Assembly (NCBI GenBank): GCA_001553355.1
Contig: KQ960876.1
Span: 1-64,000, forward strand
DNA length: 64,000 nt
Direction: 5' to 3'
Origin: Veillonellaceae bacterium DNF00626
Lineage (GTDB): Bacteria > Bacillota > Negativicutes > Veillonellales > Dialisteraceae
The notes under the pieces were generated by a model that was given only the letters and a program-made list of their open reading frames with translations, was not told the origin of the DNA and made no database searches. Of this stretch, positions 1-64,000 are shown one piece after another (position 1 is the stretch's first letter; every line of letters begins with the position of its first letter). A program made the position numbers and the translations under genes.

Positions 1-172
1 TTCCTTTGATGTGAATATTTCCACCGGCTTTGATTGTGATATGATCTCCGTTGATAACGGTAGGTGTATAGGAAATATGTGTTTCTTCTGTTTTTCCTTT
101 GGCTTCGTTATAGCCGATAGTGGGCATGAAAACATTATTTTCCCCAAAAGAAATCTTTTGCAAGTAGTACAT
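1..172 (-). CDS. Partial haemagglutinin-repeat (FhaB/CdiA-like) fragment
   Basis: An open frame starts with ATG at 172 behind a GGGAGA ribosome binding site and runs off the left edge after 57 codons. It begins MYYLQKISFGENNVF and continues with residues typical of filamentous haemagglutinin beta-helix repeats (VINGDHITIKAGGNIHIKG). Such repeats form the stalk of TpsA/CdiA exoproteins secreted by two-partner secretion. There is no signal peptide or TPS domain here, so this is an internal piece with its own translation start, lying directly downstream of an immunity-like gene. The first residues resemble those of the ORF at 712-942, suggesting both arose by recombination at the same sequence. 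Family assignment rests on the repeat pattern only, and the rest of the gene lies outside the window. Confidence 0.6.
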   Translation of the reverse strand, partial: MYYLQKISFGENNVFMPTIGYNEAKGKTEETHISYTPTVINGDHITIKAGGNIHIKG

Positions 173-774
173 AAATTTTTCTCCCTTTTCATAATAAGTA
201 TGCCAAATTAGTAAACGTTCACTCGGATAATATCTTCTACAAGAAAATATATTCCAACCATTCCATCTTTGTCCATATATCATTACATCGAATTACTATA
301 TTCCACTTTTTATTATCTCTATCACGACAAAAGTCACAAATAAATTTATCATTATAAACTCGCATTTTTTGATGTTTCTTATTATAACTTGATATATTCC
401 AATTATTCGAAACAAAATAATCATAAACAGCCTCAATAGATAAATCGTCATTTTTATCTATAAAATACATAATGACTACCATCGCTGGCGTTTTATCTAC
501 TGTTTCTACCCATATAACATTTCCATTGAATTTAGTCACAATATCATGTGCTTCACTTATTAAGCATAATTCATGCTGTCGAACTTCTTCCTGATAAACA
601 TTTCCATAAATAATTCCCCCGAAAAAACGAAGAAAAAAGAATATTATCATGATTGTTAATGCCGGATAATAGTAACGCCCATATAATTCTTTTCCCTTCA
701 TCTTCCATTTTTTAATTGCTGAGCGCATTTTTTATGTTTCCCACATAAAATGTATATCCAAATGCACCGGAAAC
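130..774. repeat. Left copy of 770-bp-spaced repeat
   Basis: This segment matches 900-1544 at a constant offset of 770 bp with no indel at the landmarks checked: start codons 172/942, immunity stops 237/1007, immunity starts 728/1498 and tail stops 712/1482. It carries the end of a toxin tail, an immunity-like gene and the ribosome binding site and first codons of the next fragment. Similarity fades at both ends, where the flanks differ completely. Confidence 0.8.
237..728 (-). CDS. Immunity-like membrane protein, copy B
   Basis: A protein of 163 residues with one hydrophobic segment near the N terminus (about residues 20-42) and a polar C-terminal domain of about 115 residues ending WTKMEWLEYIFL. 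It aligns without gaps to the neighbour at 1007-1498, with well over half of the positions identical by eye. Its start codon lies inside the 3' end of the toxin-tail ORF that ends at 712, a 17-nt overlap typical of toxin/immunity gene pairs. No named family is recognised. The immunity role is inferred from size, membrane anchor, position after a TpsA-type C-terminal tail, and duplication beside a second tail. Confidence 0.65.
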   Translation of the reverse strand: MRSAIKKWKMKGKELYGRYYYPALTIMIIFFFLRFFGGIIYGNVYQEEVRQHELCLISEAHDIVTKFNGNVIWVETVDKTPAMVVIMYFIDKNDDLSIEAVYDYFVSNNWNISSYNKKHQKMRVYNDKFICDFCRDRDNKKWNIVIRCNDIWTKMEWLEYIFL

Positions 775-942
775 ATTCACATCAGCACCGGCTTGAAATT
801 CTCCCATCACACTTTCTCGTCCAACTCCAATAGTTCCTCCAACTCCTGCAACTATTGATATAGAGCCGCTCCACCCAGATATTAACTTTTTATAATCAAA
901 AGCATTATTTCCCCAAACAGAAATCTCCTGCAAGTAGTACAT
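712..942 (-). CDS. Orphan toxin C-terminal tail (76 aa)
   Basis: The frame starts at ATG 942, preceded by AAGGGAGAAAAATCT, and ends at 712, overlapping the start of the immunity-like gene at 728. The product has the MYYLQ leader, then a glycine-rich stretch with VAGVGGTIGVGRES and the end GAFGYTFYVGNIKNALSN. Glycine-rich, membrane-inserting-looking C termini of this sort occur at the end of some CdiA/TpsA-type polymorphic toxins. Nothing of the exoprotein body is attached, so this looks like a displaced 'orphan' toxin tail. The frame is open upstream to 1053, but that part overlaps the preceding immunity gene and lacks a good start. Whether the peptide is made or toxic cannot be told from sequence. 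Confidence 0.5.
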   Translation of the reverse strand: MYYLQEISVWGNNAFDYKKLISGWSGSISIVAGVGGTIGVGRESVMGEFQAGADVNVSGAFGYTFYVGNIKNALSN

Positions 943-1544
943 AGATTTTTCTCCCTTTTTATAATAAGTATACCAAATTAATAAACGTTCATTCAGATAA
1001 TATCTTCTACAAGAAAATATATTCCAACCATTCCATCTTTGTCCACACATCATTACTCATAATTACTATACTCCATTTTCCCTTTTCTTTATCATAATTA
1101 CAGTCACAAATGAATTTACTATTATAAGCCCTTATTTCTTTGTGTCTTTTATTATAACTTGATATATTCCAATTATGTGAAACAAAATAATCATAAACGG
1201 ACTCAATAGATAAATTACCATTTTTATCTATAAAATGCATAATAACTGCCATCGCTGGAGTTTTATGAACAGTTGAAACATAACTAACTTCTCCATCCCA
1301 ATTTACTATAGTATTATAAACCTCTTCTATTAAACATGATTCACGTTGTTTTATTTCTTCTCCATAAACATTCCCATAAATAGTTCCACCAACTATACGA
1401 ATAAATAACCAAATTATCATAATAATCAACGCGCTGTAATAATATTTAAAATACACATACTTTATTTTTGCTTTTATTTTTCTAATTAGTAACAGCATCT
1501 TTTATATTCCCCACGTAAAATGTGTATCCAAATGCACCGGAAAA
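900..1544. repeat. Right copy of 770-bp-spaced repeat
   Basis: This is the partner of 130-774, offset by 770 bp. Its right end holds the last 18 codons of another toxin tail (GAFGYTFYVGNIKDAVTN, stop at 1482), with nothing of that frame upstream. Beyond about 1544 the sequence switches to the TpsB-like pseudogene. Confidence 0.8.
1007..1498 (-). CDS. Immunity-like membrane protein, copy A
   Basis: A 163-residue paralogue of the 237-728 product, with a hydrophobic segment at about residues 20-42 (YYYSALIIMIIWLFIRIVGG) and an identical C-terminal end. The start overlaps the remnant toxin-tail frame ending at 1482. Conserved blocks shared by the two copies are KTPAM.VIM.FIDKN, YDYFVS.NWNISSYNK and WTKMEWLEYIFL. 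Both reading frames are intact while the N-terminal 20 residues and scattered positions differ, which fits divergence of specificity between duplicated immunity genes. The function is inferred from context; no family is recognised. Confidence 0.65.
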   Translation of the reverse strand: MLLLIRKIKAKIKYVYFKYYYSALIIMIIWLFIRIVGGTIYGNVYGEEIKQRESCLIEEVYNTIVNWDGEVSYVSTVHKTPAMAVIMHFIDKNGNLSIESVYDYFVSHNWNISSYNKRHKEIRAYNSKFICDCNYDKEKGKWSIVIMSNDVWTKMEWLEYIFL

Positions 1545-1807
1545 ATATCTTTCACCGATATCGGCGGTTTTTCGTCTTTTATCCAACGAAATTCTTTAAC
1601 ATATACAGATAAATTCTCCGGTAATACTTATTTATTTTCCCCTTGTTTTTCTTCTTTAATATCTATGGGCTTTGCCGTAGCAAGAGAGTTTATATATCTT
1701 TGCTATACATATCTCGCCCGTTCAACTTGTTCTCCATCTTCAGCAAAAACAAAAGCAAATGAAAAAAATAGCAAGGTATGCAAAAGGCATAGCGATGCTA
1801 TTTTCAC
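1502..1807 (-). pseudogene. TpsB/ShlB-like secretion partner remnant
   Basis: One frame runs from a GTG at 1807 through a signal peptide (VKIASLCLLHTLLFFSFA, cleavage after VFA), then EDGEQVERARYV, a TAG stop at 1703-1705, further plausible coding residues (SLATAKPIDIKEEKQGENK), a TAA at 1628-1630, and a segment LSVYVKEFRWIKDEKPPIS. It ends at 1502, where it runs into the toxin-tail remnant in another frame. An N-terminal signal peptide, a Glu/Gln-rich linker and a beta-strand block resembling a POTRA domain start are the layout of two-partner secretion transporters. The beta-barrel is missing entirely. The remnant is read as a truncated gene with two nonsense codons; the family call is tentative. 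Confidence 0.5.
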
Positions 1808-2010
1808 AATTATTTCTTTGATAAAATTTCTTTTGCCCTTCTATTCCTTCACGCATAGACAGTCTCCGCAAAATTTATTTTCTCATTTCTAAATTTTATT
1901 CTATTCTACGATTCATCACTTTGCAATATTTATGGATATAGGATAATTTTATTATCATTGATAAACGATATAATCTTTAGATTCTCCTTATTACATTGAA
2001 TTTCACATTC

Positions 2011-2628
2011 CTATATTAGTCCATGCAAGTGATCTGTACTATTTTGAAAATTTAATATGGTACGATCTCCTACATAATGGGTCATACAAGTAATACTTGC
2101 GTTACCAACACTAAAATTCCATGCTCGATCTAAAGGAATATCCAATAATCCACAAATCATGGTTCGTATAGCAGCCCCATGACTGATAATTACATGAGTT
2201 TTGTTTTCCCCTTCGTGAATAAGATTTTCTATGGCCTTCATAGTTCGCTTTTGCAAATCGCCAAAAGATTCTCCCGATGAGACTCTAAGTGTAGCAGGAT
2301 GCCGATACATTTCATCAATCATTCCCGGCCACTTATTTTCTATTTCTTCGAAAGTAAGTCCTTCCCAATCGCCAAAGTTTAATTCTTGAAAGTCTTTCAC
2401 AATCTGCACTTTTTTGTTATGAGGTTTCGCAATAGCCTCCGCTGTTTCTATCGCTCGACTTAAATCACTGGATATAATATTATCAACAGTTATATCTTTT
2501 AATCGCTCTGCCACTAAATTGGCTTGTTGCCTTCCTACCTCGTTAAGTGGAACATCCGTAATTCCTTGATAACGCCCGGAATGATTCCACGTTGTTCGTC
2601 CGTGTCGTATAAAATAAAATGTGATCAT
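2011..2628 (-). CDS. cobC: Alpha-ribazole phosphatase (histidine phosphatase family)
   Basis: A 205-residue member of the histidine phosphatase superfamily. The RHG motif is at residues 8-10 with nucleophile His9, the LNFGDWEG block at 83-90 and the second catalytic histidine in IISHGAA at His150. Members in cobalamin loci remove the 5'-phosphate from alpha-ribazole phosphate or adenosylcobalamin phosphate in nucleotide loop assembly. It is the last gene of the cob operon, and its ATG overlaps the cobD stop by four bases. The superfamily alone cannot separate this from phosphoglycerate-mutase-like enzymes, but the operon position makes CobC the best call. Confidence 0.87.
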   Translation of the reverse strand: MITFYFIRHGRTTWNHSGRYQGITDVPLNEVGRQQANLVAERLKDITVDNIISSDLSRAIETAEAIAKPHNKKVQIVKDFQELNFGDWEGLTFEEIENKWPGMIDEMYRHPATLRVSSGESFGDLQKRTMKAIENLIHEGENKTHVIISHGAAIRTMICGLLDIPLDRAWNFSVGNASITCMTHYVGDRTILNFQNSTDHLHGLI

Positions 2629-3704
2629 TTGTTACATACCTTTCGTAATGCATCTATCAATTGATTATTCTCTGACGTATTTCTTACTGCTACTCTGAAA
2701 TATGTTTCGTCCAATCCTTTATAATTCCCACATTGTCTGATAATTATATGGTAATCATCTAGTTTATCTTGTAACTCTTTTGCTGTTTTATATTTATTTT
2801 GTATTTGGCATAAAATAAAATTAACACTACCGGGATATACTTTTATATTTTCTATTTTTGATAATTCTTGCGTCAACCGCCGTCTTTCTTTGATACAAAA
2901 CTTTATAGAATTTTCTATATAAGTTCTATCTGCTAACGCACTTACCATATATCGTTGCACCGGTCCATTTACATGCCATGGAATCATTAATTTTCTTACG
3001 TTTTTTATTAACTCCGATGAAGCAATAACATATCCAACACGAAGCCCGGGGACTGCAAAAAATTTTGTCAACGAAGAAATAATAATCAAATGTGAATTTT
3101 TCTTACAAGCTTGTCTATATGAATAGGCATCACCCAAAAAATCAACAAAAGATTCATCAATGACTAAATAGGAATTTGTTTCATTCACCCTTTGTAATAA
3201 AGTTTCAAATTCATAGGGCAATAAAATATGTCCATCAGGATTATTAGGATTTCCTACATAAACAAGACTGTTTTGTTCTATTTTACCCCTCCATATTTCT
3301 ATGGGAATTTGAAATTGTTGATTTACCTCAAGCGGTAATTCTTCGATTGGCGTACCATAAGCTTCTGCAGAGAAACGATATTCACTAAATGACGGTGCGG
3401 GAATCAAAACTTTTTTTGGTTGAATAACAGGCAAAAGAGCATACATTAATTCAGTAGCTCCATTTCCTACAAGTATACAAGATGAATCTATCTGATATCT
3501 TAAAGATAAAGCATTTAATAAGTCTTTACATTCTGTATCGGGATACCGCAAAATATCTGTTTCCAGATGAGTGAGCATATGAGATTTACCTACCGGTGAG
3601 AGTCCTAAAGGGTTGATATTAATACTAAAATCTAACATACTATCTCGTATGGATTCAGCGAAATGAAATATTTCACCTCCATGTCTACTTTGCAATGAAG
3701 TCAT
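2625..3704 (-). CDS. cobD: L-threonine-O-3-phosphate decarboxylase
   Basis: A fold-type I PLP enzyme of 359 residues. It makes (R)-1-aminopropan-2-ol O-phosphate, the linker CbiB attaches to adenosylcobyric acid. Visible features are DFSININPLG at 25-34, GNPNNPDG at 151-158, VIDESFVDF at 181-189 and the PLP lysine in SLTKFFAVPGLRVGY (Lys214). The start at 3704 has an AAGGGA site seven bases upstream and overlaps the end of pduX by 20 bases. The histidinol-phosphate aminotransferase relative HisC is the main alternative, but the neighbours pduX, cobS and cobC settle the assignment. Confidence 0.92.
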   Translation of the reverse strand: MTSLQSRHGGEIFHFAESIRDSMLDFSININPLGLSPVGKSHMLTHLETDILRYPDTECKDLLNALSLRYQIDSSCILVGNGATELMYALLPVIQPKKVLIPAPSFSEYRFSAEAYGTPIEELPLEVNQQFQIPIEIWRGKIEQNSLVYVGNPNNPDGHILLPYEFETLLQRVNETNSYLVIDESFVDFLGDAYSYRQACKKNSHLIIISSLTKFFAVPGLRVGYVIASSELIKNVRKLMIPWHVNGPVQRYMVSALADRTYIENSIKFCIKERRRLTQELSKIENIKVYPGSVNFILCQIQNKYKTAKELQDKLDDYHIIIRQCGNYKGLDETYFRVAVRNTSENNQLIDALRKVCNK

Positions 3705-4563
3705 CTATATTTCCCTTTCTGATTTGCATCCCTTCATTTGTAACGGTAACCGAATCTAAATATGTAATAGATGCAATTTTATCCATTTCTTTTTTTATGG
3801 AAAAAATATCATCCTCAATGGATACAATAAGACCTAATACGGTTCCACTATGTGCGCAAATCACTCCTTTTCCCCCCGCTTTTCTCCCAATAGAATAAAA
3901 CTCATCTAATGATTTTTTATAAAGTATTTTTTGATTGGCATAAGCACTCATGGTAGCAGCTTTTCCAATATCTTCTAAAGATTGTTGTTCCATCCCTTGC
4001 AAAAATAGATCAAATGCTTTTTTTATTTCTGTTTCATTTTCTTGTTGTAATTTCAATAAATCGCTGCGTGAATTGAATAATAATGTATCAATTTCTCCCC
4101 CGCAGTCATAAATCAAAATATTCATTATCGGTGCATGTCCTAAACGCCGAATAAGGGTTCCTTCACGATAATCAAATTGCATAATTCCTTCAAAAAATGT
4201 AGCATCACTCGGTTCGATAGAAAGAGCAATTTGTGCTATATCCATATCGGTCAATCGTTTCCCCAACGCAATGGCCGTAGCTTGACACACCGCACTAATA
4301 TCAGCTGTGCTGGATGCCATTCCCTTTCCATAAGGAATCACAGATTGTAACCCTATTGATACATTTCTCCGATAATTAAGACATTCTAATGTCTTTTTTA
4401 CAGCCTCTTGTGCTTTTCCCGGAAGTAATGACTCCGTTGTTTTTTCATTTACCCATGCATAGGAATACCGGTTAATAGGACAAGTAACCATAAAAGAAGT
4501 ACCGTTGCTATATCCTTGAATAAACTCTCCACATGAACCGGGAGATGAAACTATATATGCCAT
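3685..4563 (-). CDS. pduX: L-threonine kinase (PduX-type GHMP kinase)
   Basis: A GHMP kinase of 292 residues with an N-terminal SPGSCGEFIQG block (7-17) and the ATP-binding motif PYGKGMASST at about 77-86. PduX phosphorylates free L-threonine to L-threonine phosphate, the CobD substrate. It overlaps cobS by 13 bases upstream and cobD by 20 bases downstream, so kinase and decarboxylase are translationally linked. Homoserine kinase is a relative, but a separate thrB is present at 16370-17308, which supports the PduX call. The C-terminal GHMP domain is complete. Confidence 0.88.
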   Translation of the reverse strand: MAYIVSSPGSCGEFIQGYSNGTSFMVTCPINRYSYAWVNEKTTESLLPGKAQEAVKKTLECLNYRRNVSIGLQSVIPYGKGMASSTADISAVCQATAIALGKRLTDMDIAQIALSIEPSDATFFEGIMQFDYREGTLIRRLGHAPIMNILIYDCGGEIDTLLFNSRSDLLKLQQENETEIKKAFDLFLQGMEQQSLEDIGKAATMSAYANQKILYKKSLDEFYSIGRKAGGKGVICAHSGTVLGLIVSIEDDIFSIKKEMDKIASITYLDSVTVTNEGMQIRKGNIDDFIAK

Positions 4564-5300
4564 GTGCCACCTTTAGTTAAAATCACAAATAAAAATGCTA
4601 ATACTGCTTCTGTTACTTCTGTTACAAATCCATAAGTATCACCGGTTGTACCCCCAATTTTCCCTACAATCCAATGATTTAGATAGATTCCTAACAAAAT
4701 CGCAACTCCCATCAATATCAAATAGATATACCCAAAAAATAATGCCGGTAATAAAGTTGTGAGAAAAGCGATAAAAACAGCGTGCTTCGATCTATACACT
4801 GCAAAAGATTTCCCAATTCCGTATGGTCTGGCATAAGGATATTCACATATGCTTATCACCAAATTTAATCTGCTAATCGTAGGCATTGCAAAAAGCAATA
4901 AGTACATATCTTTTTCTATAACAGCTAATGATAAACTTTTTAGCAATACTAAAAGCAACATAGCTAATAAGCCAAATGCCCCAATAAGACTATCTTTCAT
5001 AATTTCCAAACATCGTGCTTTCGTTCGACCGGAAAATAATCCATCAGCAGTATCCATTAATCCATCTGCTAAAAGCGCACCTGTCAGAATCAACTCTCCT
5101 GCCACTAAAATAAATCCCGTCAACAGTGGAACGCCTAAAGGTTTCATCAAGAAATAAATAAAGCATAAAATAGCTCCTATAATCCACCCGATAACAGGAA
5201 ACCATGTTACGCTCTTACCAAAATCCTCTTCATTCCACTCCGTCTGTATGCGAAGACGAATACGTGTAAGAAATTGTAAACCAACTAAAAAACTATTCAT
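4551..5300 (-). CDS. cobS: Adenosylcobinamide-GDP ribazoletransferase (cobalamin synthase)
   Basis: An integral membrane protein of 249 residues that joins adenosylcobinamide-GDP with alpha-ribazole (phosphate), the last assembly step of cobalamin. It has the family start (FLVGLQFLTRIRL), the acidic metal-binding stretch ADGLMDTADGLFSG at 78-91, and about six hydrophobic segments. The length is normal for CobS. It begins five bases after the cbiB stop and overlaps pduX. The lower-ligand activating enzyme CobT is not in this window, so the source of alpha-ribazole must be elsewhere. Confidence 0.93.
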   Translation of the reverse strand: MNSFLVGLQFLTRIRLRIQTEWNEEDFGKSVTWFPVIGWIIGAILCFIYFLMKPLGVPLLTGFILVAGELILTGALLADGLMDTADGLFSGRTKARCLEIMKDSLIGAFGLLAMLLLVLLKSLSLAVIEKDMYLLLFAMPTISRLNLVISICEYPYARPYGIGKSFAVYRSKHAVFIAFLTTLLPALFFGYIYLILMGVAILLGIYLNHWIVGKIGGTTGDTYGFVTEVTEAVLAFLFVILTKGGTWHI

Positions 5301-5305
5301 TCATA

Positions 5306-6268
5306 TCACCAGACTAACAAAATGATTGATTCTATAACGACAAAAAGAATCGTTGCTACATACATGAGTTCAATACAGCACTTAATGTGCTTGGCCGTTA
5401 TAATTTCATCAGGTTCTCCCATATACGCACGAAATTCTTTTTCCCCTTGATAATAATTATATCCACCTAATCGGACATGCATAGCACCTGCTACTGTTGC
5501 TTCCGCATATCCCCCATTAGGACTAGGATGCTTCGGCGCATCACGCCAACCGATAGAGATCGCATTTTTCCAATCTAATCGTAATAAAAACGCAGCTATA
5601 ATAAATAAAATATAGGTAATTCTTGCCGGAATATAATTCAACACATCATCAAATCTGGCTGCGACACGTCCAAAGTATAAGTATCGCTCATTTTTATATC
5701 CCAACATAGAATCCATCGTATTTCCTGCTCTATACAGCATCGCCCCTAAAGGCCCAAGGAAAATAAAATAGAATAATGGAGAAATAATCCCATCAGTCGT
5801 GTTTTCTGCAATTGTTTCTATGGTACCACGTGCAATTTCATCTTCTTTTAGTTTGTCGGTATCACGCCCAACTATCCAAGATAAACGCTGCCTAGCAGTT
5901 AATATATCATCATGACGCAATAAATGATATATTTCCATACCATCCCTCGTCAATGAACGTGGTGTAATAGTAAAATATACAATAATAGTACCAACGATAA
6001 AATATAAAATTGTTCCGCCTAACTTCGCTAAAAATAATAGCACCCCAGTAATAACACCAATGGTCAAGAAAACCAAAAGCACTTCTATGAATCCAAAGCT
6101 AATGACTTTATAGTTAGAAATTCTGCTTTTAGGATAAAGATATTTTTCCCAGAAAGAAATTACTTTCCCGATTAATACCACCGGATGCCAATTTGACCTT
6201 GGATCTCCATAAATAGCGTCAACAATAAGTGCCGCTACCGGAATCATAGCATAAATATAAATATCCAA
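5306..6268 (-). CDS. cbiB: Adenosylcobinamide-phosphate synthase
   Basis: A membrane protein of 320 residues matching CbiB (CobD in the aerobic nomenclature), which attaches aminopropanol or its phosphate to adenosylcobyric acid. Recognisable blocks are DAIYGDPRSNWHPVVLIGK near the start, SWIVGRDT, IETIAENTTDGIISPLFY and the RDAPKHPSPNGGYAEA stretch late in the protein. Several transmembrane helices are visible (about 45-70, 70-95, 205-225 and the C-terminal end). The gene directly abuts cobQ, one base separating stop and start regions, which fits a single transcript. Confidence 0.94.
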   Translation of the reverse strand: MDIYIYAMIPVAALIVDAIYGDPRSNWHPVVLIGKVISFWEKYLYPKSRISNYKVISFGFIEVLLVFLTIGVITGVLLFLAKLGGTILYFIVGTIIVYFTITPRSLTRDGMEIYHLLRHDDILTARQRLSWIVGRDTDKLKEDEIARGTIETIAENTTDGIISPLFYFIFLGPLGAMLYRAGNTMDSMLGYKNERYLYFGRVAARFDDVLNYIPARITYILFIIAAFLLRLDWKNAISIGWRDAPKHPSPNGGYAEATVAGAMHVRLGGYNYYQGEKEFRAYMGEPDEIITAKHIKCCIELMYVATILFVVIESIILLVW

Positions 6269-7807
6269 TTATTCCTGCTCCCAAAGTTGATAAAATTTTT
6301 CCATATCAAAATGTTTACGAACAGTATCTGCTAAACGGTCAAACTCAGACTCTTTATATTCCCAATATCTAAATTGTATCGGTAATGCGGCCAAACCTTT
6401 TTTTCTCCGTAGCGCATTAAGAAATGCTCGTCTCAATTCATCATTATCAAATACACCATGGCAATATGTACCAAATACGGTTCCTTCTTGATTGATATAT
6501 CCATCCTGTAAATTAACTTTCCCCTCACTTCGTTGCGTAATATTAAAAATACTTTCCGCCGGAGAGGTAAGAACGGTTTCGCCCATATGGATTTCATAGC
6601 CTTTTAGTTTCTCGCCTGAATAATCCATACCTAAAAATGGTAATTTTTTACAATTAAATTCTACCTGATATGTATTTTTCTCCCCTTGCATTGTCGTAAC
6701 ATAGGGTAATAACCCCAAACCTTCTACTTCATCGTAATGACTTTCTACATGCAAAGGATCTCGAACTTTTTCTCCTAACATTTGATAACCGCCACAAATA
6801 CCTATGACCGGAACCCCTTTTTGTGCCAATTCCTGTATCTCTTTTGCATATCCATTATTTTTTAGATAAAGCAAGTCTTCTGTCGTATTTTTACTTCCCG
6901 GCAAAATAATTACATCCGGATTTCCCAACAAATCACCTTTTTGCACAAATCTAACATTTACATCAGGCTCATGGGTAAACGCATCAAAATCCGTAAAATT
7001 AGAAATTTTAGGCGTCTGTACCACCGCAATATGGATGTCTCTCATCACATGGTCCACAGGCATATCTTGAAGCGATACAGAATCTTCATCATCAATACCC
7101 AATTTATCCAAATATGGAATAACGCCAAATACCGGAACTCCCGTTTTCTCCTTCAAAAACGTTAATGCCGGTTCTAATAAAGTAATATCTCCTCTGAATT
7201 TATTAATAACAAGGCCCTTAACTAAAGCTCGCTCCTCCGGATCCAATAATGCCAATGTACCAACAATTGATGCCAATGCTCCCCCGCGATCAATATCAGC
7301 AATAAGGAATACCGGCGCATTGCATTCTTTGGCAATCCGCATATTCACAATATCATTTTCCTTTAAGTTAACTTCTGCAGGACTGCCGGCTCCTTCAATA
7401 ACAAGAGCATCATAATGTGTTTCCATATAAAGCAAACTTTGTTTCACTGTATCCCATGCTTGCTGACTATATCTATTATGATACTCGGTTGCACTATAAT
7501 TTCCTACAGATTTACCAAGTAGAATAACTTGAGAGCAAGAATTTCCCGTAGGTTTTAGAAGTACAGGATTCATTTGCACAATGGGCTCTTCATGCGCAGC
7601 TTGCGCTTGTGCCACAGTAGAACGTCCTATTTCTCCACCCGAACGAGTTACATAAGAATTTAATGCCATATTTTGCGCCTTGAATGGGGCTGTATGGTAT
7701 CCGTCCTGTGTTAAAATTCGACAAAATGCAGTAGATAATATACTTTTTCCTACATGTGAACTGGTTCCTTGAAACATGACTTTTTTTGCCATTTTAGCCA
7801 TTACCAT
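6269..7807 (-). CDS. cobQ: Cobyric acid synthase
   Basis: A 512-residue glutamine-dependent amidotransferase amidating positions b, d, e and g of adenosylcobyrinic a,c-diamide. The N-terminal dethiobiotin-synthetase-like ATPase shows FQGTSSHVGKS (12-22) and a metal-binding DIDRGG at 171-176. The C-terminal class I glutaminase domain has its nucleophile in GICGGYQMLG (Cys338) and the histidine in TYCHGVFDN. The start at 7807 has GAGGAG four bases upstream and overlaps the end of cobU; an in-frame ATG at 7801 is a second possibility. Its presence means the strain can process cobyrinic acid diamide and not only salvaged cobinamide. Confidence 0.95.
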   Translation of the reverse strand: MVMAKMAKKVMFQGTSSHVGKSILSTAFCRILTQDGYHTAPFKAQNMALNSYVTRSGGEIGRSTVAQAQAAHEEPIVQMNPVLLKPTGNSCSQVILLGKSVGNYSATEYHNRYSQQAWDTVKQSLLYMETHYDALVIEGAGSPAEVNLKENDIVNMRIAKECNAPVFLIADIDRGGALASIVGTLALLDPEERALVKGLVINKFRGDITLLEPALTFLKEKTGVPVFGVIPYLDKLGIDDEDSVSLQDMPVDHVMRDIHIAVVQTPKISNFTDFDAFTHEPDVNVRFVQKGDLLGNPDVIILPGSKNTTEDLLYLKNNGYAKEIQELAQKGVPVIGICGGYQMLGEKVRDPLHVESHYDEVEGLGLLPYVTTMQGEKNTYQVEFNCKKLPFLGMDYSGEKLKGYEIHMGETVLTSPAESIFNITQRSEGKVNLQDGYINQEGTVFGTYCHGVFDNDELRRAFLNALRRKKGLAALPIQFRYWEYKESEFDRLADTVRKHFDMEKFYQLWEQE

Positions 7808-8430
7808 TCAACTCCTCTACTCTTAATTTCAGTAACAATTCCTGCTACTGAAAAATATACAGCATCTGATTTTTTTGCAATATATTGATTAGCAAATCCC
7901 ACTAAATCACGATATGTTCTGCTCATCGTATTAGCCGGCACAATTCCCATTCCCAATTCATCCGACACAAAAATAATATCTTTTTCTGTTCGCTGATCAA
8001 TAGCATCAAACATAAAGTCTAAATCTTTTTGCAATGCCTTCGTTAAAACATCTAAGTCATCTAAATTTAGCGTATCAAAAACTTTCATTTCATAAGAATC
8101 CGGTTTATCTTGCGTTTTATCACCGATATACTTCATTAAAATATTATTCACATACATAGTAATGCAATCAAAAAGAATAATATCCGTTTTATCTAAAATA
8201 TCTGAGATTTGCTCCCTCATTTCTCCCATAATTTCATAAGTCATCCAATCAGATGGTCTTCGTTTTTGGTGCAAAATAACGCGATATTTCATTTCATCAT
8301 CATAAATAGGACTAGTTGCAATATATGCTTTCCGTTTTTTCGTAGACCGTTGCATCAGCTTTTCGGCAAACTCACTTTTCCCACTTCGTGAACCGCCTAA
8401 AATCAATATCATTTTATTTTTCATCGCCAT
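7801..8430 (-). CDS. cobU: Adenosylcobinamide kinase / cobinamide-phosphate guanylyltransferase
   Basis: A bifunctional enzyme of 209 residues that phosphorylates adenosylcobinamide and transfers GMP. The P-loop is GGSRSGKS at 12-19, followed by AYIATSPIYDDEM and the histidine in the HQKRR segment that carries the GMP intermediate in this family. The VSDELGMGIVP block at about 153-163 is typical. It is the first gene of the seven-gene cob operon and is preceded by AGAGGTGG. Near position 90-120 the protein has a slightly longer loop than the enterobacterial form. Confidence 0.94.
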   Translation of the reverse strand: MAMKNKMILILGGSRSGKSEFAEKLMQRSTKKRKAYIATSPIYDDEMKYRVILHQKRRPSDWMTYEIMGEMREQISDILDKTDIILFDCITMYVNNILMKYIGDKTQDKPDSYEMKVFDTLNLDDLDVLTKALQKDLDFMFDAIDQRTEKDIIFVSDELGMGIVPANTMSRTYRDLVGFANQYIAKKSDAVYFSVAGIVTEIKSRGVEW

Positions 8431-8480
8431 AAACCACCTCTCGTTCGGCTTATATATTTACATCATACCATACAAAAAAA

Positions 8481-8496
8481 CGTGACGCCAATCACG
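8481..8496 (-). terminator. Hairpin plus T-run in cobU leader
   Basis: Read on the minus strand, CGTGATTGGCGTCACG forms a 5-bp stem and is followed by seven T residues. It lies between the predicted cobU promoter and the cobU start, so it would act as a leader attenuator and not as the end of an upstream gene. No cobalamin riboswitch core is visible, and the leader of about 90 nt is too short for one. Confidence 0.5.
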
Positions 8497-8524
8497 CTTT
8501 GCCCCTAAAATGACAATTAGAAAT

Positions 8525-8553
8525 ACTATAAAAAAAATGATACAATAAGGCAA
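8525..8553 (-). promoter_or_regulatory. Predicted cobU operon promoter
   Basis: On the minus strand a -35 element TTGCCT (8553-8548) and a -10 element TATAGT (8530-8525) are separated by 17 bp. Transcription would start near 8518, just ahead of the leader hairpin. The same interval must also hold the plus-strand promoter of the 8577 gene. Confidence 0.5.
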
Positions 8554-8576
8554 TCATTAATAAAGGAGAAACTATC

Positions 8577-8936
8577 ATGAATATTCCAACCAATCAAGAT
8601 CCCTATCGTATTGATCTCATGCGCACGTTATGGGAAAATACCTATCGCGGAACTGTTTTCAATGACAAAGAACAATATGTCGCCACTATACGCATTCTCT
8701 TACAAATTCCCCTCGATCGGGAAGATGTTCCGGAGAACGCACCAATTGTCAATCCAAATATAATTATCCTCATAGAAGATACTATTTTATCTCCTATTGA
8801 AATTATTGATTTCGAAAATATACTATCTAAAATCATAGCCAAAAAATTTATTACTGAAGATTTTACTCCGGATCATATCATGTATTTCTATCCCAGTCCG
8901 GCAGAAACTGTATCAAATCAAAATAATAAAGAATGA
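8577..8936 (+). CDS. Unknown acidic protein, 119 aa
   Basis: Start at ATG 8577 with AAAGGAGAAACT upstream, an excellent ribosome binding site. The product is soluble, with no signal peptide, membrane segment or cysteine, and no family is recognised. The middle is hydrophobic and beta/alpha-like (NPNIIILIEDTILSPIEII) and the end is polar and probably disordered. It stands alone on the plus strand between the cob operon and fakA and ends in a strong terminator seven bases after its stop. Isolated placement with its own signals argues that it is a real monocistronic gene. Confidence 0.75.
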   Translation: MNIPTNQDPYRIDLMRTLWENTYRGTVFNDKEQYVATIRILLQIPLDREDVPENAPIVNPNIIILIEDTILSPIEIIDFENILSKIIAKKFITEDFTPDHIMYFYPSPAETVSNQNNKE

Positions 8937-8942
8937 CCAAAT

Positions 8943-8978
8943 AATAAAACCCGGAGAATTAATTCTCCGGGTTTTATT
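8943..8978. terminator. Bidirectional terminator, 8577 gene / fakA
   Basis: A perfect palindrome with arms AATAAAACCCGGAGAATT and its complement meets at 8960/8961. Both ends give U-rich tails (TTTTATT), so it can end the plus-strand unknown gene and the minus-strand fakA operon. The fakA stop codon lies at the base of the stem. Confidence 0.9.
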
Positions 8979-10578
8979 ATTCTACTGATAAGAATATCGG
9001 ATATAAAGGTTGTCCACCATCATATACATCAAATTCTATATCCGGATATATTTCTTCCAAATGTTCAACTTCTTTATGACAAACCTCTTCTGATAAATCT
9101 TCCCCATAATAAATGGTTACTATTTCAGATTCCTCTGAAATTAATTCAGCAAGCAATGACGTAACGCATTCCCGAAGTTCTGAGCAAGGAATAATCGGTG
9201 CTGTTTTACTAATCCCCAAGAAATCATTTTCATGAATAATCGTATCTCCGATAACGCTGTCTCTTACCGCATTAGTAATCATACCGGTAGAAATCTCATT
9301 CATTCGTGATTCCATAGTTTTCAAATTTTTTTCGATAGTTTCATCAGCAGAGAATGCCATAGCAGCAGCCAACCCTTCCATTGGATTAGTAGCAGGCACG
9401 ATATGTACCTCTTCTCCCTTCATTTTCTTTAATTGTTGCGCTGCTAAAATAATATTTTTATTATTAGGCAAAATAATGTATTTTTCATATTGCCCATTTT
9501 CCATACCGGCACTTAATTCTTGTACAGAAGGATTCATTGATTGACCACCGGAAACCACATCGCAGCCCAATTTTTTATACATGTCAACCCATCCATCTCC
9601 GGAAACCACCGCAATAATTCCCAAGGGTTTCTTTTCTAATTTCTGCTGTTTTTGCTTATTTTTATTAAACTGATCAATCATATTATCGCATTTAATATCA
9701 TGCAACTTTCCCCAATCAGCAGCCATATCCAACACATGCCCCGGACGGCGAGCATGAATATGAACTTTCACTAAATTATCCCCTTCTGCGACAATCATAG
9801 ATTCGCCCCAAGCTTTTAATTTTTGTCGCACTTCTTTTCCTTTTAACTTACAAGGACTAATGATAAATTCCGTACAATAAGGATATTCAAAAGAAAATGA
9901 TTCCCCTTTTATTTCTAATCGACTAATTACCGGCTTAATTTCTATTTTTTCATCTTCTACTTCTCCGGTTAATCCCTTTAAACAACCCATGAGAAAGAAT
10001 ACTAGACCTTGTCCGCCGGCATCAACTACATTAGCGTCTTTCAAAATAGGAAGTTGTTCCGGCGTCATAGCCAATGCTGCCTTTCCTTCATCAATAGCCA
10101 TTCGTAACACCTTACTGAAATCATCTTCCGTACGAATAATCTCTCTTGTACCTTTAGCAATGCCACGTGCCACAGAAAGAATAGTACCTTCTACCGGTCG
10201 AGTAACTGCACGATATGCATATAAAATCCCATATTGGAAAGCCTTTCCCATCTGCCCGGAAGAAGCTGTTTTCTTACCGTGCAAGCCACGACTCAATCCA
10301 TGAATAATTTGAGATAAAATAACTCCTGAATTACCGCGAGCCCCCATGATAGCCCCGGACGCTGCTTTTTCTGCAATCATTCCCACCGGTTCTTCATCAC
10401 TTACTTCTGCAATCATGCTGTACATAGAAGTTAATGTATTAAGCATGTTGTTTCCTGTATCACCATCAGGCACCGGAAATACATTTAACTGATTCAAAAT
10501 CTCATATTTTTTTTGAAACATCTGATAAGCGCCAATCAGCATATTTTTAAATGAACCACCATCAATTACTGTATACAT
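8977..10578 (-). CDS. fakA: Fatty acid kinase catalytic subunit (FakA/YloV, DAK2 domain)
   Basis: A DhaL/DAK2-type kinase with a C-terminal FakA domain, 533 residues from the ATG at 10578. FakA phosphorylates fatty acids bound to a FakB (DegV-fold) partner, making acyl-phosphate for phospholipid synthesis. The nucleotide/metal motif NVFPVPDGDTGNN is at about 32-44, with MGARGNSGVILSQ around 84-96 and DAGGQGLVFFL near 190. The frame opens earlier at GTG 10593, but GGGAG sits six bases before 10578, making the later ATG the likely start. The preceding degV gene ends directly upstream, so kinase and lipid-binding subunits are one operon. Confidence 0.88.
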   Translation of the reverse strand: MYTVIDGGSFKNMLIGAYQMFQKKYEILNQLNVFPVPDGDTGNNMLNTLTSMYSMIAEVSDEEPVGMIAEKAASGAIMGARGNSGVILSQIIHGLSRGLHGKKTASSGQMGKAFQYGILYAYRAVTRPVEGTILSVARGIAKGTREIIRTEDDFSKVLRMAIDEGKAALAMTPEQLPILKDANVVDAGGQGLVFFLMGCLKGLTGEVEDEKIEIKPVISRLEIKGESFSFEYPYCTEFIISPCKLKGKEVRQKLKAWGESMIVAEGDNLVKVHIHARRPGHVLDMAADWGKLHDIKCDNMIDQFNKNKQKQQKLEKKPLGIIAVVSGDGWVDMYKKLGCDVVSGGQSMNPSVQELSAGMENGQYEKYIILPNNKNIILAAQQLKKMKGEEVHIVPATNPMEGLAAAMAFSADETIEKNLKTMESRMNEISTGMITNAVRDSVIGDTIIHENDFLGISKTAPIIPCSELRECVTSLLAELISEESEIVTIYYGEDLSEEVCHKEVEHLEEIYPDIEFDVYDGGQPLYPIFLSVE

Positions 10579-10592
10579 TATTTTCTCCCTCA

Positions 10593-11423
10593 CTATGCAC
10601 TTTCAAAGATAATACCCACTAATCCGGGTCCAAGATAACATGCCAAAATCGGCGTACCGGTAGATACAGTAACTTCTACTCCGGGATACTCTGCTTGCAA
10701 AGTTGCCTGCAAAGCTTTAGCGCCTTCTATATTTTTTATATGCACAATACCAATACGCTTACAGGGAGAATGTTCGTGTAAATAATTTACAAGTGCCGCT
10801 ACACCCTTTTTTTCTGTACGAACTTTCGCTAATACATCCACTTCATCATTATCATTTAAATAAATACAAGGGCGAATTTTTAAAATACTGCCAATCAACC
10901 CTGCGGCCTTACCGACACGCCCACCTCTTCTCAAAAAATCAAGCGTTGGAATGGTGAAAGATGTATGTATTCGACCCGCAAAAACAGCTAACTGCTCACA
11001 TATTTCCTTATAAGAAAGTCCTGCATCCATCATTTCATAAGCATCTCTAACCAAATGAACCATCCCGATAGCTGTTGATCTGGAATGAATAACCGAAATA
11101 TTCTTTCGACCCGATTGTTTAGCCGCCAAGAGTGCACCATTATAAGTTCCACTCACAGCCTTGGAAAGACAAATCATAATGATATCGTCCTCCGGCGGAA
11201 TGGAATTAATCACAGACAAAAAATCTCCTGTGCTTGGTTGACTGGTAGGAATCGCTGTTTTTGTTCTTTCTGAGTAATCAATAACTTCATCAATGCTTGT
11301 ATGCTCTTCTGTCACATACTCTCCATTAATAGAAATAAACAATGGTACTACATGTAAATTATCATGAGATTTTAGAAACTCATCAGAAATAGCTGCTGTA
11401 CTGTCCACTATAATATGAATCAT
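10593..11423 (-). CDS. DegV-family fatty acid-binding protein (FakB-type)
   Basis: A DegV protein of 276 residues. The N-terminal IIVDSTAAIS and the VVPLFISINGEYVTE stretch are typical, as are TSQPSTGDFL at about 59-68 and ICLSKAVSGTYNGA around 83-96, which bind the fatty acid carboxylate in known FakB structures. The later LDFLRRGGRVGKAAG block is also conserved. FakB presents a fatty acid to FakA, encoded immediately downstream, so this pair probably handles exogenous or recycled fatty acids. Fatty acid preference cannot be read from sequence. The start overlaps the stop of the upstream 128-aa gene (ATGA). Confidence 0.87.
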   Translation of the reverse strand: MIHIIVDSTAAISDEFLKSHDNLHVVPLFISINGEYVTEEHTSIDEVIDYSERTKTAIPTSQPSTGDFLSVINSIPPEDDIIMICLSKAVSGTYNGALLAAKQSGRKNISVIHSRSTAIGMVHLVRDAYEMMDAGLSYKEICEQLAVFAGRIHTSFTIPTLDFLRRGGRVGKAAGLIGSILKIRPCIYLNDNDEVDVLAKVRTEKKGVAALVNYLHEHSPCKRIGIVHIKNIEGAKALQATLQAEYPGVEVTVSTGTPILACYLGPGLVGIIFESA

Positions 11424-11806
11424 TTTTTCACAGGTCCTTTCTTACTATTTTTATTATTTCGATTTTTGTATTCTTTTAGAAGTTGCATATAAGCATACTC
11501 ATCATAGCCATTAGTCGCCAAAATATACTCTTTTAGTTTTTTCCTTTCCATCGCCACTTGCATGGCAGATAACTCAAAGGGATCCAATGATATTCGTGCT
11601 AATTGTTCGCCGGTGGAAGAATATCCCACAATACCTTCACCTAATAAATCAGGAAGTGCTTCTTTTTTTATTATTTCACAAAAACCTTGGAAAAATTTTC
11701 GTGCTTCCTTTTCCATACGAGATTTCAATTTCTTGTAATTCTCTGCTTCCTTCGCAGGAATTCGATACCCATCTATCATGACAAACTTCATCGGTAAATT
11801 AAACAT
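11420..11806 (-). CDS. Unknown protein, 128 aa, first gene of fak operon
   Basis: A highly charged soluble protein with a basic C-terminal tail rich in lysine and asparagine (last 20 residues) and a helical, lysine/glutamate-rich segment at about 18-45. No signal peptide, membrane helix or known motif is visible. It is preceded by GGAGATAA and overlaps degV by four bases, so it is translated together with the fatty acid kinase subunits. Co-transcription suggests a role with them, but the sequence alone shows no function. Confidence 0.7.
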   Translation of the reverse strand: MFNLPMKFVMIDGYRIPAKEAENYKKLKSRMEKEARKFFQGFCEIIKKEALPDLLGEGIVGYSSTGEQLARISLDPFELSAMQVAMERKKLKEYILATNGYDEYAYMQLLKEYKNRNNKNSKKGPVKK

Positions 11807-11860
11807 TTATCTCCAACCTTTATCATATTTATTATTTCGCATAAAATACCACTATAACTA

Positions 11861-11889
11861 AATATATAACTCCACAAACTTTTGGTCAA
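11861..11889 (-). promoter_or_regulatory. Predicted promoter of 128aa-degV-fakA operon
   Basis: On the minus strand TTGACC (11889-11884) and TATATT (11866-11861) are separated by exactly 17 bp, close to the vegetative consensus. It lies just downstream of the mutS2 stop at 11901, so the fak operon probably has its own start. Confidence 0.55.
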
Positions 11890-11900
11890 GTTAATAGAAC

Positions 11901-14255
11901 CTAAAAATAAACTTCTGTCACTCCGGCTCCTCCATTTTCTACTGTTGCCATTTTAAATTCACTAACAAAATTCAATGTTTTCAGATGATTATGTACTCCT
12001 TTCCGTAACATACCGGTTCCTTTCCCATGAATAATCTGAACCGGAGAAATTCCTGCCATAAAACAATCATTCAAAAATTTATCTACTAAGGGTAATGCTT
12101 CACTTACTGTTTTCCCTATAATATTTAAAGAGGTGGAAACTGCTTCGTGCTGAAATCTACTATAAGATGCAACTGAATGCACTCTCTGTTTTACAGGTTT
12201 CAACTTTTTTGTTTCTCCTTTAAAACAATGAGATTTATGCACATTAACTGAAATCGCTCCACACATGACAGTTACTTTATTTCCTGCCACGGCTGTAATT
12301 TCTCCTTCATTATCCAAAGTGTCAACATACACTCTATTTCCCACAACTAAATCACGATCTCCTATCGGCATTCGACGATTTTTTATTTTAGGAATCTTCA
12401 TATCTTCAACGGATGATCGTATTTTTTCTACATAATCACTTGGCAGCATCTGATCCAATAAAGATGATTTTTTCTTTAGTTCCTTGATGATTTGTTCCGA
12501 TTGTATTCGCAAATCACGTTTCATCTCCAGAGCTTCTTCTCGAGATTTTTCTAAAATTTCATTTTTGCGCACTAAAATATTTTGGGTCTCTTCCTCCCAC
12601 TTAGCTTTTATTTCTTTTGTTTCTTTCACTTGATTATGTAGCAACAGTTTCTGCTCTTCCACCTCTTGAATTTGATTATTCAGATTTTCCATTACTTCTT
12701 CCATATGATGTAACGGTGATCTTTGTTGTAACACATCTGCTCTTTCTAAAATTTCAGAACTTATGCCTAAACGTCTACAAATACTAAATGCATTACTATT
12801 TCCTGCCCCACCAATAACAAGTTTATAAGTAGGAGTCAACGTTTCTATATCGAATTCCACAAAAGCATTTTCAATATTTGGTGTTTCATATGCCATCTTT
12901 TTCATTTCCGTAAAATGTGAAGTAATAATAGATAGTATACCTTTTTTATTCAAAAATTCTGTAATTGCTTCCGCCAATGCCGCCCCCTCTAAAGGCGACG
13001 TACCGGTTCCTAATTCATCAAGCAATACTAAATCATTTTTCTCTACATAGGGCAAAAACTTCGTTAATTGTGTCACATATCCTGAAAATGTAGATAAATT
13101 ATTTTGAATACTTTGATCATCGCCAATAATAGCATAAATTTCATGAAATAACGGTAATTCTGAGCCTTCATCAGCCGGAATAAACAATCCTGATTGATTC
13201 ATAAGTGCAAGTAAACCGGCTGTCTTTAAAGCTATTGTTTTTCCTCCTGCATTTGACCCTGTGATAATCAATATTTTAAATTCGCCCCCTAACTGAATTG
13301 ATATAGGCACTACACGTTTCTTATCAATTAAAGGGTGACGTGCATTTTTTAAGTTCAATACACCATTTTCAGAATGATGGGCTTTAACGCCTTGCATAGA
13401 AATAGCTAACCGGCCTCGGGCAAATATGTACTCGATATCTGCTACAATATGACAATTCGTTCGTAATATATCTCGACTTTCTTTGACCTCTTTTGTTAGT
13501 TGTGATAATATTTCTCTTATTTCTTGTTTTTCTTCTGTATATAATTCAGCCAAATCATTATTAAGTGTTACAGAAATCATAGGCTCCATAAACAAAGTTT
13601 GCCCACTGGCAGAACGATCATGTACAATTCCATGAAATCTATAACGATATTGTTCTTTAATTGGTACTACATAGCGACCATTTCTTTCCGTTATGATGTT
13701 TTCTTGGAAAAAATTTTTTTGATCGTTATCATGAAGAATTTTATCAAATGCTTTTCTTATTTGATTTTTTATAGTAACAATATCACTTCGTATTCTTGAT
13801 AATTTTATACTCGCACTATCTTTTATTTCTCCTCTATCATCAAAAATTTTATGAATTTTCGCACACAACGTTTCCTGTAATATAATTTGTCTTGCTTTCT
13901 CCGCTAAATGAGGATACAAAAAATGTCTATTTCCCTCGAAATAGTAATAATTCTTTTTATAGGTATCTAAAGATGCCGCAATTTCCATAAATTCTTTTGG
14001 CAATAAAATTATGTCTTTTTCTACTTTTTTCATATAATCGGTAATATCATATGTCTCTCCTAAAGGCGTATCTATTTCGTGCAAAATACAAGAAACAGCT
14101 TCTTCCGTTTCATTTAGCAACATGACAATTATTTCTGCATCTGTTTCCGGTTTCAAGGAAAGTGCACGCTTTTTAGATAAAAAAGATGGCGCTACTTCCC
14201 ATAAAAGTTTTCTTATTTCGTTAAATTCCAATGTATGAAGTATATCTGTATTCAT
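11901..14255 (-). CDS. mutS2: MutS2 ATPase/nuclease with Smr domain
   Basis: A MutS2 family protein of 784 residues: N-terminal MutS-like core and clamp, ATPase with Walker A GSNAGGKT at about 333-340 and Walker B LVLLDELGTGTSP, a long charged coiled coil (about 510-625), a KOW-like segment, and a C-terminal Smr domain with IIHGKGTGMLRKGVH. In Firmicutes MutS2 acts on branched DNA and on collided ribosomes; it lacks the mismatch-reading domain of MutS. ATG 14255 follows GAGGAGTGTTT and is preferred over the GTG two codons upstream. Confidence 0.94.
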   Translation of the reverse strand: MNTDILHTLEFNEIRKLLWEVAPSFLSKKRALSLKPETDAEIIVMLLNETEEAVSCILHEIDTPLGETYDITDYMKKVEKDIILLPKEFMEIAASLDTYKKNYYYFEGNRHFLYPHLAEKARQIILQETLCAKIHKIFDDRGEIKDSASIKLSRIRSDIVTIKNQIRKAFDKILHDNDQKNFFQENIITERNGRYVVPIKEQYRYRFHGIVHDRSASGQTLFMEPMISVTLNNDLAELYTEEKQEIREILSQLTKEVKESRDILRTNCHIVADIEYIFARGRLAISMQGVKAHHSENGVLNLKNARHPLIDKKRVVPISIQLGGEFKILIITGSNAGGKTIALKTAGLLALMNQSGLFIPADEGSELPLFHEIYAIIGDDQSIQNNLSTFSGYVTQLTKFLPYVEKNDLVLLDELGTGTSPLEGAALAEAITEFLNKKGILSIITSHFTEMKKMAYETPNIENAFVEFDIETLTPTYKLVIGGAGNSNAFSICRRLGISSEILERADVLQQRSPLHHMEEVMENLNNQIQEVEEQKLLLHNQVKETKEIKAKWEEETQNILVRKNEILEKSREEALEMKRDLRIQSEQIIKELKKKSSLLDQMLPSDYVEKIRSSVEDMKIPKIKNRRMPIGDRDLVVGNRVYVDTLDNEGEITAVAGNKVTVMCGAISVNVHKSHCFKGETKKLKPVKQRVHSVASYSRFQHEAVSTSLNIIGKTVSEALPLVDKFLNDCFMAGISPVQIIHGKGTGMLRKGVHNHLKTLNFVSEFKMATVENGGAGVTEVYF

Positions 14256-14335
14256 AAACACTCCTCAAATAAATAGGTCTCCTTAGGTTAGATGTGTCAT
14301 GCTGCAACGCCCAATTAAATTCATTTAATATGAAA

Positions 14336-14372
14336 AAAGAGAAGATCTCCTTATGGAGATTCTCCTCTTCGT
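14336..14372 (-). terminator. Terminator after the PduO-type gene
   Basis: On the minus strand a GAGGAGAATCTCC arm pairs with GGAGATCTTCTC over a TTAT-type loop and is followed by six T residues. It sits 20 bases beyond the stop of the adenosyltransferase gene and ends the htpX-ndk-PduO unit before mutS2. Confidence 0.85.
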
Positions 14373-14391
14373 TTACCATATTTCCATGTTC

Positions 14392-14895
14392 TTATTTAAC
14401 TTCGCTTTCATAGCGTGCCAACGTGAAACATAGATCAGAAAGTCTGTTCAAGTAACGTATCCCGGTTTCATGTACCGATTCATTTTCGGATAATCTCCAC
14501 ATATCTCTTTCAGCTCGACGCACAATAGATCGTGCTAAATCCAAAAAACCGGAACTTTGAGTTTCCCCGGGCACCAAAAAATGATTTAGTGGTTCAAGTG
14601 ATTCTGTACACTCATCAATAATTGATTCTAATTCTGTTACATGATCATCTGTAATATTTGCCTCTTTGTCTATACTGGCAATATCCGCCATCAAAAGCCA
14701 TAAATCTTTTTGTATTTTGTATATAATTTCTTTTACTTTCGCATGAGTAGCAAATGCACGAGCTAAGCCCAATGCTGAATCGACCTCATCAATCGTCCCA
14801 TAAGTTTCTACACGGGGACTTCCTTTTGGAACACGTTGACCGGTATAAAGACTGGTCAACCCTTTATCACCTGTACGCGTATAAACTTTTGCCAT
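14392..14895 (-). CDS. Cob(I)alamin adenosyltransferase, PduO type
   Basis: A 167-residue ATP:corrinoid adenosyltransferase of the PduO family. The N-terminal VYTRTGDKGLTSLYTG motif and later YGTIDEVDSALGLARA bind ATP and the trimer partner; SIVRRAERDMWRLSE and IRYLNRLSDLCFTLARY are the conserved C-terminal blocks. The enzyme puts the upper adenosyl ligand on cob(I)alamin or precursors, which the cob operon enzymes at 2011-8430 need as substrate, although the two loci are 6 kb apart. ATG 14895, six bases after AAGGTG, is chosen over an upstream in-frame GTG. Confidence 0.92.
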   Translation of the reverse strand: MAKVYTRTGDKGLTSLYTGQRVPKGSPRVETYGTIDEVDSALGLARAFATHAKVKEIIYKIQKDLWLLMADIASIDKEANITDDHVTELESIIDECTESLEPLNHFLVPGETQSSGFLDLARSIVRRAERDMWRLSENESVHETGIRYLNRLSDLCFTLARYESEVK

Positions 14896-14912
14896 AGTTA
14901 TCACCTTTACTT

Positions 14913-15326
14913 TTATAACTCAGGAAACCATAATCCGATTTCACGTGCTGCTGTTTCAGGTGCATCTGATGCATGAACAATATTTTCATCAATAGAAGTA
15001 GCAAAATCACCACGAATAGAGCCGGGAACTGCTTCTAATGGATTTGTTGCACCATTAATCTGTCTAACTGCCGCTACCGCATTTTCTCCTTCAATAACCA
15101 TAGCTAATACGGGGCCGGATGTAATAAAGGAAATCAAATCATTGAAAAATCCTTTGCCTTCATGTTCTGCATAATGTTTCTTTGCTAATTCTACTGGTAC
15201 TTGAATCATTTTAATAGCATGAATATGCAAACCTTTCCTTTCGAAGCGAGAAATAACTTCCCCACAAATATGTTTCTTTACTCCGTCGGGTTTTACAAGT
15301 ACGAGTGTTTTTTCTACATTAGCCAT
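14913..15326 (-). CDS. ndk: Nucleoside diphosphate kinase
   Basis: A 137-residue nucleoside diphosphate kinase balancing NTP and dNTP pools. It shows TLVLVKPDGV at 7-16, RFERKGLHI around 28-36, and the active-site segment NIVHASDAPETA with phospho-histidine His118. Length and all family blocks are normal. It lies between htpX (16 bases) and the PduO-type gene (17 bases) on the same strand. Confidence 0.97.
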   Translation of the reverse strand: MANVEKTLVLVKPDGVKKHICGEVISRFERKGLHIHAIKMIQVPVELAKKHYAEHEGKGFFNDLISFITSGPVLAMVIEGENAVAAVRQINGATNPLEAVPGSIRGDFATSIDENIVHASDAPETAAREIGLWFPEL

Positions 15327-15342
15327 TTACAATGAAACCTCC

Positions 15343-16209
15343 TTATAATAAATGCATTTCCACTGCTTTAGATCGCAGCTTTTTAATACGCTCCTCTGTT
15401 GAAGGATGCGTTGAAAATAAATTAGTAAATCCACTGACGCCACAAAGAGGATTAATAATAAACAGCCCGGCTGTGGAAGGTTTTGCGTTTTCCATAACCT
15501 TTCTATGGGCATAATCATCCAATTTTTGCAAAGCACTTGCTAACGCCATAGGATTTTTACTCAATTCCGCACCTGAATCATCAGCCATATATTCTCTCGA
15601 TCGCGATAATGCTAATTGAATAACCGCTGCTGCCATAGGTGCCATAATGATAGTAGCTAAAAAAACAATAGGATTATTACTTCTCCCTTCGCTATCTCTA
15701 CCGCCGCCAAAAATAGCAGCCCATTGTGCCGCCTGTGCTAAATAGCTGATAGCTGTTGCAAAAGTAGCTGCCAATGTCATTACCAATGTATCACGATGAC
15801 GAATATGTGACAATTCATGTCCTATAACCCCTGCCAATTCCTCTCGATTCAGCATCGAGATCAATCCTTCAGTTACTGCTACTGCTGCATGATCTTCATT
15901 TCTTCCGGTAGCAAATGCATTTGGAACCGAAGTAGGAACAATATATAAACGTGGCATAGGCATACCGGCATTTCTTGTCAATTCCCGAACTAAATTAAAT
16001 AATTCCGGAACCTGATTCTCTGATAATTCTTGTGCGTTATAAGCTCTTAATGCAATTTTATCACAATTCCAATAGCTGTAAAAGTTCATTATTAAAACAA
16101 TCACAAACATAATGGTTGCTCCGTTTCTACCGCCAAAATAACCACCGATAGAAACTAAAATAACGCCCAATAATGTCATAAGCATCAGTGACTTAAGTCT
16201 ATTTATCAT
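15343..16209 (-). CDS. htpX: HtpX membrane zinc metalloprotease
   Basis: An M48 family protease of 288 residues with two N-terminal hydrophobic segments (about 7-22 and 31-46) and two more around 143-165 and 180-200. Zinc ligands are in HELSH (His131, His135) with Glu132 catalytic, and the third ligand is Glu206 in SREYMADDSGAEL. HtpX removes damaged or misfolded membrane proteins, acting with FtsH. The start at 16209 follows GGAGG at five bases; the frame is open further upstream only because it reads through the tRNA gene. Confidence 0.95.
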   Translation of the reverse strand: MINRLKSLMLMTLLGVILVSIGGYFGGRNGATIMFVIVLIMNFYSYWNCDKIALRAYNAQELSENQVPELFNLVRELTRNAGMPMPRLYIVPTSVPNAFATGRNEDHAAVAVTEGLISMLNREELAGVIGHELSHIRHRDTLVMTLAATFATAISYLAQAAQWAAIFGGGRDSEGRSNNPIVFLATIIMAPMAAAVIQLALSRSREYMADDSGAELSKNPMALASALQKLDDYAHRKVMENAKPSTAGLFIINPLCGVSGFTNLFSTHPSTEERIKKLRSKAVEMHLL

Positions 16210-16241
16210 ATGAACCTCCACATAAAAAATCAAATTAAAAA

Positions 16242-16318
16242 TGGTCGGAACGACAGGAGTTGAACCTGCGACCTCTACCACCCCAAGGTAGCGCTCTACC
16301 AAACTGAGCTACGTCCCG
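16242..16318 (-). tRNA. tRNA-Pro (anticodon GGG)
   Basis: A 77-nt tRNA on the minus strand. The acceptor stem CGGGACG pairs with CGTTCCG, followed by discriminator A and encoded CCA. The anticodon stem CTACC/GGTAG encloses the loop TTGGGGT, giving anticodon GGG; the T-arm GCAGGTTCAACTCCTG is standard. It lies between thrB and htpX and may be processed from a common transcript. Confidence 0.96.
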
Positions 16319-16369
16319 ACAATTACTACAATAGTAAGAATACACATTTATTCAGTAATTGTCAAGATA

Positions 16370-17308
16370 TTACCCACCTATCTCTTCAATAGTAGCCCCA
16401 TTTGAATCAAAATCCAAAACTAAATATTTTGCCTTTACCCCACTTTGACTAAAACCGATAACCATAGCATTTCCAACATCATCAGCTTCATTTTTACTGG
16501 AAAAAGCAACTAACGTAGGGCCTGATCCACTAATCGTTACCCCATAACACTTTGCCGTGATTGCATTATTCATCGCCTCTTTAGCTCCGGGAATAAGTGG
16601 TATACGATAAGGTACATGAATTTTATCATCCATTCCATAACGAAGCAACTCCGGTTTTCCCACTGTAATTGCCGCAATCAAACAAGAAATACGACTAAAA
16701 TTAAATATAACATCTTTTCTCTCATATTGATTAGGAAGTACATTCCTCGCCTTTTCTGTAGCAAGCTCAAAATCCGGAATGGCCACCACAGCTTTCCAAG
16801 ACGAACTTATATCTATTTTTTCTATATGTGCTTGATTATCGTCCATTAAAGAAATACAAAATCCGCCCATAATTGCCGGCGCCACATTATCAGGATGCCC
16901 TTCTATTTCTGCCGTTATCCGCAATATATCTATTTTTTTTAAATGATTACCTGTTAATTGATTAGCTAACATTGCCCCGGATACTAATGCCGCTGAACTA
17001 CTTCCTAAACCTCGTGCTAAAGGAATACGATTAAGAAGCTTCATAACGCCTCCGGGAATGGTTTGATTAACTTCCTTTCCCACTCTATCCATAGCTTGCA
17101 AAATTAAATTTTCTTTGTTGCTGAAAATCTCAGATATACCTTCCCCTTTAATAACTAATTCGGTGTCGTATAAATCACAATTTTCATCAGGATAAAATTC
17201 AATCTCATTATAAAGCCCCAAAGCAATTCCCAATGTATCAAACCCACTGCCTATATTTGCCGTAGTTGCCGGCACATGTACTCTATAATTCTTATACATT
17301 TTTATCAT
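16370..17308 (-). CDS. thrB: Homoserine kinase
   Basis: A 312-residue GHMP kinase phosphorylating L-homoserine in threonine synthesis. It has the start VHVPATTANIGSGFDTLG (11-28) and the ATP motif ARGLGSSSAAL at 98-108, with SGSGPTLVAF in the C-terminal domain. The start at 17308, with AGGG six bases upstream, overlaps the end of hom by 17 bases; a second ATG at 17299 is possible. The pair hom-thrB takes aspartate semialdehyde to homoserine phosphate; thrC is not in this window. Confidence 0.94.
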   Translation of the reverse strand: MIKMYKNYRVHVPATTANIGSGFDTLGIALGLYNEIEFYPDENCDLYDTELVIKGEGISEIFSNKENLILQAMDRVGKEVNQTIPGGVMKLLNRIPLARGLGSSSAALVSGAMLANQLTGNHLKKIDILRITAEIEGHPDNVAPAIMGGFCISLMDDNQAHIEKIDISSSWKAVVAIPDFELATEKARNVLPNQYERKDVIFNFSRISCLIAAITVGKPELLRYGMDDKIHVPYRIPLIPGAKEAMNNAITAKCYGVTISGSGPTLVAFSSKNEADDVGNAMVIGFSQSGVKAKYLVLDFDSNGATIEEIGG

Positions 17309-18593
17309 CCATAACCCTTATCATATTCGCTACTTGTCGCATACAAGGTAATATTTTTAATGATTTTTCAACCTGCAATATGCTTTCACGAGTCGTATTT
17401 TCTGTCACAATAACCAATTCTGCTGTATCTTTTACTCGACTCTTTTGTATAACTGCTTTAATGCTAATATGGTTTTCCGCAAAAGCAGAAGCAATTTGTG
17501 AAAGAACGCCTGATTCATTATCAACAAGTAATCTAATGTAATATAAGTTTTTTAATTTCAAAGATGAATATAGGGGAATCCGTTTCGTATCAGTCATAAT
17601 CATATCCGTACCGGTAGAGCGATTCAAAATGTGTTTGGATGTATTAATCACATCTCCCATAACGGCACTGGATGTAGGTAACGCCCCGGCGCCACGACCA
17701 TAAAACATAACATCATCTACAATATTTCCGGTAACATAAATAGCATTATATGATCCGGCTACTGATGCTAAAGGATGATTCTCGGGTAATAATGCGGGAT
17801 ACACGTTAAGAGCGATTCCATTTTCTTCTCGTGTGGCTACAGCTAACAATTTAATGATATAGCCCATATCTTTCCCATATAAAATATCTTTTTGTGTAAT
17901 TTGTGTAATACCTTCTACAATAACATCATCGAATGTGACATTGGCATGAAAAGCAATAGAGCCCAAAATGGCTAATTTCCGTGCTGCGTCAAAACCACAA
18001 ACATCATTAGTCGGATCTGCTTCAGCAAATCCCTTCTCCTGTGCTTCTTTCAATGCATCTTCATAATTTGCACCGGTTTCTGTCATTTGAGACAAAATAT
18101 AATTTGTTGTTCCATTTAATATTCCTACCATGCTTTCAATTTCATTAGCAGCCAGAGATTGATGCAATGGCATTAAAATAGGTATCCCTCCCCCTACACT
18201 GGCCTCACAATTAAAATTGACATGATTTTCAATGGCTTTCTGCATAATTTCAGGACCATAGGAGGCTACTAAATCTTTATTAGCACTCACTACATTAATT
18301 CCTTTTTCCAGTGCAGCAAAAATATAATCTTTTGCAGGGGAAATTCCACCCATGACTTCTATCATAATATCAATTGAATCATCATTAATAATGTCATCAA
18401 AATTATCAGTCAGGTGCACATTTTGTAATAATTCATGATTCTTATATTTTTCCATATTCCTTACTAAAACATGATCGAGAAATATGTGACACCCTAATTG
18501 CTCTTCTATTAATTGGGAATTCTTGCGAATCGTTTCCGCCACTCCACTCCCTACGGTTCCAAATCCTACTAATGCTATATGTATACCTTTCAT
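17292..18593 (-). CDS. hom: Homoserine dehydrogenase
   Basis: A 433-residue NAD(P)-dependent homoserine dehydrogenase. The Rossmann motif GFGTVGSGV is at 10-18, the NGTTNYILSQM block and the EAQEKGFAEADPTNDVCGFDA stretch carry substrate-binding residues, and a C-terminal ACT domain (about 350-430) is the usual site of threonine feedback. It reduces aspartate semialdehyde to homoserine for threonine and methionine. The start follows GAAGGA and lies just after the stop of the ACT-domain gene, so the two are probably translated from one message. Confidence 0.95.
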   Translation of the reverse strand: MKGIHIALVGFGTVGSGVAETIRKNSQLIEEQLGCHIFLDHVLVRNMEKYKNHELLQNVHLTDNFDDIINDDSIDIMIEVMGGISPAKDYIFAALEKGINVVSANKDLVASYGPEIMQKAIENHVNFNCEASVGGGIPILMPLHQSLAANEIESMVGILNGTTNYILSQMTETGANYEDALKEAQEKGFAEADPTNDVCGFDAARKLAILGSIAFHANVTFDDVIVEGITQITQKDILYGKDMGYIIKLLAVATREENGIALNVYPALLPENHPLASVAGSYNAIYVTGNIVDDVMFYGRGAGALPTSSAVMGDVINTSKHILNRSTGTDMIMTDTKRIPLYSSLKLKNLYYIRLLVDNESGVLSQIASAFAENHISIKAVIQKSRVKDTAELVIVTENTTRESILQVEKSLKILPCMRQVANMIRVMDDKNV

Positions 18594-18594
18594 A

Positions 18595-19044
18595 TCAGAT
18601 TCCTTCTTCTTTACTTTCTAAACTTTTAATACCTTTCATTTTTCGTATTGCTTCGGTTAATTCTGCCACTACTTTAACTGTATCTTTTGTCTTAAAAGCG
18701 ACTGTCAATGGCACATATTTTCCCACCGGGCATCCTCGATTAATTGTCAATATAATATTATTCACTCCACTTATTTTCTTTATAATTTTATTGATAATAG
18801 AGTAATCATTTTGAACAATAATGAAGAAAATAATAGCTCGTTCTTTCGGTTTATCAAATGCCGGTGCTACATGGTCTTTATATTTATAATAGGCACTTCG
18901 ACTCATCTTCATCGCTTTAACGGCTTCATTAACTGTATTTCTACTTCCATCTTTCAACATTTCTTTCACACGAATTGTCTTCTTTATCGCTTCGGGCAAT
19001 ATTTGAAAATCAATCAAATAAAATTGTTTTTCATCAGTCTTCAT
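18595..19044 (-). CDS. ACT domain protein (PheB/UPF0735-like)
   Basis: A 149-residue protein with a short N-terminal helical domain (TVNEAVKAMKMSRSAYYKY looks like a small winged-helix or HTH segment at about 37-55) and a C-terminal ACT domain. Proteins of this layout often precede hom and are thought to sense an amino acid; the exact ligand is not known. It overlaps the end of the ydjC-like gene by 11 bases and sits one base before hom, which fits a role in aspartate-family control. Regulatory function is inference. Confidence 0.82.
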   Translation of the reverse strand: MKTDEKQFYLIDFQILPEAIKKTIRVKEMLKDGSRNTVNEAVKAMKMSRSAYYKYKDHVAPAFDKPKERAIIFFIIVQNDYSIINKIIKKISGVNNIILTINRGCPVGKYVPLTVAFKTKDTVKVVAELTEAIRKMKGIKSLESKEEGI

Positions 19045-19909
19045 CTATAACTCCTAATTGGTTCAACTCTCTATATGATATTAATTTAATATGTTTTTCT
19101 TTCACCATGTCCTTGATCTTATGAGAAAGTAAGGCCTTTAACTCCCATTCACCATGATAGCCCCAATGAAATGTATCCTCCATACTTTTTTCATTATTTG
19201 CAGGATGACACATAAATTCAGTTATACCTTCCGGAATACGGGTTACTACGTGATACATTCTTTCTTCTGAAAAATGTCCCCCATATAGCATCCCATAAAA
19301 ATGATCATTTGTCTTAATCCCATTTTTCTTCAACATAGGTCGATGTAATCGAGACATCAGAGATAAACCTGTACCGGCAAAAGAACGAATCATATTTTTC
19401 CCATTAAATCCAAAGAAAAAATCTTCATCTGATACTCTCATACACGGAATATCATATTTTTTACACAGCTCTATCGCAATAGGTGTAAATCTACTCCACA
19501 TATGCATATGCTGATGTCCATCTACATGTGTGATTGAAAGTCCCGTACTCAATACTTTTTGAATTTGTGCATCCCATTCTCGATATACATCATCAAGTTC
19601 TATTTTCCCCTGCAAATCTCGCAGTATTAATTTCATATAATTTTGGCAAAGTACACCATCTTCCCAAGTTAAAGAAGGAATCTCTTCTGCCGGCATTACT
19701 CCCGGAATGCTCCCTACTAAAGTCAGATGAACGCCTATCCCTATACCGGGCATTTTTTTTGCCAAGTCAACAGCTTCCTCAAAGGCTTTCCCCCCGGCGA
19801 TAATCGATGTACTTGTTAAAAATCCTTCATGAAACGCTTTATATACAGCATGATTTACTGCGCTATGGATACCAAAATCATCTGCATTAACAATGAGATA
19901 TTTTCCCAT
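19034..19909 (-). CDS. YdjC/ChbG-like carbohydrate deacetylase
   Basis: A 291-residue YdjC-fold protein. Metal and catalytic residues are in the opening LIVNADDFGIHSAVN and in THVDGHQHMHMW, which match the family (Asp-Asp, His-x-His). Such enzymes remove acetyl groups from N-acetylated sugars such as chito-oligosaccharides; the HpnK branch works on hopanoids. Substrate here is unknown, though the position behind LPS heptose genes is compatible with envelope glycan or precursor turnover. ATG 19909 has GAGGTG four bases upstream and is preferred over the ATG at 19921. Confidence 0.82.
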   Translation of the reverse strand: MGKYLIVNADDFGIHSAVNHAVYKAFHEGFLTSTSIIAGGKAFEEAVDLAKKMPGIGIGVHLTLVGSIPGVMPAEEIPSLTWEDGVLCQNYMKLILRDLQGKIELDDVYREWDAQIQKVLSTGLSITHVDGHQHMHMWSRFTPIAIELCKKYDIPCMRVSDEDFFFGFNGKNMIRSFAGTGLSLMSRLHRPMLKKNGIKTNDHFYGMLYGGHFSEERMYHVVTRIPEGITEFMCHPANNEKSMEDTFHWGYHGEWELKALLSHKIKDMVKEKHIKLISYRELNQLGVIDED

Positions 19910-19920
19910 ATAGCACCTCA

Positions 19921-20745
19921 TTATATTTCTTTTCCATATTTCTTTTTGTCCTTCACTTTATTCACATATTTAAAAAGAATAATAGCCGCTGCAGCAGACA
20001 CATTCAGCGATTCCACTGAATGCGCTAACGGAATAAATAAATTAAAATCCGTCATATTCAAAATATCATCAGAAACGCCATTCCCTTCATTGCCAAAAAC
20101 AAAAATCCCTGATTCAATAGAATCTATTTCGTCATAAGATATAGCATTTTGCAGCGTAGCGGCAATAAGAGGCAATTTCGTCTTTTCTTTTATCATTTTT
20201 ATCATAGAAACTGATAAGTTAGTATAAATTGGTATTCTTAAAATACTACCCATAGAACTACGCACTGTTTTTTCATTATATGGATCAACACAGCCTTCGG
20301 TTAAAATAATCCCTCTGCAACCTGCTGCCGCGGATGTTCTTATTAAAGTGCCTAAATTACCGGGATCTTGAATGCTATCAAGTAAGATGTAAAATCGATT
20401 TTTCATTTGATATAGTTCTTGAACATCCGTTTTTTTCTTCTTTACCAGCAAAACAATCCCTTGCCCATGTTCTGTATTTTCTATATCTTTCAAAATATCA
20501 AATGTGACTTGAAGAAATAGCCAATGTAAATCTTTCCCATGAGAAATAATATTTCCCATTCGCATCATTCTATGGTCTTCTACTGAAATGAGACAAATAA
20601 CATCACGAATATCCTGAGCAATCAAATCTTCAGCACTACGAATTCCTTCCATTATGAACATGTCATATTTATCTCTATATTTCTTTTTCCTAAGCTGTGC
20701 TGCCAATTTAACCCAACGATTGGTTCGACTTGTAATGCATTCCAT
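19921..20745 (-). CDS. SpoU-family RNA 2'-O-methyltransferase
   Basis: A TrmH/RlmB-type methyltransferase of about 274 residues. An N-terminal RNA-binding domain (MECITSRTNRWVKLAAQLRK) precedes the knotted SPOUT domain with motif 1 DSIQDPGNLGTLIRTSAA, motif 2 VFGNEGNGVS and motif 3 IPLAHSVESLNVSAAAAI. It methylates a ribose 2'-OH in rRNA or tRNA; the exact site is not readable. Start 20745 follows the heptosyltransferase stop by one base. The frame continues upstream to 20799 inside that gene, without a better ribosome binding site. Confidence 0.88.
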   Translation of the reverse strand: MECITSRTNRWVKLAAQLRKKKYRDKYDMFIMEGIRSAEDLIAQDIRDVICLISVEDHRMMRMGNIISHGKDLHWLFLQVTFDILKDIENTEHGQGIVLLVKKKKTDVQELYQMKNRFYILLDSIQDPGNLGTLIRTSAAAGCRGIILTEGCVDPYNEKTVRSSMGSILRIPIYTNLSVSMIKMIKEKTKLPLIAATLQNAISYDEIDSIESGIFVFGNEGNGVSDDILNMTDFNLFIPLAHSVESLNVSAAAAIILFKYVNKVKDKKKYGKEI

Positions 20746-20746
20746 T

Positions 20747-21751
20747 CTATTCTTTACACTTTCTCTGCCAGATTTCATAAGCACACCGATATACATCATC
20801 TACGCTTATCGTAGACATATCTGTATCTTTGCTCCCCGGAGAATCGGCTAAAAACACATGACTTTCTGCATTATCATAAGGGCCGCTACGTTCCGGAAGT
20901 GTTGGGCCAAAAAGGGCAATTATAGGTTTCTTCAATGCGTTAGCAATATGTAATGGACCTGTATCAGAAGAAATATGTAATGTAGCTAATTTTTCTAAAG
21001 CAACCAATTCAGGAATCATCGTCTCTCCTGTCATATCCACCACATATTTCTTGCCGGCCACTTCTTGAATTTGCAGAGCTTTCTCTTTCATGTTTGAAGC
21101 TCCAACAATCACACAATAAACTTGTTTTTCACTTAATTTTTTAGCCAATTCACCCCATAAATCAATTGGCCATTCTCTTTCAGAACCACGAGATCCGGGA
21201 ACTAAAATAACGAAGTCTCCTGTTATTCCATTCTTCTTTAATTTTTCCTTTATGGGACTAATATATGGTTGATAATCGCACAACGGGAATTGTATTTCAT
21301 TTTTATCCCATCCCAAAAATCGAGCCACATCTAAGAGTTGTTCAATGATATGGTCTGTTTTTTTGTGCCTCATGGGTATTCTATGTGTAAAAAAAGAACT
21401 ACCTTCATGTGCATCCCAATATCCAATACGCATAGGGCATCCTGTTAAAAACGATATAAGAGCGCTTTTAGCCAACATATGTAAATCAATAACTAAATCA
21501 AATTTTTTCTTCCGTAAATCCCGTCTTACCTTATTTAAATAAAACAAATTCATAATTTGCTTGCGCTGAATGATATAAAGTTCATCTATCCACGGTTTCC
21601 CGGATAAAATATCTGCAAATTCTTTATGTACTGCCCAAGTAATATGAGCATCAGAAAAAGTCTTCCTAATAGCATATAACGTAGGAAGAGCATGAATAAT
21701 ATCCCCCAAAGAACTCATTTTAATAATCAAAATATTTTTATATTCTTTCAC
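20747..21751 (-). CDS. LPS heptosyltransferase (GT9, WaaC-like)
   Basis: A glycosyltransferase family 9 protein of 334 residues. It shows the acceptor-site motif KMSSLGDIIHALPTL near the N terminus and the ADP-heptose-binding region with SSDTGPLHIANALKKPIIAL and FGPTLPERSGPY. The start resembles heptosyltransferase I (WaaC/RfaC), which adds the first heptose to Kdo; heptosyltransferase II is the alternative. It follows gmhB by six bases, so enzymes for making and using ADP-heptose are linked. This is direct evidence of an LPS inner core and therefore an outer membrane. Confidence 0.9.
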   Translation of the reverse strand: MKEYKNILIIKMSSLGDIIHALPTLYAIRKTFSDAHITWAVHKEFADILSGKPWIDELYIIQRKQIMNLFYLNKVRRDLRKKKFDLVIDLHMLAKSALISFLTGCPMRIGYWDAHEGSSFFTHRIPMRHKKTDHIIEQLLDVARFLGWDKNEIQFPLCDYQPYISPIKEKLKKNGITGDFVILVPGSRGSEREWPIDLWGELAKKLSEKQVYCVIVGASNMKEKALQIQEVAGKKYVVDMTGETMIPELVALEKLATLHISSDTGPLHIANALKKPIIALFGPTLPERSGPYDNAESHVFLADSPGSKDTDMSTISVDDVYRCAYEIWQRKCKE

Positions 21752-21757
21752 AATCGT

Positions 21758-22276
21758 TCAATCCTTTGTTCGTGGTAAATTATTATGAACAAATTCCCTT
21801 ATATTTCCACCATGAAATAAAAATCCGGGAATTCCCGCCCGCTCAGCGGCTTCTATATCGCGTTTACCGTCACCAAATAAAAAGGCTCTATTTTTGTGAA
21901 TATTATAATATTCAAAGGCCTTTAAAATCATTTGCGGACCAGGTTTTCTACACTCACAAGTTATATTATACTTTGCTATTTTAGCTTCAGGCAAGTGGGG
22001 ACAATAAAAAAATTCTGTCACATGTCCGCCATTTTCTGCAAACCTTTTATTCATCCATTCATGAAGTTTTACCACTTCTTCCTCGGTATAATATCCTCGC
22101 GCCACTCCACTTTGATTAGTTACCACAAATACTAACCATCCTGCAGCTGTCAAGTCTGATACTATTTCCAACGCGCCGGGCATCCATATTAAATTTTCAG
22201 AATCATGCACATATCCGGTATCTACATTTAACGTGCCATCGCGATCAAAAAATACAGCCTTAGGTAATGATTTCAT
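21758..22276 (-). CDS. gmhB: D-glycero-beta-D-manno-heptose 1,7-bisphosphate 7-phosphatase
   Basis: A 172-residue HAD-type histidinol-phosphatase-like enzyme. It has FFDRDGTLN (Asp11, Asp13), VFVVTNQSGVARG, and the zinc-binding cysteines in CPHLPE and CECRKP, followed by FLFGDGKRDIEAAERAG. It removes the 7-phosphate in ADP-heptose formation. ATG 22276 overlaps the gmhA stop (ATGA); an upstream TTG at 22288 is less likely. Together with gmhA this supplies two of the four usual steps; HldE and HldD are outside the window. Confidence 0.93.
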   Translation of the reverse strand: MKSLPKAVFFDRDGTLNVDTGYVHDSENLIWMPGALEIVSDLTAAGWLVFVVTNQSGVARGYYTEEEVVKLHEWMNKRFAENGGHVTEFFYCPHLPEAKIAKYNITCECRKPGPQMILKAFEYYNIHKNRAFLFGDGKRDIEAAERAGIPGFLFHGGNIREFVHNNLPRTKD

Positions 22277-22851
22277 AAATTGTCCCAATTCATCTCATCA
22301 ATCATTTGACAAATCATATGAGCACAAAGCATATGCATCTCTTGTATCCGTGCGGTAATATTAGACGGAATAATTAAAGAGCAGTCACATATTTTTGCCA
22401 AATTCCCCCCATCTTTACCGGTAGAAGCCAAAGTTATCAATCCCAATTCTTTTGCTTTTAATGCAGCTTGATTGACACTGGAACTTTTACCGCCTGTTGA
22501 AATTCCCCAAAAAACGTCTCCTTTTTGTCCTATGCCTTCTACCTGCCGGGAAAAAACGCAGTCATAAGCATAATCATTAGCAATCGCAGTTAAAATAGAC
22601 GTATCAGTTGTAAGCGCAATAGACGGAAGTGCCCGCCTTTCGTTATAATATCGCCCCATAAATTCTGCTGCAATATGTTGTGCATCCGCTGCTGATCCGC
22701 CATTTCCACATACCAGGACTTTATGACCATCCCTAAGAGCTCCTGCACAAATTTCCGCCATTTTAGTAATAACCGGCAGTAAAGTTTTTGTTCCATCTAA
22801 TGCTTTTTGATGTTCAAAAAAACACTTTTCCCCTATTTGATTAAATGTCAT
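22273..22851 (-). CDS. gmhA: Sedoheptulose 7-phosphate isomerase
   Basis: A SIS-domain isomerase of 192 residues that converts sedoheptulose 7-phosphate to D-glycero-D-manno-heptose 7-phosphate, the first step to ADP-heptose. The signature VCGNGGSAADAQHIAAEF is at about 47-64, with STGGKSSSVNQAALKAKE in the second half of the SIS fold. The start overlaps the nrdR stop by four bases. Related SIS proteins such as DiaA exist, but the neighbouring gmhB and heptosyltransferase make GmhA secure. Confidence 0.94.
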   Translation of the reverse strand: MTFNQIGEKCFFEHQKALDGTKTLLPVITKMAEICAGALRDGHKVLVCGNGGSAADAQHIAAEFMGRYYNERRALPSIALTTDTSILTAIANDYAYDCVFSRQVEGIGQKGDVFWGISTGGKSSSVNQAALKAKELGLITLASTGKDGGNLAKICDCSLIIPSNITARIQEMHMLCAHMICQMIDEMNWDNL

Positions 22852-23330
22852 AGTAATTCACCTGTTTTATTATTTTTCCCACTCTTTTTCAAATTTTCCA
22901 ACTCATTCATAAAACTATCTAAATCCTTAAATTCTCTATATACAGAGGCAAATCGAACATATGCCACTTGATCAAGTTTACGTAATTCTTGCATAGCCAA
23001 ATTACCTATTACTTCCGTAGGTACTTCCTGCTTCAATTCATTTCTAATAGCACGCTCTACATAATTCACAATATCTTCTATCTGATTCGAGGAAATACTT
23101 CTTTTCTCACAGGCACGAATTAAACCATTACGCAACTTATTACGGTCAAACATCTCATGAGCGCCATTTTTTTTAATAACACGTAATGGTGCTTTTTCTA
23201 CAGTTTCATATGTAGTAAATCTTCGATCACAATATAAACATTGTCTTCGACGACGGACAGATGTTCCGTCATCAGTATCGCGAGAATCTGTTACTTTTGT
23301 ATCCGTACTACTGCAAAAAGGACATTTCAT
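22848..23330 (-). CDS. nrdR: Transcriptional repressor NrdR
   Basis: A 160-residue repressor of ribonucleotide reductase genes. The N-terminal zinc ribbon has Cys3, Cys6 (CPFC) and Cys31, Cys34 (CLYC) with the RRRR DNA-binding stretch, and an ATP-cone domain occupies about 49-139. Nucleotide state controls binding to NrdR boxes upstream of nrd operons, none of which are in this window. ATG 23330 follows GGAGACTCTT; the frame is open further upstream through the ftsZ terminator but that part is not coding. Confidence 0.95.
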   Translation of the reverse strand: MKCPFCSSTDTKVTDSRDTDDGTSVRRRRQCLYCDRRFTTYETVEKAPLRVIKKNGAHEMFDRNKLRNGLIRACEKRSISSNQIEDIVNYVERAIRNELKQEVPTEVIGNLAMQELRKLDQVAYVRFASVYREFKDLDSFMNELENLKKSGKNNKTGELL

Positions 23331-23351
23331 AAGAGTCTCCTCCGTAAAAAT

Positions 23352-23382
23352 AAAACAGAGCCACTCCGATAATGGGCAGCTC
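23352..23382 (-). terminator. Terminator after ftsZ
   Basis: On the minus strand CAGAGC...GCTCTG forms a stem with additional internal pairing (TGCCC region), followed by TTTTATTTTT. It separates the division cluster from the nrdR-gmhA-hom unit and overlaps the region just upstream of nrdR. Confidence 0.75.
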
Positions 23383-23391
23383 TGTCTCAAA

Positions 23392-24414
23392 TTATTTATG
23401 TCTTATAAATTCAGGAACTGCAATCGGAGTGCTGCCTCTAAATGAACTTGTACCTGAATTCATATTTTTCTTTCTTTCTTCAAATCCGGTAGCAATAACC
23501 GTGATTTTCACCGTATCTTTATCCATTTCTGAATCTACCGATGTACCCCAAATAATATTCGCATCAGGATCTGCTGCTTCAGTAATAATTTGAGCTGCTT
23601 CGTTCATTTCAAAAAGGCCCAAATCTTCATTACCGGTAATATTGATGATAATCCCTTTAGCACCATCAATGCTGCGTTCCAAAAGCGGACTATTAATCGC
23701 CATCGTAGCGGCATCACTGGCACGATTATCTCCAGTACCTATGCCAATTCCCATAAGCGCTTCTCCCTGATCACTCATGATGGTACGTACATCAGCAAAA
23801 TCTAAATTAATAATACCCGGAACAGTAATTAAATCGGAAATACCTTGAATACCTTGACGCAATACATCATCAGCGGTCTTAAAAGCATCCTTGATTGATG
23901 TTTTCTTATCAATAATTCCCATCAATTTATCATTCGGTACGACAAGAATAGCATCTACATTATTTTTTAACTTTTCAATACCTTCCAAAGCATTTTTCAT
24001 ACGAATCTTGCCTTCAAAAGTAAATGGTTTCGTAACTACAGCAATAGTCAACGCACCTAACTCTCTAGCACATTGTGCTGCTATCGGAGCCGCACCGGTT
24101 CCTGTTCCGCCACCCATTCCGGCCGTTACAAAAACCATATCTGAGCCGGCCAACGCTTTGGATAAGTCTTCCCGCGATTCTTCAGCTGCTTGTTCTCCGA
24201 TAACCGGTTTTGCTCCGGCACCTAATCCTTTAGTTAATTTTTCTCCAATTTGAAGTTTTGTATCTGCATTGGACTTATTCAAAACTTGAAGTTCTGTATT
24301 TACAGCAATAAATTCAACGCCTTTTACATCACCCTCAATCATACGGTTTACTGCATTATTTCCGCCACCGCCAACTCCGATGACCTTAATTTTTGCAATT
24401 TCAGAATCTTCCAT
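23392..24414 (-). CDS. ftsZ: Cell division protein FtsZ
   Basis: A tubulin-like GTPase of 340 residues that forms the cytokinetic ring. The nucleotide motif [13 protein letters not shown] is at 98-110, the T7 loop DFADVRTIM and the NAVNRMI helix are in place. The C-terminal linker after about residue 315 is short and ends with a conserved-looking tail [10 protein letters not shown], the docking peptide for membrane tethers. No ftsA is next to it, so the tether is encoded elsewhere or replaced by SepF. AAGGAGG stands seven bases before the start, and 131 bases separate it from ftsQ. Confidence 0.98.
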
Positions 24415-24545
24415 TTCTGTTCCTCCTTAAGTCTTTTCAGATATATTTTTACTAACTAACATGTTCAAATAATTACACTAATCATATTTTATATTCTACA
24501 ATACTTTGTTGAACTTTGCTACATGTCTACCACATGTATTTGAAA

Positions 24546-25433
24546 TTATTTTTTCAATTTAATAAATGGCGATGATGTATTTGCTTCCAAATATTCTACA
24601 GATAATTTCCGAGACTGAACATCATTTACCATATGCTCTGCTAAAGTCGCCTGTTCAGCTAAATTTTCCCCTGCGCCTAAATGTACAGATATTCCTTTTC
24701 TTGTATACGCCTTTAATTCCTCGAGATTTCCTATATTTATTTCTGAAAATAAATCTACCCCCTCAGGCGTTAATGCATTTAAAAATGTTAAAGCCTTCAA
24801 CACATCTTCATCTTTAATGATATCGCCAAGTAATACATTTCCCAATCTTTTTCCTGTAATCATCGGAAGATCCGCAGATCTTATAGAAACATCAGATTGA
24901 AGTACATAACCGTTTTTATCAATAATTACATAAGTATATTCTCCTTGCATAATTGCCACCGGAGAACGGTCCACAATATTCACTTCAATAATTCCCAATA
25001 AGTGCCGAGAAACTTTCACATCTGCCACACGAATATCGTGCTTTAATCGATTTTCTAAATCAGCCGTGCTAATTTGTAATGTATTAATAGGTTTCTTAAT
25101 TTGTCCAACGAACATAACATCCTCTTCTGTTATCACCTTTGACCCCGTTATTTGCACTTGCCCAAATGGCACAGGAAATAATAAAAGAATAAGGAAAATA
25201 AGAAAAATTACGCTAACAGCACCTAACATATAATGTTTATTATTTAAGTTTCTCCATATTTCTTTACTTTGTTTATGCTCAATATCAACAGTATCTTTTT
25301 CTTGTTCTACTACATCGCTTTCTTCTAATTTTGATACAGAAAAATTATCCGTCTCATTAACATCTTGACGAATTTTCTCCGCTTCGTTATGACTTTCTTT
25401 CTGAAATACCTTAAAACTTTTAAATTCACTCAT
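24546..25433 (-). CDS. ftsQ: Cell division protein FtsQ/DivIB
   Basis: A bitopic membrane protein of 295 residues: an acidic cytoplasmic N terminus of about 68 residues, one membrane helix (about 69-89), an extracytoplasmic POTRA domain starting with FGQVQITGSKVITEEDVM, and the beta domain. FtsQ/DivIB links early ring proteins with septal wall synthesis via FtsL and FtsB/DivIC. ATG 25433 is taken as the start over a GTG at 25445; the ribosome binding site is weak. It is the penultimate gene of the cluster. Confidence 0.87.
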   Translation of the reverse strand: MSEFKSFKVFQKESHNEAEKIRQDVNETDNFSVSKLEESDVVEQEKDTVDIEHKQSKEIWRNLNNKHYMLGAVSVIFLIFLILLLFPVPFGQVQITGSKVITEEDVMFVGQIKKPINTLQISTADLENRLKHDIRVADVKVSRHLLGIIEVNIVDRSPVAIMQGEYTYVIIDKNGYVLQSDVSIRSADLPMITGKRLGNVLLGDIIKDEDVLKALTFLNALTPEGVDLFSEINIGNLEELKAYTRKGISVHLGAGENLAEQATLAEHMVNDVQSRKLSVEYLEANTSSPFIKLKK

Positions 25434-25451
25434 ATGCACAACCACTAAAAA

Positions 25452-26387
25452 TTACACTTTTTTGATACGAGCATCTTGTAAAATAATTTCACAAAGTTGC
25501 GGAAAATCTATACCTACTGCCGCAGCTGCTTTCGGAACCAAGCTGGTGGCAGTCATTCCCGGAATGGAATTAGCTTCCAATAAAAATGGAACCCCATCTT
25601 TATTCGTACGAAAATCAAAACGTACCACACCACAACATTCTGCTACTTGATAACCCAAAATGGCCAAATCACTCATTTCCTTTGCTAAATCAGAAGAAAT
25701 TGGTGCCGGCACCAGGTAATCCGTAGCTCCCTTCGTATATTTAGAATGGAAATCATATTCCCCTGAATGAGGACAAATTTGAATCACCGGCAATGCCTTT
25801 CCATTTATTACTGCCACAGTAAACTCTTCTCCATCCAGATATGTTTCAGCCAAAATACGAGGTTCTATAGAAAATGTCCGTTTTAATGCACCCTCTAACT
25901 CTTGTGCGGTTTTAATAATTTCTACCCCTATTGTAGAACCTTCACACGCCGGTTTTATCACTATCGGAAATTCATATTTTGCCTGTATATTCTTCGCCAC
26001 TTCATGAATACCATCTTTTAGATAATATGGTGTAGAATTTGCCATTCTTATTCCTGCTTGAATAAAAACTCGGCTGCTCATAATCTTATCCATAGTAATC
26101 GCACTGGACGTTACACCTGACCCGGTATAGGGGATTTGTGCAAGTTCAAGTACACTTTGAATAGTCCCATCTTCTCCATATTTTCCATGCACCGCGATAA
26201 ATACCACTTTTGCTTGTATTTTTTTTAACTGTTCTAATACATGTGCCGGATCATATTCTACCGACACCACATGATAACCGATAGATGCCAATGCTTCTGC
26301 AATGGCTTTTCCTGTATTTCTTGATATTTCTGCTTCGCTGGAGGGGCCACCCATCAGAATGGCCACGATATCATTTTTATTAATCAC
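25452..26387 (-). CDS. ddl: D-alanine--D-alanine ligase
   Basis: A 311-residue ATP-grasp ligase joining two D-alanines for the MurF substrate. It has MGGPSSEAEISRNTG at 12-26, the HGKYGEDGTIQ stretch, VIKPACEGSTIGV and RFDFRTNKDGVPFLLEANSIPGMT with metal ligands. The gene starts with GTG behind AAGGGG and overlaps murC by eight bases. Alanine racemase, which supplies D-alanine, is at 59706-60806. Confidence 0.95.
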   Translation of the reverse strand: MINKNDIVAILMGGPSSEAEISRNTGKAIAEALASIGYHVVSVEYDPAHVLEQLKKIQAKVVFIAVHGKYGEDGTIQSVLELAQIPYTGSGVTSSAITMDKIMSSRVFIQAGIRMANSTPYYLKDGIHEVAKNIQAKYEFPIVIKPACEGSTIGVEIIKTAQELEGALKRTFSIEPRILAETYLDGEEFTVAVINGKALPVIQICPHSGEYDFHSKYTKGATDYLVPAPISSDLAKEMSDLAILGYQVAECCGVVRFDFRTNKDGVPFLLEANSIPGMTATSLVPKAAAAVGIDFPQLCEIILQDARIKKV

Positions 26388-27774
26388 TTGCTAGCCCCTT
26401 CTCTTCAATTATTTTTTTCAATTTTTCTCCGACTTTATAAATATTTCCTGCACCCATAGTAATAACCATGTCCCCTTTATGAACATAAGCATATAAAGCT
26501 GAAGGTAGATTTTCTAAATCCTCTATATAATAAATCTCTTTTGCTGATGATACTTTCTTTACCGCTTCTTCAATCGTCCTACCGTTGACCCCCGGAAGTG
26601 GGGACTCACCGGCTGCATATATATCAGTCAGAAATAATACATCTGCCTTAGCAAATGCCACTGCAAATTCATCCTTTAACAATTTTGTTCTTGAATACCG
26701 ATGAGGTTGAAAAGCACAGATAACTCGATGTTGTCCCGACTCCTTAGCTGCTTCTAATGTAGCTTCTATTTCTGACGGATGATGTGCATAATCGTCGACA
26801 ATCCAAATATCACTATTCAGCTTCGTTTGAAAACGTCGTTCTACCCCATTAAATTTTTTCAATGCTTCTTGAATTATTTTAAAGGAAATTCCACAATATA
26901 AAGCGCTAACAATCGCTCCTAACGCATCACGGATATTATGTGTCCCGGGAATTTGTAATGTAATAGTCCCAAGACATTCTTGCTCATGATATACATCAAA
27001 AAGCATGTGATGATTTTCATAACGTTTATTAACTGCTTTATAATTCACATCTCCATCAAGACCAAAAGTAATTATTTTCTTATGAATATCAGGTAATATC
27101 ATTCGTACGCCAAGACTATCTGTACACAAAATAGCCACACCCGAATCATAAGCAATATGTTCAATAAATTTAACAAAGGCCTTCCGAATATTTTCCACTG
27201 TGCCGTAATGATCTAAGTGATCATCTTCAATATTGGTAACTACAGAAATAAACGAAGAAAACTTCAAAAAGGATCCATCACTTTCATCAGCTTCCGCAAT
27301 AACATATTTCCCTTTCCCTAATCGAGAGTTTCCATGTAAATAATCCGTCGCACCACCTAATACAATAGTAGGATCAAGACCTGCTTCATAAAAAATTTGC
27401 CCAATCATGGCAGATGTCGTTGATTTCCCATGAGCTCCTGCAATGGAAATAGCTTTACCCCATTCTAAGACAGCCGCCAGAACATCGGAACGATGAAAAA
27501 CAGGAATACCTTTATCCTTCGCTTCTATCAATTCAGGATTATCACTTGAAATAGCCGAAGAAATAATAACTACATCTGCCTGATTTATATTTTCTTTTTT
27601 ATGTCCGATATAAATAGGCACTCCTTGTTCTCTAAACTGCTGAGTAGCCAAAGAATCTACCACATCAGAACCACTTATTTTTATTCCTTTATCTAATAAA
27701 ATTTTGGCTAATGCCCGCATTCCCATACCACCGATACCGATGAAATGGAACATATGATATGCATTTAAATCCAT
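26380..27774 (-). CDS. murC: UDP-N-acetylmuramate--L-alanine ligase
   Basis: A Mur ligase of 464 residues adding L-alanine to UDP-MurNAc. Domain 1 shows FIGIGGMGMRALA (11-23), the ATP loop GAHGKSTT is at 113-120, and the central domain holds NIEDDHLDHYG. The C-terminal domain has VDDYAHHPSEIEATL and ICAFQPHRYSRT, both diagnostic for MurC. It starts one base inside the murG stop (TAATG). Confidence 0.97.
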   Translation of the reverse strand: MDLNAYHMFHFIGIGGMGMRALAKILLDKGIKISGSDVVDSLATQQFREQGVPIYIGHKKENINQADVVIISSAISSDNPELIEAKDKGIPVFHRSDVLAAVLEWGKAISIAGAHGKSTTSAMIGQIFYEAGLDPTIVLGGATDYLHGNSRLGKGKYVIAEADESDGSFLKFSSFISVVTNIEDDHLDHYGTVENIRKAFVKFIEHIAYDSGVAILCTDSLGVRMILPDIHKKIITFGLDGDVNYKAVNKRYENHHMLFDVYHEQECLGTITLQIPGTHNIRDALGAIVSALYCGISFKIIQEALKKFNGVERRFQTKLNSDIWIVDDYAHHPSEIEATLEAAKESGQHRVICAFQPHRYSRTKLLKDEFAVAFAKADVLFLTDIYAAGESPLPGVNGRTIEEAVKKVSSAKEIYYIEDLENLPSALYAYVHKGDMVITMGAGNIYKVGEKLKKIIEEKGLASD

Positions 27775-28892
27775 TATTTACATCCTCGCTCTGCTAATTT
27801 GATTGCCATCTTTGCTATCTCTTTACCGGCGTCAATTTTTCTTAATTTTTCTACGGCTTTTGCCATACTTTCTAAAACAAAGGGATCTCCTCTTAAATCT
27901 TCTATATCTTGTATTAATTCTTTATCACTTATGTATTTATCAATAATCATCTTAGCTGCACCGGCATTAACAAAGGCTTCTGCATTATATGTCTGATGAT
28001 CTTCCGCCGCATAGGGATAAGGAATCAATATAGATGGCAATTTTTGTGCTGCAATTTCTGCCAAACTTACAGCCCCGGCACGGCAAATAATTAAATCTGC
28101 AGCCGCTAAAACCATCGGCATATGATATTCATAAGTAATAATCCTGCTACCTTTTCCATATTTATCTCCATGCACATTTCCCAGCGCATTCTTTACCCTT
28201 TCATAATCCAATTCTCCGGTTACATGATATAAACAAACATTATCAATATCCGCAAAATATTTATGAACGCCAATCATCGCTCTATTAATTGACCTTGCCC
28301 CACGACTACCTCCGGTAACAAGTATCATAAATGCATCTGAATTTATACCTAACCTTACCCGAGCTTCATGCCGTTGATAACTCAATACATCTTTTCTTAC
28401 CGGATTACCTGTAAATATACATTTTTCAGGTCTCGGGAATCTATCTTTGGCAGCTTCGTATCCCAACGCCACCTTATCAACAAAACGACTTAAAATTTTA
28501 TTTGTTATACCGGGAATCACATTCTGTTCTTGCACCATAGTCGGTATGTGACTTAATGCCGCTGCTAACAAAATCGGACCACATACATATCCTCCGGTAC
28601 CAATAACCACGTCAGGACGAAAATCCTTAAGAATTTTTCTTGCTTTCCACAAACTTCCCATGGTTCGTATAATTGTTTTAACATTTTCAAAAGTCAATTC
28701 CCTTTTCAATCCGGATGCTTCTAAACTGCGAAAAGCGAATCCTTCTTTAGGTATAATAGTAGATTCCATACCATTCGGAGTACCAACGAATGATATATCA
28801 GCTTTTTCCAACTCTTCTATTTCTCTTGCAATAGTAATAGCCGGATAAATATGCCCACCGGTACCCCCACCGGATAAAATAACACGCTTCAT
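27774..28892 (-). CDS. murG: UDP-GlcNAc:undecaprenyl-PP-MurNAc-pentapeptide transferase
   Basis: A GT28 transferase of 372 residues making lipid II from lipid I at the inner face of the membrane. The N-terminal GGGTGGHIYPAITIA (8-22), GTGGYVCGP and VTGGSRGARSIN stretches and the UDP-GlcNAc site CRAGAVSLAEIAAQKLPSIL are all visible. Length is normal. It sits between murD and murC in the usual order. Confidence 0.97.
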   Translation of the reverse strand: MKRVILSGGGTGGHIYPAITIAREIEELEKADISFVGTPNGMESTIIPKEGFAFRSLEASGLKRELTFENVKTIIRTMGSLWKARKILKDFRPDVVIGTGGYVCGPILLAAALSHIPTMVQEQNVIPGITNKILSRFVDKVALGYEAAKDRFPRPEKCIFTGNPVRKDVLSYQRHEARVRLGINSDAFMILVTGGSRGARSINRAMIGVHKYFADIDNVCLYHVTGELDYERVKNALGNVHGDKYGKGSRIITYEYHMPMVLAAADLIICRAGAVSLAEIAAQKLPSILIPYPYAAEDHQTYNAEAFVNAGAAKMIIDKYISDKELIQDIEDLRGDPFVLESMAKAVEKLRKIDAGKEIAKMAIKLAERGCK

Positions 28893-28905
28893 TTATGCTC
28901 CCAAC

Positions 28906-30255
28906 TCAATTTAATTGATTAACAATTTTTTTAAAATCCATTCCGCGTTCTTCAAAGCCGCTATACATATCAAAGCTGGAACAAGCCGGCGATAATATCA
29001 CTATATCTCCATCTTCCGCTAAGGTTTTCCCCGTTTGAACAGCTTCTTTCATATCATTAACTAAATATACGGAAGAAATACCTGCTTTTTGAGCCGCTTC
29101 GGCAAAACGCTTTTTAGCTGCGCCTAATAAAATTAAATGCTTTGTATATTTCTTAGCACACTCCATAAAATCATCTAAAGATGTTCCTTTATCATGTCCT
29201 CCGGCGATAAGAATTACCGGCTTCCCAAAAGCTGTCATCCCTTTCATCGCTGAATCTACATTAGTCGCTTTCGAATCATTATAATAGGAAACACCTTTTA
29301 ACTTACGCACAAATTCAATTCGATGAGGCAATCCTTTAAAATCAGAAATAGCCGCTCTAATGCAGTCAATAGAAATTCCACCTTCATAAGCCAAAAAAGC
29401 CGCCGCTAAAACATCTTCATAATTTTGCTTACCTTTCAATTGTATTTCAGAAGTACGCATCAATGGAATATCTTGTCTGTGCCGACGTATCATCAGCATA
29501 TCACCTTGCATAAATGCACCTTCACGAACTTCTCGTTCTACACTAAAAAGACAAACTTCCGTATGCGCTTTTTTTATAAAGTCCGATGTATAAGAATCCT
29601 CAGCATTTAGAAGAAGACTATCTCCTGTACCCATATTTTCAAAAATACGTGCTTTTGCTGCCACATAAGCTTCCATCGTATGATGCCTTTCTATATGATC
29701 CGGTGTAATATTCAAAATAACTGCTACACAAGGCCTGAAAGTATCAATAAACTCCAATTGAAAGCTAGATACTTCCGCAGCAATCAAACCATTTTCCGGT
29801 ACTAATTCCGCCTCCTTACTTAGCGAAATACCTAAATTTCCTGCTAACGCAAAAGGCCGTTTCGATCGGCTAATAATACTTCCCAATAATGTAGTAGTGG
29901 TCGTCTTTCCATTAGTTCCGGTAACTGCTAAAATCGGTGCTTTTGTTACACGATAAGCTAATTCCACCTCACTGATAACGGGTATTCCTCTACGTAATGC
30001 TTCTGAAACAACTTTATTTTCTCGTGGAATAGACGGAGAGACTACAACCGTATCTATATCTTCCAGCAAGGAAATATCTTGACTTCCGAAACAAAATTTA
30101 CATCCCAAAGATGACAAACTTTCTTTATCTTTCAAATCTTTAATTTTGTCATGCAAATCAGAAATCACCACATGACACTTATGTCTAAGTAATACATGCG
30201 CTGCCCCCAATCCGCTAATACCTGCACCTAAAATCAATACGTTTTTCAATTTCAT
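28906..30255 (-). CDS. murD: UDP-N-acetylmuramoylalanine--D-glutamate ligase
   Basis: A 449-residue Mur ligase adding D-glutamate. The N-terminal LILGAGISGLGAA binds the uridine nucleotide, the P-loop GTNGKTTTT is at 113-121, and LNITPDHIERHHTM and YNDSKATNVDSA are typical MurD blocks, with the carbamylated-lysine region in the middle domain. It starts 51 bases after mraY stops. The ftsW gene that often lies next to murD is absent here. Confidence 0.97.
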   Translation of the reverse strand: MKLKNVLILGAGISGLGAAHVLLRHKCHVVISDLHDKIKDLKDKESLSSLGCKFCFGSQDISLLEDIDTVVVSPSIPRENKVVSEALRRGIPVISEVELAYRVTKAPILAVTGTNGKTTTTTLLGSIISRSKRPFALAGNLGISLSKEAELVPENGLIAAEVSSFQLEFIDTFRPCVAVILNITPDHIERHHTMEAYVAAKARIFENMGTGDSLLLNAEDSYTSDFIKKAHTEVCLFSVEREVREGAFMQGDMLMIRRHRQDIPLMRTSEIQLKGKQNYEDVLAAAFLAYEGGISIDCIRAAISDFKGLPHRIEFVRKLKGVSYYNDSKATNVDSAMKGMTAFGKPVILIAGGHDKGTSLDDFMECAKKYTKHLILLGAAKKRFAEAAQKAGISSVYLVNDMKEAVQTGKTLAEDGDIVILSPACSSFDMYSGFEERGMDFKKIVNQLN

Positions 30256-30306
30256 CGCCTCAATATAAACTCGACTACCTATATCATATATATTATCAAA
30301 AATACT

Positions 30307-31269
30307 CTATATTTGAACAGAAAACAATAATGCTACTCCTGCCATAAAACATTCAAAACCCCAAAAAAGCCATACCACATTTACTTCACTCCAACCGGAT
30401 AATTCAAAGTGATGATGAAGAGGACTCATTTTAAAAACTCGTTTCCCATATAATTTAAAAGAAGCTACTTGAATAATGACAGAAAGAGCTTCTACTACAA
30501 ATACCATACCTAATACAACAAGTAATAATTCTGTTCTTGTCATTACAGCAATGCCTGCTAAAGCTCCGCCTAAGGCTAATGAACCGGTATCACCCATAAA
30601 AATTTTAGCCGGATGGTAATTAAAAAATAAAAATCCTATACAGCACCCTGCCATAATGATAATAAATGCGGCAATATCATATAAACCATTAATATAACAA
30701 AATGCAGCATACGCCATAAAGGCAACCGTGCAGCAGCCGGACGCTAATCCATCTAATCCATCTGTTAAATTAACTGCATTAGACGCCCCTACAATTACCA
30801 AAATAACAAATGGATAATATAGCCATCCGATAGATATGTCTGATGCAGTAAACGGAATAGATATAGCACAGGGTAAGTGTAACATTTCTACACACCCAAA
30901 ACAAAAAATAATAGACAATATAAGTTGTCCCATTATTTTTTGTTTCGCTGTTAACCCCAGATTTCTTTTCTTTTCTGCTTTAATAAAATCATCTAAAAAA
31001 CCAAGTATACCATGACCTATCATCAAAAACAACAGCCATAGTACAGTTTTATCAATCAAGCCATTGCCTAAGATAACAATTACACCGGATAAAATAAGGA
31101 ACAATCCACCCATTGTAGGTGTTCCCGCTTTTACGCGATGAGATTTAGGGCCTTCTTCCCGAATGGCCTGTCTTGCTTTATATTTTTTTAAAAGCGGTAT
31201 GCTTACCATTCCTAAAATAATTGTACAAACAGTCGCTTCCAATAGGTACAACAAATAATCAATCTCCAT
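30307..31269 (-). CDS. mraY: Phospho-MurNAc-pentapeptide transferase
   Basis: A polytopic membrane enzyme of 320 residues making lipid I from UDP-MurNAc-pentapeptide and undecaprenyl phosphate. About ten hydrophobic helices are visible. Active-site motifs are GFLDDFIK, NLTDGLDGLASG and the NYHPAKIFMGDTGSLALG loop, with MSPLHHHFELSGW near the C terminus. It overlaps murF by 11 bases. Confidence 0.97.
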   Translation of the reverse strand: MEIDYLLYLLEATVCTIILGMVSIPLLKKYKARQAIREEGPKSHRVKAGTPTMGGLFLILSGVIVILGNGLIDKTVLWLLFLMIGHGILGFLDDFIKAEKKRNLGLTAKQKIMGQLILSIIFCFGCVEMLHLPCAISIPFTASDISIGWLYYPFVILVIVGASNAVNLTDGLDGLASGCCTVAFMAYAAFCYINGLYDIAAFIIIMAGCCIGFLFFNYHPAKIFMGDTGSLALGGALAGIAVMTRTELLLVVLGMVFVVEALSVIIQVASFKLYGKRVFKMSPLHHHFELSGWSEVNVVWLFWGFECFMAGVALLFSVQI

Positions 31270-32650
31270 GATGAGCTATATACTCCTTCCAAAGCTCCGG
31301 TATCTTCTCCATATGCATAGCATGAGATCCCTTTAATAAAACAGCATCACCGGCATGTACTAATTTCGTTAAAATAGGTATCACTTCATCACAAGAAGAA
31401 ACTGTATATACCTGTTTCATTCCTCCGACTTTAGCGCCTTCCGCCAAATGAACGCTTAAAGGTCCTACGGTAATAAGACCATCAAATCCAATCTCTGCTG
31501 CTTTCTTTCCCGTTTCAAAATGCAATTTTTCTGAAAACTTCCCTAATTCTCCCATATCTCCCAACAAAAGAAAATAATGAGATGCGTTTAATTGTTTCAA
31601 TGAATGAAAAGCCATCTCCATAGAAAGCGGATTAGCATTATAGGAATCATCCATGATTAGTACATCTTGCACCTGTGTTACTCCTTGCCGCTGTGCGCCG
31701 GGAGAAAATTCGGCCAATGCTTTTTGTATCTTTTTCACATCAACGCCAATGACCCGAGCTGCTGCTGTTGCAGCCAAAGCGTCATAGATATGATGAATAC
31801 CTAACGCAGAAAGTTTCACACGAAAAGCCTCATCAAAGCATGTACACATATATTTTGTTCCTGTCGATTGATATTGTATATCACAAGCCGACACCACATA
31901 TTTGCCATGGACTCCATAGCCAATGATATTTCCCTTAAACTTATTACCCATCGCAATAACATAAGGATCATCTTCATTCAAAATAGCTACTCCATCATCA
32001 GGAAGTGATTCAATTAATTCTGCTTTTGCCTTTGCAATATTTTCTTTGCTTCCTAAAATACCGATATGCGACGTTCCCACATTTGTTACCACTCCAATGG
32101 TGGGACTTGCAATACGACAAAGCTCAGCAATTTGACCCAATCCACGCATACCCATTTCCACTACACACACTTCTGTGTCAGGTGTCATGGATAATAAAGT
32201 CATAGAAAGTCCAATCTCATTATTGAAATTTTTCTTTGTAGCGCAAACGTGATACTTTGTTTCCAACAATAATGTAATCATATCTTTCGTAGTTGTTTTA
32301 CCATTTGATCCGGTAACAGCAATTACCGGGATGGAAAATTTCATACGATAAAAATGAGCTAAATCTTCAAGACCTTGCTTTGTATCTTTAACCCAAATAA
32401 CGGATACATCGGCAGGAATTTGATCTGAAACATCTTTTTGCGAAACAAGTAATACCGCAGCCCCTTTATCACAAGCTTCTGTCAAAAATTTATGCCCATC
32501 AAAACGTTCACCTTTTAGAGCAATAAAAAGACTTCCCGGTTCAATCGTACGTGTATCTGTACTAACACCGGTACAATAATCCATGCTTCCGGTCTGCAAA
32601 ATATTTCCGGCAGTTGCTTTTTTTATTTCTTCTACAGTAAACGAAGCCAT
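31259..32650 (-). CDS. murF: UDP-MurNAc-tripeptide--D-Ala-D-Ala ligase
   Basis: A 463-residue Mur ligase adding the D-Ala-D-Ala dipeptide. It has the P-loop VTGSNGKTTTKD at 112-123, KKNFNNEIGLSMTLL, EMGMRGLGQIAELCRIA and DDSYNANPLSMEMAF, all characteristic of MurF. It starts three bases after the murE stop and uses the product of ddl at the end of the same operon. Confidence 0.97.
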   Translation of the reverse strand: MASFTVEEIKKATAGNILQTGSMDYCTGVSTDTRTIEPGSLFIALKGERFDGHKFLTEACDKGAAVLLVSQKDVSDQIPADVSVIWVKDTKQGLEDLAHFYRMKFSIPVIAVTGSNGKTTTKDMITLLLETKYHVCATKKNFNNEIGLSMTLLSMTPDTEVCVVEMGMRGLGQIAELCRIASPTIGVVTNVGTSHIGILGSKENIAKAKAELIESLPDDGVAILNEDDPYVIAMGNKFKGNIIGYGVHGKYVVSACDIQYQSTGTKYMCTCFDEAFRVKLSALGIHHIYDALAATAAARVIGVDVKKIQKALAEFSPGAQRQGVTQVQDVLIMDDSYNANPLSMEMAFHSLKQLNASHYFLLLGDMGELGKFSEKLHFETGKKAAEIGFDGLITVGPLSVHLAEGAKVGGMKQVYTVSSCDEVIPILTKLVHAGDAVLLKGSHAMHMEKIPELWKEYIAHHGD

Positions 32651-32653
32651 AAT

Positions 32654-34159
32654 CTATCTCCTTAAAGCAGCTCTTGCTTCTTCACGATCATCAAAATGAA
32701 TGGTTTTATCTTTTAATATTTGATAATCTTCATGCCCTTTTCCTGCGATAACAACTATATCGCCATCCTTTGCCAACGATATAGCTCTTTCAATAGCCGT
32801 GTGACGATCTGTTATTAATTCATACATTAAATTTGGTTTTCTTTTTGCAACTTCCATCACTCCGCCGGCTACTTCTTCTACAATCGATTGCGGATCTTCT
32901 GTACGCGGATTATCACTGGTTACAAGAACAACGTCTCCCTTATTTGCGGCAATCCGCCCCATAATAGGTCTCTTAATGGGATCCCTATCACCACCGCATC
33001 CAAATACGACAATCACACGTTTCTTCGTTATTTCTCTTGCAGTATCCAATATTTTATCCAACCCATCAGGCGTATGTGCATAGTCGACAATAACGGTAAA
33101 AGGTTGCCCTTCATCTACCATTTCAAATCGTCCTGCGACAGCCTTAAAATCTTTCATTGCCTCCAAAATTACAGGCATTGGTACTTTCTCTGACAATGCC
33201 GCGCCAATAGCAGATAAAGAATTGTATACATTGAATCTACCAACTATTGCCGTTTCCATTTCAAAAGCTTTTCCATTATAGGATAACGTAAAATTAGATG
33301 AATTTCTTGTAAAGTGAACATTATGCCCTACTAAATTAAAATGTGCAGACTCATTAAGTCCATAAGTCCATACCGGACATAATTGCTTATCTTGCACAGC
33401 ATCTGCCATAACAGATGCATATGAATCATCACCATTAATCCATGCAGATTTATTTTTCTTATATTGACCGGTAGCCGATACCATTTGGAATAAAATAGCT
33501 TTAGCCTTGGCGTAATTTTCCATTGTTTTATGAAAATCTAAATGATCTTCTGTTAAATTTGTAAATACAGCCGTATCAAACTCACAGCCAATCACACGTC
33601 CTAACGCAAGTGCATGAGAAGACACTTCCATACAAACATGCGTCACCTTTGCTTCATACATCTTGGTTAAGATTCTCTGTAAATCAATAACATCCGGCGT
33701 CGTATTATGCGCAGGAAGCATTTTATCACCTATCAGCGTGTGAACGGTACCGATAACCCCGGTCTTATATCCGAAATGCTTAAGAATGTGTGCCACCATA
33801 TGAGTCGTTGTCGTTTTTCCATTTGTTCCGGTAACCGCAATCATTCGCATTTTTCTTGACGGATAATCAAAGAAATACGGCACCATATCTTCCATGGCTT
33901 TTCTCATATCTTCTACATAAACCACAGTCACATGTGATGGCACATCAATAAAACGCGTTGCCACGATAGCTACCGCACCTTTATCTACTGCAGATTGAAC
34001 AAAATCATGTCCATCCACATGTGCCCCTAATAAACAAAAAAACAAACTGCCGCTATGCACTTCTCGGGAATCTGCTGTCACATCATGAATCTCAACATGT
34101 GTATTCCCTTTACTATTTTTCACGACTGTTTGTTTCAATAAATCATCTAAAAATTTCAT
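32654..34159 (-). CDS. murE: UDP-MurNAc-L-Ala-D-Glu--2,6-diaminopimelate ligase
   Basis: A 501-residue Mur ligase adding the third stem residue. The P-loop GTNGKTTTTH is at 111-120, with TNLTEDHLDFHKTMENYA in the centre and VDYAHTPDGL in the C-terminal domain. The motif TSDNPRTEDP contains DNPR, the signature of enzymes that add meso-diaminopimelate rather than lysine, in line with a Negativicute wall. It is the first gene after the promoter at 34210-34237. Confidence 0.96.
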   Translation of the reverse strand: MKFLDDLLKQTVVKNSKGNTHVEIHDVTADSREVHSGSLFFCLLGAHVDGHDFVQSAVDKGAVAIVATRFIDVPSHVTVVYVEDMRKAMEDMVPYFFDYPSRKMRMIAVTGTNGKTTTTHMVAHILKHFGYKTGVIGTVHTLIGDKMLPAHNTTPDVIDLQRILTKMYEAKVTHVCMEVSSHALALGRVIGCEFDTAVFTNLTEDHLDFHKTMENYAKAKAILFQMVSATGQYKKNKSAWINGDDSYASVMADAVQDKQLCPVWTYGLNESAHFNLVGHNVHFTRNSSNFTLSYNGKAFEMETAIVGRFNVYNSLSAIGAALSEKVPMPVILEAMKDFKAVAGRFEMVDEGQPFTVIVDYAHTPDGLDKILDTAREITKKRVIVVFGCGGDRDPIKRPIMGRIAANKGDVVLVTSDNPRTEDPQSIVEEVAGGVMEVAKRKPNLMYELITDRHTAIERAISLAKDGDIVVIAGKGHEDYQILKDKTIHFDDREEARAALRR

Positions 34160-34209
34160 ATAATCACCTCATATGACATTTCTTCATGCCATTAGTATAT
34201 ATAAATTAT

Positions 34210-34237
34210 ATTATACTAAAATATTTTACAAGCACAA
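34210..34237 (-). promoter_or_regulatory. Predicted promoter ahead of murE
   Basis: On the minus strand TTGTGC (34237-34232) and TATAAT (34215-34210) are 16 bp apart. It directly follows a hairpin after ftsL, so murE and the genes behind it probably have a separate start from the mraZ-rsmH-ftsL unit. Confidence 0.5.
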
Positions 34238-34261
34238 TAGCGGTCTCTTATTAGACCGCTA
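34238..34261. terminator. Hairpin between ftsL and murE
   Basis: Arms TAGCGGTCT and AGACCGCTA (9 bp) enclose a 6-nt loop, immediately after the ftsL stop. On the minus strand the trailing sequence is TTGTGCTTGT, only moderately T-rich, so termination may be weak or partial. The adjacent bases form the -35 box of the murE promoter. Confidence 0.55.
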
Positions 34262-34264
34262 CTA

Positions 34265-34657
34265 TTATTTATCATTCATTTTATCAAAATCACCACTACC
34301 ATAAATAGCTGAGGTAGCTACTTTCATTCCCAATTTCGTTTCTGCCACCTGCTGGATACGAGCGGGTGCTTCCAATTTAGCTAACTCAAGTTTCATTACT
34401 GAATTTTCTTGTTTAAGTAAAGCTACTTCCTGTTGTACACTCTGCATCGTATGTTCTGCCTGAACATTCATTCCGTTAAACGCATAGCAAGCCACCACCG
34501 GAATACAAATAATAGCCAATCTTATGATAAGATGAAAAGCTTTCCAATCTGCCTTACCAATAGTTTTTGAATAAGACGGGCTTTTTACTTGTTCGGGTAT
34601 GGCAATACTGCCGGGTATCCCTATTCCATTCAATGTTCTTACATCCTGTGATAGCAT
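34265..34657 (-). CDS. FtsL-like septum protein
   Basis: A small bitopic protein of 130 residues: basic cytoplasmic start, one membrane helix (about 41-61) and a coiled coil (about 62-100, with EVALLKQENSVMKLELAKLE), then a short tail. This layout, plus the place after rsmH, matches FtsL, which joins FtsB/DivIC and FtsQ/DivIB to activate septal synthesis. Primary sequence in this family is poorly conserved, so the call depends on topology and position. Start 34657 has GGGAG eight bases upstream; earlier in-frame ATGs overlap rsmH. Confidence 0.75.
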   Translation of the reverse strand: MLSQDVRTLNGIGIPGSIAIPEQVKSPSYSKTIGKADWKAFHLIIRLAIICIPVVACYAFNGMNVQAEHTMQSVQQEVALLKQENSVMKLELAKLEAPARIQQVAETKLGMKVATSAIYGSGDFDKMNDK

Positions 34658-34673
34658 ACTATTCACTCCCATG

Positions 34674-35606
34674 TTATATCTTTTCAACCACACGAAGCAC
34701 GGCACTCCGTGCTCGCGGATTAACATCCAATTCCTGTCTTGACGGTTTTATCGCCTTACCTATACTTCTTACAATTCTTTTATTATGACAAGCACATATA
34801 GGCAAATTTGGAGGACAAATACAACCTTGTGCCAAAGACTTAAATGTCCGTTTTATAATTCGATCCTCCAATGATTGAAAGGTAATAATTCCGATTCTAC
34901 CGCCGCTACGCAATCTATTCACGCAGCATTTTATGGTAGGTTCCAATATCGACAATTCGTTATTTACTTCTATACGTATTGCTTGAAAAGTACGCTTGGC
35001 CGGATGTGGTCCAGTTCTTCTTGCTGAAGCTGGTATAGCTGCTTTTATTATCTCCACTAATTCTTCTGTCGTTTCAATAAAAGATTCCTTTCGTTTTTCG
35101 CAAATAAAAGAAGCTATTCGATTGGCCCAACGTTCCTCTCCATAAGTATGGATAATGCGACTTAATTCTTCTTTATCATAAAAATTAATTATTTCATAAG
35201 CAGTTAAAGACTGGTTCTGATCCATCCGCATATCAAGTTTCCCATTATGCATATACGAAAAGCCCCGATCGCCTTCATCTAACTGATAAGAAGAAACCCC
35301 TAAATCGAAAATAAACCCATCTACCACTTCTATGGATAAAGAAGTTAATATTTCATCAATTTTGGAAAAATTACTTCTCACCGGTATAAAAGAACACCGG
35401 GCTCCACGGAGCCGTTCTCCCGCTGCTTCTATAGCATCTTCATCTTGGTCAACGCCAATAATAGTCGCTTTATCGGATAAATATTCCGACAGTGCGAGAG
35501 AATGGCCTCCACCGCCCAATGTGCAATCTACATATATTCCATCAGGATTCGTCAAAATAACATTAATCATTTCATAAAGCAATACACTCACATGACGAAA
35601 TTCCAT
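34674..35606 (-). CDS. rsmH: 16S rRNA m4C1402 methyltransferase
   Basis: A 310-residue methyltransferase (MraW) placing the N4-methyl group on C1402 of 16S rRNA. It has the RHVSVLLYEMINVI start, the SAM site VDCTLGGGGHSLAL, IFDLGVSSYQLDEGDRGFSY and the conserved RRTGPHPAKRTFQAIRIEVN segment (listed in two parts: RRTGPHPAKRTFQ, AIRIEVNNEL). It begins shortly after the mraZ stop and precedes ftsL in the standard order. Confidence 0.96.
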   Translation of the reverse strand: MEFRHVSVLLYEMINVILTNPDGIYVDCTLGGGGHSLALSEYLSDKATIIGVDQDEDAIEAAGERLRGARCSFIPVRSNFSKIDEILTSLSIEVVDGFIFDLGVSSYQLDEGDRGFSYMHNGKLDMRMDQNQSLTAYEIINFYDKEELSRIIHTYGEERWANRIASFICEKRKESFIETTEELVEIIKAAIPASARRTGPHPAKRTFQAIRIEVNNELSILEPTIKCCVNRLRSGGRIGIITFQSLEDRIIKRTFKSLAQGCICPPNLPICACHNKRIVRSIGKAIKPSRQELDVNPRARSAVLRVVEKI

Positions 35607-35615
35607 GATGCCCTC

Positions 35616-36053
35616 TTATATTTCAAAATTTAAAGGAAGATCCAATGAATTAGCTAACTCAGCAATAGACTCTTCTCCGTTTTCATCTGTTCTCAATAAT
35701 TCCGGATTCCAAATTTCTATGGTTGCGCCTGTGCCAACAATCACAGCATCTTTCTTTAATACTGCCAGCTCACGTAAATGTGCCGGTATCAAAATACGCC
35801 CTTGCTTATCACATTCCATTTCCATACCTTTACCTATAAGAAAACGTTTTAATTTGCGTACTCTTCCATCAGTAAACGGTAATTGTTGCAACTTGGACAA
35901 TAAAGCATTCCATCGTTCCATAGGATAAATGGATAAACAAGTATCTAATCCCGGCGCCAAAACAAAGTGGTTTCCTAATTCTTCACGGAAACGAGCAGGA
36001 AGAATCATACGCCCTTTGGCGTCTATCGTATGAGAATATTCATTCATAAACAT
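35616..36053 (-). CDS. mraZ: Transcriptional regulator MraZ
   Basis: A 145-residue protein with two SpoVT/AbrB-like half domains. The first opens MFMNEYSHTIDAKGRMILPARFREEL; key signature pieces are HTIDAKGRMILPA and the second-half CDKQGRILIPAHLREL. MraZ binds direct repeats upstream of its own gene and represses the division cluster in other bacteria. GGAGGTGG stands seven bases before the ATG at 36053; ATG 36047 is also possible. The matching operator is at 36061-36102. Confidence 0.95.
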   Translation of the reverse strand: MFMNEYSHTIDAKGRMILPARFREELGNHFVLAPGLDTCLSIYPMERWNALLSKLQQLPFTDGRVRKLKRFLIGKGMEMECDKQGRILIPAHLRELAVLKKDAVIVGTGATIEIWNPELLRTDENGEESIAELANSLDLPLNFEI

Positions 36054-36060
36054 AATTCTT

Positions 36061-36102
36061 CCACCTCCCCACTTTTATCCACATTCTACCACAATCCCCC
36101 AC
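36061..36102 (-). promoter_or_regulatory. mraZ: Predicted MraZ operator (10-bp GTGG repeats)
   Basis: Reading the minus strand, GTGG begins at 36102, 36092, 36082 and 36072, an exact 10-bp period; a further GTGG lies at 36064 within the ribosome binding site. MraZ is known to bind short GTGG/TGGG direct repeats with one helical turn spacing. The repeats overlap the core promoter, which suggests autorepression. Confidence 0.75.
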
Positions 36103-36112
36103 AATGTGACAA
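36083..36112 (-). promoter_or_regulatory. mraZ: Predicted mraZ promoter
   Basis: On the minus strand TTGTCA (36112-36107) and TAGAAT (36088-36083) are separated by 18 bp. The start site would fall near 36076, leaving a leader of about 23 nt. Three of the four in-phase GTGG repeats lie between the -35 box and the start site. Confidence 0.55.
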
Positions 36113-36366
36113 CGGAACATCCATTCTACATCTCATCATTTTTTATTTTATTCAAACAATGAAACTTACGATAAAATATAGCAATGCACGACTTCATTAC
36201 AATAAAATCCTAAAAGAGCAAATATAAAATGTTTTTATTTTTCATATATTTTTCTGCAAATTTTACCCGAAATGCAAAAAATAATACTCGATTTTACATT
36301 TTACCGTTCAAAAAGTGGTGAATAGTGGTAAATGGTATTTCTATTTCCATCTTGATTTTTTTACTA
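36113..36366. other. AT-rich intergenic spacer, queA/mraZ
   Basis: No credible gene on either strand. It is strongly AT-rich. On the plus strand two GTGG elements occur 10 bp apart (36315 and 36325) within AAAGTGGTGAATAGTGG, resembling a second, oppositely oriented MraZ-type site. Nothing else structured is visible apart from the queA terminator at its right edge. Confidence 0.5.
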
Positions 36367-36403
36367 AAAAAGCTCGATAACATTAGTTATCGAGCTTTTT
36401 ACT
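36367..36403. terminator. Terminator after queA
   Basis: AAAAAGCTCGATAAC pairs with GTTATCGAGCTTTTT around a short loop, with T-runs on both strands. It lies 25 bases past the queA stop and ends the ruvC-to-queA unit on the minus strand. Confidence 0.88.
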
Positions 36404-36427
36404 ATCTTACAAATGTATTATTTCGTG

Positions 36428-37447
36428 TCATTTTATAAACATCGCATCACCGAAAGAGAAAAATCGATATTTCTCTTTTACGGCTTCTTCATAAGCAGCC
36501 AAAACATGTTCTCGCCCGGCAAAAGATGCCATCATCATAATTAAAGTAGATTCAGGCAAATGGAAATTAGTAACAATAGCATCTACAATATGCCATTGAT
36601 ATCCCGGGTAAATATATAATTGAGTCCAATTATGTCCTGCTTGTACAATTCCACTCTGTCCTGCTGATTCAAGCGTTCTAACAGAAGTCGTCCCTACGGC
36701 AATAATCCGTCGCTTTTCACTTCGGGCTTTATTTATTTTATTTGCTGTTTCTTCATCAATGGTATACCACTCTTTATGCATTTCATGATCTTCTATATTT
36801 TCTTCCGACACCGGTCTAAATGTACCAATCCCTACATGAAGAGTAACAAAAAGAAGTTCTGCCCCCTTCTTTCTCAACGCATCTAATAATTCCGGGGTAA
36901 AATGTAACCCGGCCGTAGGCGCCGCTGCTGATCCTTTATATTTTGCATATACCGTTTGATATTCATCTTTATTTTCCAATTTTTTATGAATATATGGCGG
37001 TGTTGGCATTTCTCCGATTTTATCTAAAGATTCATCAAAGTCTCCATCATAATGAAATACTACTTTTCGACCGCCAAATTCAGTTTTTTCTAAAACGGTA
37101 CAGGAAAAATGTTCAGAGAAAACAATTTCTTGTCCCGGCAACGCTTTACGTCCCGGATTAACTAAAACTTCCCATACATCATCTCCCTTAGGAGTCAACA
37201 AAAGCACTTCAACTTTTCCACCTGTATCTTTTCTATTTCCATGCAGTCTAGCCGGAATCACTTTTGTATTATTAAATACAAAAACATCTCCTTTGTGAAC
37301 TTCATCTAAAATATCTCTAAAATGATGATGTTCCCATGCGCCCGTCTGTTTATCTAAATATAGTAACCGACAAGAATCACGTGGTTCTACAGGTTCCTGT
37401 GCTATCAATTCTTTTGGCAAATCATAATTAAATTCTTCTAATTTCAT
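36428..37447 (-). CDS. queA: S-adenosylmethionine:tRNA ribosyltransferase-isomerase
   Basis: A 339-residue enzyme that builds epoxyqueuosine on tRNA from the SAM ribosyl group. It shows the start FNYDLPKELIAQEP and DSCRLLYL, then VFVFNNTKVIPARLHG, AAPTAGLHFTPELL, THLHVGIGTFRPV-like TLHVGIGTFRPV, and IVTNFHLPESTLIMMMASFAG. It closes the ruv operon, 21 bases after the spoIID-like gene, an arrangement common in Firmicutes. Confidence 0.96.
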   Translation of the reverse strand: MKLEEFNYDLPKELIAQEPVEPRDSCRLLYLDKQTGAWEHHHFRDILDEVHKGDVFVFNNTKVIPARLHGNRKDTGGKVEVLLLTPKGDDVWEVLVNPGRKALPGQEIVFSEHFSCTVLEKTEFGGRKVVFHYDGDFDESLDKIGEMPTPPYIHKKLENKDEYQTVYAKYKGSAAAPTAGLHFTPELLDALRKKGAELLFVTLHVGIGTFRPVSEENIEDHEMHKEWYTIDEETANKINKARSEKRRIIAVGTTSVRTLESAGQSGIVQAGHNWTQLYIYPGYQWHIVDAIVTNFHLPESTLIMMMASFAGREHVLAAYEEAVKEKYRFFSFGDAMFIK

Positions 37448-37468
37448 ATTCTCGCTTCCATTTCGTTA

Positions 37469-38827
37469 TTAATAAATTTTTTCTATTTTCGTCTCAACAA
37501 AATAATGACTCAAAATTTTTTTGTAATAATCTTTACCATTTCCATATTTAGATGCTAAGGCTTCTGCTCCCCATTGAGATAACCCAAGCCCATGTCCAAA
37601 TCCATATCCGGTAAAAATCAAATCTTTCCCTTTTATTGAAATATCAAAAAGTGTACTTTTCAATCCAAATATACTTTGTATATCATTACCGGTAATTCGT
37701 TTTTCTCCTTTATTCCCGATTATCACTATATATTTTACCCGTCCGGATACTCCTCTATCTTTAGATTTATTATTTCCTACGGATAAATGCGATAAAGTGA
37801 TTCCTTTTATTTGCCCCACATTATATCCATTATTAGCTAAAGATTTTATAAAAGTTGCTAAAGAAATCGTTTTGTTCCAGACATTATTCACTTCCTTACT
37901 TCGTTCTTCTTTCACTCCTCTTAAATAAGGGATATAAGTGCCCCAAACATTTTCACTATTTTCAGTATACCCTCCTCCATTAGCATGAAAAAGAGCATCA
38001 ATCACTTTTCCTTGATAGGTAAGAATTTCTCCTTTTGTTTGCTGCACCGCCTGGTTCGTAGATCCTATCTCCGCTGAATACCCTCGATACACTTGCGAAC
38101 GTATGTCGTCTGTCACATCATAACCTGCCGCCTCATATCCATTTTTATGATACATTGCGTAAGTTCGAGCTGCTACTGCTTGTGCTTTTATGGCATCCAT
38201 CGCCCAAGAAGGAATCACTTCACAAGGAATTACCCCTTGCAAATATATCTCTAACGGTACTACGTTAATAATATTAACTTTCCCCTCAATCGTAGATGGG
38301 CGAATTTTTAATAAACCTCGATAAACTTGTCCTTTTAATGAAAAAGAGGGCTCCATATTTGTTGGTTCAAGATACACCGTACTCGGAAAACTTTTTTTAT
38401 TAATTCGGACTCCTTTTTCTGCTCTATTAATAGTTAAAATTTCTCCGCGTTGATATACGCCAAATATCTTTTTATCACTTTTTATCTGAAGTGAATTCAA
38501 TACTTTAACAGTCACTTCTTGTTGCCCAACCAGTAAACCTACGCGTATATCCGGTCCCTGATATATTCGTTTTTGTCCTTTTACCATATCTTTTGACGTT
38601 ACTGTTCCGGACACATTTTTATTACTTCCAGATTTTTTATGAATATTTTGAGGTACTATATTTTTCAAATCGATCGAGACCATTTGTACGGATCCGCTTT
38701 TTACTTTTCTTTCGGATAAAATATGTGGCACTTTTTTTATAGTAATCATTTCTGAATTTACTGTAGAAGGAATAAATCCTCCAAAAATAACCAAAAAGAG
38801 AAGTAATCGAACTATTTTCTTATACAT
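37469..38827 (-). CDS. SpoIID/LytB domain secreted protein
   Basis: A 452-residue exported protein with an N-terminal signal/anchor (KIVRLLLFLVIFGGFIPS, about 4-21). The SpoIID domain covers roughly 190-450: IYLQGVIPCEVIPSWAMDAI, AQAVAARTYAM, DVTDDIRSQVYRGY, ANGGGYTENSENVWG and the terminal GYGFGHGLGLSQWGAEALA. In SpoIID these regions cut glycan strands as a lytic transglycosylase. Outside spore formers the role is uncertain; a cell-wall remodelling function is likely. The residues equivalent to the catalytic Glu in CEVIPSW are present. Confidence 0.88.
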   Translation of the reverse strand: MYKKIVRLLLFLVIFGGFIPSTVNSEMITIKKVPHILSERKVKSGSVQMVSIDLKNIVPQNIHKKSGSNKNVSGTVTSKDMVKGQKRIYQGPDIRVGLLVGQQEVTVKVLNSLQIKSDKKIFGVYQRGEILTINRAEKGVRINKKSFPSTVYLEPTNMEPSFSLKGQVYRGLLKIRPSTIEGKVNIINVVPLEIYLQGVIPCEVIPSWAMDAIKAQAVAARTYAMYHKNGYEAAGYDVTDDIRSQVYRGYSAEIGSTNQAVQQTKGEILTYQGKVIDALFHANGGGYTENSENVWGTYIPYLRGVKEERSKEVNNVWNKTISLATFIKSLANNGYNVGQIKGITLSHLSVGNNKSKDRGVSGRVKYIVIIGNKGEKRITGNDIQSIFGLKSTLFDISIKGKDLIFTGYGFGHGLGLSQWGAEALASKYGNGKDYYKKILSHYFVETKIEKIY

Positions 38828-38850
38828 ATAATAAAATCATTCTCCTAAAA

Positions 38851-39063
38851 TCATCGTTTAAAAAACAAATTAATTAAAACGGTAGCTATTACACTAACTG
38901 CCAAACATGAAACCACGGGAAAATAAACTTTTGTTTGTCCCCATTGCCAATGCAAATCGCCGGGTAAATTTCCTATAGGAAAAATTTTATTAATGATGAT
39001 AAAAACAGTGCCAAGTGCAATCAATGCAATACCCAAATAAATAAGAATTTTACCGATATCCAT
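38851..39063 (-). CDS. DUF2905 small membrane protein
   Basis: A 70-residue protein with two membrane helices (about 5-24 and 47-66) joined by a loop containing FPIGNLPGDLHW, the hallmark of DUF2905. Its function is unknown. It follows ruvB closely in this and many other Firmicutes genomes. ATG 39063 is chosen because it comes right after the ruvB stop at 39068; the open frame further upstream lies within ruvB. Confidence 0.85.
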   Translation of the reverse strand: MDIGKILIYLGIALIALGTVFIIINKIFPIGNLPGDLHWQWGQTKVYFPVVSCLAVSVIATVLINLFFKR

Positions 39064-39067
39064 CCTC

Positions 39068-40144
39068 TTACTCCTCAAACAATGTCCGTTCTTCCGTAAT
39101 TTGCTTTGGAAACCCCATATGTGTATATGCAGCAGTTGTCGCAACTCGCCCGCGAGGTGTCCGAGAAATAAAACCCATTTGCATTAAATATGGTTCACAA
39201 ACATCTTCAATTGTTGCTCGTTCTTCACTAATGGCTGCTGCAATGGTATCAATTCCTACCGGGCCTCCGTTAAATTTTTGAATAATAGTTTTTAACACTT
39301 CTCTATCCATCATATCCAGTCCAATCTCATCGACATGGAGTGCTTGAAGAGATTCCGCCGCAATTTCTCTCGAAATAATACCGCCACCTTTCACTTGTGC
39401 AAAATCCCGAATACGTTTCAATAAACGATTTGCAATACGAGGTGTCCCCCTCGCACGTCCGGCTATTTCATCCGCACCATCTTGATCAATTTGAATATCC
39501 AATATTCCTGCTGCTCGAGTAATAATATGACGTAACTCTTCTTTATTATAAAATTGCATATGGTTAACAATACCAAAACGGTCACGCAAAGGAGCAGATA
39601 ACGCTCCTGCTCGTGTCGTCGCGCCAATCAATGTAAAAGGCGGTAACTCTATACGAATCGAATTAGCCCCCGTACCTTTTCCCATAACAATATCTAAAGC
39701 AAAATCTTCCATCGCCGGATATAATATTTCTTCTACACTTCGATTCAATCGATGAATTTCATCAATAAAAAGCACGTCATGCTCTTGCATGGTAGATAAG
39801 ATAGCAGCTAAATCACCCGGTCGCCCAATAGCCGGACCACTGGTCACCTTAAATTGTACCCCTAATTCATTGGCAATAATTTTTGCCATAGTAGTTTTCC
39901 CTAACCCCGGCGGTCCATATAGTAATACATGATCCAATGCTTCTTTTCTTACTTTCGCAGCTTGAATATAAATGGATAAATTTTCTTTGAATGTAGTTTG
40001 CCCGATATAGTCACATAATTTTTGTGGCCGTATAGTTTGCTGCCATTCATCATGCCCTATTTCTTCTCGAGCCACAATTCGCCCCTCACCGGATATATCC
40101 ATATCACTGCCCTTGCTAAGACTTTTGATATATTTATTATTCAT
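39068..40144 (-). CDS. ruvB: Holliday junction helicase RuvB
   Basis: A 358-residue AAA+ motor that drives branch migration with RuvA. It has [12 protein letters not shown], Walker [14 protein letters not shown] at about 76-88, Walker [12 protein letters not shown], sensor [17 protein letters not shown] and the C-terminal winged helix with [12 protein letters not shown] and [19 protein letters not shown] 40144 has GAGAGG seven bases upstream and is preferred over the earlier ATG at 40159. Confidence 0.97.
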
Positions 40145-40155
40145 GAATATTCCTC

Positions 40156-40758
40156 TCAACTATTATTTTTCTTACCAAATTCTCGTAATACACCTTGTAC
40201 CATTTGTGAAACACTCTGACACTCCGGAGAAATTTTCCTTAATATCAAAGCAAATTCATTATTTTCGTATCCAAGAGCTTGTAAATATCGAGCTGCTTCT
40301 TGCACCGGACCCTCACTATCTTCCATATTGGCACCAGGCGAATCTATTTCTTCATCAGTTCCCATTTTATCTTTTAATTCGACCACAAGTCTTTCTGCTG
40401 TCTTTTTACCAACCCCCGGCAACTTTGTAAGTATTGACATATCTTTCGCTCGTATGGCTTGAATAAAAGCAGTTGGCAATACAGTAGATAAGATGCCCAT
40501 AGCAACTTTCGGCCCTATTTTTGAAATAGAAATCAAAACAAGAAACAAATCATAAGATTCTTTTGATAGAAATCCATATAAACATATTGCATCTTCTCTT
40601 ACTGCCATATAGGTTAATAATTTTACATCCTGCCCATTTTGTAATTTTTCACGATCTTTAGCAGAAACAAAAATGCGATAACCTATGCCAGCCGTTTCCA
40701 AAAAACAACATTCCGGGAAAATCGCAGTTATTCTTCCCTTTATATATCCTATCATCAT
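40156..40758 (-). CDS. ruvA: Holliday junction protein RuvA
   Basis: A 200-residue protein that binds the four-way junction and loads RuvB. It shows an N-terminal OB fold ([17 protein letters not shown]), helix-hairpin-helix region with [13 protein letters not shown] and [19 protein letters not shown], an acidic linker, and a C-terminal domain that contacts RuvB. The start overlaps the ruvC stop (ATGA). Confidence 0.96.
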
Positions 40759-41249
40759 CTACCCTCCACTATTTTTTGATGCTCTTGTTTATAAATTGCC
40801 GTTAATGCAATGGCCAAAGCATCTGCCGCATCATCAGGATTAATTTTTTTTGAAATATGCATAAGCCGCATAATCATCGCAATAACCTGTTTCTTTTCCG
40901 CTCGTCCATAACCGGCAATTTGTTGCTTCACTTGAAGTGGAGTCACATTAATAACAGGAATTCCTCTTCGATATCCGGCAAGTAATATCACTCCTCGTGC
41001 TTGTGCTACAACAATACCCGTAGTAATATTCGTATTAAAATATAAAGCTTCTACCCCCATAAAATGCGGTCTATAAGTATCAATTAATTCTGAAACACCT
41101 TCATAAATGATATTTAAACGCTCTAATTCAGTTTGATTCTTAAACGTTTCTATAACTCCATAATCAATTGGAATAATGTCATTGCCTTTTTTCTCTACTA
41201 CACCAAAACCGCAACGACCGGTCCCGGGATCTATTCCAAGTATACGCAT
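40755..41249 (-). CDS. ruvC: Holliday junction resolvase RuvC
   Basis: A 164-residue RNase H-fold endonuclease that cuts Holliday junctions. Catalytic acids are Asp7 in GIDPGTGRCGFG, Glu67 in VEALYF, and the pair Asp140/Asp143 in NPDDAADALAIAL. It is the first gene of ruvC-ruvA-ruvB-DUF2905-spoIID-queA. RuvB, RuvA and RuvC together form the full resolvasome. Confidence 0.97.
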   Translation of the reverse strand: MRILGIDPGTGRCGFGVVEKKGNDIIPIDYGVIETFKNQTELERLNIIYEGVSELIDTYRPHFMGVEALYFNTNITTGIVVAQARGVILLAGYRRGIPVINVTPLQVKQQIAGYGRAEKKQVIAMIMRLMHISKKINPDDAADALAIALTAIYKQEHQKIVEGR

Positions 41250-41317
41250 ATAAAACTCCTATAAAAATTCATATCTCATTATAGCACACTGATTCAGCAT
41301 TCCTTATTTTATACAAA

Positions 41318-41366
41318 AATTGGCTTTTAGATATTGAATTTCTTCAACAGCCAAAAGCCAATTTTT
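41318..41366. terminator. Terminator after class IV aminotransferase gene
   Basis: AAAATTGGCTTTT pairs with AAAAGCCAATTTT across a loop of about 20 nt, with T-runs on both sides. It separates the etf operon from ruvC. Confidence 0.8.
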
Positions 41367-41375
41367 TATTTATTA

Positions 41376-42254
41376 TTACGGCAATCCATCTTTCAATAAA
41401 TGTGTATAATGTTCTTGAATTTTCTTTGTTACTTCACCAACTTGCCCCGTTCCTATAGATTTACCGTCAATAGATAGCACCGGAATAATACCATCTTGTG
41501 TATTAGTTAAAAATACCTCTTCGCTGTTCATCATATCCTCTAATCGTACAGGCTCTGATGAGTCATCAATCGAAGTAACACCGGCACTAGGAGCGACTCG
41601 TGTGAGTATAAGAGAACGTGTTACACCACGAACCATATACTCATTAAGTGGTGGCGTCCATATAACTCCCGCTTTCACTACGCACACATTTGAATGTGAT
41701 GATTCGGTAACCAAACCATCTTTGATAAAAATAGTATCATAAGCATCTTGTTTTTCGGCTTCTGCTCGAGCCATTAAATTTTGTAATTGATTCAAACTCA
41801 AGATATCTGAATGATGTCCTCGATCATCAATGGCGGTAATACAAGACACTCCATTTTGCACTTTTTCTATTTCTTCTAAATTAATAGGCTTTGCATATAC
41901 CAAAACATTTGGTTCTAAAGCATTTCTACGTGGAATAGTAAAGGCATGATCGCCACTTCCACGAGTAACAATAATTTTTACATATCCCTCTTTTACTTCT
42001 GATTCCTCTATCACTACTTCTACAATTTCTGTAAATTCATCCGGCGCTGTTACCGGTCGTATCCCTAAAAGCCTCATGGAACGATATAAGCGGTCCACAT
42101 GATAAGACAATGCAAATGGCCGTCCATGATAAATACGTACCCACTCATAAGCACCATCGCCAAATTGCAATCCTCGATCATCAGCACTGATTATCTTGGA
42201 AAAGTCATAATAAAAATTATGATTAAAATAAATAGTCGGTTTATAATTGTCCAT
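41376..42254 (-). CDS. D-amino-acid transaminase-like protein lacking the PLP lysine
   Basis: A class IV aminotransferase-fold protein of 292 residues. The N-terminal DRGLQFGDGAYEWVRIYHG, the substrate-loop LYRSMRLLGI, and the glutamate in LVTESSHSNV (Glu184, the residue that contacts the PLP ring nitrogen) match D-alanine aminotransferase, branched-chain aminotransferase and PabC. In the stretch aligned with the Schiff-base lysine (IKSLNLL in D-alanine aminotransferase, LKHLNRL in PabC) this protein reads ILSLNQL, so the lysine is Leu152. It should not be a normal transaminase. ATG 42254 behind AAGGTGAC is the start. It follows etfA by 58 bases. Confidence 0.85.
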   Translation of the reverse strand: MDNYKPTIYFNHNFYYDFSKIISADDRGLQFGDGAYEWVRIYHGRPFALSYHVDRLYRSMRLLGIRPVTAPDEFTEIVEVVIEESEVKEGYVKIIVTRGSGDHAFTIPRRNALEPNVLVYAKPINLEEIEKVQNGVSCITAIDDRGHHSDILSLNQLQNLMARAEAEKQDAYDTIFIKDGLVTESSHSNVCVVKAGVIWTPPLNEYMVRGVTRSLILTRVAPSAGVTSIDDSSEPVRLEDMMNSEEVFLTNTQDGIIPVLSIDGKSIGTGQVGEVTKKIQEHYTHLLKDGLP

Positions 42255-42312
42255 TTTTGTCACCTTCCCGAATAAATTGAATGATTCTTTATTATTGTTA
42301 TTGATTTTCTTA

Positions 42313-43317
42313 TTATTCTTTTTCTTTTAGAGCTTTTAATTTTTCAATAAACATCGGAATAAATTTACGCAAATCTGCCACAATAGCATAGTCAGCTAAT
42401 TTCATAATGGGCGCTTCCGGGTCTTTATTCACGGCAATCAGTATATCCGGTTTGACTGCGCACATATGTTGCATGGCGCCGGAAATACCTAAAGCCATAT
42501 ACACTTTGGGAGAAACACCTTTCCCCGTTTGTCCAATTTGATGTGTAAATGGCTCAAATCCCATCACAGACATCGGTCGACTACATCCCACTGCTGCCCC
42601 CATAAGATGAGCTAATTCATGAAGCTGCGCCCATTCTGCTTTTGTATGAAATCCTCGGCCACCGGCTAATATAAGTTCAGCATTTTCTAACGGACAATCA
42701 TCTTCTGCACGTAATACTTCTTTTAGAATGGTACCTAAATCATTCATATCAAGTGAAATTGTTACCGGAATAATAGACCCTTTTCGAGATAGATCCTTTT
42801 TAGGTGCATGAAAAATCCCGGGACGAACGGTACCCATTTGTGGTCGATAATCAGGACTAATAATATCTGCCATAATATTTCCGCCCATAGCCGGTCTTGT
42901 CCATACAATCAATTTTGTTTCTTCATCAATTGATAAACCGGTTACATCTGCAGTTACTCCGCAAACCAACTCGCCTGCTAAACGTGGAGCTAAATCTCTA
43001 CCATAGGAATCAGCACCAAATAAAACAACATTTGGCTTTTTTTCTTTAAAAAATTGGCCCAAGGCTTTTTGATAAGCCACCCCATCATAATGAGAAAGAA
43101 TAGGTGAATCAATAGTATATACCATGTCTGCGCCTAAATAAATTAGCTCTTGTGCCATATCTTCTAAATGATGTCCGGCAATAACAGCTGCTACCTTTTC
43201 ACCTAATTGAGATGCTAATTTTTGTGCCTGTCCAATTAATTCTGCGCTTACTTTTACTAATTGACCATTCTTTGGAATTGCTACAACGTAAATCCCTTGA
43301 TAATCAGAAAAATTCAT
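42313..43317 (-). CDS. etfA: Electron transfer flavoprotein alpha subunit
   Basis: A 334-residue ETF alpha subunit. The C-terminal FAD domain shows AGGRGFHTKAEW, GCSRPMSVMGFEP, HQIGQTGKGVSPKVYMA, GISGAMQHMCAV and INKDPEAPI-like AVNKDPEAPIMKLADYA. With EtfB it carries electrons between acyl-CoA dehydrogenases or other flavoenzymes and their acceptors, and in anaerobes often takes part in bifurcation. No dehydrogenase gene is adjacent, so the partner is unknown. GGAGG precedes the start. Confidence 0.95.
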   Translation of the reverse strand: MNFSDYQGIYVVAIPKNGQLVKVSAELIGQAQKLASQLGEKVAAVIAGHHLEDMAQELIYLGADMVYTIDSPILSHYDGVAYQKALGQFFKEKKPNVVLFGADSYGRDLAPRLAGELVCGVTADVTGLSIDEETKLIVWTRPAMGGNIMADIISPDYRPQMGTVRPGIFHAPKKDLSRKGSIIPVTISLDMNDLGTILKEVLRAEDDCPLENAELILAGGRGFHTKAEWAQLHELAHLMGAAVGCSRPMSVMGFEPFTHQIGQTGKGVSPKVYMALGISGAMQHMCAVKPDILIAVNKDPEAPIMKLADYAIVADLRKFIPMFIEKLKALKEKE

Positions 43318-43326
43318 AATTACCTC

Positions 43327-44118
43327 CTACACCAATGAAAGCTTTTTTACTATTTCATAAACCATATCAACCATCTCTTCCATCGGTTTATTTTCCACAT
43401 GCAAATTTTCTTTTTTGAATGCTGCAACAGGACCCACGTTTTTAACCTGAGTTGGCGATCCCTTAAATCCCACTCGATTCAAATCTATGTCCATATCATT
43501 AGACGTAATTTTCACAATTTCTTTATCTTTTTTCTCTAAAATCCCTTTAATGGATGGATATCTCGGTTTATTTAATTCTGCCAATGCCGTAACCACTGCC
43601 GGTAATTTCAATTCTAATGTTTCTACATCATCACCGGACTTTCTTTTTACCATTAAAAATCCTTCTTTTGCGTACTTCATCTCTGATACAGCACTGACAT
43701 CAGCCATCCCCAAAGTAGCTGCTATTTCCGGCCCAATTTGTGCCGTATTACTATCAATAGATTCTATACCGCAAAAAATAATGTCAGGTATTCCTATCTT
43801 TTTAATAGCTTCTGATAGTGTATAGCTTGTAGCTAATGTATCAGCTCCGCCAAATACTCGATCCGTTACTAAATAAGCTTTATCCGCTCCGCGAGAAAGA
43901 GCATCATATAAGACAGCTTCTGCCTGTGGCGGTCCCATAGTAATAACTTCTACAGATCCACCCACTTGTTCTCTTAATTTCAAAGCAGCTTCCAATGCAT
44001 TCAAATCCACCGGATTAGTTATACTATTTGCATTATTTCTTTTTAACCGACCCGTTTCCAAATCCACTTCGGTTTTTGCTGCATCAACTACCTGTTTAAT
44101 ACATACGAGAAATTTCAT
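43327..44118 (-). CDS. etfB: Electron transfer flavoprotein beta subunit
   Basis: A 263-residue ETF beta subunit with the opening MKFLVCIKQVVDAAKTEVD and NSITNPVDLNALEAALKL, followed by VEVITMGPPQAEAVLYDAL and ADKAYLVTD, FGGADTLATSYTLSEAI, and GIESIDSNTAQIGPEIA. In bifurcating ETFs this subunit holds a second FAD; the sequence does not settle which type this is. The nine-base gap to etfA marks a two-gene unit. Confidence 0.95.
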   Translation of the reverse strand: MKFLVCIKQVVDAAKTEVDLETGRLKRNNANSITNPVDLNALEAALKLREQVGGSVEVITMGPPQAEAVLYDALSRGADKAYLVTDRVFGGADTLATSYTLSEAIKKIGIPDIIFCGIESIDSNTAQIGPEIAATLGMADVSAVSEMKYAKEGFLMVKRKSGDDVETLELKLPAVVTALAELNKPRYPSIKGILEKKDKEIVKITSNDMDIDLNRVGFKGSPTQVKNVGPVAAFKKENLHVENKPMEEMVDMVYEIVKKLSLV

Positions 44119-44156
44119 AACATCCCCCTATCGTTACCTTAAATTGATTCCCTATT

Positions 44157-44186
44157 ATTATAGCATGAGCATAACATTTTAGTCAT
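44157..44186 (-). promoter_or_regulatory. etfB: Predicted etfB promoter with upstream palindromes
   Basis: On the minus strand ATGACT (44186-44181) and TATAAT (44162-44157) are 18 bp apart. Immediately upstream (44184-44220) lie two inverted repeats, ATACAATAATGTAT and GATAT...ATATC (GATATTGTATTACATATC on the minus strand), placed where an activator or redox repressor could bind. Confidence 0.45.
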
Positions 44187-44222
44187 ACAATAATGTATTG
44201 TTGATATGTAATACAATATCTT

Positions 44223-47200
44223 TTATTTATGCGATTTAAGTAAAACGCAGGCCTCTCCCAACAGTTTTTTCAATTCGCTTTCCGCTACTTCCGTAAAATT
44301 CAGAAAAAAAGATTCATTCATCTGAATTTTCTGCCGTGTACGCAATATATGAAGTATGACCGGTGTTGTTCCATGATGTCTTTTTAATAGCCCGGCTAAC
44401 ATCTGACTGATATCTCCATTTTCATGATTTTCATCAACAAAAAGATGTACTTCTTTCTCTGATTCTCCCGTTTTTTCTTTTAGTTCACAAATAGGTTGAA
44501 TCAAATCGGCTATTAGCTGAATATTTCTTTCATTTGCTTGTATTCGTCCTCGCACACATACCACATTATCTTCTGTGAGTAAATACCTATACTTTCCCCA
44601 AGCAGACGGAAATATAACAGATTCTATGGTATCAGTATAATCTTCTATACCTATATAACCCATCGGTTCGCCTTTTCGCGTAGTCATACTTTTCACTCGA
44701 TTAATAACCCCGGCGACTTTAACTAAACGACCATCAAAAGTAGCGGCATTATTTACAATTTGATAAATAGAATCGCATCCTTTTAATTCTTTCTTATATA
44801 AATCAAGAGGATGTCCACTCACATAAAACCCTAAAAGTTTCCTCTCCCAATCAATTTTTTCTCCGGCACTCATATCTTCCATATCGGGATATACAATACT
44901 TTCTACTTTATCCTCTCCACCAAAAAGTGATAATTGCCCCGAATCACGATCATTTTTTTCTGCTGCCATTTTATTTAACGCTTGAGGAAGGACTTCCAAT
45001 AATTGCCGTCTATTATACCCAAACGAATCCATAGCGCCGCATTTAATTAGACTTTCACAAGCACGTGTATTTAATCCTTTCCCATCTATTCGCATCAATA
45101 AATCAGATAAATCCTTAAACGGTCCGCTTTTATGACGAGCATGAATAATAGATTCTACCAAATTTTCTCCCACATTTTGAATACCTGATAGGCCAAAAAG
45201 GATAGTATCATTCTTTACAGAAAAAGACGCTTCACTTCGATTAATATCAGGCGCTGCAATAATGACTCCCGCATGACGTGTATCGGAAATATAACGACTA
45301 ACTTTATTTTTATCCCCATTATAGCAAGTCATCATAGCAGCCATAAATTCCGGTCTGAAGTGTGCTTTCAAATAAGCCGTTTGCCAAGCAATCCATCCAT
45401 AGCACACACTATGAGATTTGTTAAATCCATATCCGGCAAAATGCAAAATTAAATCAAATACATGGTTAGCAATATCGGTATCAATATTTTTTTCTTTCGC
45501 TCCATTCACGAATAATTCTCTTTGTGCTTGCAAAATCTCCGGTTCTTTATGACCCATAGCACGGCGAAGCAAATCAGCGCGGCCTAAATCAAATCCTCCC
45601 ATCACTGATGCAATTTGCATGACTTGTTCTTGATATAAAATAATCCCATATGTTTCTTTCAATATATTTTCCAATAACGGATGCGGATAATCTATTGGTG
45701 TTTTACCATGTTTCCTACTAATAAAATCTTCTGCCATCCCACTGCCCAACGGTCCCGGTCGATACAAAGCCACCATCGGTATTAAATCTTCAAACCTTTC
45801 AGGATGCAATTGAACTAATAAATTGGTAAAGCCTGACGACTCCGACTGAAATACCCCTACGGTATCTCCTTTGCATAACATATCACAAGTTAAAGGGTCT
45901 TCAGACGGAATTTTATTAATATCAATGTCAATCCCCCTATTTTCTTTTATCATCTCAACAGCATCACGAATAACCGTAAGATTTCGAAGCCCAAGCAAAT
46001 CCATCTTAAGAAGGCCTAATTCTTCATTCAAATCTTTTTCATATTGAGTTTGAATAAAATTATCCTGTGTTAATTGAATAGGAACAAAGTCGTCCACCGG
46101 CTCAGAGCAAATAACAACTCCGGCTGCGTGAGTCCCGGAATTTCTACATAGTCCCTCCAAATCCAAACAGTGATTAATCAACTGATGGACAGTCTTATTC
46201 GTCTGATATAAGTGAGAAAACTCTTTTGATCCGTCTAATGTTTTTTGTAATGTTACCCCGGGACCACCGGGAACCATTTTCGCAATTTTATCTACTTCTC
46301 TTAGAGGTATACTCATCACACGACCCACATCACGAATCACTGCTCTGGCTGCTAAGGTACCAAATGTGATAATCTGCGCCACCTGTTCCTCACCATATTT
46401 CTGCGCTAAATAAGAAATCACTTCTCCACGTCTCCGATAACATAAATCTGTATCTATATCAGGCATGGATACACGTGCAGGATTTAAAAATCGTTCAAAA
46501 AGCAAATCAAATCTTAGAGGATCTATTTCTGTGATGTGCAATAAATAAGCAACGATACTACCGGCAGCACTACCACGTCCGGGTCCTATCGGAATACCAT
46601 GAGATTTCGCATATTTAATAAAATCCATAACAATAAGAAAATAATCGGCAAATCCCATTTGATTAATAACGCCCAACTCATAAGAGAGTCGTTCACGAAC
46701 ACGATCATCTACCTCAGGATACCTTTCAGGAATAGCCTCTTCACAAAGTTTTTGTAAATAAGTTTTAGCCGTTTCTCCTTCAGGTACATCAAAAGAAGGT
46801 AATTTATGTTCGCCAAACACAAAATTCACTTTACAACGATCCGCAATCTTTTTTGTATTTTCAATAGCACGAGGAAACTCTCCTAATATAACTTGCATTT
46901 CTTCTCCGCTTTTACAATAAAATTCACTATTAGCAAAACGAAAATGTTCCGGATTATCCAATGTACTTCCGGTCGAAATGCACAATTTAATTTCTTGACT
47001 TTCTGCATCTTCTTTTTTTATATAATGAAAATCATTAGTTGCCACTAACTCAATCCCGTATTTTCCGGCTAATTCTGCCAATATAGGACGAACTATATTT
47101 TCTTCAGGAATCCCATGATTTTGCAATTCAAGGAAATAATTATCCTTTCCGAATGTATCAATATAAAATTCAATAACTTCTTTCACTTTTTCTGCATCAT

Positions 47201-47648
47201 GATGCAATATAGCTTGACATAATTCACTTCCTACACAACCTGATAATGCAATAATCCCTTCATGATATTCCCGTAATAAATCATGATCCACTCGCGGTTT
47301 ATTATAATACCCCTCTGTCCAAGCTTTAGAACATATTTTCACCAAATTTCTATAACCTATATCATTTTCTGCCAATAAAATAAGGTGTCCTAATTTTTCT
47401 TTGCTTCCGGAATTTTTGATAAAACGACTCCCTTTAGTTACATAAAGTTCACAACCGATAATCGGACGAATACCTGCTTTTAAGCATTCTTTATATAAAT
47501 AAACTGCTCCATGCATAACCCCATGATCTGTAATGGCCAAAGCTGTTTGCCCCAAAGATTTTACATGAGCCACCAACTCTTTAATACGACATATACCATC
47601 AAACAAGCTATATTCTGTATGAGCATGCAAATGAACGAATGAATCCAT
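44223..47648 (-). CDS. dnaE: DNA polymerase III alpha subunit
   Basis: A 1141-residue replicative polymerase. The N-terminal PHP domain opens FVHLHAHTEYSLFDG; the polymerase core has GPGRGSAAGSIVAYLL and the catalytic acids in MPDIDTDLCYRRRGEVI; SGTHAAGVVIC and GYGFNKSHSVCYGWIAWQTA are further family blocks. The OB fold near 970-1050 (VKVAGVINRVKSMTTRKGEP) follows. The length and the lack of an exonuclease domain fit DnaE1/DnaE3, not PolC. ATG 47648 has GGAGG five bases upstream. Confidence 0.96.
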   Translation of the reverse strand: MDSFVHLHAHTEYSLFDGICRIKELVAHVKSLGQTALAITDHGVMHGAVYLYKECLKAGIRPIIGCELYVTKGSRFIKNSGSKEKLGHLILLAENDIGYRNLVKICSKAWTEGYYNKPRVDHDLLREYHEGIIALSGCVGSELCQAILHHDAEKVKEVIEFYIDTFGKDNYFLELQNHGIPEENIVRPILAELAGKYGIELVATNDFHYIKKEDAESQEIKLCISTGSTLDNPEHFRFANSEFYCKSGEEMQVILGEFPRAIENTKKIADRCKVNFVFGEHKLPSFDVPEGETAKTYLQKLCEEAIPERYPEVDDRVRERLSYELGVINQMGFADYFLIVMDFIKYAKSHGIPIGPGRGSAAGSIVAYLLHITEIDPLRFDLLFERFLNPARVSMPDIDTDLCYRRRGEVISYLAQKYGEEQVAQIITFGTLAARAVIRDVGRVMSIPLREVDKIAKMVPGGPGVTLQKTLDGSKEFSHLYQTNKTVHQLINHCLDLEGLCRNSGTHAAGVVICSEPVDDFVPIQLTQDNFIQTQYEKDLNEELGLLKMDLLGLRNLTVIRDAVEMIKENRGIDIDINKIPSEDPLTCDMLCKGDTVGVFQSESSGFTNLLVQLHPERFEDLIPMVALYRPGPLGSGMAEDFISRKHGKTPIDYPHPLLENILKETYGIILYQEQVMQIASVMGGFDLGRADLLRRAMGHKEPEILQAQRELFVNGAKEKNIDTDIANHVFDLILHFAGYGFNKSHSVCYGWIAWQTAYLKAHFRPEFMAAMMTCYNGDKNKVSRYISDTRHAGVIIAAPDINRSEASFSVKNDTILFGLSGIQNVGENLVESIIHARHKSGPFKDLSDLLMRIDGKGLNTRACESLIKCGAMDSFGYNRRQLLEVLPQALNKMAAEKNDRDSGQLSLFGGEDKVESIVYPDMEDMSAGEKIDWERKLLGFYVSGHPLDLYKKELKGCDSIYQIVNNAATFDGRLVKVAGVINRVKSMTTRKGEPMGYIGIEDYTDTIESVIFPSAWGKYRYLLTEDNVVCVRGRIQANERNIQLIADLIQPICELKEKTGESEKEVHLFVDENHENGDISQMLAGLLKRHHGTTPVILHILRTRQKIQMNESFFLNFTEVAESELKKLLGEACVLLKSHK

Positions 47649-47690
47649 AACTACCTCCGACAACCGCTTTTCTTTTATTTTAGCACAAAA

Positions 47691-47735
47691 ATAAAAAGCC
47701 TCTCTGATATAAGTATATCAAAGAAAGCTTTTTAT
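47691..47735. terminator. Terminator between small ORF and dnaE
   Basis: AAAAAGCCTCTCTGATATAA pairs with its near complement ending CTTTTT; both strands carry T-runs. It closes the trmB-ftsW-unknown-cydB-like-small ORF unit just before dnaE. Confidence 0.85.
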
Positions 47736-47738
47736 ACA

Positions 47739-47909
47739 TTATTTGCTTTCCGAATCTTCTTCTTTTTTCTTCAATACTACACTTTCACCACTTTTTTGTG
47801 CTTCCAAAATGTCCGTTTCAGATAAATGTTCTGTATCAAGTACAATCTTTACGCCCATTTTATCAAGCATTTCATCAATCGTATGTTGTGTCTTAAAAAG
47901 TTCTCCCAT
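47739..47909 (-). CDS. Small unknown protein, 56 aa
   Basis: A short frame begins at ATG 47909 with AAAGGGTGA four bases upstream and ends just before a strong terminator. The product starts MGELFKTQHTIDEMLDKMGV and ends in a Lys/Glu-rich tail; it is soluble, helical at the start, and not recognised. It lies 22 bases after the cydB-like gene on the same strand. Good start signal, codon-like composition and terminator position support a real gene. Confidence 0.65.
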   Translation of the reverse strand: MGELFKTQHTIDEMLDKMGVKIVLDTEHLSETDILEAQKSGESVVLKKKEEDSESK

Positions 47910-47931
47910 AAAATCACCCTTTCGTTATTCA

Positions 47932-48870
47932 CTAAATATGATCATTCCATAAATAATTAATTTTTTTGCGCCATATTTTCCATACAAAAACAATAAATGT
48001 CCAAATACCAATAACTACCATCCAAACGTTTATAGGGTAAAACTCCATCATCATTAAAATACTATTTCCATCAAGCGTATGCGTAATAATGCCATATATG
48101 GTCGAAATAAACACAAATAATACTAATTCCGAAAGCAGCAATACGTACGATGCCAAAAGCCCTCTCCCAACCAGACGCAGACGAATCACCGTAAAAGAAA
48201 TAACTGAGAAAGCAAAAGAAATAAAAACCATAATCCATAAAGAATAATTATCCGCCATAAGATTGCTTAAACTTACAATTTCTATAATTGCCCAAATGAG
48301 AAAACATATCATTGATACCAATAGTACCACAAGGCTCAATGCTCTCCATCTCTCCGCTAAGGGATTCACCGACTTAAAAGCGCCATACACCGCACCTAAC
48401 TGAATACTTCCGGTTAATAGCCACAATGTTCCAAATATACCACTCGCAGTCAACAGTCCCGCTGATGCATTCCCAATAGAGAATAAAAATAACCCAATAA
48501 AGGCAAGGGTAATAAAAGAAACGATACTCACAATTCGTGCCACCGATGTTTCCATTTTTTTCGGACATATATAAACAACTGACGCACGAAGAAAAAGACT
48601 TACAGCTGCCACCGCAGCCACTAAATAAAACATAGTCGGGTAGCTATCTTTTTGCATTGACATTTGCCCTATAAGAAATAATCCTAAAAAAAGCCACAAT
48701 TCATTCCCGTCAATACCGGGGCGTAATAATTTACGAACAGCCTCATATTCTTCGTCGGACTTTGCCACAAAAGGTGCCATTATCCCTATTCCCAAATCTT
48801 GTAATTCAAAAAACAAAAAAAGTGCTAAAAAAATAACCGGAATTATCATCTCACTACTACTTAAACACAT
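47932..48870 (-). CDS. Orphan CydB-like membrane protein
   Basis: A polytopic membrane protein of 312 residues with about eight helices. Its first helix region reads FFELQDLGIGIMAPFV and then RPGIDGNELWLFLGLF, which correspond to DLGVG and WDGNEVWL blocks of cytochrome bd oxidase subunit II. CydB pairs with CydA, which binds all haems; no cydA is present nearby. A divergent or repurposed CydB homologue is likely. ATG 48870 is taken because GGGGG lies five bases upstream (a second ATG is at 48873); the frame is open to 48918 within the previous gene. Confidence 0.7.
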   Translation of the reverse strand: MCLSSSEMIIPVIFLALFLFFELQDLGIGIMAPFVAKSDEEYEAVRKLLRPGIDGNELWLFLGLFLIGQMSMQKDSYPTMFYLVAAVAAVSLFLRASVVYICPKKMETSVARIVSIVSFITLAFIGLFLFSIGNASAGLLTASGIFGTLWLLTGSIQLGAVYGAFKSVNPLAERWRALSLVVLLVSMICFLIWAIIEIVSLSNLMADNYSLWIMVFISFAFSVISFTVIRLRLVGRGLLASYVLLLSELVLFVFISTIYGIITHTLDGNSILMMMEFYPINVWMVVIGIWTFIVFVWKIWRKKINYLWNDHI

Positions 48871-48907
48871 CATATCCCCCTTAATCATCATTGCCATCAC
48901 TAAACAA

Positions 48908-49384
48908 CTATTTTTCAATAAATCTCTTAGACTTTCTTATTTCATCAGCCGCCATCAAAAAAGATTTCATATCCTTTTGTAAATATAAACAAATCACCTG
49001 AATCCCTTGATGATAAAACTCCTGAAGTGGTATATCCCTCGCACAAGCTAAATCTGCGGAAGTTAACTTTATCGTTTCTGCTTTATTTAAAAGAAATAAT
49101 GTAACTATAAGTGAATGACTTTCTCCATCACAATAAATGGCTGCCCCTTCTTTTTTATATTTTTTTAGAAGCCATACAAACTCACCTGTATTTCCTACCT
49201 CATTGGTAGCGAACAAAATAAAACGTCCTTCATGATTCATCAATTCGCCCATCTGTTCTTTGGGCATTTGATTCGATAACGATTCCCAAGGACAAATAAT
49301 ATTCGTCTTATTAAGTAACCCTAATGAAGTTATTGTTTCAGTTTCTTCGCGAAAAAAATATAAATGAATTTTGTAATTTGCCAT
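48908..49384 (-). CDS. Unknown protein, 158 aa, between ftsW and cydB-like
   Basis: A soluble protein with alternating hydrophobic strands and helices suggesting an alpha/beta fold; it begins MANYKIHLYFFREETETI and ends DEIRKSKRFIEK. There are no membrane segments or signal peptide and five cysteines without a clear metal motif. It lies 20 bases after ftsW and 37 bases before the cydB-like gene, so all three are likely co-transcribed. No function is assigned. Confidence 0.72.
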   Translation of the reverse strand: MANYKIHLYFFREETETITSLGLLNKTNIICPWESLSNQMPKEQMGELMNHEGRFILFATNEVGNTGEFVWLLKKYKKEGAAIYCDGESHSLIVTLFLLNKAETIKLTSADLACARDIPLQEFYHQGIQVICLYLQKDMKSFLMAADEIRKSKRFIEK

Positions 49385-49404
49385 TATCTATTATCTCTTT
49401 CTCT

Positions 49405-50664
49405 TTATCGAAAAGGATGCCCCTCCATAGCGGCAATATGTTTTTTCCGTTCTTCCTGATCTCGTTTTTTCTGTCCTGCAATAAATGCTTCTCGAATAAG
49501 ACCTACCGCCACTAAATTGATAACCAATGATGTTCCACCATAAGAAATAAAAGGAAGCGGTATTCCCGTCACCGGGAAACAACCTAAAATCATCGCTATA
49601 TTAATGATCCCTTGTGCTGATATGAGCATCGTAAGCCCATAAATCAAAAATGACTCATAAGTATATTTCGTTTGCCCCGCCAAAATAAATCCGCAAATCA
49701 TAAATAGTATATAGAGAAATAATAGGGAAAATGCCCCTACAAAACCCCATTCCTGACCAAAAATAGCATAAGCAAAATCCGTATATTGCTCAGGTAGATA
49801 CGAAAACTTAGATACGCCTTCACCTGCTCCTTGTCCAAATAATCCACCGCTTCCAATAGCAATAAGGCCTTGCACGGTTTGATACCCCAAACCACTTTCG
49901 TAGGAAAAAGGATCAATCACTGCTTTAACACGATCCCAGCGATAAGGCTCAATGTAAGCTAATATCCCCGCGGAAATAAAAGCAATTATACTAATAGCAC
50001 CTACTTCTTTATAAGGTAAACCGGCAATAAAATAAAGCATAAGAGGAAAGCACAAAATCATTCCGGCTGTTCCCATATCAGGCTCTTTTAATACCAAAAT
50101 TGCCATAAGGAAAGGAATATACAAGGGCGTAAAATAATGAATAGTAGAGTCAATCGTATCCTCATTACGTCCACTTTTTCGATGAAATAACCCATACCAT
50201 ATTTTTTTCAGAATAGTTATTTCTTGATGGGTTTTCATTTTTTTAGTCAAATAAGATGCTGTCCATATAATTCCTACTACTTTGGCAATTTCTGACGGCT
50301 GTAAAGATATGGGCCCTACCATAATCCATCTTGTAGCACCATTAACCGTTCTTCCTACTACCAAAACAGCAATTAAAAGCAGCACTGTAATAATGACAAA
50401 GCCTTTATTCATTTGCCTAATTTTTGCATTTCCCAAAGCGGGAATCAATCCCATCGCAATAAATAAACCAAGGCATAAATAAATAAGGTGCTTGAACAAA
50501 TGACTGTATACCCCTGTACCATTTTGTAAATTCATATAAAAAGTAGAGCTATACACATTGACGCAGCCAATAAATAAAAATAGCCCGGTAATAACCAAAA
50601 GTATGGTCAACGCTTTAGATGTATCATTGAATCGCCTATCGGACGTGTCGCCACTAAACGACAT
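49405..50664 (-). CDS. ftsW: FtsW/RodA/SpoVE family SEDS glycosyltransferase
   Basis: A 419-residue SEDS protein with about ten membrane helices that polymerises lipid II. It shows QPSEIAKVVGI, the catalytic-loop region with LKEPDMGTAGM, GYQTVQGLIAIGSGGLFG and GIPLPFISYGGTSL near the C terminus. FtsW is favoured over RodA by the long N-terminal part and cytoplasmic loop near 155-175, but either is possible. It starts 58 bases inside trmB, with AAGGGG eight bases before the ATG. It would need a class B PBP partner that is not in this window. Confidence 0.88.
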   Translation of the reverse strand: MSFSGDTSDRRFNDTSKALTILLVITGLFLFIGCVNVYSSTFYMNLQNGTGVYSHLFKHLIYLCLGLFIAMGLIPALGNAKIRQMNKGFVIITVLLLIAVLVVGRTVNGATRWIMVGPISLQPSEIAKVVGIIWTASYLTKKMKTHQEITILKKIWYGLFHRKSGRNEDTIDSTIHYFTPLYIPFLMAILVLKEPDMGTAGMILCFPLMLYFIAGLPYKEVGAISIIAFISAGILAYIEPYRWDRVKAVIDPFSYESGLGYQTVQGLIAIGSGGLFGQGAGEGVSKFSYLPEQYTDFAYAIFGQEWGFVGAFSLLFLYILFMICGFILAGQTKYTYESFLIYGLTMLISAQGIINIAMILGCFPVTGIPLPFISYGGTSLVINLVAVGLIREAFIAGQKKRDQEERKKHIAAMEGHPFR

Positions 50665-51287
50665 ACTAAATTCCCCTTCCTGCTGAATTTCTCCTCATAC
50701 TCCGTCTCCACTTCACCCTCCACAGGTTGCTCATGAAGATTATAAGTAACATCGGACAGAATCCAACCCATAGCATGAAATTCTTCTATAGAAAAATCAA
50801 ATAATTCTTTGTTATCCGTTTTAAAATGAATTTCTCCGCCTTCACTTAAAATAAGTGCATATTTCCTCAAAAAATCACGGTAAGTCAATCGCCGTTTCAT
50901 ATGTCTTTTTTTCGGCCAAGGATCACTAAAATTCAAATAAATCATATCCACTTCTCCCGGCGCAAAAATATCTTCAATATGATTGACATCGCCTAAAATC
51001 AGATGAACATTATCTAACGGCGGCTCTATAGCTGCTGTTTTCTTTGCAGCATAATAAATGACCCCTTCTTGCACTTCCATACCGATATAATTCACATCTC
51101 TATGAAGATCCGCCATTCGTGAAATGAACTGTCCTTTCCCGGTGCCAAACTCTACATGAAGAGGCTGATTTTCCTTAGGAAAAATATGTCTCCATTTTCC
51201 TTTTAATGTTGTAGGTTCATCCAAATATAAAAGACCTTCATATTCCTTTATTGCTTCTTCAATCCACGGTTTTCTACGAAGCCGCAT
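50607..51287 (-). CDS. trmB: tRNA (guanine46-N7)-methyltransferase
   Basis: A 226-residue SAM-dependent methyltransferase adding m7G46 to tRNA. The SAM site is VEFGTGKGQFISRMA, the substrate loop YLNFSDPWPKKRHMKRRL, and the C-terminal TEYEEKFSRKG is typical. GGAGG stands five bases before the ATG at 51287; two earlier in-frame starts are weaker. It heads the unit leading to ftsW. Confidence 0.94.
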   Translation of the reverse strand: MRLRRKPWIEEAIKEYEGLLYLDEPTTLKGKWRHIFPKENQPLHVEFGTGKGQFISRMADLHRDVNYIGMEVQEGVIYYAAKKTAAIEPPLDNVHLILGDVNHIEDIFAPGEVDMIYLNFSDPWPKKRHMKRRLTYRDFLRKYALILSEGGEIHFKTDNKELFDFSIEEFHAMGWILSDVTYNLHEQPVEGEVETEYEEKFSRKGNLVCRLVATRPIGDSMIHLKR

Positions 51288-51378
51288 AGTTTCCTCCATG
51301 CTCACAAAATTCAATTATAGTATACCATCTATATCCACCAAAAATCAGTATAAAAATACTTGCCGATAATTTATTCGC

Positions 51379-53433
51379 CTATGACGCTTTATGCAATCCT
51401 ACATTGCTCACTTCTTTATGCGGACTTTCAGTCAGTTTTATCGGCTTGTATATATTCCAATCAAATAACTGCGCACCACCTGCCATTTGTTCACTATTCC
51501 AAAAGTAATCGTGCGCCTCTTTATTACTTCCTAATTCCAATGAATCATTCGAAATCATCACCGTACCATACATTGTCATCAAACTTGCTATATCTTTATT
51601 GAATAAAGGACTAAATAAATCACAAGTAGCATCATAATGTGTCACAGTAATACCCATCATCCCCATAAGTGTTTCATAAAGCATGTCATTGGAGAAAGGA
51701 ACATATCTCCGAGCTTCCATCAACTTCCGAGTCGTTTTATGCGTTTCATTGTAGATATCTGATGTATATACCCAAAAAGGAATACGCACCATCGTAAAAT
51801 TAAATTGATCTGCATTATGCCCGGGATTAGCTGTCACTTCTTCTCCATGATCAGAAAAATACATAACCCCATCAGCATGAAGATAATTCACTGCCTCATT
51901 CATAATAGATGCCATCACATAATCATTAAATAAGACAGAATTATCATATTCATCAATCATTACTTCTTCGGTAGTCCTATCTTTATCATGGTCAAGTGGC
52001 CATTTATAAAATTCCGAAGGATAACGATCCCAATAACTGATATGACTACCCATCAAATGAACGATAATCAACTGCCTCCGATTATTCGGATCAAGTTTTC
52101 GTAAATAAGGAACTAAAGCAGAATCATAATCTTTAGTAATTACATCAGTTCCCACATATTGATTTATCCAATACTGATTATCACAAGCAGAACCAATAGC
52201 ACCTATCGGTGTATCCCATATCCCAAAACGGGATTGATTAGAAATCCATGTAGTTTCAAATCCCGCCTCACGTGCTAAATCGACGATAGAATAAGCTTCA
52301 GCCAAATTCATACCGTTGTATTGATTTTTCTCCGTCAATGCACAAGTTAAAACCTGCACCGTCTGGGTATAACAAGAATAAGCATGATTAAAAAATATAA
52401 AATTAGGGTCTTTATAAAATAATGATTGAAAAGGAGTTGTATTCCTCGTATATCCATAAACTCCCATATGATCCCGTGTAAGTGATTCTCCAATAACCAA
52501 TACATAAATACCATCCGGAACAGAATTTAATTCCTTAATTAGTTCCGAATCTTCAATTTTGAAATTTCTTCGTTCCTCTAATATACGTTGATACGTCCCA
52601 AAACTTTTTAACGTTTCATAAGACTCATAAGAAACATGAGCAATACGTGTTTCACTGATAGACCATACAGTAAAACCGCAGTTTAATAAAAATAATAGTG
52701 CCACAAAACTCCATCCGGCTTTTGATTCTGTGGAAATTTTCTTAAAACTATCATGACTCAAGACAAAAATAAGGGCACCAAAAAGAATCAATCCCCCCAT
52801 AAGTGCAATTAAATAAATCGGTGACAAATGAACATCAACATAAGAAATCGCTTCTGCCAAATTGGTTTGTGCTACGGCAAGAAGCATATTCACCGATATT
52901 AATGCTTTTGATACGGCAAAATAGCCAATATAGGTAAATTGAATAATTGCATAAAATAGAATAAATAGGACACAAATCAACCGAGCTACCACGCGAAATT
53001 TTCCCGGTAATAACCAGGCTGCCATGAGACAAGAAATAAATAAATATAACGGTGTACTTAATTCTCCTGACACATCTTGCCCATCTAATACAACATGACT
53101 TTCCCCGGCCAAATAAGGCACTACCATGGCAAGACAAAACAAAATACTTACAGCGATCCATAATGAAACGACTGCTTTATATATACGATGATAAATAAAA
53201 TAAGCAGAAATCGCCCCTGTTTCAATGAATAAAATCAAAATTTTCGCATAAGAATACCATTGATATCCCTCATTAGAACTAAAATAATAACTAAAAAACA
53301 ATACGACAAAAAAAGGTAAAAATGTGGCAAGTATCCAACCTTCCATCCATCGTTTTTGCTTTATCGACATTAAATTTTTTTCTCTACTATCATCAGCAGA
53401 AAACTGCTTATTTTCATTATTATATTTCATCAT
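51379..53433 (-). CDS. LPS phosphoethanolamine transferase (EptA/CptA-like)
   Basis: A 684-residue membrane protein with five or more N-terminal helices (between about 31 and 255) and a large periplasmic sulfatase-fold domain. The nucleophile is Thr319 in VIGESLTRDHMGVYGY, with a metal site in YFSDHGEEV near 557. Such enzymes transfer phosphoethanolamine from phosphatidylethanolamine to lipid A or core sugars, changing surface charge and polymyxin sensitivity. The exact acceptor is unknown. The start at 53433 has a weak ribosome binding site; ATG at residue 22 is an alternative. Confidence 0.85.
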   Translation of the reverse strand: MMKYNNENKQFSADDSREKNLMSIKQKRWMEGWILATFLPFFVVLFFSYYFSSNEGYQWYSYAKILILFIETGAISAYFIYHRIYKAVVSLWIAVSILFCLAMVVPYLAGESHVVLDGQDVSGELSTPLYLFISCLMAAWLLPGKFRVVARLICVLFILFYAIIQFTYIGYFAVSKALISVNMLLAVAQTNLAEAISYVDVHLSPIYLIALMGGLILFGALIFVLSHDSFKKISTESKAGWSFVALLFLLNCGFTVWSISETRIAHVSYESYETLKSFGTYQRILEERRNFKIEDSELIKELNSVPDGIYVLVIGESLTRDHMGVYGYTRNTTPFQSLFYKDPNFIFFNHAYSCYTQTVQVLTCALTEKNQYNGMNLAEAYSIVDLAREAGFETTWISNQSRFGIWDTPIGAIGSACDNQYWINQYVGTDVITKDYDSALVPYLRKLDPNNRRQLIIVHLMGSHISYWDRYPSEFYKWPLDHDKDRTTEEVMIDEYDNSVLFNDYVMASIMNEAVNYLHADGVMYFSDHGEEVTANPGHNADQFNFTMVRIPFWVYTSDIYNETHKTTRKLMEARRYVPFSNDMLYETLMGMMGITVTHYDATCDLFSPLFNKDIASLMTMYGTVMISNDSLELGSNKEAHDYFWNSEQMAGGAQLFDWNIYKPIKLTESPHKEVSNVGLHKAS

Positions 53434-53486
53434 TCAATCCATTTCTGACTTATTATACTGTTTTATTTTACCATATGAGCACAATC

Positions 53487-53535
53487 AAAAATACAGCTTT
53501 CAGAAGATAAGTAATACCTCTTTTGCTGTATTAGT
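53487..53535 (-). terminator. Likely terminator after UPF0210 gene
   Basis: On the minus strand AATACAGC pairs with GCTGTATT across a loop of about 27 nt that contains partial inner pairing, followed by TTTT. The stem is short, so strength is uncertain. Confidence 0.5.
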
Positions 53536-53546
53536 AATTGTTCATA

Positions 53547-54911
53547 TTAATTCGTTAACGAGCGAAGTGGTGCCGGAATTTTTCCCCCTCGTGCCACAAA
53601 CTCATCTGCTTTAAAATGGTTGACATCAATGACTGGGGCATATCCCATAAGTCCGCCAAAATTAACCATATCTCCCGGGTTCTTCCCAGGAACAGGAATT
53701 AATCTGGTAGCTGTCGTTTTGTTATTAATCATGCCAATAGCCGCTTCATCTGCCAAGATAGCGGAAATAGTAGCTGCCGATGTATCACCGGGGACCGCAA
53801 TCATATCAAGCCCTACGGAACATACACACGTCATTGCTTCTAACTTTTCTAATGTAAGGCTACCACGTTCTACCGCTTGAATCATTCCTAAATCTTCGCT
53901 AACAGGAATAAAAGCACCGGACAATCCACCCACACTGGATGAAGCCATCAACCCACCTTTTTTCACAGAGTCATTTAACAGTGCTAAGGCCGCTGTTGTC
54001 CCGGGTGCACCACAACTTTCGATTCCCATTTCTTCCAACACCTGTGCCACACTATCGCCTACTGCTGATGTAGGAGCAAGAGACAAATCCACAATGCCAA
54101 ACGGTACATGAAGACGATCTGTGGCTGCTTCTGCTACCATTTGTCCTAACCGCGTAATCATAAACGCTGTATTTTTTATCGTCTTTGCTACCACATCAAA
54201 AGGAGCCCCTCGAACTTCTTCCAATGCTCGTTTCACCACACCGGGTCCGGATACGCCCACATGGATAGCAGCGTCCCCTTGCGTAATACCATGAAATGCT
54301 CCTGCCATAAACGGATTATCTTCTACGGCATTACAAAATTCTACCAATTTACAACAACCATAGGCATCATCATCTTTTGTAAGCTCTGCTGTTTTTTTCA
54401 CCACTTCGCCCATGCGTTTCACCGCATCCATATTAATCCCTGCTTTTGTTGAACCAATGGCTACTGAGCTGCAAATACTTTTTGTCACTGATAATGCTTC
54501 CGGTATTGAATCAATAAGTATTCTATCCGCCTTTGTCATACCTCTATCAACTAATGCAGAAAATCCGCCTAATATATCAACGCCTACCGCATCAGCGGCT
54601 TTTTGCAAAACTTCCGCGATTGGCACAAAACTATTTGTATTCAATCCACCGGCAATTAAAGCAATCGGCGTTACGGCAATACGACGATTAATAATAGGCA
54701 CTCCATATTCGCGAGAAATATCATGACTAACTTCTGTCAATTTTTCCGCTCTTTGACAAATCAAATCATAGACTTTTCTACACAATACTTTTTCATCATC
54801 TGATACACAACCTAAAAGAGAAATTCCCATCGTTATGGTGCGAACATCTAATTTATTCTGATCAAACATTCGCTCCACCGATAATATTTCTTCTCTATCT
54901 AACTTTAACAT
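53547..54911 (-). CDS. UPF0210 (DUF711, PFL family) protein
   Basis: A 454-residue protein of the UPF0210 family, with [13 protein letters not shown] near 22-34, [49 protein letters not shown] and [18 protein letters not shown]. Structures in the family show a glycyl-radical-enzyme-like barrel, yet no glycyl radical site is present and its reaction is unknown. It almost always pairs with an ACT-domain protein, here directly upstream with nine bases between, suggesting control by a small ligand. Confidence 0.9.
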
Positions 54912-54920
54912 AATTCCTCC

Positions 54921-55193
54921 TTAGATCCGATGCATCGCATAAAATACATCTGCCAGTTGCACTCGTATATCAACACCTATATCTGCTCCGGTCTTAATCA
55001 TTTCATCTTGTATTTCTTTTATTGTGCCGTTAGCTTTTTCCATATCACAAATCAAAACCATATCGAAAATATCATCCATAATGGTTTGTGAAATATCAAG
55101 TATATTAATATTTTTTTCCGCTAATTTCTTTGCTACACCGGATACAATTCCCACCTGATCCGTTCCAATAACAGTCACTACTATTTTTTTCAT
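54921..55193 (-). CDS. ACT domain protein (UPF0237)
   Basis: A 90-residue ACT-domain protein (KIVVTVIGTDQVGIVSGVA, NILDISQTIMDDIFDM). Related GcvR-type ACT proteins bind amino acids and act on regulators; the free-standing UPF0237 form is found next to UPF0210 in many Firmicutes and archaea. AAAGGAG precedes the start. Its ligand is unknown. Confidence 0.9.
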   Translation of the reverse strand: MKKIVVTVIGTDQVGIVSGVAKKLAEKNINILDISQTIMDDIFDMVLICDMEKANGTIKEIQDEMIKTGADIGVDIRVQLADVFYAMHRI

Positions 55194-55394
55194 AAATAAC
55201 TCCTTTCAATTTTATACCATTTATCGATTATACCATATATAACGCTTTCATTTTTTATTTCATTACAATCCCTTTCCCTACTTCATTCTATATCATAAAA
55301 GAATTTCAATTGCAATACTATAAATATAAAGCTCAAAGCGTTATAATAAGAGAAAATTGAAATATAAATTATAAATAAACAAAATGGAGGACGC

Positions 55395-56156
55395 ATGAAA
55401 AATTTGACTTACATTTCATGGAATGTCAACGGATTACGAGCTTGTATAAAGAAGGGCTTTTTAGATGCTTTTGAAAAATTAAATGCTGATTATTTTTGTC
55501 TACAAGAAACGAAATTACAACCGGATCAAATTGACTTAGATTTACCGGGATATCATCAATATTGGAATAGTGCTGTAAAAAAAGGATATAGTGGAACAGC
55601 TATTTTTACTAAAACTGAACCTATTCAAGTTTCTTATGGTATGGGCATTGAAGAACACGACCAAGAAGGACGCATTATTACTGCTGAATTTGATACCCAT
55701 TATTTAGTTACTTGCTATACCCCCAACAGTAAACGTGCATTAGAACGATTAGATTACCGCATGATTTGGGAAGATGATTTTCGAAGTTATTTAAAAAAAT
55801 TAGAAGAAAAAAAGCCGATTGTTCTTTGTGGCGACTTAAATGTAGCCCACAAAGAAATTGATCTTGCTAATCCTGCAAGCAATAGAAAAAATGCAGGATT
55901 TACCGATGAAGAGAGAAATAAAATGACTACTCTCCTACAAGCAGGATTCACTGATACATTTCGATATCTTTATCCGAATAAAACAGAAGCTTATTCATGG
56001 TGGAGCTATTTTGCCAAATCAAGAGAAAGAAATATCGGATGGAGAATTGATTATTTCCTTGTTTCGCAGTCATTAAATTCACGCATCAAAGAAGCTCGTA
56101 TTCATCCGGAAATTGAAGGTAGTGATCATTGCCCGGTAGAGTTAGTACTGAGCTAA
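55395..56156 (+). CDS. exoA: Exodeoxyribonuclease III / AP endonuclease
   Basis: A 253-residue Xth-family nuclease for base excision repair. Active-site motifs are SWNVNGLRA near the start, CLQETKLQ with the metal-binding glutamate, [15 protein letters not shown], and the C-terminal IDYFLVS and GSDHCPVEL. The start has GGAGG four bases upstream. It is the first of three plus-strand genes and has a TATAAT-like -10 box at 55342-55347 without a clear -35 element. Confidence 0.95.
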
Positions 56157-56208
56157 CACCTTTCATCAACTAAATATCCTTTGCATATATTATTCAATGG
56201 AGGTTCCT

Positions 56209-56916
56209 ATGATTAATATACTCGTTATCGAAGACGAGGTTTGTGTAGCATCAATGGAACGTGATTTCCTTGAGGGTTCCGGATTTAATCCTTTTATAGC
56301 TAATCATGCGGATAAGGCATTCGAAATTATTAAATCAGAAAAAATTGATGCCATCATCCTTGACGTAACGCTCCCTGATACGGATGGTTTTTCTCTCTGT
56401 CGACAACTCCGCGAAATAACCAATATCCCTATCTTATTAACATCATCATCTTCTAATGACTCTGATATAGTCCGTGGTCTTGGAATCGGTGCTGATGCCT
56501 ATTTAATAAAGCCACTAAGTGGTCCTGTACTCATAGCTCATCTACGTGCACAATTAGCTATCCATGATCGTATTATGGATCAAAAAATAAATAAAATATC
56601 ACCTGAAGAAGGCTTTACTATTGATAATTTAACCATTCGTCCAAAAGCACGACAAGTTATTCTTAACGGAAAAGATGTATCTCTCACCGGGAAAGAATTT
56701 GATTTACTCTTTTTCTTGATTAATCATCCTAATGAAGTATTTACCAAAGAAGATTTATTTGAAGCCATTTGGGGACTAAACCCTATTGGTGAACCTGCCA
56801 CGGTCACAGTTCATATCAACCGTCTTCGTGACAAATTAAAAACGTCATCCGGGCATCCTTACGAATATATTGAAACTGTATGGGGGTCAGGCTATAGATT
56901 TAAATTAAACAAATGA
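56209..56916 (+). CDS. OmpR/PhoB-family response regulator
   Basis: A 235-residue response regulator: receiver domain (1-115) with acidic pocket Glu8-Asp9, phospho-acceptor Asp52 in ILDVTLPD and Lys101 in LIKPLSG, then a winged-helix DNA-binding domain (about 135-233) with LTGKEFDLLFFLI and VTVHINRLRDKL. No histidine kinase is next to it, so it is an orphan in this window. GGAGG stands five bases before ATG 56209; an earlier ATG at 56197 overlaps that site. Its targets are unknown; the epimerase gene 10 bases downstream is a candidate. Confidence 0.9.
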   Translation: MINILVIEDEVCVASMERDFLEGSGFNPFIANHADKAFEIIKSEKIDAIILDVTLPDTDGFSLCRQLREITNIPILLTSSSSNDSDIVRGLGIGADAYLIKPLSGPVLIAHLRAQLAIHDRIMDQKINKISPEEGFTIDNLTIRPKARQVILNGKDVSLTGKEFDLLFFLINHPNEVFTKEDLFEAIWGLNPIGEPATVTVHINRLRDKLKTSSGHPYEYIETVWGSGYRFKLNK

Positions 56917-56926
56917 AGGTGTTAAT

Positions 56927-57841
56927 ATGCGCATTTTAATTACCGGCGGTGCCGGATTCATCGGTTCTCATTTAGCTGATGCATTAGTAAACAAAGGTCA
57001 TGAAGTAACTATTTTGGATAATTTATCTACAGGAACGAAAAAATTTATTCCTCCGCAGGCAGAATTTATTCAAATGGATATTCGCGATGACAAAATTCTT
57101 TCCATCTTCCAAACCCATCATTTCGATGTCATTTATCATGAAGCCGCACAAACCATGGTTCCCCTTTCTATTGAAAAGCCAAAATTTGATGCGGAAGAAA
57201 ACATTATAGGTCTTCTTTCTGTCTTAGAAGCAGCTCGTAAAACCAATGTATCGAAGATAATTTTTTCATCTTCTGCTGCTATTTATGGCGATAATTTACA
57301 TTTACCGTTAAAAGAGACTGAAAAACCGGAGCCCACTTCATTTTATGGATTAACGAAATATACTACGGAATCTTACTTGGCGCTTTATCATAAACTATTT
57401 GGACTTAATTATACTGTACTTAGATATAGTAATGTATACGGACCTCGTCAAGGCGCGAATGGTGAAGGTGGTGTCATTTATCTCTTTGCGCGTGCATTGG
57501 GAAATAAAGAAAAAATTACCATCTTAGGCAATGGAAAACAAACTCGAGATTTTATTTATGTTCATGATATTGTATCCGCAAACATCGCCGCATTAGATAA
57601 AGGCAATGAAGAAGCCTTTAATATCAGCACTGAAACTGAGCTTTCTATAAAAGATTTAGCCCTACAAATGATTCAGCTATCAAACTTGGATGAATCTTAC
57701 ATTCAATACGGGCCGGAACGAGAGGGTGACATTTTTGCTTCTTCCCTATCCAATCAAAAGGCAAAAAAATTGCTTCAATGGCAACCGACTGTACCATTAC
57801 AAAAAGGATTAAAAGAAACTCTACAATTTTTCTTAGCATAA
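56927..57841 (+). CDS. NAD-dependent sugar-nucleotide epimerase (GalE-like)
   Basis: An extended short-chain dehydrogenase of 304 residues. NAD is bound by TGGAGFIGSH (6-15), the catalytic Ser lies in FSSSAAIYG (113-121), and the Tyr140-x-x-x-Lys144 pair is in FYGLTKYTTE. LRYSNVYGPRQ and TRDFIYVHDIV are typical of UDP-glucose 4-epimerase and related enzymes. Product specificity (UDP-Gal, UDP-GalNAc or other) cannot be read. It is probably co-transcribed with the response regulator. Confidence 0.88.
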   Translation: MRILITGGAGFIGSHLADALVNKGHEVTILDNLSTGTKKFIPPQAEFIQMDIRDDKILSIFQTHHFDVIYHEAAQTMVPLSIEKPKFDAEENIIGLLSVLEAARKTNVSKIIFSSSAAIYGDNLHLPLKETEKPEPTSFYGLTKYTTESYLALYHKLFGLNYTVLRYSNVYGPRQGANGEGGVIYLFARALGNKEKITILGNGKQTRDFIYVHDIVSANIAALDKGNEEAFNISTETELSIKDLALQMIQLSNLDESYIQYGPEREGDIFASSLSNQKAKKLLQWQPTVPLQKGLKETLQFFLA

Positions 57842-57845
57842 AACG

Positions 57846-57884
57846 AAAGAGTCGCACATATGATAACTATATGTGCGACTCTTT
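57846..57884. terminator. Shared terminator of epimerase and HAD genes
   Basis: Arms AAAGAGTCGCACATAT and ATATGTGCGACTCTTT (16 bp) enclose GATAACT, with T-rich tails both ways. The right arm encodes the last codons of the HAD gene, so one palindrome serves two convergent genes. Confidence 0.92.
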
Positions 57885-58688
57885 TATTTTGTCTAAAAAT
57901 GTTTCCAATATTTGCGCTACTCCATCTTCATTATTAGATGGACAAATGTACTTTGCTGCTTTTTTCGCTATATCATCAGCATTACTTACTGCCCACGAAT
58001 AGCCTGCCATCTGCAGCATAGATACATCATTTTCCGTATTCCCAAAAGCAGCTATCTCTTCCGGTTTTATCTTCCAAATTTCACATAAAAAACTTAATGC
58101 ATTGCCCTTGCTTACGCCTTTTCGATGAACATCCACAAAATCATCTCCCGGGAAAAATACTTCCACATCAGAAGAAAAATTCTCTTCTATAAATGTTCGT
58201 ATTTCTTTTCTCACCTTTTCCGACGAATCTGCAAATATCACACGAGTAGAATTTTCCGTAGGATAATAAAAATCATCGCCTAAATATTGTGTTTTCTCTG
58301 CGCGATATTTCTCATAACATTTTTCTCGCTCATGCGGCTTTGGCAAATACGATATATCGTTATAAAACGTATAAGCCAACCAATTATTTTTCCGTGCAGC
58401 ACGCACTATCTTCCCTACAACATCTTTGGGTATTTCTTTCTTCATAAGCTCTTTGCCCGATTGATTAGTCATGATCCACGCACCGGTATAACAAATCACC
58501 GGCACATCGCCCAAATCCAATTCCGCCGTCTTAAGTCTTGCCGCACTGAACATTCTACCCGTAGCGACCACAATACGAATACCTGCATTTTGCATTTTTT
58601 TAAGCACATTTTTGGAATAGGAAGAAATACTCATATCATCATGAAGTAAGGTACCATCTAAATCAATAGCTACTAATTTAATCTCCAT
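57867..58688 (-). CDS. Cof-type HAD phosphatase
   Basis: A 273-residue HAD-superfamily IIB (Cof) hydrolase. Motif I is AIDLDGTLLHDD (Asp9, Asp11), motif II IVVATGRM, motif III with Lys in HRKGVSKGNAL, motif IV FGNTENDVSMLQMAGYSWAV. These phosphatases act on sugar phosphates, flavin or pyridoxal phosphate; the substrate is not predictable here. Ten bases separate it from the pseudouridine synthase gene upstream. Confidence 0.9.
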   Translation of the reverse strand: MEIKLVAIDLDGTLLHDDMSISSYSKNVLKKMQNAGIRIVVATGRMFSAARLKTAELDLGDVPVICYTGAWIMTNQSGKELMKKEIPKDVVGKIVRAARKNNWLAYTFYNDISYLPKPHEREKCYEKYRAEKTQYLGDDFYYPTENSTRVIFADSSEKVRKEIRTFIEENFSSDVEVFFPGDDFVDVHRKGVSKGNALSFLCEIWKIKPEEIAAFGNTENDVSMLQMAGYSWAVSNADDIAKKAAKYICPSNNEDGVAQILETFLDKIKESHI

Positions 58689-58698
58689 ATCTTACTCC

Positions 58699-59640
58699 TT
58701 ACAGCAATAAATTCATATCTTTCGGCAAATCTATGATAATCTCCTTATTGGATATTTCATTCCAAGGTTCGGGCAACAATGGAAAGCAAAGCTTACTACA
58801 TTGCAGTAACTGTTTTTGTATTGAAAATCTCTCAGATATTTCCAAACTTTTTACATTTCCATATTTCTTATCTCCCAAAATAGGATGTCCTATATATGCC
58901 ATATGTGCCCTTATCTGGTGTGGTCTTCCGGTAATCAGTTTTATATTGACTAATGAATAAGTATAATCACTGCGACAAATAGATTTTATTACATCATATT
59001 GTGTTTCCACATACCGACTTTCAGCATCCGGTATATCCGAAATCATAACGCGATTATCTTTTGTATCCTTTTTTAGCCAACCTTTCAATATTCCTTTGCC
59101 CTCAAGATTTCCTGCCACAATGCAATTGTAATACTTATGAATCTTTCTTTCGCGAAAAAGTTCATTCATTTTTTGTAATGCCTGTATCGTTTTACCACAC
59201 ACGATAAGTCCCGTAGTATTTCTATCTAACCGATTACAGATAGATGGTGTAAACCCTTCCATTTTTCCATAATATTGCAAGAGATAATCATTCAAAGACA
59301 ACTGATTACTTCCATCACTTTGAGATAACATATTAGCCGGTTTATTACATATAACAATTTGATCATCTTCATAAACAATCAGCTTTTTTAGATAATTTGT
59401 TTTCTCCTTCACTTTTACCATAGGCGAAAATTTTTCTATTGTTTCATCAGAAAACCATACTTTGATGACATCTCCTTCACAAAGTATTTCTTTTCCTACC
59501 GCTTTCTTTTCGTTTAATACGATATTTTTATTTCGTAAACTTTTATGCAAAAGACCTATTGAAGCACCGGGAAGAATATGACTTAAAAATTTCAACAAAT
59601 TCTGCCCTTCATTAATCATCTGAATATGATACTCTTTCAT
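58699..59640 (-). CDS. RluC/RluD-family pseudouridine synthase
   Basis: A 313-residue RNA pseudouridine synthase with an N-terminal S4 domain (about 12-70) and the RluA-type catalytic domain. The catalytic aspartate is Asp139 in RLDRNTTGLIV, with VICNKPANMLSQ and TGRPHQIRAHMAYIGHPILGD, the usual motifs. It modifies uridines in 23S rRNA; whether it is RluC- or RluD-like is open. ATG 59640 has AGGTGG four bases upstream; the open frame before it passes through the alr terminator. Confidence 0.9.
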   Translation of the reverse strand: MKEYHIQMINEGQNLLKFLSHILPGASIGLLHKSLRNKNIVLNEKKAVGKEILCEGDVIKVWFSDETIEKFSPMVKVKEKTNYLKKLIVYEDDQIVICNKPANMLSQSDGSNQLSLNDYLLQYYGKMEGFTPSICNRLDRNTTGLIVCGKTIQALQKMNELFRERKIHKYYNCIVAGNLEGKGILKGWLKKDTKDNRVMISDIPDAESRYVETQYDVIKSICRSDYTYSLVNIKLITGRPHQIRAHMAYIGHPILGDKKYGNVKSLEISERFSIQKQLLQCSKLCFPLLPEPWNEISNKEIIIDLPKDMNLLL

Positions 59641-59659
59641 ATGTCCACCTATGATATAG

Positions 59660-59698
59660 AAAAATAAGTTGACCGATAAATATTTTATCAACCAACTT
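59660..59698 (-). terminator. Terminator after alr
   Basis: On the minus strand AAGTTGGTTGATA pairs with TATCGGTCAACTT around AAATATT, and ATTTTT follows. It sits eight bases past the alr stop. Confidence 0.8.
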
Positions 59699-59705
59699 AC
59701 TAAAT

Positions 59706-60806
59706 TCATTCACCGATAAATACTCGGGGAATTCGCTTCCATGTACAAAGAATTTCATAAGAAATAGTCCCTGCTGCTTCTGCTACTTCATCGGCAGACA
59801 ACTCTATATTTCCTTGCTTCCCTACCAATACAGCTTCATCTCCCGGCTTTACCGTTTCATCTACTGCCACCATGAATTGATCCATGCAAATTCTACCGAC
59901 AATAGGACAACGTTTTCCCCCAATCAATACACACCCTTTATTCGATAAAGCGCGAGGATAACCATCAGCGTATCCTAAAGGAATAGTTGCTGTACGCATA
60001 TCTTTTTCTGCCACAAAAGAAGCTCCATATCCGACAAATTCGCCTTTTTTCAAATCCTGCACATGAGTTACATGTGTTACCACAGACATAACACTTTCTA
60101 CATCTAATGAATGGGTCATATCTTGCGACGGTGGCAACCCGTACATGATGATTCCCGGTCTTACTAAATTATGCCAACTGTTGGGAATATCAAGTATCCC
60201 CGCACTATTAGCAGCAGAAATAACAAAATCGTCAGTAATATTCATATAAGACAATGCATGCTCAAAAACTTGCAACTGCTTTTGCGCTATATCTTTATCT
60301 TTGAAATCCGCCGTGGCCATATGTGTAAATGTTCCACGAATATGGATGTGCGGACACTTCTTTAATTTTTCCAATAATCGCGGTACTTCATCGGGATGCG
60401 CTCCAATTCGATTCATTCCGCTATCAATAGCAATCATTACTTCTGCCATCTTCCGTTCTGAAATCGCTGCCGCTTCAATAGCTTCAATATCCACGGTTAA
60501 ATCCACGGGCAAAATTAAATCGGAATCAACTCCCATTAATATTTCATGCGGCAATGGTAAACCCAATACATAAATTGGACAATTAAACCCAAAACGACGT
60601 AATTCTCGCCCTTCAGTAACACGCGATACCGCTGCGCCTTCATAGCCTTCTTTCAAAGCCACCTGTAAACACTCTTTCACGCCATGCCCATAGGCATTAG
60701 CTTTCACTACGGCTAAAAGTCCGGCTTCTCCTTTAATGTAATTACGTATTTTCCGTACATTACGCCGAAAAGCATTCAAATCAATTTTTATATACGATAC
60801 CGCCAT
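59706..60806 (-). CDS. alr: Alanine racemase
   Basis: A 366-residue fold-type III PLP enzyme giving D-alanine for peptidoglycan. The PLP lysine is Lys35 in AVVKANAYGHG; the second catalytic residue is Tyr260 in FVGYGASF. IDSGMNRIG and VGRICMDQFMV, the usual substrate and lysine-carbamate region, are present. It supplies Ddl (25452-26387). It would also feed a D-amino-acid aminotransferase, which makes the lysine-less homologue at 41376 notable. Confidence 0.96.
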   Translation of the reverse strand: MAVSYIKIDLNAFRRNVRKIRNYIKGEAGLLAVVKANAYGHGVKECLQVALKEGYEGAAVSRVTEGRELRRFGFNCPIYVLGLPLPHEILMGVDSDLILPVDLTVDIEAIEAAAISERKMAEVMIAIDSGMNRIGAHPDEVPRLLEKLKKCPHIHIRGTFTHMATADFKDKDIAQKQLQVFEHALSYMNITDDFVISAANSAGILDIPNSWHNLVRPGIIMYGLPPSQDMTHSLDVESVMSVVTHVTHVQDLKKGEFVGYGASFVAEKDMRTATIPLGYADGYPRALSNKGCVLIGGKRCPIVGRICMDQFMVAVDETVKPGDEAVLVGKQGNIELSADEVAEAAGTISYEILCTWKRIPRVFIGE

Positions 60807-60871
60807 AATTCTTTATTCCCCCTATATTACTCATTATATTTCTTTTTTTGTTCTAAAGAAATATATTCATT

Positions 60872-62017
60872 TCAAACGCTCAACAAAAATTGTTCAAACG
60901 CATAATTGCCATGTGCCATACCTTGATAAGTCAAATAAATATGCGTATCCGTTTCTTTCAGAAAATTTTCCTGTATTAACTTTTTTATCACTCGCTCATA
61001 TACGACGTGAATATCTTTACCGTATCTTTTTTTAAAAGCCCCTTTAGAGATTCCTACCGTTTGACGCAAACCGAGAAAACAAAATTCTTCCATTTCCTCT
61101 TTTTCTGATAGTTTCTCTATTTTTTCCGGTATCGCCTCATCAGAAAGAAGGGCTTTTTCGTATAATTTTACCCCCGGCAAATTTTCTCGCCGTTCTCTAC
61201 CAATTCGAGAACACGCTGCCGGGCCTAAACCTAAATAATCATCCAATACCCAATATTTCGTATTATGTTTTGACTTGTATCCCTTTCGTGCAAAAGAGGA
61301 AATTTCATACCGCTCCATGCCATAATGAGGTAAAATTTTGCACATATCCTGATACATATGCCAACTTTCACCTTCTGTCGGACGCGCAAGTATCCCCTTT
61401 TGATCTAAATAATGAAATCGTGTTCCTTCTTCGATAATCAGACTATATACAGACATGTGAGTAATAGGTAAATGCACCGCCCAATATAAAGTATTTTGAA
61501 AATCCTCTACCGTTTGCCCCGGTAACTCGCACATTAAATCAATACTGATATTTGTAAATCCCGCTTTTACTGCATTCTTTATCGCTTTTTTAGCATCAAA
61601 AGCTGAATGTTGCCTTCCAATCTGCTTTAAGAGCATATTTTCTTTACTCTGTACCCCGATAGAAACACGATTGATACCTAAAGCTTTTACCCCTGCTGCA
61701 TAATCATAATTCATATCACAGGGATTCATTTCCATCGTTACTTCCGCATCAGAAAGTATATCAAAATATGATTTCAATACACTCATTATCTGATTCAACT
61801 GTGTTACAGTCAGCACAGATGGTGTCCCACCACCGAAATACACCGTATCACAACTTCGATGTGAAAAAAATTTACTTTTTCTCTGTATTTCTCTTATCAA
61901 AGCATCAATAAACTTTTGAGAAGGTACTTGCTCAATGGAATAAAATCCGCAATACGCACAGCGACTTCGACAAAATGGAATATGAATATAAAGCCCCAAT
62001 TTTTCCGATTCAGTCAT
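60872..62017 (-). CDS. hemW: HemW-type radical SAM haem chaperone
   Basis: A 381-residue radical SAM protein. The [4Fe-4S] cysteines are Cys16, Cys20, Cys23 in [10 protein letters not shown]; the absence of a fourth cysteine one residue later separates HemW from coproporphyrinogen dehydrogenase HemN. Further blocks are [28 protein letters not shown] and [19 protein letters not shown]. HemW binds haem and delivers it to acceptors. It overlaps lepA by eight bases, a frequent Firmicutes order. Confidence 0.93.
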
Positions 62018-63806
62018 CTTTTAATACCGCCATAAATGCCTCTTGCGGAATTTCCACACTCCCTACTTGTTTCATCCTTTTTTTACCCTCTTTTTGTTTC
62101 TCAAGCAATTTTTTCTTTCGACTCACATCGCCACCATAACATTTTGCCAAAACATCTTTCTTATATGCTTTGATTGTTTCTCGTGCAATAATTTTACTAC
62201 CTATAGCCGCCTGAACAGGTACTTCAAATTGCTGTCTTGGAATAATTTCTTTCAATTTCAACGCCAAAGCCCTACCACGAGGTGCCGCATTACTGCGATG
62301 GACAATAATCGAAAGTGCATCAATTAATTCTCCATTAAGTAAAATATCTAATTTTACCGCATCTGTCTTTTGATATCCGTTCAACTGATAATCCAATGAC
62401 GCATACCCTTTCGTAGCAGATTTCAATTTATCAAAAAAGTCAAAAATTATTTCTGCCAAAGGAACCTTATATGATAGATCAACTCGTGTTTCATCCAAAT
62501 AGGTCATGGTAATAAATTCACCACGACGATTTTGCACCAACTCCATAACGCTCCCCACCATATCTGACGGAACCAATATATCTACTTTCGCCATTGGCTC
62601 TTCAATATAATCAATTTTCGTCATTGGCGGTAATTCTGCCGGATTATCCACTGCCACCATTTCACCATCCGTTTTATGCACATGATAAATAACAGAAGGC
62701 GCTGTTGTAATTAATTTTAGGCGATACTCACGTTCCAATCTTTCTTGAATAACATCCATATGGAGAAGCCCTAAAAAACCGCAACGAAAGCCAAATCCTA
62801 ATGCCTGCGAAGTTTCAGGAACATATTCTAACGCTGCATCATTTAATTGTAATTTTTCCAGTGCCACCTTTAACTGATCATAATCTTTACTTTCAATAGG
62901 ATACAACCCGCAATAAACCATAGGCAGCGCCTTACGATACCCCGGGAGTGGTTCTACTGCACCGTTCTCTGCCGTAGTTATCGTATCTCCTACCGCACAA
63001 TCACCTACATTCTTTATACTGGCTGCCATATATCCTACCGAACCGCAAGACAAAACATCCGTTGCCTTAGGTAATGGCGTAAAATATCCGACTTCCGTCA
63101 CTGTATACACCTTGCCGGATGACATCATTTTTATTTCCATACCGGGGCGAATTTCCCCATCCATGACACGAATATAAGCAATAGCTCCCTTATATGAATC
63201 AAAAATAGAATCAAATATCAAACATCGTAAAGGCTTATCTGAATGATCTTCCGGTGGCGGAATAAGTTCTACAATACGTTTTAATACTTCTCCTACATTT
63301 TCTCCTGTTTTAGCACTTACCGGAACAGCCTCAGACATATCAAGACCAATAACATTCTCTACTTCCGCTTTAACTCTCTCCACATCCGCACTCGGTAAAT
63401 CAATTTTATTAATGACCGGTACAATCTCTAAATTATTATCCAACGCCAAGTATACATTAGCCAATGTCTGTGCCTGTACCCCCTGAGTGGCATCGACAAT
63501 TAAAATTGCCCCCTCACATGCAGTAAGACTACGAGATACTTCATAATTAAAATCCACATGCCCGGGCGTATCAATCAAGTTAAGCTCATATACTTCTCCA
63601 TTTTCATAGGTATACATCAATCGAGCAGACTGCTCCTTAATAGTGATGCCTCTCTCACGTTCCAAATCCATCGTATCCAAAATTTGAGCTTCCATATCTC
63701 GTTTCTCTACGGTCCCGGTCATTTCAATCAACCGATCTGCCAATGTTGATTTCCCGTGATCAATATGCGCAATAATAGAAAAATTTCTAATATGTTTCGT
63801 ATCCAT
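62010..63806 (-). CDS. lepA: Elongation factor 4 (LepA)
   Basis: A 598-residue translational GTPase. G motifs are AHIDHGKST (13-21), [12 protein letters not shown] and [13 protein letters not shown]; the C-terminal domain unique to LepA holds [20 protein letters not shown]4 acts on ribosome function and subunit biogenesis. GGAGAG precedes the start. A TATAAT at 63843-63848 on the minus strand may be its -10 element. Confidence 0.97.
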
Positions 63807-63942
63807 AATCTCTCCTACTTATTTCACTTAACTTCACATAAAATTATAACATGACAGAAGATTCCCCGCCGTAAAAACTTTACTACAAAAAACACTCAAA
63901 CTTCATCCTTCACTACCAAGGCAATAATTTCTTGCCATTCAA

Positions 63943-63983
63943 AAAACAAAGAGACTGTCAATGCTGATAATCTCTTTGTTTTT
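63943..63983. terminator. Terminator upstream of lepA
   Basis: AAAACAAAGAGA pairs with TCTCTTTGTTTT around a 16-nt loop, with T-runs on both strands. It ends either a minus-strand gene entering from the right edge or a convergent transcript; that gene is outside the window. Confidence 0.75.
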
Positions 63984-64000
63984 ATTTTGTGTTAAACATA

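Follow-up and report, generated by a model that had tools for sequence, protein, structure and literature searches.

Among described proteins, the closest to the one reported here is the D-amino acid transaminase (D-AAT) of Bacillus sp. YM-1 (PDB ID 1daa; curated model TIGR01121). The two share their fold, their length, the glutamate Glu177, the PLP phosphate cup, Tyr31, and a vertical line of orthology to the lysine-type D-AATs; our protein differs in that it lacks the Schiff-base lysine (Lys145), lacks R98 and H100, and scores below the TIGR01121 cut-off. PabC (1et0, 2y4r) belongs to the same Pfam family, has the same fold and relies on the same lysine, but it is less similar to our protein than D-AAT is (69 to 76 versus 165 bits in phmmer), and our gene, unlike the PabC setting, lies outside a folate operon. 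Such enzymes are defined by their PLP lysine. Lysine-less homologs are already known in fold type I, where the ColD-type dehydratases have His in place of Lys and work with bound PMP, and so show that a PLP fold can function without the lysine; their replacement is His, whereas here it is Leu, which is incapable of an acid/base role, and the fold is a different one. LCB1/SPTLC1 of serine palmitoyltransferase, also of fold type I, is a PLP-enzyme homolog retained without the PLP lysine (PMC3794620). It forms a heterodimer with an active paralog, an arrangement that we rejected here since no second class IV (PF01063) protein was found in the genome, of which our gene is thus the only class IV member. 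On lysine-less proteins of class IV, or of fold type IV, there was nothing relevant in the literature searched, most subscription papers being outside its coverage.

The window, the whole stretch of DNA that was analyzed, comprises 64,000 nucleotides of contig KQ960876.1 from Veillonellaceae bacterium DNF00626, and its features of interest are listed in Table 1. The open reading frame is intact, running on the minus strand from an ATG at 42254 to a stop at 41376-41378; an in-frame GTG at 42263 falls within the ribosome-binding-site-like GGAAGGTG. The 292-residue product covers Pfam Aminotran_4 (PF01063) from end to end (149.5 bits, positions 1-223 of 223), and its top PDB sequence match is the Bacillus D-AAT (1daa/3lqs; E = 2.1e-47, 165 bits). 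An AlphaFold model of the protein (pLDDT 86, pTM 0.84) has the same enzyme as its nearest PDB fold (Foldseek E = 3e-33, TM 0.85-0.90; 0.85/0.89 for 1daa). The curated D-AAT model TIGR01121, with a cut-off of 277 bits, gives 218 bits for the window protein; the two Leu-type proteins scored reach 218 and 235 bits, and three lysine-type relatives reach 278, 282, and 332. Scores also fall below the cut-offs of the PabC models TIGR03461 (115 versus 177 bits) and NF005800 (132 versus 308 bits) and of the IlvE model TIGR01122 (143 versus 246 bits). The gene at 41376-42254 is a vertical ortholog of a normal D-amino acid transaminase.

Table 1. Coordinates of the aminotransferase-like gene, of its codons of interest, and of other features of the window
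Feature	Position	Strand	Basis or remark
Class IV aminotransferase homolog (D-AAT ortholog without the PLP lysine), 292 aa	41376..42254	-	Profile, sequence, and fold matches
Codon TTG, Leu152 in place of Schiff-base Lys145 of D-AAT	41799..41801	-	Alignment to 1daa
His103 in place of Arg98 (substrate carboxylate trap)	41946..41948	-	Alignment
Phe105 in place of His100 (substrate carboxylate trap)	41940..41942	-	H100 gone in all four lysine-less lineages
Trp38 in place of Val33 (substrate pocket)	42141..42143	-	Fixed in the Dialister family
Lys93 in place of Tyr88	41976..41978	-	Genus Dialister only; V/I/M in sister genera
Arg55 = R50, PLP phosphate ligand, retained	42090..42092	-	Alignment
Glu184 = E177, PLP ring nitrogen ligand, retained	41703..41705	-	Alignment
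His187 at the Ser180 position, next to PLP	41694..41696	-	Lys in L009, deepest branch of the family
etfA	42313..43317	-	58 bases upstream of the aminotransferase gene, same strand
etfB	43327..44118	-	Upstream of etfA
Terminator-like hairpin	41315..41366	-	Directly 3' of the gene; -26 kcal/mol, z -6.5; near-symmetrical, then T run
Alanine racemase	59715..60794	-	TIGR00492, 339 bits

In an ungapped alignment, HSDILSLNQL of the window protein matches RCDIKSLNLL of 1daa, which places Leu152 opposite Lys145. The TTG codon is two base changes from AAA/AAG. Leu occupies this position in all nine Dialister-family orthologs found, among them the Dialister succinatiphilus YIT 11850 record (L032), and it is encoded by four synonymous codons (TTG, CTT, CTC, and CTG) across independent assemblies; the amino acid has therefore been held while its codon turned over. 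Given the independent assemblies, the different codons, and the two base changes needed, we rejected a sequencing or assembly error as scarcely conceivable. All orthologs read from the sister families f2 and f4, the latter Veillonella-like, have Lys; family f3, which we take to be Megasphaera-like, is without a close ortholog for comparison. In a tree computed with the Lys column removed from the alignment, the Leu clade, supported at 100/100, is sister to the lysine-type f2. The original prediction had described a class IV aminotransferase homolog with Leu at the Schiff-base position, an intact PLP-ring glutamate and lysine in the relatives, and had proposed an alignment of orthologs to see whether the Leu is fixed; on each of these points the results agree with it. 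Its corollary, that no internal aldimine would form at the usual place, is likewise to be expected from Leu152.

Relative to 131 lysine-type sequences, the Dialister family also departs at near-invariant positions that the original prediction had missed: V33→Trp, Y88→Lys/Val/Ile/Met, R98→His, H100→Phe, and L149→Gln/Met (Lys at 88 and Gln at 149 in the window protein). Position 98 is His in eight of the nine members, Arg being retained in the deepest branch (L009), and position 100 is Phe in all. Tyr31, Arg50, Glu177, Ser181, Asn182, Gly203, Thr205, and Arg206 are retained, with Thr or Ser at 241; the PLP phosphate cup, which in window numbering consists of Arg55, Gly210, Thr212, and Thr/Ser252, is kept across the family. 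The canonical D-AAT binds the substrate carboxylate in a trap made of Y31 and the cross-subunit R98 and H100 (PMC10003956), of which only Tyr36 is left in the window protein. Trap loss alone does not exclude a D-AAT, since non-canonical D-AATs without it have been described (PMC10003956). The PLP pocket is thus largely in place, with its covalent anchor and its substrate anchor gone, and it is predicted to be more hydrophobic by virtue of Trp38, Phe105, and Leu152. The claim that the fold retains all its main features therefore stands for the fold itself and the phosphate cup and fails for the substrate site. For the Dialister family, changed positions were not significantly enriched in an active site listed beforehand when Lys145 was set aside (p = 0.08 and 0.25), and so the argument rests on the named residues; for family f5, introduced below, the same test gave p = 1e-5.

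When the class was sampled with 60 further sequences, added and aligned, three more lysine-less lineages came to light: family f5, a branch of family f24, and the single sequence L117. We infer, and do no more than infer, that f5 is Acidaminococcaceae-like and f24 Selenomonadaceae-like. The lysine site is Asn in 11 of 11 f5 sequences (L097, L106, L110, L112, L116, L118, and L120-L124), Ala, Asn, Gly, or Pro in the f24 branch (L087, L088, L103, L107, L113, and L126), and Arg in L117; all four lineages have lost H100 as well. The tree requires four state changes, forced by well-supported branches, and a topology that unites the lysine-less sequences in one clade is rejected (p-AU = 5e-8). At least four independent losses of Lys have taken place in the class. 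Outside it, Lys is present in every one of the 68 relatives read from a sample of the phylum, a count that omits L148 and L149, two rows of this class. Together, the fixed Leu and the repeated lysine losses point to a non-standard role.

The f5 protein, for which a structure model predicts that the D-AAT fold persists, is heavily reshaped (R50→Asn/Lys/Ser, G203→Asn/Ser/Thr, T241→Pro, and H100→Leu). With its phosphate cup also lost and several residues newly fixed, it is a second, more thoroughly remodeled lysine-less protein. Judging from the substitutions at R50, G203, and T241, a descendant without the lysine can evidently do without the cup too.

The Dialister family is under strong purifying selection, as the lysine enzymes are. 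The dN/dS ratio is 0.03-0.13 for genus Dialister pairs with measurable dS and 0.03-0.06 for pairs in genus g4, compared to 0.01-0.17 for lysine-type Veillonella-like pairs; these family values come from other pairs, those with the window gene being saturated at silent sites. The catalytic residue is thus absent while the family is under purifying selection, the combination by which a pseudoenzyme is recognized. Nine of 12 Dialister-family genomes carry the gene, with no internal stop in any copy. It is missing from G001, G006, and G009, and its function is therefore dispensable; in G001 the absence is clean, between etfA and ruvC.

The genome also encodes a homolog of glutamate racemase (MurI-like; 130 bits, below the curated cut-off), and its alanine racemase is predicted to make D-alanine without D-AAT, so that D-AAT activity would be dispensable in Dialister. 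The original prediction, in stressing that the gene is not in a wall operon, overlooked that it is an ortholog of D-AAT, whose wall role is redundant beside this racemase. No alanine racemase C-terminal domain was found in any of four f2 genomes (G012, G015, G018, and G021; 95-99% complete). D-AAT is probably the main D-alanine source in f2 and may be the sole one in these four, and f2, without the racemase, retains the lysine in its D-AAT. Veillonella-like genomes have alanine racemase and a lysine-type D-AAT together; redundancy thus permits lysine loss but does not force it.

The gene order in the Dialister family is dnaE-etfB-etfA-aminotransferase gene-ruvCAB. Lysine-type f2 genomes have dnaE-etfBA-pyk-D-AAT (with a peroxiredoxin-like gene before D-AAT in one), and in f5 and other families dnaE, etf, pyk, and D-AAT are also near one another; in the Veillonella-like f4 the gene adjoins genes that, by their sequence, resemble a methionine-type ABC importer. 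Because the etf linkage is old and common to the lysine-type orthologs, it is poor evidence of function, and we set it aside as ancestral synteny. The predicted etf operon location holds locally, as etfB, etfA, and the gene followed by the strong hairpin, but says little for a new function. An automated terminator scan (loops of 3-8, no internal mismatch) passed over this hairpin, which folding revealed. In many Negativicutes, with D-AAT of the lysine or the lysine-less type, a membrane protein of about 170 residues is encoded next to D-AAT or close by (L128:8593-9084, L129:8571-9074, L142:4640-5149, L140:4850-5398, and L049:5812-6324). One of four scanned copies has a weak match to the ECF S-component family (PF12822, 23 bits, below the cut-off), and the protein is a possible transport partner of the D-AAT-type protein; none of the Dialister-family genomes searched yielded it.

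On balance, we lean toward the window protein being a transaminase-dead descendant of D-AAT, a pseudoenzyme under selection that binds PLP, PMP, or a similar ligand non-covalently in a binding or regulatory role. In the ancestor of the Dialister family, the Schiff-base lysine would have given way to Leu; along with it the carboxylate-binding residues supplied by the other subunit would have been lost (R98→His in most members, H100→Phe in all), and the pocket would have gained the hydrophobic Trp38, Phe105, and Leu152. Alanine racemase and the glutamate racemase homolog would have made the old activity dispensable, with the protein still retained by purifying selection; this retention suggests a function that has no need for ordinary transamination. 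Because the phosphate cup and Glu184 are retained, the likeliest mechanism would be one in which a catalytically inactive dimer holds PLP, PMP, or a phosphorylated ligand like them without a covalent bond and acts as a ligand-binding or regulatory protein. We infer each of these elements, namely, the loss of transaminase activity, the dimer, the non-covalent binding, and the role; PLP binding by the Leu-type protein, in particular, is predicted from the retained residues.

The natural series of lysine, Leu, Asn, Ala/Asn/Gly/Pro, and Arg, several members of which sit in recognizably the same inherited gene neighborhood, makes the lysine-free class IV fold directly testable. Since lysine-less genes could easily be annotated or modeled as D-alanine transaminases, metabolic reconstructions of gut Negativicutes may credit an activity that is impossible.

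The main rival to a catalytically dead protein is a lysine-independent enzyme that holds PLP or PMP non-covalently, uses His187 beside the PLP or His103 of the other subunit as the acid/base, as ColD uses its His, and catalyzes a novel reaction whose substrate is more hydrophobic. The retained cup and Glu184 suit such an enzyme, as does a pocket that is remodeled and not randomized, and position 187 is His in eight of the nine family members (Lys in the ninth), with position 103 His in eight of nine. Yet His187 is not a specific replacement, being found in lysine-type enzymes too (e.g., L167 and L194), L009, the deepest branch, has Arg at position 103, and the neighborhood offers no pathway partner; we regard this reading as unlikely. 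The use of another lysine, which the original prediction had allowed for, is disfavored further. Tyr88 of D-AAT is contributed by the neighboring subunit, and Lys93, which takes its position, could replace Lys145 and leave the protein a transaminase; it is fixed in genus Dialister and is found in 0 of 131 lysine-type enzymes. However, the sister genera that share Leu152 have Val, Ile, or Met there, no new active-site lysine common to the Dialister family was found, and the carboxylate trap is lost as well, all of which makes a surrogate lysine very improbable.

We give just as little credence to a decaying remnant, an enzyme redundant beside alanine racemase and on its way out. The presence of Alr, the absence of the gene from 3 of 12 family genomes, and the drift of the f24 lysine site among Ala, Asn, Gly, and Pro would fit decay, but the frame is uninterrupted wherever the gene is present in the family, dN/dS is low (about 0.03-0.13), and Leu itself has been conserved through synonymous codon turnover. 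An older origin of the role has slightly more to recommend it: the D-AAT of the class may have served in another capacity as well, one that needs no lysine (structural, regulatory, or in an interaction), so that lineages repeatedly dropped the lysine yet kept the protein. This reading overlaps the pseudoenzyme explanation and differs in that the role is old and shared. It accords with at least four losses in the class versus none among the 68 relatives read outside it, with the strong constraint afterward, and with the weakly ECF S-component-like membrane protein near the gene in lysine-, Asn-, and Arg-type genomes. That protein was not seen in the Dialister-family genomes searched, however, and the pocket has been remodeled differently in each lineage, which suggests different fates and not one shared role; a common ancestral role is thus rather improbable. 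More broadly, and only tentatively, D-AAT may have turned at least four times into selected lysine-less proteins, which would either carry out a new reaction with non-covalent PLP or PMP or serve an ancestral lysine-free function. If so, theirs would be, within the literature searched, the first case in fold type IV of a lysine-less branch maintained by selection.

In L133, L134, and L135, noted along with the f24 branch, the D-AAT-type gene is followed by one read as an oxaloacetate/pyruvate carboxylase-type subunit. In G001, a small genome of the same genus as the window, the match to ruvC is broken up and contains two TAA codons (L062; G001:C1:18000-18478).
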